A DNA stretch of 32,444 nt from a virus. The notes under the pieces were generated by a model. That model saw nothing but the letters and a program-made list of their open reading frames with translations. It was not told where the DNA came from and did not search any database. Shown in pieces: positions 1 through 32,444 of this stretch. The first letter of the stretch is position 1. Each line of letters begins with the position of its first letter. Location of the stretch: the IMG/VR virus record IMGVR_UViG_3300011115_000375, positions 1-32,444 of that record; one strand, given 5' to 3'. Position numbers and translations under genes: made by a program.

Positions 1-95
1 AATGCATTACACACTGTGGATGAAATAGCAGTGCCGGTAACTACTGGCTGACCAGTGCTGTTGATGTTAAATGTGCCGCTGCCGTTGTAACTCAT
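1..95 (-). CDS. Tail fibre-like protein, N-terminal fragment (runs off window)
   Basis: This is a partial gene of 31 complete codons that starts at an ATG at 95 and leaves the window at position 1. A good Shine-Dalgarno (GAGGAAT) sits about 7 bases upstream of the ATG. The visible start MSYNGSGTFNINSTGQPVVT resembles the N-terminus of phage tail-fibre or virion-attachment proteins I know, in which Gly/Ser/Asn-rich beta structure joins the fibre to the tail. It is the last visible gene of the late operon, 15 bases after the 641-aa gene, which fits receptor-binding genes following virion genes. The receptor-binding part is not in the window, so specificity cannot be judged. Confidence 0.6.
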   Translation of the reverse strand, partial: MSYNGSGTFNINSTGQPVVTGTAISSTVCNA

Positions 96-110
96 TTAAT
101 ATTCCTCATT

Positions 111-2036
111 TTAAAAAGGCAAATTCTGCTGAGTTGCTGAAGCGCCGCCGGCAGCTCCCGCACCCAATTGTCCCGCTACATTTAATTGTTTTTGTGATGT
201 TTTGGCTTTTTCCAGCATTGCAGCCAGGTATCGAGGATCTTGCAATAGTCTAGCAAGAATTTTGGCGCTTTCATCTCCTGATCTTGCCAAAGCTGTACTA
301 ACTAAATCACCAGCAACATTTGCGGCAATACCACCAACAGGACCGCCCGCTATTGCACCAGCACCAGTTTTCATTAATTGACTAGCTAAACCTTGTTGAT
401 ATTTGTTAGAGGCTTGATATTGAGCTGTTCCTGGGCCGCCAGTTGCCCTTGCATTCATTGCGCTGGCTGTTCTGTATAAATCGTCTTTCAATGCTTCAAT
501 CAAAGCTCTATTTTCTGGTGTTAATTGATCTATAGTTTTAGCACCAAAATCTTTAAGAGCATATTTATTTACTGCTCTGCTTAATGTTTGTTCGCCAGTT
601 TTACCACTTAAAGATAGTGGAACTCGGCCTTGCGCCAAGTTTACTGTCATATCATCTATGGCATTTTGCAAAGCGTTTTTGCTTGAAACTTCTTTGCTTA
701 AATCTTTATATTTTTCTAAATAATCAGACCATTTTCCGCCGGATAAAGAATTCAAAATTTCATCAATTTGTGAAACTACATTCTTAGTTTTTGTCCGAGT
801 AACTGCTGCCGCCGCTCCAATTTCATCATTAGCGCCAGATTTAATCTGTCCGGTAAGAACTTTACGAATTGTGTAAAGTTGTTGCGGTGTTGTTCCTTGC
901 GGATTGAATAGTTGTTCTTCTAAATAAGGGACAAGTTTTTGAATATTAGGATTTGCTCTTTGTTCTCCAGTTTTTAAATCATTAAGTGTTTTCATCATTT
1001 TGTCACTCAATGGCGATACGAAAGATGTATCGGGATTGGTAACGGCATCTCTGAATGCACCTTCTCGCATTGGTCCGGTAACGCGATCTCGCTCAATTTC
1101 TAACGCTTTTCGTTCTGTCGCTGTTCCAGCGGCTTTGATTAAAGCATTGTATCTAGCTGTTTCGTTTAAAGCGTCAAAAGGCATCCACATCTGCCCTTGC
1201 CCGGTCCTTGACCCGGTTTCCAACGTTTGCAAACGTGGGTCTTTTGTAATTACTGCGGCACTTCCGCTTACGCCTGGCACCGGAGAATATTCGCCTTTTA
1301 ATGCTTTTATAAGTGCATCCGAATCATTGCCAAATTCACGTAACAATACCTCGCCTTGAACTTGAGGAGCTCTAACTCCACCCATTCCCTGCGGTAATGC
1401 TCTCTGGCTAACCGCACCAACCCCCGGCATGATACCGGCAAGAGCTCCATACGTCGCTGCTTGTAACCTATCCTCCGGTGATGTCAGCGCCTGCGTTGCT
1501 GCGCTTGTCGCAGATACATCTGCCATCTGAGCAGGGCGACGTATCATGCCTCTGCCGCCGGTTGCCATGCTAATACCGCGAGTTGGCAATACGGCATAAG
1601 AACCAATATCACCTAAAATACCACCCAACGAACTCATTGGAGTTGCGTTGCGAATCATTTTTACATCTTCTATTTCTTGTGGCGTTCCTCCTTGGCTTGG
1701 AGGCAAAGTAGGTGCGCTATAACGCCCCGTGGGTATTGGTGATGGTCCCATGGTTGGAGATGGCAAATTACCAAGTCCTTGCATCATTCTTACAGGTGAT
1801 GTTGAGGCGCCCAACACCGCCTGTTTAAATTTTGATTCTTTTCCAACTTCTTGGCTTACCAATTCCTGCGTTGTAGGCGCCCGCATTGGGCCGCCTGATT
1901 GCTGCAATATAATTCTAGATGTTTCGTATAGTTCTTTTATTACGCTTAAATTAGGTTCAGGTTTTGCTGCTTCTATTTCGATAGCCCGTTCAATATTCCT
2001 AATTGAAGGTGCTGCAACAATTGGGGTTTCAGCCAT
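111..2036 (-). CDS. Large virion-associated protein, possibly internal/ejection protein
   Basis: This is a 641-aa protein with no enzymatic motif that I recognise. The N-terminus has a short helical segment (residues 10-45). Residues about 70-220 are rich in Pro, Gly, Ser and Thr, and the rest is largely helical and Ala/Lys-rich. Near residues 575-600 there is a Gly/Ala-rich hydrophobic stretch (GAGAIAGGPVGGIAANVAGD) that could be a membrane-interacting glycine-zipper helix. Such helices occur in podovirus ejection proteins and in phage proteins that contact membranes. It starts at ATG 2036, overlapping the previous stop as TAATG, and the tail fibre follows. The DNA is visibly AT-richer than the central structural genes. 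Internal virion protein is an inference from position, size and composition. Confidence 0.55.
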   Translation of the reverse strand: MAETPIVAAPSIRNIERAIEIEAAKPEPNLSVIKELYETSRIILQQSGGPMRAPTTQELVSQEVGKESKFKQAVLGASTSPVRMMQGLGNLPSPTMGPSPIPTGRYSAPTLPPSQGGTPQEIEDVKMIRNATPMSSLGGILGDIGSYAVLPTRGISMATGGRGMIRRPAQMADVSATSAATQALTSPEDRLQAATYGALAGIMPGVGAVSQRALPQGMGGVRAPQVQGEVLLREFGNDSDALIKALKGEYSPVPGVSGSAAVITKDPRLQTLETGSRTGQGQMWMPFDALNETARYNALIKAAGTATERKALEIERDRVTGPMREGAFRDAVTNPDTSFVSPLSDKMMKTLNDLKTGEQRANPNIQKLVPYLEEQLFNPQGTTPQQLYTIRKVLTGQIKSGANDEIGAAAAVTRTKTKNVVSQIDEILNSLSGGKWSDYLEKYKDLSKEVSSKNALQNAIDDMTVNLAQGRVPLSLSGKTGEQTLSRAVNKYALKDFGAKTIDQLTPENRALIEALKDDLYRTASAMNARATGGPGTAQYQASNKYQQGLASQLMKTGAGAIAGGPVGGIAANVAGDLVSTALARSGDESAKILARLLQDPRYLAAMLEKAKTSQKQLNVAGQLGAGAAGGASATQQNLPF

Positions 2037-3871
2037 TATGGTTTTTCTCCCGTTGCTCTATCGAGCGCAGCTTGAGCCGGTGGTGACAATTTTAATTGTT
2101 GTCCTGTTTTTGAGGTAGGCGCATCAACGCGCCAAAAATCAATGTTTGGAATACCGGCTTTTTCTGCACGTTTTCTAATATCTTCGTGTTGTTCTATTGC
2201 CCGTTTATCTTGCTTTTCAAACAAGGTAAACAACCGTTTGTATTCTGGCACAGTCAAAGACTCTGGCGCTGATTTGGCTTTAATTAACAGTGCGCCTTCT
2301 CCCTCAGTTATGGTTCCCTGCCCTTTTAATGCGCCACGCGATGACAAACTTAATTCAGACAAACCAGTAATTAATTGACGAGTATTTGCCAAAGTTTCTT
2401 CGTTTTCAACGCCATACATTTTATTGGCCACTTGCGATAAAAACATTTGTCCAGTTGCGCCTGGACCAGTAATCAAAGGCAAATCAAGGATCGGCCTAAT
2501 CTCTTGAACTTGCCTCATACGTTCTTCAGAGGATTGCGCGGTTACAAATGAACTTTCTAGTTTGTCTGTAATTGCTTTCACTGATCCAGTGGCAGCAGCT
2601 TTTTGCGCTTCTTGTTGCACCGGATTTGAAACACCAAAACCGGAAGTGGCACCAGCTTTCGGCACAGTGATATTAAAAAGCTGGCCGCTTTGATCAAGTC
2701 TCCGACCAGTTTGGATTGCCGTTGCGTCGTTTGGAGCCGTTAGATTTAACGCACCGGGCTGTTGAGGCGCGCCGCCGCCCATAATTCTTGCGGCTTCCGC
2801 TTTGCTCATTTTTTTAATAATTGTAGTTCCATCTGGCTGTGTTATTGGAACATCAATAAAATCAAATTGAGCTTTTGCTCCTTCAGTTGCCCCAGTTACA
2901 GCGCCTTGTCCGGCAGCATATCCGGGGGCCAAAGAAAGCGCACCGTCAGCACCACGCCTCCAGATGCCGCCCTGTGTTGCTGTATCAGTTAGTGCAAAGT
3001 TCCAAGCGTCTGATCCTTCTTTAACTCCGGCAGCGCGCAATTCCATAATCTTGTCGGTTGGTTTGTTTTGGTCTGTAAAATCTTTTGCCAGTTGTTCTGT
3101 ATATTTTGCACCTGACGGGTCTAATTGCATCCAAACAGCCATAGGTTGACCACCGGCAGGGCCGCCGAATCTGATCATGGCTGCGGCCATCGGAGGATTG
3201 CCGGGCGCAGCATCAGGCGCACCGCCAGTTAGCATTGCCCCGCCTGACGGGGCTACAGGAGCAGCGCTCGGCGCATTACTTGCATTTCCTGCATTTATAA
3301 ATGCTTGCATTTGGGCGTTTTTTTGCATTTGCTGCAACCCAAAAGCCTCATGCGCCGGATTCGGGCTTGTCATCAACAGCCGAGCCATTTCCTGCTGATT
3401 CGGCGCTACTGCCGCACGACCAGGTATTGTATATGCCGGTTGTACAATATTCCCTTCACCGGGCTGTCCTTCTGGAACCCTTGTCGGAGGCACAAGATCG
3501 GTAAGATCAGATCCACTAGGGACAAAACTTGATTCTGGAATATCTCTACCTGCAACCGCAGGAGTCCCCGCCCCAGCCTCAAACGCTTTCCGCAATATAT
3601 CCGAAGATTCTGTTTTGTACCTTTCGCCAAGAGACTTTTCCTGTTCCCTTGCCCGCCCTTGAAAGTATGCCCCACCAAAGCCCTGTAAAGCCTTTGCCAG
3701 CCCCGCAGTAAATGGTGTGCGCGCCTCTATGCCTTTATAGCTGTAACGCTCTGTAGGCGCTTGTGACTGCGCTTGGAGCATCTCTGCCATGCGCTGCTGG
3801 TCAGCAATCTTAGCTAACTCTGCTTGGTAAGGACTGGGCAGGTTAAAGTTGTATAGTTTGTTTTCGGCCAT
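2036..3871 (-). CDS. Large virion-associated protein, unknown function
   Basis: This is a 611-aa protein. The N-terminal 60 residues are a Gln/Ala-rich helix (AELAKIADQQRMAEMLQAQS), followed by a Gly-rich AKALQGFGGAYFQ segment that recurs in internal virion or stopper-like proteins of podoviruses. Residues about 110-260 are low-complexity Pro/Ala/Gly. The C-terminal third is helical and charged. A Shine-Dalgarno (AGAGG) precedes ATG 3871, and the end overlaps the next start as TAATG. Together with the 641-aa, 76-aa and S74-tailed genes it forms a block between the tail tube genes and the fibre, where ejection proteins normally sit. The function is inferred from context only. Confidence 0.55.
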   Translation of the reverse strand: MAENKLYNFNLPSPYQAELAKIADQQRMAEMLQAQSQAPTERYSYKGIEARTPFTAGLAKALQGFGGAYFQGRAREQEKSLGERYKTESSDILRKAFEAGAGTPAVAGRDIPESSFVPSGSDLTDLVPPTRVPEGQPGEGNIVQPAYTIPGRAAVAPNQQEMARLLMTSPNPAHEAFGLQQMQKNAQMQAFINAGNASNAPSAAPVAPSGGAMLTGGAPDAAPGNPPMAAAMIRFGGPAGGQPMAVWMQLDPSGAKYTEQLAKDFTDQNKPTDKIMELRAAGVKEGSDAWNFALTDTATQGGIWRRGADGALSLAPGYAAGQGAVTGATEGAKAQFDFIDVPITQPDGTTIIKKMSKAEAARIMGGGAPQQPGALNLTAPNDATAIQTGRRLDQSGQLFNITVPKAGATSGFGVSNPVQQEAQKAAATGSVKAITDKLESSFVTAQSSEERMRQVQEIRPILDLPLITGPGATGQMFLSQVANKMYGVENEETLANTRQLITGLSELSLSSRGALKGQGTITEGEGALLIKAKSAPESLTVPEYKRLFTLFEKQDKRAIEQHEDIRKRAEKAGIPNIDFWRVDAPTSKTGQQLKLSPPAQAALDRATGEKP

Positions 3872-3880
3872 TTGGAGCCT

Positions 3881-4111
3881 CTAAGACGGTGTGAAATTTT
3901 GTGAATTTGGGTCGTATTGCGTTGATTTATCAACAACCGGCGCACCACGATTTTGCATCATCATTTTCATAATGTCGTTCATGCCGCCACCGCCTGATTT
4001 GGGCGCACCCATCGGTCCGTTATACCTTTTGTAAGGTTGCGTCGGATCTTGCAGCAACGCGGCGAGCTGCATACGTTTTTCTTCAGGATTAAAATTGTAG
4101 GTTGAATTCAT
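3881..4111 (-). CDS. Small phage protein, unknown
   Basis: This is a 76-aa protein with a Met/Asn/Gly-rich centre (GGGGMNDIMKMMMQNRGAPV). Its start codon overlaps the stop of the S74-tailed gene as ATGA, so translation is probably coupled. The next gene starts 9 bases after its stop. I recognise no domain. The N-terminal half is polar and helix-prone (EEKRMQLAALLQDPTQ), and the C-terminus is polar. Its place among the virion genes suggests a minor virion or assembly protein, but nothing in the sequence shows this directly. Confidence 0.6.
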   Translation of the reverse strand: MNSTYNFNPEEKRMQLAALLQDPTQPYKRYNGPMGAPKSGGGGMNDIMKMMMQNRGAPVVDKSTQYDPNSQNFTPS

Positions 4112-5730
4112 GTCAGCATCCCATAATCAACCATTTTGTATCCACTTGGATGCAGCATTACAGCCTCCGGCATTACGGCTTCAACTTCATCAGCCATCAA
4201 TCCGCGCTCCCTGCGGTCAAAAATGTTGTATTCGTAAACTCCAATTCCAAGCGGGTGCGTTCCAATTCGATCAATATTAGACTTTAAACGACGGTCGGAA
4301 AAATACTTCATTCCAGCCAACCCGCCGGCAGTACCAAGCATCCCGTAAAGCCCCGCATTCTGAGCATTCGCATTTGCCGACTGGATACCGTACTGATCCA
4401 TTGCAGCCTGCCCCTGCGCCATAGCGCCCTGCATGATCGGCGTCCCCGCCACGTTCGCTCCTTGATAGCCTTGAAACTGCGGCATCTGGATCTGCGAGCC
4501 ACTCATTAAGCCAGCGATCTCGTTTAGCGGTTGATTCCGCAGCGCGAGCTGTTGTTGCAGGCTTTGTTGCTGTGCGGTATTGCCAAATTGACCGCGCTGC
4601 AAAAGCTGGTTGTATTGTTGATTTTGCGCGGCTAAAGCAGCTTGTTGTTGTTGCAATGCTGCTTGTTGGTTTTGACTAATAGCCTGGTTGCCAAGCTGCC
4701 GTTGCGTGACATTTTGACCAAAACCTTGCTGCTGGCCACCGAGTTGTGCTTGATATTGTGCTAGCGCGGCCTGTTGATTTTGACCAATAGCTGCATTTTG
4801 CGCGGCATTTGCGGTTTGGCCTTGACCAAAGTTTTGGCCAATCGCTTGATTACCAATTTGATTAGCTTGCACCGCCTGGCCAAAGCCCTGCGCGTTTGCC
4901 GCAGCATCTAAGCCAATACCTTGCAACGCCGCCTGCGAAAGCAGATCGTTCTTTTGCTGGTTTTGACTAATCATTGCGTTTTCGTAGGCTTCGCCACCCG
5001 GCACCAGACCTTGATTAATCAAACGCTGTCGGGTAGCGGCATCCGAATTTTCAAGTTGCGGCGCCAGCCGATTCATAATTGCTTGCTGGCCCGTCATGCC
5101 CGCATTAACAGGCATTGCTGCCACATTACTGGTATTCAGACCGCCCTGAGCATAACCATATTGACCAGCTTGTGGGCCAGCACCGGCCATGCCATAAACG
5201 CTCAATTCTGGCGCCGTAGGAGGTTGCCCTGAGTTTCCACTTGGCTGGTTAGATGGTTGTGGCCCCATTCCAGCAGCTCTGAGCGCAGCAAACCTAGCTG
5301 TAACTTCTGGATTTTGAAAATTATCATTACCAAGATTTCCACTAGCCTGACCATAGCTGCTTAAATTTGGCGTTTGCGGAATTTGTCCAGCATCGCCGAC
5401 ATTAGTTTGCAACCCAGGAAGGTTTGGATTAAATGCTTTTCGCAAAACAGTTTGAGCGGTTCCAATACCCTGCTCGCCAAGCCCCGCTAATGATCTTTGT
5501 ACGCGCTGTTGTGCGTCCAGCGTGGCCTGCGAAGCAGGCGTCAATGTTTGGGTTACAGTCGGTTGGTCGTTTGCGTTAAAAGTAACAGTCTGCCCGCCAA
5601 GAGGACCGATGATATTCGGATTGTTTATGCGTCCCTGCAACCGGGCAGTTTCAACGTTTGCTGCGCCTTGTGCTGCAGCAGCACCTGCATAATCTGGCGC
5701 TGGTGGTGGTGACGGAGAGGACTTACCCAT
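4108..5730 (-). CDS. Gln/Ala-rich virion protein with C-terminal S74-type chaperone motif
   Basis: I choose the ATG at 5730 (540 aa) over an in-frame ATG 27 bases upstream. AAGGA lies at good spacing before 5730, and this start overlaps the GNAT stop by 8 bases. The N-terminus is Pro/Ala-rich (MGKSSPSPPPAPDYAGAAAA). Residues about 240-420 are a long Gln/Asn/Ala/Gly helical repeat region of NQQAAL and GFGQ-like units. The last 63 residues match the intramolecular-chaperone domain (Peptidase S74): SDRRLKSNI at about residue 478, then YEYNIF, GLMADEVEAVMPEAV and VDY. In that family the chaperone trimerises fibres and cleaves itself off before the Ser-Asp. Here it ends right after VDYGML, short of the usual C-terminal helix. 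Confidence 0.75.
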   Translation of the reverse strand: MGKSSPSPPPAPDYAGAAAAQGAANVETARLQGRINNPNIIGPLGGQTVTFNANDQPTVTQTLTPASQATLDAQQRVQRSLAGLGEQGIGTAQTVLRKAFNPNLPGLQTNVGDAGQIPQTPNLSSYGQASGNLGNDNFQNPEVTARFAALRAAGMGPQPSNQPSGNSGQPPTAPELSVYGMAGAGPQAGQYGYAQGGLNTSNVAAMPVNAGMTGQQAIMNRLAPQLENSDAATRQRLINQGLVPGGEAYENAMISQNQQKNDLLSQAALQGIGLDAAANAQGFGQAVQANQIGNQAIGQNFGQGQTANAAQNAAIGQNQQAALAQYQAQLGGQQQGFGQNVTQRQLGNQAISQNQQAALQQQQAALAAQNQQYNQLLQRGQFGNTAQQQSLQQQLALRNQPLNEIAGLMSGSQIQMPQFQGYQGANVAGTPIMQGAMAQGQAAMDQYGIQSANANAQNAGLYGMLGTAGGLAGMKYFSDRRLKSNIDRIGTHPLGIGVYEYNIFDRRERGLMADEVEAVMPEAVMLHPSGYKMVDYGMLT

Positions 5731-6154
5731 GATTAATCCTTTTGCTGTAGCGTTCATTTAAAAACCGGCAATCATCGCGGCGCAGCGTGTAAAAAACAAT
5801 GTCCCCCGCTGGGCAACCTTCTTTGATTTTGCTTTCTTCTGTAAATCCCATGTTGGTTACCACTTTTGCGCTTTGTTCATTGTTGCTGTTGACCGGAACG
5901 ATAATCTTTTCGACTTGGCAGATGTTGTATGGATAATCAAATATTGCCGCTAAATATGATGGAGTTAATTGCCCTTCAATTGCAATGTGACACCAGATAG
6001 ATTGATGATTCCAATTTTCGTAAATGACGCCTGCGATAATCTCATCATTTCGTTTTAATCCTATTGCCGTTGCCCTGCCCTCAAAAAAGCCACCGTCAAC
6101 ACGTTTTGCAACCCAGTGGCCAACATCTGGCCCTGATACTATATTCCTGCCCAT
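5723..6154 (-). CDS. GNAT-like N-acetyltransferase
   Basis: This 143-aa protein has the layout of a Gcn5-related N-acetyltransferase: a beta strand with IGLKRNDEIIAGVIYENW (residues about 31-48), a central helix, then IIVPVNSNNEQSAKVVTNMGF (about 83-103). The last segment matches motif A/B of the family, where an N-rich loop precedes the helix ending in GF. The C-terminus (DIVFYTLRRDDCRFL) is typical of the last strand. The family transfers acetyl groups from acetyl-CoA to amines; the substrate here is unknown. The start overlaps the stop of the tail-tube-like gene and the end overlaps the S74 protein. GNATs embedded in phage structural operons are known, and a role in modifying a virion or host protein is inferred. 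Confidence 0.75.
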   Translation of the reverse strand: MGRNIVSGPDVGHWVAKRVDGGFFEGRATAIGLKRNDEIIAGVIYENWNHQSIWCHIAIEGQLTPSYLAAIFDYPYNICQVEKIIVPVNSNNEQSAKVVTNMGFTEESKIKEGCPAGDIVFYTLRRDDCRFLNERYSKRINHG

Positions 6155-7692
6155 CCGGTCTGATATACAACGTCAGTAGATGCCCACTCAATTTGCAGCC
6201 CGCTGCTGGCGCTTTTAAGTTGAATAGATCCGCAGTAACCAATCCCGGTAATGCCTTGCCAATTATTTGTAATTTCTAAACTAGCTCCCCAAATAGCAGA
6301 ATCCCAAGTGCCAACATCCCAACGCCCGTAAGATGAACTTGCTATAGATATTGATGCCGCAGTATCTTGAGTATCGAAATCTACATTCATTCCCACTAAT
6401 ATTGCAGGCGCGCCATTTGTAAAAATGCTTGGCCGAGCGCGAGTAAAATATTTTTTTACGCCGCGACTTTCAAAATAATTAAACGCTTGAAATGCGTTTG
6501 CAGATATATTTGATGTGCCATCAATATATCCATCATCCCACGCTTTACAAACCACTCCATTACCACCGAAATACGGATCGTCATTAAAAGTTTCCCAGCA
6601 GTTTGCATTCCAGCCGGTAAAGTTGCACCAGCTTTTGGTAATGTTGTTCATTACATACTGTTGTTGCTGTCCTTCGGCAATTGGAACATTAATCCATAAT
6701 GCGTTATTTTTTGAAGAATACAATACTTCCCATCCAAAATTAGCACCGTAACTTGTCGTTGCCGCAGTAATTGCACCTTGTATTTTGTTAGACAATGCTA
6801 CGCGAGGATCAAGCCGCGAGCTCTGCAACGCCGATGCTAACGGCAGTAATCCGTCTAAAGTAATTATCAATAGGTCGCCGGAATATTTCATCATGCACCG
6901 ACTGCCTACAGGAGAACCAAGTTTCCAGACACCGGCCAATGCCCACGTAGCATCGCTTGCCGGATCAGTGCCGCGCCAAACTATGACCTCGCCGTTGCTC
7001 GTCACAAATACCAAGTTATCGTCGGCGCCGTAACCAGCATCTAGCGTCCAGGTATCCAGATCAACTAGTGTGCCGCCGTATTTGGCTATCTGGCTCATGT
7101 CCAGAACCTGCGCCGCGCCGCCTACAGCACCAGTCGGCAGATACCATGCCTTAAGCGTGTCTTTCTGGATAAACCAGACGCGGTTTTTAAACAGCGAGAT
7201 ATTGCTCAACGTCGTGGTTGTAACGCCGGTGATTGCAATTGTTGAAATGCCGGTAATGCTTGCCCACGTAGAATTATCGTATAGCAATGGAGCATCTACA
7301 CCGTTTACGCAATAGAGATAACTGCCCGCAGCAGTGGTGACATTGATGTGTTCCCATTTTGCATTAGTTAAACCAGTCACCACTGCCGCGCCAACAGCAC
7401 CTTGCGCTGTTACATCAAAAATAGATCCTACAGCCCAAGCAAAAAGTTTATCAGTAGTACCTGTTGAGTAATTAACTAACGTCTGCACTTGCCCAGTTAT
7501 GCCAGTTGCCCAGTTATCAAAACCTCCGCGCAGAACAACATTATTTACAGACGGGAAAAAATTTGTTAATTGATAAGCGTCAATCGGTTCCATGTTTGCA
7601 ATGGAATCTCTTGCATTCCAGCCACCAACTGGCGCCGGGAGAGATGCTACCCGCGCCGCATTGCCTTGCACCAGTTGGTTAATTTGGACCAT
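6139..7692 (-). CDS. Large tail-tube/stopper-like structural protein
   Basis: I set the start at ATG 7692 (517 aa), which overlaps the preceding stop by 14 bases. A TTG-initiated extension of 10 residues is possible but lacks a ribosome site. The N-terminus (ASLPAPVGGWNARDSIANME, then DAYQLTNFFP) is characteristic of a large family of podovirus tail or neck proteins comparable in place to T7 gp12. The rest is beta-rich with many Gly, Thr and Trp and no catalytic motif. Near the C-terminus is a WDVGTWDSAIWG motif that recurs in the 216-aa protein at 13623-14273. It follows the adaptor-like gene, as tube proteins A and B do. The tube B-like role is an inference from order and size. Confidence 0.65.
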   Translation of the reverse strand: MVQINQLVQGNAARVASLPAPVGGWNARDSIANMEPIDAYQLTNFFPSVNNVVLRGGFDNWATGITGQVQTLVNYSTGTTDKLFAWAVGSIFDVTAQGAVGAAVVTGLTNAKWEHINVTTAAGSYLYCVNGVDAPLLYDNSTWASITGISTIAITGVTTTTLSNISLFKNRVWFIQKDTLKAWYLPTGAVGGAAQVLDMSQIAKYGGTLVDLDTWTLDAGYGADDNLVFVTSNGEVIVWRGTDPASDATWALAGVWKLGSPVGSRCMMKYSGDLLIITLDGLLPLASALQSSRLDPRVALSNKIQGAITAATTSYGANFGWEVLYSSKNNALWINVPIAEGQQQQYVMNNITKSWCNFTGWNANCWETFNDDPYFGGNGVVCKAWDDGYIDGTSNISANAFQAFNYFESRGVKKYFTRARPSIFTNGAPAILVGMNVDFDTQDTAASISIASSSYGRWDVGTWDSAIWGASLEITNNWQGITGIGYCGSIQLKSASSGLQIEWASTDVVYQTGWAGI

Positions 7693-8590
7693 AACCAGAA
7701 TCAGGAATATTGTCGTAGCCAATCAAAACAGTGCCAGGCCGCGGTGCAAAACTCAGATTGGCAGCCGACATATCCAGCGCCATCGCCGCTTCAAGCTCAT
7801 ACATGTAATTGCGATACATCGCCGTAGTGTCAAAACCCTTTGCTTCGAAGTATTTTAACTTTGTCGACAGCACTATCAGCCGGTCAGGATAAATCGTCGT
7901 ATCAGTGTCGACCGTAAAACTTGTTTTTATAGCCCCGGCAGCAGAATTAGCCCAGCCGTTAGACCGATACTCATATCCAAGATACTCGGCCGCCGAGGTG
8001 CCTGGCCAGATTTGAAAGTAAGATCCTAACAAACGCCAACGTATCCGCGGTCCGGTGCTGATGTAGCCAGAAAGCAACCATTCCCACTGCTGGGCGTCTT
8101 CAGGTCCAAGCATTTCCCAATGCTTTGATTTGTCCCACATGCTGCGCGGCACGAGAGCTTCGTAGTCGCTCGGCAGGTCATACTTCATTTTTTGGAAATA
8201 AGCCGTTGCAGCAGTGCCGCCTGCCGCGGCAAAGTCTTGATCGACAGTGACCTGCGTTTCGCTGTCAACAGACGATATAAACGTGTTCTGGTTAATCCCA
8301 GACCCCTGCACTTGGTAAGTTGTGTCTAGTCCAGTTGTTGACGGGATGCCGGTAATCGTCCTGGCTGCCGTAGTCCAGTTGCCGGTTGTGGTCAGGTATT
8401 CAGTATAAAAAGCCTTTTGCTTAGTCATCGCGCGCCAGTTGTGCCGACGCAGCAGCTCGTAGCCCGTCGCGTTCATTAGCGCAAGAATTTGCGTTACATC
8501 TTGATTGGTATTGCCAGCGACATACACCGGCGCCGAGACACCTAGTTCGTTTGTGACTTGCTGCAATAACTGGAGCATTGTGCTGCTCAT
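7679..8590 (-). CDS. Head-tail adaptor / tail tube A-like protein
   Basis: This is a 303-aa protein. The N-terminal 50 residues form helices (MLQLLQQVTNELGVSAP, then ILALMNATGYELLRRHNWRA) that resemble the adaptor fold of podovirus gp11-like proteins. A beta-rich middle follows with Thr/Val runs. The C-terminal half has DLPSDYEALVPRSMWD and a helical end with MYRNYMYELEAAMA. A Shine-Dalgarno (GAGGCG) precedes ATG 8590, and the gene is just downstream of the 177-aa protein. The Trp-rich WAMTK/YLTT and DLPSDYE segments recur in the tail-tube A/adaptor family that I recognise from other phages. It probably forms the ring between portal and tail tube. Confidence 0.65.
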   Translation of the reverse strand: MSSTMLQLLQQVTNELGVSAPVYVAGNTNQDVTQILALMNATGYELLRRHNWRAMTKQKAFYTEYLTTTGNWTTAARTITGIPSTTGLDTTYQVQGSGINQNTFISSVDSETQVTVDQDFAAAGGTAATAYFQKMKYDLPSDYEALVPRSMWDKSKHWEMLGPEDAQQWEWLLSGYISTGPRIRWRLLGSYFQIWPGTSAAEYLGYEYRSNGWANSAAGAIKTSFTVDTDTTIYPDRLIVLSTKLKYFEAKGFDTTAMYRNYMYELEAAMALDMSAANLSFAPRPGTVLIGYDNIPDSGYGPN

Positions 8591-8592
8591 AT

Positions 8593-9126
8593 TTACGCCT
8601 CTTTGCGCGGCCTGCCGGGTTTTCTAGTTTCCATCAGCATCGCCATCTGTTCTTTGAGCTCGTTCAGCTCGCGGCGCGTGGTTTCCAGTTCGGTGGTATT
8701 CGCGGATTGGTTTTTCCTTGTCAGATAGGCGCGGGCTCGTTCTCTCAATCCAGCACCACCCATGCCGATCCGTTGCAGTTGGCTGTCGGATGCTGTTGCT
8801 ACTTGCTCCACGGTCTGGAATTTGAGGATTTGGAGTTCGGCCATTTGATGTGCGTTAAATCCTTCGTCATCGTCTTTGTTCCATTGCTCCAGCATCGTTC
8901 CGATTACCGGACCATCGCCTTGTTGCATTTGGAAATACAGCCATTGACGCGGAAACCGTTCTTTATGATCTTCTCTGACAGGTTGATCAACAATGTTAGT
9001 TTTATCGCCTGGCACAACAATTCGCACAAACGGCGTAGGACGATCCTGATAAGGTTTTTGATTGTTGGTATAAAACTCAACATGCAAGTGTGAATCGGCA
9101 TTGTTAATATCGCTATCTAAAGCCAT
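8593..9126 (-). CDS. Phage protein with AT-hook-like C-terminus, unknown function
   Basis: This is a 177-aa protein. The N-terminal half (HLHVEFYTNNQKPYQDRPTP, then FVRIVVPGDKTN) belongs to a conserved family seen in podovirus structural operons, whose function I do not know. Residues about 135-165 form a coiled coil (ELETTRRELNELKEQMAMLM). The tail RKPGRPRKEA resembles an AT-hook, with a GRP core flanked by basic residues, which in other proteins binds the AT-rich minor groove. AGGAG lies about 7 bases before ATG 9126. It is followed 2 bases later by the adaptor-like gene. A DNA-contacting virion or packaging-accessory role is possible but unproven. Confidence 0.55.
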   Translation of the reverse strand: MALDSDINNADSHLHVEFYTNNQKPYQDRPTPFVRIVVPGDKTNIVDQPVREDHKERFPRQWLYFQMQQGDGPVIGTMLEQWNKDDDEGFNAHQMAELQILKFQTVEQVATASDSQLQRIGMGGAGLRERARAYLTRKNQSANTTELETTRRELNELKEQMAMLMETRKPGRPRKEA

Positions 9127-9146
9127 TTTGTGTTCTCCTGTGGGGA

Positions 9147-9512
9147 TTAAGTTTTAGTGCCGTTTATGCTGTACCACATTGCATTTGTTACCGCAAAAAA
9201 TATACTGGTATGGTCTTTAGCAATTGACGCAGACGTTGTTTGATTTATTGTTGTTGCCGATTCGTATGGGTAAACTTTCACAGTTTGCGCGCCGGAATTG
9301 GCAATAAATATCGTTTCCCCCATTTGTGTAGGAGGCAACAATACGCCAGTGCCTGAAGCCGCGGTATCAATAGAGTTGTAAATCTTCGTCAATTGCAACG
9401 CATTCGCTCTTGTCGAGCCCACCGCGGTCAACCCATCAACACCGTCACCACAAATGGCAACGGTCATCAATGACGAAGCGCCAGCTCCCAAAACCCGTGA
9501 GGGAATTGTCAT
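9147..9512 (-). CDS. Small beta-rich virion protein, paralogue of the upstream gene
   Basis: I choose ATG 9512 (121 aa), which overlaps the preceding stop as TAATG; a TTG 24 bases upstream is less likely. The protein is clearly homologous to the preceding gene product: both start M[TA]IPSRVL and share ICGDG, AVGST, ALQL, TGV[LI]LPPT and Q[TV]V-YP in the same order. It is Ser/Thr/Gly/Val-rich and probably all-beta. Its place between capsid and tail genes suggests a decoration or minor head/neck protein. No enzymatic motif is visible. Confidence 0.7.
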   Translation of the reverse strand: MTIPSRVLGAGASSLMTVAICGDGVDGLTAVGSTRANALQLTKIYNSIDTAASGTGVLLPPTQMGETIFIANSGAQTVKVYPYESATTINQTTSASIAKDHTSIFFAVTNAMWYSINGTKT

Positions 9513-9871
9513 TACGCAGTCAGAACAGATGCCCAAGTCGTTGCGCTAGTGGCAAACAGGATGACGGTTTTAGCCGTTGCAACCGTTAATGTTGACGCTG
9601 CCGCGTTGATCGTCGAACCGGATTTCGGGTAAATGGTAACCGTTTGGCCGGAATCGTTGCGGATGCCAACCATGGCGCCCACTTCGGTCGGCGGCAGAAT
9701 AACGCCGGTTGATGCTGAGCTGGTGGTGATCGTGTTCCAGACTGCCGACAGTTGCAGCGCATCCGCGATTGTAGAGCCTACAGCCACAAGGCCGGTGGCG
9801 CCATCGCCGCAGATGCTGGTAGTCGCAAGGCCGGAATTGCCAGACGCCAAAACGCGTGAAGGAATAGCCAT
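9512..9871 (-). CDS. Small beta-rich virion protein, first copy of a tandem pair
   Basis: This is a 119-aa protein. AAAGGA lies 6 bases before ATG 9871, and the upstream gene ends 2 bases earlier. Its sequence aligns end to end with the next gene: MAIPSRVLASG, ICGDG, AVGST, ALQL, TGVILPPT, then GQTVTIYPKSGSTINAAAST. The alternating Thr/Val/Ser pattern implies a beta-sandwich such as those of capsid decoration proteins. The two copies have diverged but keep length and order, which indicates an old tandem duplication rather than a recent one. Only position supports the virion role. Confidence 0.7.
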   Translation of the reverse strand: MAIPSRVLASGNSGLATTSICGDGATGLVAVGSTIADALQLSAVWNTITTSSASTGVILPPTEVGAMVGIRNDSGQTVTIYPKSGSTINAAASTLTVATAKTVILFATSATTWASVLTA

Positions 9872-9872
9872 T

Positions 9873-10667
9873 TTAAATCCTTTGAGTTAGTGGATAAGAC
9901 ATGGCTTTCGCCATTGCGTGCAATAAACCGGGACCGCAGACCTCAATTACGACATCTTCCTGTGCAAACTCGCGGGCAAGGTTTTGAAAGTCCCGCACCT
10001 GCTGGCACATCCACGGCGCCGCTTTATATTTTGTTTCGTGGATAGTCGCAGTTATTACGTTCTCACCGTCGTTTGATTCTTGCTTATAAACGTGGTGCTC
10101 GCCATCGGAATAGCTGGAATCCATGCCAAACAGATAAATCTGCCGATAGCCTTTGAGCTTGGCCAGAATCATCGCCAGCATGCCGACCGTCGTAAAGCCG
10201 CCCATAAGGTGCACAGGGCGCTCGCGCTCGTTCTCTAGATACTCGTAGACCCCTTCGGTTTGTACGTGCACCAAATCGACGTTAAAGCCTTCCAACGCGT
10301 CAAATATGCAGGGATCACACTGGCTAGCAATGTAAAACTGAGTCTCCAGCTTGGGATTCTTTAGAAACCGCACATTCTTCGGCCTGGCATCCAGCATGAC
10401 ATGCCCATCCGGAACGATGCCGCGGGCAAGCAGCCAGTCATAGGATCCGTTGACAGACCAGATTTTAGAACCGTTTTGATGCCGAATCATCAGCTGGTGC
10501 ACCGACTCATTTAGACTCGGCGCACCGCCAACGATGCAAATGCTGTCGCAGTTCGGTTCCGCATTGAAATCGAACCACGGTAACTGCCTTTCGCAAGACA
10601 GTTTCACATTCCCCAGCATTACGCTGGGGTCTGTGTTTCCAACAACATCTAATACGGCTTCGACCAT
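9873..10667 (-). CDS. DUF115-like (MptE-like Rossmann) protein
   Basis: This is a 264-aa protein. Residues 40-56 contain CDSICIVGGAPSLNESV, the glycine-rich IVG-x-x-PSL signature of the DUF115 family. A second landmark, IYLFGMDSSYSDGEHHVYK at about residues 178-196, matches its GxD...H motif. DUF115 covers archaeal 6-hydroxymethylpterin pyrophosphokinase (MptE) and bacterial proteins linked to flagellin or surface glycan (including sialic-acid-type) transfer. The reaction here cannot be read from the sequence. Its neighbours are virion genes, 2 bases from the next gene and 2 bases from the previous one. With the glycosyltransferase and FkbM genes further upstream in the same operon, a surface or virion modification role is plausible. 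Confidence 0.7.
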   Translation of the reverse strand: MVEAVLDVVGNTDPSVMLGNVKLSCERQLPWFDFNAEPNCDSICIVGGAPSLNESVHQLMIRHQNGSKIWSVNGSYDWLLARGIVPDGHVMLDARPKNVRFLKNPKLETQFYIASQCDPCIFDALEGFNVDLVHVQTEGVYEYLENERERPVHLMGGFTTVGMLAMILAKLKGYRQIYLFGMDSSYSDGEHHVYKQESNDGENVITATIHETKYKAAPWMCQQVRDFQNLAREFAQEDVVIEVCGPGLLHAMAKAMSYPLTQRI

Positions 10668-10669
10668 TA

Positions 10670-11221
10670 TTAAGTGATCTGACCTTGAAGATGCGGACGG
10701 TTGATGGTCACCGTAACCGTCGAAACGGTCGAGGCAATCGTCGCCAAGTTAGCCGAGCGAGCACCAAGAAGCTGGAGACCCGCAGAAGCAAGAACCTTAA
10801 CGCGGCCAGCAGTAGCAGACAGGAACAGCGTCACTTGCGGCGTAACTGCAACTGCCGTTTTCTTGACCACCGCATTGCCGGAGATTTGATACCAGCCAAA
10901 AGTTCCAGCCAGGTTAGCCGACATCGCAACCGCGACCGGGCAGGCTTGGTTGCCGGTGTTCGGCGCAAGCACCGTTTGGTAGGTCGTTGCGTTGTAACTG
11001 ACCAACGAACCGACCACCGTTGAAGCCACCCCGACCAGCAAGATGAACTCGCCCTCGCCATAGGTCGGATCGTCAGCACGCACGATCTTACCCAAAACGT
11101 TAGGCGGCGTCGGAATGACAGCAGCGCTGCCAGTTGAAACGCCGCTAGGCGAAGTAACGCCGGTGTCGATTGCCGCAACTTGCAACAGACCGGATTGATT
11201 TTCTACGTAAGTATAGGCCAT
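10670..11221 (-). CDS. Capsid decoration-like protein
   Basis: This is a 183-aa protein immediately downstream of the major capsid gene, with AAGGAG before ATG 11221. The composition is Ala/Val/Thr/Gly-rich and beta-prone. The segment VAVAMSANLAGTFGWYQISG (residues about 91-110) is typical of small capsid-surface or cement proteins found next to major capsid genes. No signal peptide or catalytic motif is seen. A role in stabilising or decorating the capsid is inferred from its place and composition. It could instead be a head fibre base or a head-completion protein. Confidence 0.6.
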   Translation of the reverse strand: MAYTYVENQSGLLQVAAIDTGVTSPSGVSTGSAAVIPTPPNVLGKIVRADDPTYGEGEFILLVGVASTVVGSLVSYNATTYQTVLAPNTGNQACPVAVAMSANLAGTFGWYQISGNAVVKKTAVAVTPQVTLFLSATAGRVKVLASAGLQLLGARSANLATIASTVSTVTVTINRPHLQGQIT

Positions 11222-11233
11222 TTTATATTCTCC

Positions 11234-12235
11234 TTAGGCGATCAGCACGCCGCAAAATTGCGGGCCGCTGGAGCAAAGATTGCCCGCCCAGCCGATCAAT
11301 TTAACGATCGCGTCTTGGTTAACGGCTTGCCGTTCGCCGCCAATCGGTACGAAATTCCGGTCAACGTGCGGCCGGAAGAAAATGTATTTCGTATTAAGGA
11401 ACCACATGTGATTTGCCGTTGCTGCCGAACCGATACCGCCATCAAGCACCACATCCGATGCCATGCCTGCGCCGTAATATTTCAGCGAGGCAAAACCAGC
11501 ACCAGCCATCGACGAACCAGAATCCGAAATGCGCTGAATGGATTGCAGCGATTGCAGATACAGACGATAGTAGTTATTGTCAGCAACGATCAGATCCGGT
11601 TTATCGGTTCCGCGAATAAGCTGCACAGCAACCGAATCCATATACTGCTGGATGTTGGATGCCGTAGTAGCCGCGCCGCCGTTCGTCACGCCGGAGTAAG
11701 CAACCGATTGCCAGAAAGAATAGCTGGCGCGATTGATACCGCCGTAAGTGCCGGACGTAGGCGCATCAGGAACAGCCGCCGCAAGACCGGTAATGTTTTT
11801 GCCGCTGTTGCCCGTTCCATCCAGATAGATGTCACCGGAAATACGGTTAGCCAGCTGCGCTTCGGCAACATTCATACGACCGTCTAGCAGGTCGATAATC
11901 GCTTCCTTGCCGCTGTTTTGAATCATTTCCAGACCGCTAATTGATACCGCGGCAGCGTATTGCGTGATACCAAACTGCGCCGCACTGATCGGGCTGTTTT
12001 GTGAAACGTTGAGCACTTCGTAACCCGAATAAGAATTCGTGTTATTGGTTGTGCTGTCGTTATACATAACCTCTTGGAGTATGACATTCCCCCCACTGAA
12101 GGTCTTAACATTCCCGCGTTCTTTGAGGCGGCGCAGAAGCGCATTGTTATTTGTTACGTTGTCGGCCAGCTCACCGCTACGACTTTGAATGTTGGTCGCA
12201 ATGATGTCGCTGATCGAGCTATTGGCAAATGCCAT
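11234..12235 (-). CDS. Major capsid protein
   Basis: This is a 333-aa protein with AAGGAG before ATG 12235, just after the scaffold gene. It has features of short HK97-fold capsid proteins: an N-terminal helical arm (residues 1-40, with NNALLRRLKERGNVKTFSGG), a segment resembling an E-loop region with a Tyr-rich YSGYEVLNV, an SISGLEMIQNSGKEAIIDLL spine helix, and a C-terminal axial-domain segment that ends in hydrophobic beta strands (VKLIGWAGNLCSSGPQFCGV). The KPDLIVADNNYYRLYLQSLQ stretch (about 214-233) is typical of such capsid families. Several hundred copies would assemble around the scaffold. There is no N-terminal protease or delta domain, so a separate scaffold is needed, and it is next door. 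Confidence 0.85.
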   Translation of the reverse strand: MAFANSSISDIIATNIQSRSGELADNVTNNNALLRRLKERGNVKTFSGGNVILQEVMYNDSTTNNTNSYSGYEVLNVSQNSPISAAQFGITQYAAAVSISGLEMIQNSGKEAIIDLLDGRMNVAEAQLANRISGDIYLDGTGNSGKNITGLAAAVPDAPTSGTYGGINRASYSFWQSVAYSGVTNGGAATTASNIQQYMDSVAVQLIRGTDKPDLIVADNNYYRLYLQSLQSIQRISDSGSSMAGAGFASLKYYGAGMASDVVLDGGIGSAATANHMWFLNTKYIFFRPHVDRNFVPIGGERQAVNQDAIVKLIGWAGNLCSSGPQFCGVLIA

Positions 12236-12260
12236 TTTTTTAGCTCCTTAAAAACATTAA

Positions 12261-13277
12261 TCAGAGTCGGTCGCTCATGTTGTCGAATTGCTCGGCAAGT
12301 AAAGCCCGACGATCATTTGCTTTGGTATTCGTCACGGTTCCGGGTGTGGATCCTCGCACGCTCACCGCTGCCGCCCGCGCCGACTTAGCAGCTTTATTTG
12401 CTGCCGCTCTTTTCGCCGTATCCAATTCAGCTTGTTTGCTGGCTTGGACACTTTCAAAAAGGTTCGGATCTAAGCGTAAAGCCTTTTGATACGCGTCGTC
12501 TAAGTCGCTGGCCACACCGCTCTGTAGGAGCTGGATCATTACCGGTCGCGCTTCTTCAAAATGCTCGGCGGTTTGGCTGAAACTGTTTATCTCACCCAAA
12601 AGAGCCTGATTCTGCTGCTGTTCCTGTGCCTGTTTCCATCCCTGCACTTCGCCGCGAACGTTATTTAGTTCGTTTTGCAATGCAAAAATGGTCGGGTCAG
12701 TTGGCGCCAGTTGTGGCTGGTCGCCCATATCGTTTAAATTTACTCCGTAAGATTGTGCAAGTCTAGCAAAATATTGGCGTTTTTCTTGCGGATTACTGTA
12801 ACGTAATGCATGATCGGCTTCCATCAGCGCCTTAACTGCTTTAGGCGCATCTATACCAAGCCCCTGTATCGTGTTCATGTAGGGGTTCAAAACCTCCTGC
12901 ATCTGGTCGGCAAACTGTGCTTTTGAGATAAGCGGTTCAACACCAGCTTTCATCTCATTTTCGCGTTGCCAGGCATACTCCTGAATGCGCGCAGGGGCGG
13001 CTTTCCAATCCTCGTGGTAATCCTTTTTCCAGCTCGCCGGTGGGCGTTTCCACAACGGTTCTTCAACCGGCTCGGTAGGCTCTGCTTTTAACTGCGGAAC
13101 AGATGGCCCCGACTGTTTGGCATACTTGCCGGACTCATCCCGTTGCTTTTCATATTTTGCCGGTTCAGCCCTTGCAGGTTCTGGCGCTGATTCAACAACA
13201 TCATCAAATTGCTGGGAAAGCATATCCCGGCGGCTGTCTTGGTTTTCTACAGGCACAATCTCATTTAAGTCAGACAT
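12261..13277 (-). CDS. Scaffolding protein
   Basis: This is a 338-aa, highly charged, Gln/Ala/Glu-rich, mostly helical protein directly upstream of the major capsid gene, as expected for a scaffold. The acidic/Pro N-terminal third is disordered (PAPEPARAEPAKYEKQRDES-like), and a long helix spans about residues 195-235 (LQNELNNVRGEVQGWKQAQE). The C-terminus is basic (AAANKAAKSARAA), the type of segment that binds capsid protein in P22-like scaffolds. Near each end is a related motif: SRRDMLSQQFDDV at 15-27 and DRRALLAEQFDNM at 322-334. The ribosome site AGGGAG precedes ATG 13277. Confidence 0.8.
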   Translation of the reverse strand: MSDLNEIVPVENQDSRRDMLSQQFDDVVESAPEPARAEPAKYEKQRDESGKYAKQSGPSVPQLKAEPTEPVEEPLWKRPPASWKKDYHEDWKAAPARIQEYAWQRENEMKAGVEPLISKAQFADQMQEVLNPYMNTIQGLGIDAPKAVKALMEADHALRYSNPQEKRQYFARLAQSYGVNLNDMGDQPQLAPTDPTIFALQNELNNVRGEVQGWKQAQEQQQNQALLGEINSFSQTAEHFEEARPVMIQLLQSGVASDLDDAYQKALRLDPNLFESVQASKQAELDTAKRAAANKAAKSARAAAVSVRGSTPGTVTNTKANDRRALLAEQFDNMSDRL

Positions 13278-13296
13278 TTTTGCTCCCTGTGGGGGG

Positions 13297-13626
13297 TTAT
13301 CTACGGGTAAAACGTATATCGTCGCGGAGCTTTGCCAGCACGCGATTAGCCTGGTCGTGCGTCATGTTGGCAACCTGCTCCCGCAAAACCTCGCGCCGCG
13401 TGTCTTTTTTTTGCGTCGGTTTGGTTTCCATTTTTTCGTTGCCAATCTCGATGCAGTTGTGCTGCCGAAGGTGGGCCCGATGCTGGCTGCGGCTGGTAAT
13501 CATGCTGCCATCTGCCATCGATTGATAGGGCAAAATGTCCGGTATTATCATCGGCGCCACCGGATCTGCGTAATGCTCTAACTTCTCAACTAGCTGGCCA
13601 TTGATTTGTATGTAGGTTTTTCTCAT
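13297..13626 (-). CDS. Conserved phage head-region protein, unknown
   Basis: This is a 109-aa protein whose start overlaps the previous stop as ATGA. Residues 27-62 (MIIPDILPYQSMADGSMITS, then RSQHRAHLRQHNCIEIGNE) belong to a conserved family near portal and scaffold genes in podoviruses. It is rich in His, Gln and Arg and has no Cys pairs. The C-terminal part DTRREVLREQVANM (75-88) resembles a motif found twice in the scaffold protein next door. It may assist scaffold or capsid assembly, but this is speculative. No enzymatic motif is visible. Confidence 0.6.
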   Translation of the reverse strand: MRKTYIQINGQLVEKLEHYADPVAPMIIPDILPYQSMADGSMITSRSQHRAHLRQHNCIEIGNEKMETKPTQKKDTRREVLREQVANMTHDQANRVLAKLRDDIRFTRR

Positions 13627-14273
13627 AGCAATGTTAGAACGTCCTCGTCGTCAAGTTCAAGGTGCAAATCCCATATCCGCTGCACGCGGTCAAGATCGGC
13701 AAACAGAGCGTCGTAATTGATAGCCCGGACCGCTGATTTAGCTTTTGGCGGCACAATAAACGGTGCGGCGATTTCTTCTGCAAGCTCTGGCCTGCCTTCA
13801 ACAATGCGCTCAAATGCGTCAAGAATTGCCTGTTTTTTCTTTTCTCTGAGTTTGCGCTCGCGTTCGAGCTGCTCTTTAAATCGTCGTCCGTCGTGCGTGT
13901 CATCGATGACGATGACCGGTTGCGGCGCCACCGTGACTGTTCCAACATCGCCGTTTGCGCTGTTGCCTGACAACGCAACGGTAACAACCAAGCCAACAGA
14001 TCCCGCAGCGCCTGTTGCCTCAGTGCCTGTGACCGGAACCGTTGTGGCTTCGCCCTCGCTGCCAACCTGACCCGTAGCCTGCACACCAGATAGCGAAATG
14101 GTAACGGTGGCGCCAACTGTTCCGGGCGCGCCGGTTGCTGCGTTCCCGGTAATCGGAACAGTTGCGGCAGCACCGACATTACCCGGTGATCCGGTCGCGG
14201 AATTGCCGGTAACAGGCAGGGAATCCCATAATGCAGCATCCCAAGTGCCGGTGTCCCATCCTCCCTGTGCCAT
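13623..14273 (-). CDS. Virion protein with five exact-period 20-residue repeats
   Basis: This is a 216-aa protein. Residues 5-17 are GWDTGTWDAALWD. Five repeats of about 20 residues follow at 19-38, 39-58, 59-78, 79-98 and 99-118, each of the form [PAS][VIL][TS]Gxx[AT]xGxxGxVG. A charged coiled-coil segment (about 129-150: FKEQLERERKLREKKKQAIL) and a helical C-terminus follow. The repeats suggest a beta-solenoid or fibrous stalk, with the coiled coil a possible trimerisation point, so it could be a head fibre or whisker. The next gene starts 4 bases upstream of it, and the 109-aa gene overlaps it. No recognisable ribosome site precedes ATG 14273, so coupling to upstream translation is likely. 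Confidence 0.65.
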   Translation of the reverse strand: MAQGGWDTGTWDAALWDSLPVTGNSATGSPGNVGAAATVPITGNAATGAPGTVGATVTISLSGVQATGQVGSEGEATTVPVTGTEATGAAGSVGLVVTVALSGNSANGDVGTVTVAPQPVIVIDDTHDGRRFKEQLERERKLREKKKQAILDAFERIVEGRPELAEEIAAPFIVPPKAKSAVRAINYDALFADLDRVQRIWDLHLELDDEDVLTLL

Positions 14274-14276
14274 ATT

Positions 14277-14732
14277 TTAGGCAATGCGGATAAGTGCATT
14301 GGTGCTGTCATTAGTCGGCATGGACAGCACAAACGTGCCTGCGGTAATTGTTTGGGCTCCGAACGTGTGCGCGCTGATTGCTTTATTGCTCTGCGTCGAG
14401 TTGTAAACCAGCGCGCAGTCAAACGATGTGGTCAAGGTTACGGTCGTGTAGGTAAAGCTGGCGCTCGGCGTCCAGTATGCCGTAGTGCCGCTGGATGTGG
14501 GCGCTGTGGCGTTCGTTGCCGTGACCCCACCAGCACTATAACCAGTGCCGGAAACCTCGCCAGTGGCGCTGTAGGCGGTCGTGGCAGCGTTTACGGTGGC
14601 GCTCGCTAGATACAACGCAGCTTTTAAAGTGTCTGCGCCCGTTCCAGCCCGAATGACGGTCGTCCCCAGCGCGTGAATGCCGCTAAGAATCTCTGTTTTA
14701 AAACTGGTGCACATTGCCTGCGTGTTAGCCAT
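14277..14732 (-). CDS. Small beta-rich structural protein, unknown
   Basis: This is a 151-aa protein with GGGAG about 10 bases before ATG 14732. A short helix (residues 7-20: MCTSFKTEILSGIHAL) is followed by a Thr/Ser/Ala/Gly-rich beta region, with TAYWTPSASFTYTTVTLTTS near residues 84-103. The pattern resembles phage head or fibre-associated proteins. It overlaps the 65-aa gene by 8 bases and is followed by the repeat protein. The role as a minor structural protein is inferred from the neighbours. Confidence 0.6.
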   Translation of the reverse strand: MANTQAMCTSFKTEILSGIHALGTTVIRAGTGADTLKAALYLASATVNAATTAYSATGEVSGTGYSAGGVTATNATAPTSSGTTAYWTPSASFTYTTVTLTTSFDCALVYNSTQSNKAISAHTFGAQTITAGTFVLSMPTNDSTNALIRIA

Positions 14733-14922
14733 TTGGGAAACTCCCTGCCTCGGATATTGAAACTATTGATTTTTTTAATCTGACATGCGCGGATCTGTGC
14801 ACCATCTCGTCAGCCAGCCAATACTCAACCCACGTTGTGTTTTCGTTGTCGTTATCGACCGTTCCCTCACGTTTTTCAAGCAATGAGTCATCCATCTCGC
14901 CTTTGGTCGTGGTAACGATCAT
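14725..14922 (-). CDS. Small conserved phage protein, unknown
   Basis: This is a 65-aa protein coupled to the portal gene by ATGA. The core MIVTTTKGEMDDSLLEKREG and then TTWVEYWLADEMVHRSAHVRLK belongs to a small family I have seen next to phage portals. It is acidic, with a conserved Trp-Val-Glu-Tyr-Trp segment and no cofactor-binding motif. A small head-assembly or structural role is inferred only from its position between portal and the 151-aa protein. Confidence 0.6.
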   Translation of the reverse strand: MIVTTTKGEMDDSLLEKREGTVDNDNENTTWVEYWLADEMVHRSAHVRLKKSIVSISEAGSFPNG

Positions 14923-17204
14923 GCCGCCACCTCCACACCAATTGCTTTGCCATCAGGACCGCGCAAGATGCGTTTGGGCGCTGCCAGTGTCTGCATGACA
15001 CCACCGATACGGTTCATGGTTTCGCCATGCATATTTGCCATGTTTTCGTGCATTTGCGCCATATGGTCAATTGCCATTTTCACGTTATCGCCCAACTCGG
15101 CCGTAATCTTCTCGCTTGCGGCCTGCTGCGCTTCAATCAGCGGCAGATCCAGACCTGGATTGGCCCCGATCCTTGCCACCATGATCTTAGTCGCAGCCTC
15201 AAGTTCTGTTTTCCAGCGGTTGAAGTCATCAAGTGATTTAACCTCTTGCGCTTTCATTTCCATTTCATGCCGCATTTTCTGATCGTCAATCTGCGCTTGT
15301 ATCTGCGCCGCTTGCATGTCGGCCTGCACCCGCATCTGGTCAGATTGTGCGGTCGCCTGCATCTTGGCCTGCTCCAGCTGCTGCGTTGCCTGAATCTGCA
15401 TCATCTCTGGATTAGGCGGCTCCGGCTGAGGATTAGCCGCGGCTTGCTTCTGTTTCTCTTTCAGTTGGTCGAGCGCAGCATCGAGCGTGCCTTCAATCGG
15501 TTTGGCTTGCTTAAATCCACTGATGCCGAACTTCATTACCTCGACCAGCATCGGGATCAGTTCTGGCGAGGACTGGCCAACAGGTAACGCTTCACGCAAC
15601 AACCCGCCAAACGCTGTTAAAAACTCAACACGATCCCTTTTGTTTTGCTGCTCATCCAACTGCACCAGGCTGTCAGCATCCACCTCGATGCGGAAATTAC
15701 GCAACGGGTTGTCCTGCATAAGCTGGATGGCCTGCTGGATCATTTGTTGATCTTCGGGCGTCATCTGCCCAGCCGCGGCGTACAACAAAATCGTTTGCGG
15801 TTGAAATTTGGTGCAAATAACCTGCGCTTTTAAGCGGATCAGCTCGCTGGCAAACAACGCCACTTCCTCTTGCATCGAGCGCAGCCGGAGCCCGGCATAC
15901 TGGCCTTTAATCTGCTGCGCGGTCGCGGTTTCGCTGGCTGCGCCCTGGCCTCGAATAATGTCGCTGATGCCGGTAATCTCGTAAATCTGGCCTTTTATGT
16001 CATCGCGGGCGCGGTAGCAGTTAAGCAGCGCGCTGGCCAGCATGTCGATCGGCAGGATGTCGATACTGCCTTTCAGCCCGCCTTTTTCGCTGAACGCCAT
16101 CCATTTGTCGACCGGGATCAGCGTGTTGTTGTCGCCCTCGGTCAGCAGCCGTTGCAGCGCCGGCTGGCTAGCGTCGTAGACACCGCGGATTCTCAACGCC
16201 TTGACCAGCCCGTCAATTCTGTCTGACAGAATGTCCAGTTCGTTCGCCTGGTCCTGGTAAATCACAAAGTCCGGCACAGGAATAAGGCTATCGCTGGTCG
16301 TGGTGCTGTATAGCGGCTGCGGGCAGGGAAAGAACTGGTCAAGCTCCAGCGGATCGTCGCGCTCGTCTATGATCGTCGGGCAGTTCTTCGACAGCCAATA
16401 GACTTTCCCGCTTTCCTTATCCCACAGCTCGCATATCTTGGCGCGTGTGCGCTCTTTGGTGCTCTGGCCATAGGTCGCCAGCGTTTCGGATCCTGAGTCT
16501 AGCGGGATCTGCTTGGCCATCTTTTCGCCAAAACGTTCGGTCAGCGCGTCTTTGGTCATGTAGACCCAGCGCCAGACGCAAGTCACTTCCTCCCAAGTGC
16601 GCGCAACAGAATGGCCGAAATCCTTCCAATGAACGTAATCGGTTGGGGCGCACTCGTATTCAATTTCCTCTTGCGGCTCGGCCTCGCCGCCTGCGGTGTA
16701 GTCTTGATTCTCGGGATTCTCGGCGCCCTCGGCTGTTTCTGCGGTTTCTGCATCGTCAATATCCTCAGTGACCTGCAACCCGTCTTCGGGCATGTCGATC
16801 TGCCTCACATGCGGCTCGTAACGCACCCACGCGATGCCGCGGCCACCCAAAAACCGATCCTCAACCGCGTGTTTCATGGTTGCGCGAAAGTCAGGGTAAT
16901 GCTCAATCTCAAAGTCTAGCGCGCGCTCGATCAACTGGCCGGCTACGCGGCCGACAGGATCGTTATCACCAAACCGGCGTTGCGCCACCGCTTTTGGCAG
17001 CTTGGCGTAGACCGCAGGAATCAGCGTCTGGACGTTTGACCACAGAATATTAAACTTGGCGGTTTCGTTCGTGTGCTGGCTGCGGTTGTCGTCGCGGTAG
17101 CGTTTGACAATCTTCGCGCTGCGGGCTTCCCACTTCTTGAATTCATTGTCGTACTGGCTGATGATGTTTAGCCACTTGTCGACACCTGTGCTGGTTGGTT
17201 CCAT
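14919..17204 (-). CDS. Portal protein, P22 type
   Basis: This 761-aa protein has the size and order of a P22-like portal (P22 gp1 is about 725 aa). N-terminal features are a charged helix KWEARSAKIVKRYRDDN (residues about 24-40), then FNILWSNVQTLIPAVYAKLP and a wing-like region with acidic insertions. The stretch IYQDQANELDILSDRIDGLV (about 316-335) and the GISDIIRGQGAASETATAQQ segment are typical of the family. Residues about 545-690 form a Gln/Met/Ala-rich coiled-coil-like barrel. Twelve copies form the ring at one capsid vertex through which DNA enters and leaves. ATG 17204 overlaps a 23-codon gene as TAATG, and AGAGGA inside that gene is its ribosome site. Confidence 0.9.
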   Translation of the reverse strand: MEPTSTGVDKWLNIISQYDNEFKKWEARSAKIVKRYRDDNRSQHTNETAKFNILWSNVQTLIPAVYAKLPKAVAQRRFGDNDPVGRVAGQLIERALDFEIEHYPDFRATMKHAVEDRFLGGRGIAWVRYEPHVRQIDMPEDGLQVTEDIDDAETAETAEGAENPENQDYTAGGEAEPQEEIEYECAPTDYVHWKDFGHSVARTWEEVTCVWRWVYMTKDALTERFGEKMAKQIPLDSGSETLATYGQSTKERTRAKICELWDKESGKVYWLSKNCPTIIDERDDPLELDQFFPCPQPLYSTTTSDSLIPVPDFVIYQDQANELDILSDRIDGLVKALRIRGVYDASQPALQRLLTEGDNNTLIPVDKWMAFSEKGGLKGSIDILPIDMLASALLNCYRARDDIKGQIYEITGISDIIRGQGAASETATAQQIKGQYAGLRLRSMQEEVALFASELIRLKAQVICTKFQPQTILLYAAAGQMTPEDQQMIQQAIQLMQDNPLRNFRIEVDADSLVQLDEQQNKRDRVEFLTAFGGLLREALPVGQSSPELIPMLVEVMKFGISGFKQAKPIEGTLDAALDQLKEKQKQAAANPQPEPPNPEMMQIQATQQLEQAKMQATAQSDQMRVQADMQAAQIQAQIDDQKMRHEMEMKAQEVKSLDDFNRWKTELEAATKIMVARIGANPGLDLPLIEAQQAASEKITAELGDNVKMAIDHMAQMHENMANMHGETMNRIGGVMQTLAAPKRILRGPDGKAIGVEVAA

Positions 17205-17275
17205 TACTTTTCCTCTGCGAGTAGGTCAGGCGCGGCAACGTTCTTTTCTTCTTTGCGTGTCCAGGCTGCGGTCAT
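17204..17275 (-). CDS. 23-aa ORF exactly filling the gap before the portal
   Basis: This 24-codon frame encodes MTAAWTRKEEKNVAAPDLLA plus EEK. Its ATG overlaps the stop of the 141-aa gene (TAATG), and its stop overlaps the ATG of the portal (TAATG). That fit on both sides is what chained phage genes look like and is unlikely for random sequence. The peptide is charged, with no hydrophobic segment. It may function mainly as a coupling device that carries ribosomes across to the portal start, and its end contains the portal's Shine-Dalgarno. There is no homologue that I recognise. Confidence 0.5.
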   Translation of the reverse strand: MTAAWTRKEEKNVAAPDLLAEEK

Positions 17276-17700
17276 TATTTTTGTCCCGCTTTAATTTTTA
17301 ACCAATCAGCCTCGGTTGCGCCAACGGCATCAGGGTTTACACCTTTTGCCTGCATATAATGTTCTTTCCATGCGGTCGGATGTGTTGCTGATTTCAACAT
17401 TTCACCGGTTGAAGTTGATGATGGCCAATGGTAACGATTGCTATCATATGGGTCTCTTTCAGGTCTAACGCCTGCATCCCATGCTTTGCGGTAATCATAA
17501 TTAGCGTTTTTGCTCAAATCTGGAGATTCCCCATATTGCTTTGTGAATTCCGCATACCACGGTGTAGCCGCTATTTCTTGCTGGAATCTAATTTCTTTTC
17601 CTTGCGCGGCTATGTTTGGGTTCATAGTTTGGGGACGGGTTGCCGCCTCTAATTCCTGCTGATATAACAATGCCGCGGCTATTTGGTCAGCGTCAGCCAT
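17275..17700 (-). CDS. Conserved phage protein with DYR...HWP motif
   Basis: This is a 141-aa protein, mostly polar and helical. Residues 68-125 contain NYDYRKAWDAG, YHWPS and KSATHPTAWKEHYM, which match a motif widespread in tailed phage structural proteins (DYDYRGAFKAG...HWPD...NHPTFS type). The motif's function is not known to me. It starts at ATG 17700, which overlaps the FkbM stop by 8 bases. The position between terminase-side genes and portal suggests a minor virion protein. Confidence 0.6.
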   Translation of the reverse strand: MADADQIAAALLYQQELEAATRPQTMNPNIAAQGKEIRFQQEIAATPWYAEFTKQYGESPDLSKNANYDYRKAWDAGVRPERDPYDSNRYHWPSSTSTGEMLKSATHPTAWKEHYMQAKGVNPDAVGATEADWLKIKAGQK

Positions 17701-18304
17701 GAGTAAATATCACATCCCTGTTAACCCGGTCGGCAATCTTGTAACCCATGTCGGCCAGTAGGTTGATCGTGTCATCGTCGGTGTAGCCGTATCGCTCTCC
17801 GTGACCCTTTAGCTCTAACGTAATCACCGGCCAGCTCGCCTCGACGGTTGCCAAAGCGCCCAAGATAGCTAGATGCTCGTAGCCTTCAACGTCAAGCTGC
17901 AGCAGGTCGCAGTCGGTTACGCCCAAGCTATCTATCGGCAAAACGTCAAACTCTGCGCCCTCTTTAATCTGGTGCGCGCCAATGTTGTCGGGGAATATCT
18001 GGTCTATGGCCGCCTTGCCGTAATCCTTGCCGAACGCAGCCCTGCGGCTAATTACCCGCGGCTGGTTGACCGTGTTGATAGCCAGCGCCTCGTAGTTAGC
18101 TGCGTCCGGCTCAACGGTGTAGACGCGCTGGAACTTCTGCGCTAACGCCATCGGATACACGCCCACGTTGCCGCCTGCCTGTATCGCCGTCCTAAACTGC
18201 CGGCACAGATCCAGACTGGCGCCGAGATCCGGCACCTCGGCCAGTGCCGCTTGAATGCAGCACTGGTCAGCCTCAGGGACCGCCCAGCCCTCATACAGTC
18301 GCAT
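17693..18304 (-). CDS. FkbM-family SAM-dependent methyltransferase
   Basis: I choose ATG 18304 (203 aa) because GAGGG lies 7 bases upstream; a TTG 6 bases further upstream is less likely. Residues about 43-70 carry the SAM-binding motif I (AGGNVGVYPMALAQKF followed by VYTVEP, with the ribose-binding acidic residue). DCDLLQLDVEGYEHLAILGA (131-150) is the hallmark FkbM motif. FkbM enzymes O-methylate sugars, polyketides or other acceptors; the substrate is unknown. It overlaps the glycosyltransferase upstream by 14 bases, so the two may act on the same glycan. Such pairs are known in some phages. Confidence 0.85.
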   Translation of the reverse strand: MRLYEGWAVPEADQCCIQAALAEVPDLGASLDLCRQFRTAIQAGGNVGVYPMALAQKFQRVYTVEPDAANYEALAINTVNQPRVISRRAAFGKDYGKAAIDQIFPDNIGAHQIKEGAEFDVLPIDSLGVTDCDLLQLDVEGYEHLAILGALATVEASWPVITLELKGHGERYGYTDDDTINLLADMGYKIADRVNRDVIFTHG

Positions 18305-18887
18305 ATGCAACCCTCGTCTGCTCCCACGGCCGAGGCTTGCCGTGGAACGCGATTAAACGATCTTCGGCCTGCACGCCGTTGGGCAGTATGTCGGCTTTGA
18401 ATGACTTGATGCCCGGCGTAATGTCTTGCCAGTATGTAACCGGATGGTCACGCAGCGCCCACTCAAGATAGACCTGATCGCCCCCTTCGCAGTAGCGGTC
18501 GCCAGTCTTGAACTGGTCGTAGATGAACCGATGCGGCTTCAACCACCACATTAGGCTGGATTGCATCGCCCGTGGATCGGCGGCGCCACGGTAGAAATCG
18601 CGCATAATCACAAAATCGTGCGGTCGCGCAGCTTCTAACATTTCGGTGCAATCGCCCACCAGGACGGTGTCTAGATCCATGTAGAGCGCGCTTGGCAACC
18701 GGAACAGCTCGACCTTTGACCACCAGCCCGCCCAGTCGTGGTCGAGCGCCAGCGTCGGGCAGTCCAAGTCTAAGTCGGTCAGGCAGATGAACTCCTCAGC
18801 CGGCAGGAACCGGCTGCACATGTCCTGCAACGCGTAAACGTGCGCCGGCTGGAAATCACCGCCCGACTTTAGGACGCAAGCAATCAC
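18291..18887 (-). CDS. Glycosyltransferase-like protein (GT-A, DxD)
   Basis: The start is probably GTG 18887 (198 aa), which overlaps the preceding stop as GTGA; the upstream in-frame extension is Arg/His/Cys-rich noise. The protein has a GT-A-like layout: FICLTDLDLD strand, KVELFRLPSALYMDLDTVLVGD with the metal- and nucleotide-sugar-binding DxD-like DLD (about residues 66-70), and a late GGDQVYLEWAL segment with HGKPRPWE at the end. This order resembles small sugar transferases of the GT8-like type. The donor and acceptor are unknown. Together with FkbM it forms a two-gene unit between the terminase and portal groups. Confidence 0.75.
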   Translation of the reverse strand: MIACVLKSGGDFQPAHVYALQDMCSRFLPAEEFICLTDLDLDCPTLALDHDWAGWWSKVELFRLPSALYMDLDTVLVGDCTEMLEAARPHDFVIMRDFYRGAADPRAMQSSLMWWLKPHRFIYDQFKTGDRYCEGGDQVYLEWALRDHPVTYWQDITPGIKSFKADILPNGVQAEDRLIAFHGKPRPWEQTRVAYATV

Positions 18888-19192
18888 GCGCTGAAGATTC
18901 CGACAGCAACAACGGTGGCGCCTGCGCCGGTGGTGATCTTCCACGGTCCGGTGACCGCGGCCATGTTAACTTCCAGGCTGATCGGCCCTATTACCGCACT
19001 CGCTGCGGTGCTGATAACAATGGATGTCGAACCGTCGATCAGCGTCACACCTGCGCTGGCAACGGTGATGACGTTGATTATCAACCGGTGCACATAGTCA
19101 CCGGCTGCACCCGTTCCGCCCAGCACCTGCGCGGTCACGCTGGCTGCAACTGTTTCATACTGATAACGATATGGATTGCTTACGCCACTCAT
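18884..19192 (-). CDS. Small beta-sandwich virion protein, unknown
   Basis: This is a 102-aa, Ala/Val/Thr/Gly-rich, beta-prone protein. The N-terminus has NPYRYQYETVAASVTAQVLG, and the core VASAGVTLIDGSTSIVISTA recurs in small phage structural proteins near terminase genes. It starts at ATG 19192, overlapping the terminase stop as ATGA, with AAGGAG about 12 bases upstream. Its end couples to the glycosyltransferase by GTGA. No enzyme motif is visible. It may be a head or neck decoration protein. Confidence 0.6.
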   Translation of the reverse strand: MSGVSNPYRYQYETVAASVTAQVLGGTGAAGDYVHRLIINVITVASAGVTLIDGSTSIVISTAASAVIGPISLEVNMAAVTGPWKITTGAGATVVAVGIFSA

Positions 19193-20514
19193 AATCTATT
19201 GCTCCTTGATTTTGCGGTTGCCCACATGTCATTCAATGTAACGGTGTTCTCCGGCCCGACCATCAGCGGCTTGACCACATCCGGCGCCCTGACGGTCGGC
19301 TCGGCGCGCCAGGCTATCGCCAACATTCGCATAGCGTCGGCAGGATGCGAGCACCAATCGTGCCGCGGCGTCTGCCGAAACGCTTTCTTGTCCTCGTCAT
19401 ACTCGCGCTGGTATTGGCGCAGAGCCTCAATTCCCTCGCTGCAATGATCCACGTGGAACCATGTATTAGGCAGCATCTGGCGCACCGCCTGGATGCCGTC
19501 CTGCACGCTCAGGTCAGGCACGATGGCCAGGTTGTTGATGCCCAGGTATTCTGCCATTTGCTCGATGATCGACTTGCCCTGCGCTGCCAGCGTCTTGGCC
19601 TTTGCATCGTGCGGCAGGTAGTGCTTGCCGTACTTGTACGGCTTGCCGGTGATCACCGCGGCCAGCTCGCTGATGTTGGCGCCGGACACCGCGTAGTAAT
19701 CAATAACGTGGATCTCGCCGCGGATGACCTGATACCACCAAATCGCGGTATCGTCCCGGTATCCCAAGTCCCACGCGGTATGCACCGGAACCTCGGGCTG
19801 GTAGTCGACCCGGCAGATCCTGCCCGCCTCGGTCGCCTCGCGCATTTCGGTGCCGTAGAAAGCCCCTAAGATACTCGCTTCGAATGAAATTTCATATTCT
19901 TGATCGTACTGGTCTTTTGAGAGCTGCGCCCTCGCTGCCGCCAATTCGCCATCAGGTAGCAACCCAGACTTACTTGCTGGCAGCTGCAGCAGGAACCATT
20001 CATCTTGCAATCGTTCTGCAGTCTGTTTGATTTCCCAAAACTGATTCTTGCCCTTAGGCGTGCCGCCAAACACGGCCCAGCCCTGCCGGTCGGAGAGCGC
20101 CGGCCGGATGACGTTGCCCCAAACCGACGGTTTGAAGTCGCCATACTCATCCATGAATATCCCGTCAAAACCTAGCCCGCGCATCGAGTCAGCGTTGTCA
20201 GCACCGAACAGCCGCACCTTCGAGCCGTTTATCATGTCCACGGTCAGCTCAGATTCGTTCGTGCTGGCCGCGGCCGTGGTTGAAAAATGCTTGAGATAGT
20301 CCCACGCCACGCTTTTAGCCTGGCTCCGGAACGGTGCGATATAGGCATATTGCGGCATCGGGCTCCTGCTGGTGACCGCCGCCCGGATCAGGTCGTTGAT
20401 CGCCGCCACGGTCTTGCCAGCCCGCCTGTGAGCCACCAGGCACGACCACCGCTTGGTGCGGTTGTGGAACGGCAGGAAAGCGGTACGAGGCTTGTAGGGA
20501 ATAACGTGGAGCAT
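19189..20514 (-). CDS. terL: Terminase large subunit
   Basis: This 441-aa protein packages DNA into the prohead using ATP and cuts the concatemer. The N-terminal ATPase has Walker A-like HRRAGKT (29-35), Walker B FDGIFMDEYGD (116-126, D122/E123), and the coupling motif FGGTPKGKN (149-157). The C-terminal RNase H-like nuclease starts at HTAWDLGYRDDTAIWW (about 245-260, D249) and has HPADAMRML near residue 402, which holds a further acidic residue. This is the expected length for TerL. It is followed by the 102-aa structural gene and preceded by the small subunit, whose stop overlaps its ATG as TAATG. It resembles terminases of P22/BPP-1-like podoviruses, which suggests headful packaging, although the pac site is not identifiable here. 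Confidence 0.9.
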   Translation of the reverse strand: MLHVIPYKPRTAFLPFHNRTKRWSCLVAHRRAGKTVAAINDLIRAAVTSRSPMPQYAYIAPFRSQAKSVAWDYLKHFSTTAAASTNESELTVDMINGSKVRLFGADNADSMRGLGFDGIFMDEYGDFKPSVWGNVIRPALSDRQGWAVFGGTPKGKNQFWEIKQTAERLQDEWFLLQLPASKSGLLPDGELAAARAQLSKDQYDQEYEISFEASILGAFYGTEMREATEAGRICRVDYQPEVPVHTAWDLGYRDDTAIWWYQVIRGEIHVIDYYAVSGANISELAAVITGKPYKYGKHYLPHDAKAKTLAAQGKSIIEQMAEYLGINNLAIVPDLSVQDGIQAVRQMLPNTWFHVDHCSEGIEALRQYQREYDEDKKAFRQTPRHDWCSHPADAMRMLAIAWRAEPTVRAPDVVKPLMVGPENTVTLNDMWATAKSRSNRL

Positions 20515-20849
20515 TACTCAATCCACCGGAATGTGTGCTCTTGGGGCCCGCCCTCTGGCCCTGAGTTCTCATGCCGCTGAGTCTCGGCCCACCGCATCTG
20601 GGCTTTCGTCCACCAAATCATCGCGGTAGTGTCCTGCCCCACCGTCGCTTTGTTAAACAGCGTCTTGGCCACCGCAGCCGAGGCTTGAGCCTTGCCCAGC
20701 CCAAGCTCGAGGTCGTAGTGCTTGCGGAGCGTGTCAGGGGCGATGCCAATCAGCGCGGCGATCTGGTCTTGAGGCAAGCCGAGGCCCGAGGCACTCTGAG
20801 CCTGTTGCCGTGTTTTATCGGTCGGACGGTGCGGTTTGATAAATGACAT
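20514..20849 (-). CDS. terS: Terminase small subunit, probable
   Basis: This is a 111-aa protein immediately upstream of the large terminase. Residues 24-48 (GLPQDQIAALIGIAPDTLRK and following HYD) form a helix-turn-helix, as in small terminases that recognise the packaging site. The C-terminal half has KAQASAAVAKTLFNKATVGQ and MIWWTKAQMRWAE, which belong to this phage family. The small subunit would oligomerise on pac DNA and guide the large subunit. The region just before ATG 20849 (AAAGA) is a weak ribosome site, so translation may depend on the upstream methyltransferase gene 18 bases away. Confidence 0.75.
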   Translation of the reverse strand: MSFIKPHRPTDKTRQQAQSASGLGLPQDQIAALIGIAPDTLRKHYDLELGLGKAQASAAVAKTLFNKATVGQDTTAMIWWTKAQMRWAETQRHENSGPEGGPQEHTFRWIE

Positions 20850-20867
20850 TCTTTTAAGAACGCGAGA

Positions 20868-22094
20868 TTATGCGGCTTTCTTTAATGAAATGAACGGATT
20901 ACCATTTGATTCTAACGTTGCTGTCTGTCCTGTGAATGCCTGCCAGCGCTTGATGATCACATCGACATACTTTGGATCCAGTTCCATCAACCGCGCGCGC
21001 CGGCCTGACTTCTCACAGGCGATAACCGTAGTGCCTGACCCGCCGAACGGGTCGAGCACGATGTCGCGCGTCTTGCTGCTGTTGCGCACCGCGCGCTCCA
21101 TCAACTCCACGGGCTTCATGGTTGGATGAAGATCGTTCTTGTGTGGTTTCTTGATCTGCCACACGTCACCTTGATCGCGCGCACCGCACCAGTAGTGCTG
21201 CGCACCGTCCTTCCATCCGTACAGGATCGGCTCGTACTGGCGCTGGTAATCCGCACGGCCCATGGTGAATGTGTTCTTCGCCCAGATCACGAACGTGGAC
21301 CACTTGCCACCGGCAGCGCGGAATGCGGCCTGCAGGGTGTCGAGTTCCGATGAACTCATCGCGATGTAGACCGCGCCCTTGGTGACGGCTAGAATGTTTT
21401 GGCAAGCAAGCAGCAGAAACGCTGAGAAGTCCGCACCCATGTTGTCGTTCAAGATTGGCCGATGGGTGCCGCGCATTTTGTCCTTGGCGGTGTTGGCGTA
21501 ATTCACGTTGTAGGGCGGGTCGGTCACCGTCATGTCGGCCAACTCGTCCCCGAGCAGCGCCTTGTAATCTTCGGCCTTGGTGGCGTCACCACAGATGACT
21601 TTGTGCTCGCCCAGCAGCCACACATCGCCGGGCTTTGTGACCGCATCGTCGGTGACCTCGGGCACAGCGTCCTCGTCTGTCAGCCCATCCGTCCCTACTG
21701 GCGCCAGCAGCGCCTCGATCTCGTCGGTGCTAAAGCCAGTCAAGTCAAGGTCGAAGCCCATGTCCTTCAGGTCGGTAAGTTCCACCGCCAACATCTCGTC
21801 ATCCCAGCCCGCATTCAGCGCCAGCTTGTTGTCGGCAATGATGTAGGCTTTCTTCTGCGTTTCGGTCAGATGGGTTAGCCGAATGCTGGGAACGTCAGTA
21901 ATTGACAGCTTCCGCGCTGCCATCACCCTACCGTGTCCGGCAATAATGCTCCCTGTCTCGTCAATCAGGACGGGATTGGTAAAGCCAAATTCTTTAATGC
22001 TTGCGGCAATTTGCGCCACTTGATTTTCAGAGTGAGTACGGCTATTCCTGGCATAAGGGATTAGCTTGTCAATCTTAACTTGCTCAATAATCAT
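20868..22094 (-). CDS. ParB-N domain fused to DNA N4/N6 methyltransferase
   Basis: This is a 408-aa protein. Residues 1-100 are a ParB-like N-terminal domain with the nucleotide-binding GHGR at 53-56 (AGHGRVMAA). A linker rich in Asp/Glu follows (about 130-158). From 160 the methyltransferase domain has VICGDA, TDPPYNV at 191-197 (catalytic motif IV), FVIWAKNTFTMGRADYQRQYEP and DPFGGSGTT at 348-356 (motif I). The order motif IV before motif I is the beta class. It would methylate adenine N6 or cytosine N4; the target is not readable. No restriction partner is present, so protection against host restriction or packaging-site marking are the likely roles. It overlaps the preceding 54-aa gene as ATGA. 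Confidence 0.85.
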   Translation of the reverse strand: MIIEQVKIDKLIPYARNSRTHSENQVAQIAASIKEFGFTNPVLIDETGSIIAGHGRVMAARKLSITDVPSIRLTHLTETQKKAYIIADNKLALNAGWDDEMLAVELTDLKDMGFDLDLTGFSTDEIEALLAPVGTDGLTDEDAVPEVTDDAVTKPGDVWLLGEHKVICGDATKAEDYKALLGDELADMTVTDPPYNVNYANTAKDKMRGTHRPILNDNMGADFSAFLLLACQNILAVTKGAVYIAMSSSELDTLQAAFRAAGGKWSTFVIWAKNTFTMGRADYQRQYEPILYGWKDGAQHYWCGARDQGDVWQIKKPHKNDLHPTMKPVELMERAVRNSSKTRDIVLDPFGGSGTTVIACEKSGRRARLMELDPKYVDVIIKRWQAFTGQTATLESNGNPFISLKKAA

Positions 22095-22255
22095 TTACGT
22101 TCCATCTGCTGCATTGCAACAGCCAACCGTTTACCCTTATCAGCCTGATTAAAGTCTCGCGCCACGCTGGCTGGCACGCCAACCTTTTTTGCAAACTTAG
22201 GATCGTGCGCGGCTGCCGCCATCATCCGAGCTTGAGTTGGTGACGCAGAAGGCAT
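22091..22255 (-). CDS. Short DUF3008-like phage protein
   Basis: This 54-aa protein is too short for standard cut-offs but is joined on both sides: TAATG at its start to the DUF5856 gene and ATGA at its end to the methyltransferase. The sequence MPSASPTQARMMAAAAHDPK, then FAKKVGVPASVARDFNQADK, matches a family of short basic phage proteins beginning MPSxSxxQ, often annotated DUF3008, of unknown function. It is Ala/Lys-rich and helical. Placement upstream of terminase suggests an early or late accessory protein; no function can be read. Confidence 0.75.
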   Translation of the reverse strand: MPSASPTQARMMAAAAHDPKFAKKVGVPASVARDFNQADKGKRLAVAMQQMERK

Positions 22256-22623
22256 TACTTCAACTCCCTTAGCCGATAAATCGTCGAATCAATCAGCTCG
22301 CACAACTCGTCAATGATGTTCTGCAATTGCGAATCGTCGGGTAACACTTTGCGAATGTTATCCACAAAGTCTTTAATCTTTTGAATGTAAGTCAGCGGCA
22401 CTTTTGCAATATGAAAGTCAGCCGGGTAAGTGTCGATCACATCGTAGCAGCCCTGAAACGCCTCTGCCCAACGGTCGGCTATGTCGACCACATGCTTGTA
22501 GTAACGCCCCAGCGCCTTGTGCTGGCTGTAGCTTTTGCTTTGCAGGTGCATGAAATGAGCGTTCGTGCCTGAGTGAAGCAGGACAGAAACGAAAAGTGCC
22601 GCATTCTTTTGATAGTAAGCCAT
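22255..22623 (-). CDS. Ferritin-like DUF5856 protein
   Basis: This is a 122-aa all-helical protein, and GAGGT lies 5 bases before ATG 22623. The segment HSGTNAHFMHLQSKSYSQHK, then ALGRYYKHVVDIADRWAEAF (residues about 17-56), looks like the phage DUF5856 family, which shows Dps/ferritin-like features. Several His, Asp and Glu residues (H35, H44, D47, D50, E54 approximately) lie on the expected helices, but the classical Dps ferroxidase set is not clearly complete. It is the first gene of the late operon, after the promoter and hairpin. A metal-binding or DNA-protection role is a guess from fold resemblance. Confidence 0.55.
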   Translation of the reverse strand: MAYYQKNAALFVSVLLHSGTNAHFMHLQSKSYSQHKALGRYYKHVVDIADRWAEAFQGCYDVIDTYPADFHIAKVPLTYIQKIKDFVDNIRKVLPDDSQLQNIIDELCELIDSTIYRLRELK

Positions 22624-22629
22624 AGCACC

Positions 22630-22681
22630 TCAAGAAAACCGCGGCTGTGGGGTGAGCGCCCGCATCGCTCGGGCCGCGGTT
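22630..22681 (-). terminator. Terminator-like hairpin in the late leader
   Basis: Read leftward, AACCGCGGC (22681-22673) pairs with GCCGCGGTT (22645-22637). An inner stem of CGAGCG-type (GAGCG/CGCTC at 22670-22666 and 22658-22654) lies within the loop. A short T-rich stretch (TTTTCTT, about 22636-22630) follows the outer stem. This is the layout of an intrinsic terminator about 40 bases after the predicted start and before the first late gene, comparable to lambda tR'. Alternatively it is a structured leader that protects the message. Confidence 0.5.
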
Positions 22682-22722
22682 AAGCGGGGTTTGCGCTCTC
22701 GGGGAGAGATAGGCGCTATACA

Positions 22723-22751
22723 ATAATAGTCCTCAATAATTCTGCGCGCAA
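22723..22751 (-). promoter_or_regulatory. Candidate late promoter, leftward
   Basis: Read leftward, TTGCGC at 22751-22746 is a modest -35, followed by a 17-base spacer and TATTAT at 22728-22723, a -10 matching 5 of 6 consensus bases. It lies in the 137-base gap between the nuclease gene and the DUF5856 gene, the only sizeable gap upstream of the late operon. Its place and the hairpin behind it suggest the late promoter, but the -35 is weak. Confidence 0.4.
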
Positions 22752-22760
22752 GCACAAAAT

Positions 22761-23069
22761 TTACGATAAATCAACAATTCGCTGGATATACCTGCCCTTT
22801 GCATTTTTTCGCCAACCGTGTACCTCGGCCCGAATACCAGCCTCGCGCACCCGGCCAATGGTTTCCGAGTTAGCAACCTTTGCAACCCTGTTTGCAACGC
22901 CCTCGCTGGTAACCTGGACCGCAAGCACCTCGCCGCGCTTGATCGCCAACAAGTCTGCCCAGCCCCACAAATCCTTGCGGGTCCGGGTAAAAGAATTCCA
23001 TTTCTCGACCACCTCGACCAGGTAACCGAGATCGCGGAGAGCTTTCAAACTACGCTGCGTCGGTGTCAT
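22761..23069 (-). CDS. PD-(D/E)XK-like nuclease family protein
   Basis: This is a 102-aa protein. Residues 5-60 have the layout of a small restriction-fold nuclease: TQRSLKALRDLGYLVEVVEK, then WNSFTRTRKDLWGWADLLAI and GEVLAVQVTS. The Asp at 39 (ADLLAI) precedes the strand with LAVQVT (49-54), which would be the D...(D/E)xK site, here with Q and T in place of E and K. The protein is common in phage replication or late-control regions. It could also act as a non-catalytic DNA-binding protein, or occupy the place of a late antiterminator just before the late promoter. It overlaps the 54-aa gene as ATGA. Confidence 0.55.
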   Translation of the reverse strand: MTPTQRSLKALRDLGYLVEVVEKWNSFTRTRKDLWGWADLLAIKRGEVLAVQVTSEGVANRVAKVANSETIGRVREAGIRAEVHGWRKNAKGRYIQRIVDLS

Positions 23070-23230
23070 TTATCAGCCCCCCTAATGCGTTCAAAAATTG
23101 CTGCGGCACCGTAATGCCTGAAATCTTTCTGAATAATCATAAAAACGTATTTTTTAAATAAGCTCCAAACCTCTTGGTTGTGCATGTCGAATTGCTCGAA
23201 ATCATGGTAGATCTGTTCTGCTCTAGTCAT
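23066..23230 (-). CDS. 54-aa phage protein of NinX-type early region, unknown
   Basis: This 54-codon frame encodes MTRAEQIYHDFEQFDMHNQE, then VWSLFKKYVFMIIQKDFRHY and GAAAIFERIRGADK. GGGGGA is 6 bases before ATG 23230, and the stop overlaps the nuclease start as ATGA, so it is a real gene although short. The F-x-x-F, HN-x-E-V and IFERIR pattern recurs in small phage proteins near replication or nin-like genes. No function is known to me. The protein is helical and amphipathic. Confidence 0.7.
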   Translation of the reverse strand: MTRAEQIYHDFEQFDMHNQEVWSLFKKYVFMIIQKDFRHYGAAAIFERIRGADK

Positions 23231-23242
23231 AAATCCCCCGAT

Positions 23243-23713
23243 TTAAACTGACACCCTGTTACCAGTAATAACCCCAACCTCACGGCAATCCCGTAAAAAC
23301 TTGTCAGCAGCAGATCCAATACCAAAATGGTTTGCTTGCCTGATGATAAAGTCGACCTGCGCTTGATTCACAACTTTTTCCGTAGTCCACCAGCGGCCAC
23401 CTGGGGACTTTTTGATAGTTGCGTTCAGCTTCTCGACCTGCTCCGGTGTAGGCAGAGACTTTACCGGCGGAGGCAGAGCCCGGACTACGACAGAGTGGTC
23501 AACCAGCAAGGCTTTAAACTGCCCAAACGTCGGTGGCCATTCAGGGAATTCAGTCGGCAGCCTTGCCAGAGCAGCGACAACATCACCGTCCATTGTTGAC
23601 CAAAGCTCAATCCAGCTATCAACTTCGCTTTCACTTTTAAACAATGCAGTAAATTTCTGTGCGTACATATCCTTGAAAACTTGATGCAGCCTGACCGACC
23701 ACGATCTTTTCAT
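23243..23713 (-). CDS. Possible helicase-loader/replication P-like protein
   Basis: This is a 156-aa protein with ATG 23713 overlapping the DUF1376 stop as TAATG; a TTG 15 bases upstream is less likely. Residues about 55-70 contain LPTEFPEWPPTFGQFKALL, which resembles a motif in replication proteins following DUF1376 or O-type genes, comparable to lambda P. The rest is helical with no Walker motif, so it is not an ATPase. The neighbour order initiator then loader is the argument. The C-terminal half is a helical segment, and helicase-loader function is an inference. Confidence 0.4.
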   Translation of the reverse strand: MKRSWSVRLHQVFKDMYAQKFTALFKSESEVDSWIELWSTMDGDVVAALARLPTEFPEWPPTFGQFKALLVDHSVVVRALPPPVKSLPTPEQVEKLNATIKKSPGGRWWTTEKVVNQAQVDFIIRQANHFGIGSAADKFLRDCREVGVITGNRVSV

Positions 23714-24429
23714 TAGATTGACTCCCAAGGATTTGTAGATTCTTTCTCCAATTCGCGCTGCAAAATCCTTTGTGTAGCAGCTCCTAAATCAAAAGGTTCA
23801 ACTTTAACCTTCATCCATTCTGCTTTAAACCCCGTCCAGCCGCGGGCGCAGCACTCAACTAAAGCGGCTTCCAGAGATATGCCAGCCTTGGCAGCTTCTT
23901 TGTCAATCCTGCTAAGAGCCGAGCTCGTCAACGGTGCTTTTTTAGCTCGGCGCAGGGTTTGGAAGTCGCTCCAGACCTGCTCAGATACCGTTTCGGGACG
24001 ATTACAGTCGCGTTTAGCGACTATAGTTTTTGATGTACTAGTTAATGTTTTATGGTTATTGGTTATTGGTTGTTGGTTATTGGTTAGTTGAACGTCCGTT
24101 GAACGTCCGTTGCGCCTTACCTCTGCGGATGCCTTGCCCGCCCTTGATGCCTGATCAAATTTTGATGCGTAATGCATTATTTCGCGGTCGGCTCTTTTGT
24201 TAATCCACGCGTCCTCTTTATTGGTAAAAAACGACTTCAAAACAAAAGCAACCTCGGCCTGATAATCTTTCATGCCAATCTGCCGAGCAACGTCCGTTAT
24301 ACATCCGTTCAACGGGCGTTCATGCAGATAGTATTCATCCAGCAGCTTGCGATATGCCAAATCTTCGAGCAGGGATAAGTTTCTTGTGTGGCTGGCGTAA
24401 TCGCCAATATTAAACTGGTAATAGTGCAC
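23713..24429 (-). CDS. DUF1376-containing replication initiator-like protein
   Basis: The start is GTG 24429 (238 aa), with AAGGAG 6 bases upstream. The N-terminus HYYQFNIGDYASHTRNLSLL and then EDLAYRKLLDEYYLHERPL is the DUF1376 domain (residues 2-100), common in phage and plasmid replication proteins. A low-complexity hinge (about 116-140) has tandem Asn/Gln/Thr residues encoded by DNA repeats, followed by a helical C-terminus. It probably initiates leftward replication, as lambda O does, with iterons inside its gene. Its start region is sequestered in a long RNA stem, so its level is likely controlled at translation. The gene before it is a 43-aa leader frame. Confidence 0.7.
   Translation of the reverse strand: MHYYQFNIGDYASHTRNLSLLEDLAYRKLLDEYYLHERPLNGCITDVARQIGMKDYQAEVAFVLKSFFTNKEDAWINKRADREIMHYASKFDQASRAGKASAEVRRNGRSTDVQLTNNQQPITNNHKTLTSTSKTIVAKRDCNRPETVSEQVWSDFQTLRRAKKAPLTSSALSRIDKEAAKAGISLEAALVECCARGWTGFKAEWMKVKVEPFDLGAATQRILQRELEKESTNPWESI
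24054..24112. repeat. Tandem 7-mer and 11-mer repeats inside the DUF1376 gene; candidate origin
   Basis: Five tandem copies of a 7-base unit GGTTATT (with one- or two-base variations) span 24054-24088. Immediately next, TTGAACGTCCG is repeated exactly at 24088-24098 and 24099-24109. AACGTCCGTT recurs at 24289-24298, and CCGTTCAACGG forms a palindrome at 24305-24315. The 7-base period is not a multiple of 3, so protein selection is not its source. Repeats within an initiator gene are the pattern of lambda-type origins. Confidence 0.5.
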
Positions 24430-24529
24430 AACAATCTCCTTCGGTGCTGGCCTATCCGGTGAGAATTCCGGAGGTCGGCACCCTTGACGGGTTGAAACGG
24501 TCAGATAGACCAGCCCAAAGGAGACTGTT
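24430..24529 (-). promoter_or_regulatory. Long RNA stem-loop masking the DUF1376 ribosome site
   Basis: The leftward RNA has arm 1 at 24529-24504 and arm 2 at 24456-24430. They pair over 26 base pairs with G-U wobbles and one bulged base; the loop is 47 bases. Arm 2 contains the AAGGAG that serves the GTG at 24429, so the folded state would block it. A 43-aa leader frame ends with TAG at 24454-24452 in arm 2, so a ribosome on it would open the stem. A short CCGG hairpin lies inside the loop. Confidence 0.7.
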
Positions 24530-24583
24530 AATCCGACGCTCTTTACGCTTCTCACGGCGTATACAAATAATATTACGTGCCAT
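24452..24583 (-). CDS. 43-aa leader peptide frame, possible translational coupler
   Basis: This frame starts at ATG 24583, overlapping the preceding zinc-ribbon stop by 11 bases. It encodes MARNIICIRREKRKERRINS, then LLWAGLSDRFNPSRVPTSGI and LTG. No strong Shine-Dalgarno is present, so it would be translated by coupling to the upstream gene. It is basic at its N-terminus, and its stop lies inside the base-paired region of the hairpin described here. Whether the peptide matters or only its translation does cannot be told. It could also be chance. Confidence 0.35.
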   Translation of the reverse strand: MARNIICIRREKRKERRINSLLWAGLSDRFNPSRVPTSGILTG

Positions 24584-24797
24584 TTTTAATTGCAAGCATT
24601 TCATTTCGCAGCTCGACAGCAGCATCCACGCCCCGTTTCTGCCGGATCTTCTCTAGATATTCTTTCCGATCCTTCCTCGCAAGCACCATTCGAGCCTCGC
24701 ACTCCAGCCGCCATGCGTTGCAGCTCGAGCACACTACCCGGCCATCACGCAGCAACACTGGCGCGGTAGATAGGTGTTTGCAGTTGCGGCAATCCAT
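24573..24797 (-). CDS. Zinc-ribbon phage protein
   Basis: This is a 74-aa protein with two Cys pairs, C3-x2-C6 and C23-x2-C26, the layout of a zinc ribbon that binds DNA, RNA or protein. From residue 30 it is a charged helix (CEARMVLARKDRKEYLEKIR, then QKRGVDAAVELRNEMLA). It starts at ATG 24797, overlapping the HTH gene's stop as TAATG. Its place among replication and regulation genes fits a small DNA- or protein-binding regulator. I cannot name a family with certainty. Confidence 0.6.
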   Translation of the reverse strand: MDCRNCKHLSTAPVLLRDGRVVCSSCNAWRLECEARMVLARKDRKEYLEKIRQKRGVDAAVELRNEMLAIKNGT

Positions 24798-24955
24798 TAT
24801 CTAATCACTCTAGTTCGATACTCGCACCAGTCGCGCACAGTCCACATGCTGACATCGTAAAAGGCAGCGATCACGCTGTAAGACTTGCCGAACCGCTGCC
24901 GCTGGTGACGAGCTTCCTGCACTATGCTGAAGGGTATTTTTGCTTTGTGGTGCAT
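24797..24955 (-). CDS. Small helix-turn-helix protein
   Basis: I choose ATG 24955 (52 aa) because GAGGAGAT lies 5 bases upstream; an upstream in-frame start is weaker. Residues about 8-46 fit a helix-turn-helix of the resolvase/transposase-type fold: FSIVQEARHQRQRFGKSYSV followed by IAAFYDVSMWTVRDWC, in which the second helix should contact DNA. It overlaps the end of the C5 methyltransferase by 34 bases. It could regulate the early operon; its target is unknown. Confidence 0.65.
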   Translation of the reverse strand: MHHKAKIPFSIVQEARHQRQRFGKSYSVIAAFYDVSMWTVRDWCEYRTRVIR

Positions 24956-26388
24956 GATATCTCCTCTACTTGTTGAATTCGTTTGCCAATCCATGCCATC
25001 ACCGGCACCGCCATCGAATTGCCCAGCGCCTTGTAGCGCGGCCCATCTGCGGCTGGTTTGTTACGGTAGGGAACCTGCGTATAGTCGTCGGGGAAGCCTT
25101 GCAGGCGCTCGCATTCCTGCGGGGTCAGGCGGCGCACTTGCATGGCGGTGGCAACTGCCATCTGATTATCGCCCGGCTCTTTCCGCAAAGTGCCGCTAAT
25201 GTTTTCATGGTGGTGCCCGCCTTCTCGCCCCATGATTCCAGGCTCAAACGCCACAGCAACTGTCTGGCACTTTGCCAGCGTAGGCGCGGTGCCGCGCTCC
25301 TGGTCATAGCCCAGCGTGGTCTGTGCGCCGCTGGCCTGATGGGCGAAAGCCACCGCACACGGCTGCGCCCGATCCAGCGTAGGCGCAACCTCTGCCGCCA
25401 CGCCCAGCCCGTTTGCTCCTGTGTTGGCGGTAATCATTGAATACATGACAGCATGCTGATCGGATTTCGTAAGCGTGAAACTTTGTCCATCCTCAGAGAA
25501 TCCCGATCCTGCCGGACCTGCCGTGTCGCTGCGACCTATCATGCTGCCCTGAATCGCCACCGTCACCAACGGCGCCTCATGATTGCAGTTAAGCGTTGTC
25601 CCAATCCCAATCCCAATCTCGGCGCCGGCTTGGCCGGTGGACATGACAATCGCCGGTAGCGGTCTGCCGCCCCCTGTTGGAGATCCTTTTAGTAAAGGAC
25701 CGGTCGGATCATTTGGACCATGACCGTTGTTCTCATAATCAATCCCGCGGATCAATTCTTTTGTATCATAGTCTGCGCCACCTGTTTCAAGGCTTGCTGT
25801 AACTGTTTTGGCAACTCTTTTCCCCGCTTCTCTGCGCGGCGCAGTATGCCTTTGCAAGCTGTGGCGCTCAAAAAGAACCGCTGCGGCACGTTGCCAACTT
25901 CCAAGATGTCCGACAACGAACACGCGACGGCGCCGCTGGGGAACTCCAAAGTGCTGAGCGTCAAGAATTCGGTAGGCGAACCCATACCCGCATTCCCCCA
26001 TCCCTCGAAGCAAGCTGGCAAAGTCTCGTCCTTCGTTAGAGGAAAGGACGCCGGGGAAGTTCTCCCAAACCAGCCAGCGGGGCCGATATTTTGCAGCAAT
26101 GGCAAGATACGTAAGCATGAGGTTGCCACGCGGATCATCCAGTCCCTTTCGGAGTCCTGCGACGCTGAAGGACTGGCATGGAGTTCCTCCGACGAGAACA
26201 TCGACAACTGCATCAGGCCACTCCTTGAATTTAGTCATGTCGCCCCAGTTGGGCACGTTTGGATAGTGATGCGCTAACGCGGCGCAGGGGAACGGCTCAA
26301 TCTCAGAAAAGGCAACAGGTTTCCAGCCTAACGAATGCCAGCCGACTGTAGCCGCCTCGATTCCGCTACAGACTGACAAGTAATTCAT
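24922..26388 (-). CDS. C5 cytosine-specific DNA methyltransferase
   Basis: This is a 488-aa protein with the full set of C5 methyltransferase motifs: LSVCSGIEAATVGWHSLGW (I, residues 4-22), GGTPCQSFS with the nucleophile C71 (IV), WENFPG (VI, 108-113), QRRRRVF (VIII, 151-157), LTPQECERLQGFPDDY (IX, 421-436) and GNSMAVPV (X, 457-464). It transfers methyl from SAM to carbon 5 of cytosine in a target not identifiable here. Residues about 195-418, the target-recognition part, hold several repeats of the form TL..........AVA. With no endonuclease beside it, it probably protects phage DNA or marks it. It starts at ATG 26388, inside the end of the truncated gene at 26366-26551. Confidence 0.9.
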   Translation of the reverse strand: MNYLSVCSGIEAATVGWHSLGWKPVAFSEIEPFPCAALAHHYPNVPNWGDMTKFKEWPDAVVDVLVGGTPCQSFSVAGLRKGLDDPRGNLMLTYLAIAAKYRPRWLVWENFPGVLSSNEGRDFASLLRGMGECGYGFAYRILDAQHFGVPQRRRRVFVVGHLGSWQRAAAVLFERHSLQRHTAPRREAGKRVAKTVTASLETGGADYDTKELIRGIDYENNGHGPNDPTGPLLKGSPTGGGRPLPAIVMSTGQAGAEIGIGIGTTLNCNHEAPLVTVAIQGSMIGRSDTAGPAGSGFSEDGQSFTLTKSDQHAVMYSMITANTGANGLGVAAEVAPTLDRAQPCAVAFAHQASGAQTTLGYDQERGTAPTLAKCQTVAVAFEPGIMGREGGHHHENISGTLRKEPGDNQMAVATAMQVRRLTPQECERLQGFPDDYTQVPYRNKPAADGPRYKALGNSMAVPVMAWIGKRIQQVEEISCTTKQKYPSA

Positions 26389-26551
26389 TTCCCCGCCATC
26401 CGTCGTTTAAAATATCTCTGGCGTCACCTTCGATGTGGAATTCCGACCGATCTTCGGAGGGCAACAGGTCGCATGACCATGCCTCATGCCCGCGAGCACG
26501 AAAGGCTCGCCGCACTATGCCGGAGAATTCGCAGGCAACTAAGACTCTCAC
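26366..26551 (-). pseudogene. Truncated SAM/methylase-like relic
   Basis: This is a 61-aa frame with a probable GTG start at 26551 that overlaps the preceding stop (GTGA). It begins RVLVACEFSGIVRRAFRARG and then HEAWSCDLLPSEDRSEFHIE, which matches the start of phage proteins of about 200 aa (MRVLVACEFSG...GDVRD.L..GWD) of the methyltransferase or SAM-binding type. It stops at residue 61 (DILNDGWRGNELLVSL) without the HPPC-type region that follows in intact relatives. The end lies inside the C5 methyltransferase start. A deletion joined the two genes; whether the fragment has a use is unknown. Confidence 0.65.
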
Positions 26552-26766
26552 GCCACCGCCCATGTTTTTCCGAACAGAACAACATGGCAGGAATGATGCA
26601 AACTGCCGTTTTTCGTTTCGCCATGTTTCAGGACCACGTATTTAGTTCCACTCGGCGTTTCGCGTTTTATTTCTATCATCGTGAATTCTTCGTTAGATCT
26701 GATTAGTAGGAATCTATGACCAACCGGAACATGACGAACGCATATCTGATTAAGATTATTTTTCAC
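26548..26766 (-). CDS. Small early-operon protein, unknown
   Basis: This frame of about 72 aa probably starts at GTG 26766, overlapping the stop of the alpha-CTD-like gene; a GTG 21 bases upstream is also in frame. The central part HVPVGHRFLLIRSNEEFTMI and then EIKRETPSGTKYVVLKHGET is mixed beta with many His residues. I recognise no domain. It is followed by the methylase relic as GTGA. Its composition does not stand out from the neighbours. Confidence 0.5.
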   Translation of the reverse strand: MKNNLNQICVRHVPVGHRFLLIRSNEEFTMIEIKRETPSGTKYVVLKHGETKNGSLHHSCHVVLFGKTWAVA

Positions 26767-27136
26767 TCGGCACCGCCAACTTTTCACCGACCGCGGCCAG
26801 CGCAGTTATTAAATGCGCGAGCTGTGTGCGGCCGATGTTCGGAACTCTCAAAATCTCCTTTTCCGTATAAGAGCAAATGTCGGCGATCGTATACAAATCT
26901 TCCGACAGCAGAGCGTAATGCAGCCGTGTTCCGAGTTTCAGCGTTCGCATATCGCTGTTGTTTCGTCTCTCGTTCAGCGCAGCCATGTCCATTCGTTTCT
27001 GTCGTTCACTCATCATAAATTCTGCACACTGCCAGGCGCTGTTCGCGACATCAGCATAGTGCGGTGATGAGTTTGATGAACGCTGCAAAAGCGCAGCCAT
27101 CGCCGCGAGCGCAAACTGATCTTTGAGATCATGCAT
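26756..27136 (-). CDS. Phage protein with RNA polymerase alpha-CTD-like domain
   Basis: This is a 126-aa protein. Residues 1-48 (MHDLKDQFALAAMAALLQRS, then YADVANSAWQCAEFMMSERQ) match a common small phage protein helix pair. Residues 70-120 are a helix-hairpin-helix like the C-terminal domain of RpoA: RLHYALLSEDLYTIADICSY, then TEKEILRVPNIGRTQLAHLI. The pattern TE.E.L..PN.G...L matches RpoA TEVELLKTPNLGKKSL. By eye, R71 aligns with RpoA R265, but N268 is Tyr here. The domain may bind promoter DNA or compete with host RNA polymerase. It starts at ATG 27136, overlapping the Cro-like gene by 8 bases. Confidence 0.7.
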   Translation of the reverse strand: MHDLKDQFALAAMAALLQRSSNSSPHYADVANSAWQCAEFMMSERQKRMDMAALNERRNNSDMRTLKLGTRLHYALLSEDLYTIADICSYTEKEILRVPNIGRTQLAHLITALAAVGEKLAVPSEK

Positions 27137-27305
27137 ACATTGCCTCGTCTATTTTCAGAGCGCCCTTAGTCAGACTAAAAATGCGCCAGGCATTGACCTC
27201 TGGAATGATTGTTTTCCACGCCGTGACCGCCTGAGTGCTCAGTTTTAATGCATCTGCAACGGCTCGAACCCCACCGAAATACGCAATAACGTCTGATTTA
27301 AGCAT
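27129..27305 (-). CDS. cro-like: Cro-like repressor
   Basis: I choose ATG 27305 (58 aa), with AGGG 7 bases upstream, over an in-frame ATG 27 bases further upstream. The sequence MLKSDVIAYFGGVRAVADAL and then KLSTQAVTAWKTIIPEVNAW has the DicC/Cro helix-turn-helix: GG-x-R-x-x-A-x-A-L then ST-x-A-V-x-x-W. The segment IPEVNAWRI is the typical dimerising end. It is the first gene of the leftward operon and would bind the operator next to it and repress both divergent promoters. No cI-type partner is seen on the other side. Confidence 0.8.
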   Translation of the reverse strand: MLKSDVIAYFGGVRAVADALKLSTQAVTAWKTIIPEVNAWRIFSLTKGALKIDEAMYA

Positions 27306-27330
27306 AGCTAACCCTTTGATTTGATTAAAC

Positions 27331-27360
27331 ATTAAAATGCTTGTAAATAGTTGTTGCCAA
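27331..27360 (-). promoter_or_regulatory. Leftward early promoter for cro-like operon
   Basis: Read leftward, TTGGCA at 27360-27355 is a good -35, followed by 18 bases and TTTAAT at 27336-27331 (5 of 6 consensus bases). Transcription would begin near 27324, just before the cro-like gene. Its -35 overlaps the -35 of the rightward promoter, since TTGCCAA is read on both strands. This overlap would make the two promoters compete for polymerase. Confidence 0.5.
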
Positions 27361-27381
27361 GTGATGCGAACTGATTATAAT
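27354..27381 (+). promoter_or_regulatory. Rightward early promoter
   Basis: TTGCCA at 27354-27359 (5 of 6 consensus bases), a 16-base spacer and TATAAT at 27376-27381 form a strong sigma-70-type promoter. The start would be near 27388-27389, inside the 20-bp dyad, so repressor binding would block it. It drives the rightward operon starting at 27426. Confidence 0.65.
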
Positions 27382-27383
27382 CC

Positions 27384-27403
27384 TTTACATACCAGCTTGT
27401 AAA
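27384..27403. promoter_or_regulatory. Candidate operator dyad
   Basis: TTTACA at 27384-27389 and TGTAAA at 27398-27403 form an inverted repeat with an 8-base centre (TACCAGCT). It directly follows the rightward -10. A second half-site TGTAAA occurs at 27342-27347 on the leftward side, inside the leftward promoter spacer. A Cro-like dimer is the likely ligand. Confidence 0.5.
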
Positions 27404-27425
27404 CAAACCTTCACGGAGAAACAAA

Positions 27426-27560
27426 ATGAGCAAAGCAGAAATGAAAAAAGAATTCGAAGCAGCTTACTACGCAGACTTAAAAGCAGATGCAAAGGCAAAC
27501 GGTTACCGCGTAAATAAAGAATTTGAATGGGAAAGATTTCAAGAATTGCAAGCGGCCTGA
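27426..27560 (+). CDS. 44-aa early protein, unknown
   Basis: This frame encodes MSKAEMKKEFEAAYYADLKA, then DAKANGYRVNKEFEWERFQE and LQAA. It is the first rightward gene, with GGAG about 9 bases before the ATG. The peptide is charged and helical, without Cys or a membrane segment. Its place directly behind the early promoter suggests an immediate-early host-directed or regulatory protein. No homologue is recognised. Confidence 0.6.
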   Translation: MSKAEMKKEFEAAYYADLKADAKANGYRVNKEFEWERFQELQAA

Positions 27561-27568
27561 TTCCCCTG

Positions 27569-27585
27569 CCCCTGCCACGCGGGGG
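27569..27585 (+). terminator. GC-rich hairpin in early leader, possible attenuator
   Basis: CCCCTGC and GCGGGGG pair (7 bp with one G-U) around a CAC loop and are followed by TTTAG. The short T stretch makes it a weak intrinsic terminator. A second hairpin follows at 27600. It lies between the 44-aa and 141-aa genes. Confidence 0.4.
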
Positions 27586-27599
27586 TTTAGGAATACGCA

Positions 27600-27616
27600 G
27601 CCAGAGCGACTCTGGC
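27600..27616 (+). promoter_or_regulatory. Second leader hairpin
   Basis: GCCAGAG and CTCTGGC form a perfect 7-bp stem around a CGA loop. It ends about 18 bases before the AGGAGA of the next gene, with 14 bases between it and the first hairpin. No T tract follows. It may be a protein- or polymerase-binding RNA element. Confidence 0.4.
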
Positions 27617-27634
27617 AACAGATAGGAGATAGAA

Positions 27635-28060
27635 ATGAAAATCAAAATCAAAATCACAGAAGCAAACCGCCACGCAATCAACATCCTGTTGGGCGAGATC
27701 AACGGCAAATCTTTGGCGCACACCGCTAGCGCACAAAACATTTTTGATCTTGCCGAATTGATGGAATTGCGGCTCGAAAAATTTGGCATTGCTAAAAAAG
27801 ATCGCGCTGGTGCAAAAGCATCTGGAATGTCGGGCGGTAATGTGCCAAACGCTTATAAATATTCGCGCATCGTGAATTGGTACGAAATAGAGCGCAAATC
27901 CTCAGACTGGTTTCTTGTTGTGGCTATAAAAGACACAAACTACGGCAACGCAAGCAAAGATAAGCTGATCCTGACTCCCGCCCAACGTGACATTGCGGTC
28001 AGCAAATTTACCGCCCAGTTCTCGGTGCAATCGGTTGTCCCGCTGGCGGTGGCAGCATGA
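27635..28060 (+). CDS. Conserved phage/prophage protein, unknown
   Basis: This is a 141-aa protein with AGGAGA 7 bases before the ATG. The start MKIKIKITEANRHAINILLG, a middle with KKDRAGAKASGMSGGNVPNA followed by YKYSRIVNWYEIERKSSDWF, and a final helix (TPAQRDIAVSKFTAQFSV) are typical of a conserved family found in phages of Proteobacteria. The function is unknown to me. It overlaps the next start as ATGA, so it belongs to the early operon. Confidence 0.65.
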   Translation: MKIKIKITEANRHAINILLGEINGKSLAHTASAQNIFDLAELMELRLEKFGIAKKDRAGAKASGMSGGNVPNAYKYSRIVNWYEIERKSSDWFLVVAIKDTNYGNASKDKLILTPAQRDIAVSKFTAQFSVQSVVPLAVAA

Positions 28061-28452
28061 GCCGCGAACCCTGCATGTGCGGCGCCACAGACTGTTCGGT
28101 CTGCGGCCCGCTGCAAGGCTACAGCACCAGCCCTGCGCCTACGGAACGAGACTACGAACTTGCGCTGGAATCAATCGTAGATACCGTTATGCATCACGGT
28201 GTCTGGCCAGAACCCAAAAAAGGTGAATACAAAAAACCGCAGTTTGACCTTTATGAATTCCTGCTGGAAGAACGCGATCCGTCATATTTCCTCGAAATGT
28301 ATATTGGTTGCATCACTTGTGCCGACGTGCGCGAACGCACCCGGCGCGAACAAAAAACAGTCACAGAAATGCTTATGACTCATTTCAAAGACAGCGAATA
28401 TTCTTACATTCTAGAAAAAGTCGCGTGTGAATACGCGGAGGACATGGCATGA
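28057..28452 (+). CDS. Early protein with N-terminal Cys cluster
   Basis: This is a 131-aa protein. Residues 6-17 contain CMCGATDCSVCG, a compact metal-binding-like cluster of four Cys that recurs at the start of several phage proteins. The rest is acidic and helical (ELALESIVDTVMHHGVWPEP, then DLYEFLLEERDPSYFLEMYI) with two further Cys (IGCITCADV). No known catalytic motif is visible. It couples to both neighbours by ATGA. Confidence 0.6.
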   Translation: MSREPCMCGATDCSVCGPLQGYSTSPAPTERDYELALESIVDTVMHHGVWPEPKKGEYKKPQFDLYEFLLEERDPSYFLEMYIGCITCADVRERTRREQKTVTEMLMTHFKDSEYSYILEKVACEYAEDMA

Positions 28453-28541
28453 ACTTTTTAGAAATAGTCGGCGCTACCGTTTGCGGTATTGCCACCATGA
28501 TTGCGGGCTGGTTTTGCTTGATTGTGTTGTTTACTTTTTAA
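28449..28541 (+). CDS. 30-aa single-pass membrane peptide
   Basis: This frame encodes MNFLEIVGATVCGIATMIAG followed by WFCLIVLFTF, almost wholly hydrophobic. It overlaps the preceding stop as ATGA. With the next gene it forms a pair of tiny membrane proteins. Such peptides in early phage operons may affect the host membrane, for example by superinfection exclusion, but nothing specific can be seen. Confidence 0.55.
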   Translation: MNFLEIVGATVCGIATMIAGWFCLIVLFTF

Positions 28542-28553
28542 CCGGAGGATTTT

Positions 28554-28634
28554 ATGGACTCAGAAAATGTTTGGCTAACGATTGCAACGCTTCTACTCGC
28601 AAGTTGGGTTTGTTTCTTTGTATTTTTTAATTAA
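28554..28634 (+). CDS. 26-aa single-pass membrane peptide
   Basis: This frame encodes MDSENVWLTIATLLLASWVC followed by FFVFFN. A strong ribosome site (GGAGG) lies 5-6 bases before the ATG, and ERF follows with AAAGGA. The acidic head and one transmembrane helix resemble the preceding 30-aa peptide in kind, though not in sequence. Confidence 0.6.
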   Translation: MDSENVWLTIATLLLASWVCFFVFFN

Positions 28635-28642
28635 AGGATTTT

Positions 28643-29224
28643 ATGAATAAATCAGACAGCATTGCAGCATTGGCGGCAGCATTGGCACAAGCGCAGGGAC
28701 AGATGAAAGGCGCGGTCAAGGACTCTGCAAACCCGTTTTTCAAGTCAAGGTATGCAGATCTTGCATCGGTAGTTGAGGCGATACGGGTAGCATTTTCTGC
28801 TAACGGACTCAGTTATATTCAAACCGTCGAGCCTTCCGATAAAGACGAGGTGCGGGTAGAGACAACACTTTTGCACTCATCCGGCGAATGGATTTCCTGC
28901 GGTATCCTGTCCCTGCCGGTTTCAAAATCCGACGCTCAGGGATACGGCTCGGCGCTGACCTACGCCCGGCGCTACAGTTTGAGCGCAGCGGCGGGAGTTG
29001 CACCTGAGGACGATGATGGTAACGCAGCCTCGAGCGCCAAGCCCAAAAAAGTAATGGACTGCCGGGCCCACCTTGCCGCGCTGGATGCCGCGCCGACGCT
29101 GCATGACCTGCAGGTTGCCTTCAAGACCGCCTACAAAGCGGCTCAGACGGAGAATGACACGGTAGCCATGGCAATCCTGACCGGCGCTAAAAACAACCGC
29201 AAAACCGCGCTGGAGGCAGCATGA
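28643..29224 (+). CDS. erf: ERF-family single-strand annealing protein
   Basis: This is a 193-aa protein. Residues 3-130 have the ERF signature: IAALAAALAQAQGQMKGAVK, then DSANPFFKSRYADLASVVEA, and YGSALTYARRYSLSAAAGVA (about 106-125) followed by DDDGNA. ERF proteins form rings that anneal single strands after the exonuclease has resected ends, promoting recombination and genome circularisation. AAAGGA precedes the ATG. The exonuclease gene follows at ATGA, so the pair acts as one unit. Confidence 0.9.
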   Translation: MNKSDSIAALAAALAQAQGQMKGAVKDSANPFFKSRYADLASVVEAIRVAFSANGLSYIQTVEPSDKDEVRVETTLLHSSGEWISCGILSLPVSKSDAQGYGSALTYARRYSLSAAAGVAPEDDDGNAASSAKPKKVMDCRAHLAALDAAPTLHDLQVAFKTAYKAAQTENDTVAMAILTGAKNNRKTALEAA

Positions 29225-29838
29225 AAGTCATCTACGCAGTCCAGGGCAGCCCGGAATGGCTGGCCAGTCGTGCCGGCCGAGTCACGGCCAGCATGATTTC
29301 CAATGTCCTCATGAAACCCGAAACTGCTGGATACCGAGACTATCAGGCGCAGCTCGTCGCGGAGATTTTGACCGGCAAGCCGCAGGGATCTGATTACACC
29401 AATGCGGCAATGCAGTTCGGAACCGAAACCGAGCCCCTCGCCAGATCAGCGTATGAGGCCGAGACAGGGTTTAGTGTTGACGAGGTAGGGTTATGCATCC
29501 ATCCGACCATAGACCGCGCTGGAGCCTCGCCTGACGGTCTGGTGGGGCAGTCCGGGCTGGTAGAGATTAAATGCCCCAAACCTGCTACGCATTTAGCGAA
29601 TCTGATTGTCGGAGCTGTCCCGGCCGGCTACAAAAATCAGATGATGTGGCAGATGGCTTGTACAGGTCGAGACTGGTGCGATTTTGTCAGTTTTCGGCCT
29701 GACTTGCCGGAAAACCTGCAATTGCTGATTGTCCGGTTCAAGCGCGATGAAAAGGAAATAGATAAGCTAGAAACAGCGGTTAATGCGTTTCTGGTGACGG
29801 TTGACGAAATGATTAAAAAACTTAAGGAGATTAAATAA
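29221..29838 (+). CDS. YqaJ/lambda-type 5'-3' exonuclease
   Basis: This is a 205-aa protein with the PD-(D/E)XK exonuclease layout: QGSPEWLASRAGRVTASMIS (8-27), then ASPDGLVG with D105 and LVEIKCPK with E115 and K117. QMMWQMACTGRDWCDFVSFR (about 139-158) follows, as in YqaJ. It degrades the 5' strand of double-stranded ends to leave a 3' tail for ERF. The next gene starts at TAATG with its own AAGGAG. Three genes in a row suit a recombination cassette. Confidence 0.9.
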   Translation: MKVIYAVQGSPEWLASRAGRVTASMISNVLMKPETAGYRDYQAQLVAEILTGKPQGSDYTNAAMQFGTETEPLARSAYEAETGFSVDEVGLCIHPTIDRAGASPDGLVGQSGLVEIKCPKPATHLANLIVGAVPAGYKNQMMWQMACTGRDWCDFVSFRPDLPENLQLLIVRFKRDEKEIDKLETAVNAFLVTVDEMIKKLKEIK

Positions 29839-30086
29839 TGGCTGAATTTGTGCAAAAAGAGCTGTGCGGCTCGATGTTCAAGAATCAAAAGAAATTGACC
29901 GAGCAGCATCCAAACATGACCGGCTCGGCGTTAATCGGAGGCGTTGAATACTGGGTGTCAGCCTGGACTAATGTAGACAAAAACGGCAACAAGTGGCAAA
30001 GCCTGTCGTTTAACAAAAAAGAGCCCAAGACCCGCGAGCAGGCAGAAAAAACGGTTTCCGAAATTGATAACGATATTCCGTTCTGA
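29838..30086 (+). CDS. SSB-like mini-protein with SSB C-terminal tip
   Basis: This is an 82-aa protein of a small phage family (LFK/MFKN, TGSALIGGVEYWVSAWTN, then GNKWQSLSFNKKE). It ends in EIDNDIPF, which is almost the DDDIPF tip by which bacterial SSB recruits replication and repair proteins. The core is too short for a standard OB fold but is beta-rich with aromatic residues. It follows the ERF and YqaJ genes, so a single-strand DNA-binding or SSB-decoy role is likely, although I cannot confirm the fold. Confidence 0.6.
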   Translation: MAEFVQKELCGSMFKNQKKLTEQHPNMTGSALIGGVEYWVSAWTNVDKNGNKWQSLSFNKKEPKTREQAEKTVSEIDNDIPF

Positions 30087-30095
30087 GGAGCCCAC

Positions 30096-30353
30096 ATGAG
30101 CAGCAACGCATTTTCCCAGCTTGACCAAGAATATACCGAGCGCGAGGATTATCTTGCAAACCGCGCAAAGGAGCGAAGTCAGAAACCGTCAATTGATCCA
30201 TGCCCGTTCTGTGGCCACGACGACATTGAGGTAGACGAGATCGAGATCGGCATCATTGCGATCTGCTGCCCTGAATGCATGTGCATCGGGCCGCACCAGG
30301 ACGGTATGCAGTCGGTCGAGGTCGCCATCAAAAAATGGAACCGGAGAAAATAA
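30096..30353 (+). CDS. Lar-like zinc protein (restriction alleviation)
   Basis: This is an 85-aa protein with GAGGAG before the ATG. Residues 36-39 are CPFC and 58-61 are CPEC, followed by GPHQDG and a final WNRRK, the pattern of the Lar/restriction-alleviation zinc-finger family (CPFCG...CPEC...GP...A...WNRR). In Rac prophage, Lar relieves type I restriction of incoming DNA by raising modification activity. An N-terminal 30-residue charged extension is extra. It overlaps the next start as TAATG. Confidence 0.75.
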   Translation: MSSNAFSQLDQEYTEREDYLANRAKERSQKPSIDPCPFCGHDDIEVDEIEIGIIAICCPECMCIGPHQDGMQSVEVAIKKWNRRK

Positions 30354-30523
30354 TGGCCGATAAAATGACTTTAACGCAATTTAAAGTTGTGCTAGAGAAG
30401 TTTATGCTTGCCCGACAAAAGTATTTGCAGACACACTCAAGTGCTGCCAATACCGCATGGCGAGCGGCTGATCTAGAACTAGCGTTAGCCTATAACCGAT
30501 ACATGTTGGAGGGTCGGAAATGA
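30353..30523 (+). CDS. 56-aa early protein, unknown
   Basis: The true start is ATG 30353 (56 aa), which overlaps the preceding stop and has GGAG before it. The frame can be extended upstream but lacks a ribosome site there. The sequence MADKMTLTQFKVVLEKFMLA, then RQKYLQTHSSAANTAWRAAD, is helical and polar. I recognise no domain. The end overlaps the next start as ATGA. Confidence 0.6.
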   Translation: MADKMTLTQFKVVLEKFMLARQKYLQTHSSAANTAWRAADLELALAYNRYMLEGRK

Positions 30524-30714
30524 ACATCATTGAATGGATGAAACAACTATACAAATTACCGCCGGTTGATATTTTGATGGCCTCAGAACTTGAAGAGGCG
30601 CGGCGTGATCTGCTGATAGCAGAAACCGCAAGCGACTACGCGGAGAGTGCGGTTATTTACAACCGCCAAAGAATTGAAAGACTAACTGCTGCGCTGAAAA
30701 ATGATTTGCAATGA
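30520..30714 (+). CDS. 64-aa coiled-coil phage protein, unknown
   Basis: This 64-aa protein is helical: LPPVDILMASELEEARRDLL then IAETASDYAESAVIYNRQRI. It belongs to a small family of phage proteins with an ELEEAxRxLLxAxxxxEYA pattern, of unknown function. It is coupled to the preceding gene by ATGA and ends 13 bases before the next start. Confidence 0.65.
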   Translation: MNIIEWMKQLYKLPPVDILMASELEEARRDLLIAETASDYAESAVIYNRQRIERLTAALKNDLQ

Positions 30715-30727
30715 AGGAGCGCGGGAA

Positions 30728-30856
30728 ATGAAAAAAGGAAAACGCTTAACCAGCGCGTATGACGAGCATGAAGCGCGTGAAAGGCTAAGAAAAACAACGC
30801 CAACTGTTAAGAAATCCTTAACAGTTCAGGCCATCATCTTACCGGCCGCATCCTGA
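30728..30856 (+). CDS. 42-aa basic frame, last gene of the early operon (uncertain)
   Basis: AAGGAG lies about 9 bases before the ATG. It encodes MKKGKRLTSAYDEHEARERL, then RKTTPTVKKSLTVQAIILPA and AS. It overlaps the end of the endolysin gene (opposite strand) by about 30 bases and runs through the inverted repeat there. The first half has convincing codon and ribosome-site signals; the last 10 residues are probably dictated by the opposing gene. Confidence 0.4.
   Translation: MKKGKRLTSAYDEHEARERLRKTTPTVKKSLTVQAIILPAAS
30802..30826 (-). terminator. Inverted repeat, probable terminator of the lysis/late operon
   Basis: AACTGTTAAG (30802-30811) and CTTAACAGTT (30817-30826) form a perfect 10-bp stem with a 5-base loop, touching the endolysin stop. 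Leftward, a TTTTTCTT run follows about 7 bases downstream. Rightward there is no T run. It is thus a better terminator for leftward transcription, or an arm of a site for protein binding. Confidence 0.5.
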
Positions 30857-31338
30857 ACCCGCGCCACACGGTTAAACCAGCCCCTGCCAAAAGTTCCAAA
30901 CGTCGGCAGGGACTGGTAAAACGCCTCTTTTTCGTAGCTGAAACTCTCTATCAGATCCGACGGGTCAGCAGCGGTCGCAGCAGCTATCGTGGCCCTGCCG
31001 ATACGTCCATCCGCAGTCACACCTAGCGCCGCTTGTAGCAGCCTTGTCGCGCGTCCTGGCCCCATGTTTACGGCAGCATCAAATACGGCGTAGTCAACGC
31101 CTCTCGGCAGATCGTCGCACTTGCAAGCGTCCCAGTATTTAGATTTGTACATCGGCGCCACCTGCTCCGGTGTCAACGCCCGCATCTCAGTCTCGTCAAC
31201 GCCGCGCTTAACCCAGTCTCGCCATGCTTTCTGAGTCACGCCCAGGTTAGTCATGCCGCCGGGATCTGCCGGATGATCGACGAAGCCGCCTTCTGCTGCC
31301 AGCACCAGCGCCAGTGATGACGGGAAATTACTTAACAT
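30826..31338 (-). CDS. GH108 endolysin (N-acetylmuramidase)
   Basis: I choose ATG 31338 (170 aa), with GGGGAT 6 bases upstream; a GTG 12 bases earlier is possible. Residues about 15-50 contain the GH108 signature EGGFVDHPADPGGMTNLGVT, with the catalytic Glu in EGGF. The C-terminal half (VDYAVFDAAVNMGPGRATRL, then LQAALGVTADGRIG) resembles the peptidoglycan-binding part of this family. It cleaves cell-wall glycan to release virions. There is no signal peptide, so it needs the neighbouring holin for exit. It is the last gene of the lysis operon. Confidence 0.9.
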   Translation of the reverse strand: MLSNFPSSLALVLAAEGGFVDHPADPGGMTNLGVTQKAWRDWVKRGVDETEMRALTPEQVAPMYKSKYWDACKCDDLPRGVDYAVFDAAVNMGPGRATRLLQAALGVTADGRIGRATIAAATAADPSDLIESFSYEKEAFYQSLPTFGTFGRGWFNRVARVQDAAGKMMA

Positions 31339-31552
31339 CGTTATCCCCACTTGAGAATTTTATACCAGCCAGCAGTCCAATAAACCCGCCAATGATAGTC
31401 TGAAACGCAGGTGCTAGTAGCTTGAAAATGTCCTCGTTGTTTACTTCCTTGTCGAACAACCCAACGCACAACGCAAAAACCATCCCTGCGATGACGATGC
31501 ACAGGGTAAAACTAACCATCGTTGTCACAACAAAAGTCAGTTTCTCTTTCAT
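31328..31552 (-). CDS. Holin candidate (two transmembrane segments)
   Basis: This 74-aa protein has a hydrophobic first segment (residues about 6-32: FVVTTMVSFTLCIVIAGMVF) and a second (about 48-66: FQTIIGGFIGLLAGIKF), separated by an acidic turn (DKEVNNEDIF). Basic and acidic residues flank them, giving the class II holin layout. It overlaps the endolysin start and ends a few bases into it. It would form pores for endolysin passage. The 3-TM protein next door could instead be the holin. Confidence 0.65.
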   Translation of the reverse strand: MKEKLTFVVTTMVSFTLCIVIAGMVFALCVGLFDKEVNNEDIFKLLAPAFQTIIGGFIGLLAGIKFSSGDNDVK

Positions 31553-31983
31553 CTGCTGCTTTCGCCGCCTTTAACTTTTTCAACTGACCTCATTGCGCCA
31601 AGGCCCAACATGCCCATTAAAATTTGCAACGTCAGGTCGGTGCTGATAATCGGAAACTCTCCCGTATACCCAAACCAGACTTTGGCTATAAACCTAGCAA
31701 ACGGTTCAATTAACGCAGCATACGCCAGTCCTGCTCCGCACACCCATCCGATACCCGGCCTCCATCCAGCTACGAACCAATTCGTTGATTTAGCTTCCTC
31801 GATGTTGGTTTGGATTTGCAACTTTGCCAGATCCGTTTCAGCGGCAAGATGGGCAAGCTCCCCATTTTGTTGCATCTGGAGCAATGCCTTTTGCGCCTCG
31901 GCTTGTTTCTCCGGGTCAGGGAAAAACCGCCCAATCAAAGACTGAGCAGCAGAGAACAACCCGGATATAACTAACGGGTTCAT
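31549..31983 (-). CDS. 3-TM holin-like protein (GTA_holin_3TM type)
   Basis: This is a 144-aa protein. The N-terminus has SGLFSAAQSLIGRFFPDPEK, then a Gln-rich acidic helix (AQKALLQMQQNGELAHLAAE). The second half has NWFVAGWRPGIGWVCGAGLA followed by YAALIEPFARFIAKVWFGY and a last hydrophobic LTLQILMGMLGLGAM. This matches the 3TM holin family of gene-transfer agents and many phages. The ATG at 31983 overlaps the preceding 77-aa gene as ATGA. Confidence 0.75.
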   Translation of the reverse strand: MNPLVISGLFSAAQSLIGRFFPDPEKQAEAQKALLQMQQNGELAHLAAETDLAKLQIQTNIEEAKSTNWFVAGWRPGIGWVCGAGLAYAALIEPFARFIAKVWFGYTGEFPIISTDLTLQILMGMLGLGAMRSVEKVKGGESSR

Positions 31984-32213
31984 TTGTCGGCCTTGTTTTC
32001 CAATTTATCAAAAATCTTGGCAAGCATCTCTTTAATACCTTTAATGTCCTCCCGGTAGTCGTCACGCGCAACGTAAGTTCTTGGTAAGTCCTCCCGTAAC
32101 CGTGATAGATCAGACTTCAACTCTTTGACCGCAGACCATAGCTCACGCGCAAACCAGCCAAGGATTGCAAAACCGCCACCGATAAGCGCATTTATAAAAT
32201 TTTGGTTTTCCAT
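31980..32213 (-). CDS. Membrane-anchored coiled-coil protein of the lysis cassette
   Basis: This 77-aa protein has a short N-terminal transmembrane helix (residues about 8-22: NALIGGGFAILGWFARELW) and a charged helix DLSRLREDLPRTYVARDDYR followed by EDIKGIKEMLAKIFDKLENK. A similar C-terminal part is widespread in phage lysis regions. It may be a holin-associated or antiholin-like membrane protein. The ATG at 32213 overlaps the stop of the 75-aa gene. Confidence 0.65.
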   Translation of the reverse strand: MENQNFINALIGGGFAILGWFARELWSAVKELKSDLSRLREDLPRTYVARDDYREDIKGIKEMLAKIFDKLENKADK

Positions 32214-32440
32214 TACGCAGCTTCTTTTTCAGGCGGTTCGGCTTGGGGTTGTTCCTTAAGTGCTTGTCTGTAATGCCCCAAAACATCATGGAGTTCTGAG
32301 TTCAAAGAATCCAATAAGTCATCAAAATTATCTGCATGACCTGTCGCAAGGTCAAATGTTCCCATAATTCGTATGAGTTTATTGAAACTTTTCTGCTCTA
32401 TTTTTGTTTTTGCCCCATTCTCAAAGGTGTAGTCGTCCAT
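32213..32440 (-). CDS. 75-aa acidic protein, unknown
   Basis: This is a 75-aa acidic, helical protein: MDDYTFENGAKTKIEQKSFN, then KLIRIMGTFDLATGHADNFD. It starts at ATG 32440, 4 bases from the window edge, so its ribosome site is outside. It couples to the 77-aa gene by overlap. No domain is recognised. It would be the first lysis-cassette gene visible after the tail fibre in a circular genome. Confidence 0.55.
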   Translation of the reverse strand: MDDYTFENGAKTKIEQKSFNKLIRIMGTFDLATGHADNFDDLLDSLNSELHDVLGHYRQALKEQPQAEPPEKEAA

Positions 32441-32444
32441 TATT

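What the first reader, a model, noticed from the sequence alone, without database searches (positions are those of the whole stretch)
24054..24320. Iteron-like repeats inside the DUF1376 gene
Five 7-base units (GGTTATT-like) in a row, then two exact 11-base units TTGAACGTCCG, and further copies of AACGTCCGTT at 24289 with a CCGTT/AACGG palindrome. A 7-base period ignores the reading frame. Lambda ori lies in the O gene in the same way.
Basis: partly seen in the sequence, partly recalled or inferred. Interest (0 to 1): 0.6.

Follow-up and report, generated by a model that had tools for sequence, protein, structure and literature searches.

The report
Phage replication origin hidden in gene
Short DNA repeats inside a phage gene for a probable replication starter protein are kept by selection at the DNA level across many phages, so this stretch most likely does two jobs: it codes for the protein's flexible linker and it is the place where copying of the phage genome starts.

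Summary
The repeats are real and far beyond chance. Read along the DUF1376 gene (24429-23713, minus strand) there are three DNA modules: 11-bp dyad repeats AACGnnCGTTn inside the N-domain (24320-24289), the same dyads in the linker (24112-24087), and next to them a 7-bp array AACCAAY (24086-24045). All exact AACGnnCGTT sites of the 32-kb record lie here, and so does its strongest 7-bp periodicity.

In 97 dereplicated relatives, chosen by the N-domain alone, the linker keeps 7-bp periodicity beyond synonymous-codon expectation in 88%, and 11-bp periodicity in 51%; 7-bp periodicity elsewhere in the gene is about 1%. Base 7 of AACCAAn is T in 144 of 164 units where that is legal, and in 0 of 60 where T would make a stop codon. 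A DNA-only scan for the 7-mers returned mostly DUF1376 genes. Both modules co-vary with the N-domain (modelled as a winged helix), not the C-domain.

Best reading: a lambda-like replication origin inside its initiator gene, the dyads being double-strand binding sites and the 69% A+T array the unwinding element. Binding, unwinding and start-site use are inferred. Origins inside initiator genes are known; this composite architecture appears undescribed.

The parts
23713..24429 (-). DUF1376 gene, probable replication initiator (238 aa from GTG 24429-24427, preceded by an AAGGAG-like ribosome site): N-domain about residues 1-105, linker about 107-148, C-domain about 149-230
   Evidence: Pfam PF07120 E=1.2e-20; PHROG primosomal and O-like; AF2 model; start and ribosome site read from the sequence
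24289..24320 (-). Upstream cluster of 11-bp dyads inside the N-domain coding sequence: AACGnnCGTT at 24311 and 24289, degenerate copy between them at 24300
   Evidence: second-best lag-11 self-match of the window; p=0.002 against synonymous recoding; same place in relatives
24087..24112 (-). Linker cluster of 11-bp dyads, CAACGGACGTTCAACGGACGTTCAAC (encodes NGRSTDVQ)
   Evidence: p=5e-5 against synonymous recoding; 51% of 97 relatives show lag-11 periodicity
24045..24086 (-). 7-bp array (AACCAAY)x5 plus a degenerate sixth unit, encoding TNNQQPITNNHK; candidate DNA unwinding element
   Evidence: 88% of 97 relatives show lag-7 periodicity
24010..24044 (-). A+T-rich stretch following the array (AAAACTATAGTCGC side), possible extension of the unwinding element
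   Evidence: read from the sequence; in relatives this flank is not notably A+T-rich, so weak
23243..23728 (-). Next gene downstream (161 aa, start uncertain), in the place where relatives carry a helicase loader, DnaB or P gene; no family match itself
   Evidence: no match; position compared

Best explanation
The stretch 24045-24320 is most likely the phage's replication origin, embedded in the gene of its own initiator. Proposed course: the winged-helix N-domain of the DUF1376 protein binds the 11-bp dyads (one helical turn apart) in the linker cluster and in the upstream cluster about 200 bp away and builds a nucleoprotein complex; strain opens the adjacent A+T-rich 7-mer array, one strand of which may be held by repeated contacts with the initiator; the C-domain then hands DnaB on through a loader encoded downstream. 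Shown here: the repeats, their selection at DNA level, their restriction to this gene in the genomes searched, conserved layout, gene family and gene order, a winged-helix-like model, and co-variation of both modules with the N-domain. Inferred: which protein binds which module, unwinding, and that forks start here.
For: Uniqueness in the window and p=5e-5 to 1.5e-4 against synonymous recoding. 97 relatives sampled by N-domain only: lag 7 significant in 88%, lag 14 in 87%, lag 11 in 51%; lag 7 about 1% in N- and C-parts. Base 7 of AACCAAn is T in 144/164 legal positions and 0/60 stop-making ones; Ile is ATA in 80% of linker against 27% elsewhere. Linker dyad motif recurs in the N-domain DNA beyond codon expectation in 31% of genes, controls 1.3%; in 15 of 20 whole virus records the tandem dyad occurs, nearly always at these one or two clusters, reversed-pattern control 0. 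Modules co-vary with N-domain given C-domain (partial r 0.49 and 0.31, p=0.001), not the converse. Array 69% A+T between a 46-48% A+T upstream and about 56% downstream flank. PHROG O-like/primosomal; helicase loader, DnaB or P next door in annotated phages. N-domain matches winged helices.
Against: No binding, unwinding or start-site data. GC skew follows transcription and does not turn here. The window's next gene has no loader match. Some DUF1376 genes lack a 7-bp array: E. coli Rac ydaU, Pseudomonas AH02 (6-bp), PfDIW6 (5-bp), and remote family members show none. Winged-helix matches are below Z 8.
Confidence: 0.82

Rival explanations
1. Protein-level cause: the linker is a low-complexity spacer (TNNQQPI heptads) made by slippage or kept for its amino acids, and the DNA repeat is a by-product.
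For: The linker is predicted disordered and low-complexity linkers tolerate repeats.
Against: Codon choice exceeds synonymous expectation for 7-bp lag in 88% of genes; rare ATA is used for Ile; base 7 follows stop avoidance rather than residue identity. Different units (AAACAAn, ACACAAG, ACCCAAT) change residues but keep the period. The 11-bp motif is shared with the folded N-domain's DNA.
Confidence: 0.04
2. Regulatory operator: the 11-bp dyads bind a repressor or the DUF1376 protein to autoregulate the replication operon, and the origin lies elsewhere.
For: Dyad symmetry and two clusters about 200 bp apart look like looped operators; the motif is nearly absent elsewhere in the genomes.
Against: Does not explain the 7-bp array directly beside the dyads or its co-variation with the initiator's N-domain; sites lie 110-345 bp inside the gene rather than at a promoter.
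Confidence: 0.07
3. RNA-level element: the AACCAAU repeats act in the mRNA (for example as a landing site of an RNA-binding protein) to control translation of the initiator.
For: The repeats always lie on the coding strand (reverse strand 0 of 97).
Against: The coding strand does not fold specially as single-stranded DNA (no RNA fold was run); the adjoining palindromic 11-bp module, with its second copy in the N-domain, points to duplex DNA. The fixed orientation also fits an origin with fixed polarity.
Confidence: 0.04
4. Recombination hot spot: repeats promote exchange of N- and C-domains between phages.
For: C-domains differ widely behind similar N-domains and linkers.
Against: A recombination signal alone would not need unit changes tracking the N-domain, nor dyads inside the N-domain gene part. 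Could be a side effect of an origin.
Confidence: 0.03

Closest known systems
ori-lambda in gene O and the Stx-phage origins
   Same: Origin repeats in the middle of the initiator gene, between its DNA-binding and helicase-recruiting halves, next to an A+T-rich stretch, with P next door (PMC7466680). The window protein's C-part matches PHROG O-like profiles.
   Different: Different N-domain (DUF1376); repeats of 11 bp and 7 bp instead of lambda-type iterons; the A+T-rich part is itself a tandem array; an extra dyad cluster lies about 200 bp upstream in the N-domain coding sequence.
Iteron plasmid origins (RK2, F) with repeats in the unwinding element
   Same: Double-strand sites plus a repeated A+T-rich unwinding element; winged-helix Rep proteins that also hold one strand of that element (review PMC10797057).
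   Different: There the origin is generally not written inside the Rep domain-linker coding sequence; unit lengths differ; no Rep homology was found here.
DnaA-box plus DnaA-trio/TTATT elements of bacterial oriC
   Same: Two-part logic: duplex sites beside short repeats read as single strand (PMC10797057). The non-coding strand here happens to contain TTATT and TTGTT.
   Different: Host DnaA AAA+ filament with 3-nt steps; here a phage winged-helix protein and 7-bp steps; other phages' 7-mers lack TTATT.
E. coli Rac prophage (ydaU, oriJ)
   Same: Rac carries a DUF1376 gene, ydaU, followed by an ATPase gene; the prophage is stated to have an active origin oriJ (PMC3945230). TGTTYAAACA-type sites are concentrated in ydaU, in N-domain and linker.
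   Different: No significant 7-bp array in ydaU; the exact position of oriJ was not found in the papers held; the Rac motifs were chosen after looking.

Membership tests
DUF1376 (PF07120) | Profile match above the curated cut-off | tested here: met
   74 bits against 30.1, residues 44-126 of the long ORF
Lambda-O-type in-gene phage origin | Tandem repeats inside the initiator gene, in the inter-domain linker | tested here: met
Lambda-O-type in-gene phage origin | Repeats held at DNA level, not only by the protein | tested here: met
Lambda-O-type in-gene phage origin | A+T-rich stretch adjoining the iterons | tested here: met
   array 69% A+T, upstream flank 46-48%
Lambda-O-type in-gene phage origin | Initiator related to O | tested here: inconclusive
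   C-part matches phrog_678 O-like (E=2.5e-16); the N-domain is DUF1376, not the O N-domain
Lambda-O-type in-gene phage origin | Lambda-type iterons (about 18-20 bp, own knowledge) | tested here: not met
   periods are 11 and 7 bp
Lambda-O-type in-gene phage origin | Helicase loader or P gene directly downstream | tested here: inconclusive
   no match in the window; present in annotated relatives
Lambda-O-type in-gene phage origin | Initiator binds the repeats and replication starts there | not testable with these tools
   needs binding and start-site experiments
Bacterial DnaA-trio/DnaA-box origin | 3-nt trio repeats next to DnaA boxes | tested here: not met
   periodicity is 7 and 11, none at 3-nt-multiple lags 6, 9, 12; DnaA boxes were not scanned
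Winged-helix DNA-binding fold of the N-domain | Structural match to winged helices | tested here: inconclusive
   most rows of the second look are winged helices, best Z 7.1 over 69 residues, rmsd 3.0; none above Z 8; Foldseek E-values not significant

The most novel reading that the evidence does not exclude
A two-step origin code written into a protein linker: 11-bp dyads read as duplex and 7-nt units read as single strand by the same phage initiator, a phage counterpart of the DnaA-box plus DnaA-trio logic, with the linker's amino-acid heptad dictated by the DNA repeat and its stop-codon avoidance, used across a large and mostly uncultured group of phages.
Probability: 0.35. Interest if true: 0.8.

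Novelty: new variant of a known kind. Interest (0 to 1): 0.63.

Why it matters
If true, the replication origin of a large group of proteobacterial phages and prophages, including many uncultured ones, can be read directly from sequence, and DUF1376, so far 'unknown function', becomes an origin-binding initiator domain. The array shows two codes in one stretch: a 7-bp DNA repeat sets a 7-residue protein repeat, and the single base that would make a stop codon is the one that is changed. It offers natural variants of both repeat types with matching N-domains, so the question whether an initiator reads duplex and single strand at two different spacings becomes directly testable.

Tried and rejected
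Reversed-pattern control scan of viral contigs was useless: the 7-mer read backwards still hits the same arrays. The broad alignment could not be used on genome contigs, and the window N-domain found no relative there, so the host of this phage stays unknown. GC and AT skew of the window and of four circular phage genomes follow transcription and do not mark the array. The coding strand of the region has no special fold as single-stranded DNA. Structure search gave no significant Foldseek match and no PDB sequence relative. Literature: five papers mention DUF1376, none as initiator or origin; other searches for 7-bp phage origin repeats found nothing relevant. Slippage or protein-only causes were rejected on codon evidence. 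Selection caution: one search used a seed inside the linker (NNQQPITN), so it was not used for frequencies; searches used the N-domain only. In one search, 11 of 106 ORFs were left out by hand (duplicates, cut ORFs or evident non-initiators), so the safe statement is at least 93 DUF1376 genes among 120 pattern hits.

Full report
What is there. The window is an IMG/VR virus record of 32,444 bp. On the minus strand, a GTG at 24429 preceded by an AAGGAG-like ribosome site starts a gene ending at 23713; its product matches Pfam DUF1376 and PHROG families annotated as primosomal and O-like initiation proteins. An AlphaFold2 model (50 sequences, mean pLDDT 82.7) shows a well-modelled N-domain (to about residue 108), a low-confidence linker (blocks near 50 for residues 111-140) and a helical C-domain. 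Most of the best structural matches of the N-domain are winged helices, at moderate scores (Z up to 7.1), so the fold is likely but not proven.

The repeats. Along the coding strand the gene contains (i) dyads AACGnnCGTT at 24320-24311 and 24298-24289 with a degenerate copy between, in the N-domain part; (ii) two exact dyads at 24111-24091 in the linker, in an 11-bp array CAACGGACGTTCAACGGACGTTCAAC; (iii) immediately after, the array AACCAAT AACCAAC AACCAAT AACCAAT AACCAT (24086-24052) with a degenerate sixth unit to 24045. These are the only exact AACGnnCGTT sites in 32 kb. In the window the strongest lag-7 match of the whole record is this array (25 of 28 against 16 for the next place), and the two strongest lag-11 matches are the two dyad clusters. 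In four complete circular phage genomes the strongest lag-7 place is also the DUF1376 linker (27 against 17, 21 against 17, 22 against 17, 24 against 18).

DNA or protein? A 7-bp repeat runs through all frames and repeats the protein every seven residues (TNNQQPI). A perfect AACCAAT array would place TAA in every frame; the window escapes by C for T in the one unit where it matters. To test whether the DNA itself is selected, proteins were recoded with synonymous codons. For the window: lag 7 p=1.5e-4, lag 11 p=5e-5, number of dyads p=2e-4. For 97 dereplicated relatives found with the N-domain only: lag 7 p<0.01 in 88%, lag 14 in 87%, lag 11 in 51%; the N- and C-parts show lag 7 in about 1%. 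The N-domain does show lag 11 in 32% (p<0.02), at codons about 35-48, where the upstream dyads lie. Base 7 of the unit AACCAAn is T in 56/62 and 88/102 units in the two frames where it is legal, and 0/60 where it would make TAA (47 G, 13 C); Ile in the linker is ATA in 80% against 27% elsewhere. So the DNA sequence is the thing kept and the amino acids largely follow it.

Breadth. In the N-domain sample 62 of 97 have at least two and 43 at least three AACCRAn units in tandem, 0 on the other strand. Others keep the period with another unit: AAACAAn, ACACAAG, ACCCAAT in a Vibrio phage, AACCAAG in Acinetobacter AbP2 and Thalassomonas BA3. In 15 named elements, 11 show a clear 7-bp array; exceptions are Pseudomonas AH02 (6-bp GATACA), PfDIW6 (5-bp), Bordetella IFTN2 (11-bp signal only) and Rac ydaU. 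Prophages of Alcaligenaceae and Psychrobacter show it too, as do several high-scoring DUF1376 genes drawn by profile from Gammaproteobacteria, whereas low-scoring remote family members do not.

Two modules, one reader? In 20 whole virus records the tandem dyad (up to 2 mismatches) occurs in 15, almost always in one or two clusters about 190-215 bp apart; in the records where I compared coordinates these lie in the DUF1376 gene. One further match (G003, 24153) lies several kb away. The reversed control pattern gives none. The linker motif recurs in the same gene's N-domain DNA beyond codon expectation in 31% of genes (p<0.05) against 1.3% in two controls. The spacing is partly fixed by protein length and is not separate evidence. 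Distances between dyad modules, and between 7-mer modules, follow N-domain distances when C-domain distance is held constant (partial r 0.49 and 0.31, p=0.001), not the reverse (0.05 and -0.04). This fits the N-domain as reader of both, though physical linkage could contribute to the first figure; the 7-mers lie nearer the C-domain, which makes linkage a poorer account of the second.

Function. Gene order supports a replication initiator: in annotated relatives the next gene is a P protein, IstB/DnaC-like loader, helicase loader or DnaB-like helicase, or a primase/helicase. The dyad modules are relatively G+C-rich (46-48% A+T) and the array is 69% A+T with a median of six units. This is the layout of an origin: duplex sites beside an unwinding element. 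Lambda and Stx phages have O-binding iterons and an A+T-rich stretch in the middle of gene O (PMC7466680); iteron-plasmid Rep proteins and DnaA also hold single strands of repeats in the unwinding element (PMC10797057). By analogy the 7-mers may be read as single strand, but this is inference.

Limits. Sequences in the sample are related, so the percentages are not independent trials; dereplication was by 90% identity over a 210-nt stretch including the linker. The codon null does not model codon-pair or mRNA effects. Motif types and the Rac motifs were chosen after looking. Nothing here shows binding or replication start, and skew gave no support. The paper library holds open-access texts only, so 'undescribed' means not found there.

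Noticed in passing
L214:9620-10477 (E. coli K-12 Rac ydaU): TGTTYAAACA-type sites (3) and ATGTTSAA sites (4) of the 12.5-kb Rac stretch all lie in ydaU, in N-domain and linker; Rac is reported to have an active origin, oriJ, whose exact place I could not find.
   Followed up: partly
window 20868-22094 (-): One ORF joins a weak ParB_N match (below its cut-off) with an N6_N4 DNA methylase domain.
   Followed up: no
window 24922-26388 (-): C5 cytosine methylase gene two genes upstream of the initiator, with an internal TCCCAA x3.3 repeat at 25599-25618.
   Followed up: no
window 26756-27136 (-): Small protein with a match to the RNA polymerase alpha C-terminal domain.
   Followed up: no
window 24573-24797 (-): DUF7696 protein directly upstream of the DUF1376 gene; family of unknown function.
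   Followed up: no
L115:214-269: AACCGAT-type 7-mer arrays in a virus contig outside any long ORF, possibly a stand-alone array or unrelated repeat.
   Followed up: no
L356 (Pseudomonas AH02), L361 (PfDIW6), L382: DUF1376 linkers with tandem units of 6 bp (GATACA, TTCCAG) or 5 bp (GAAGA) instead of 7; whether these are equivalent elements is open.
   Followed up: partly
L363-L366 and others (annotated phages): DUF1376 genes are annotated variously as hypothetical protein, antirepressor, glycoside hydrolase or primosomal protein.
   Followed up: no
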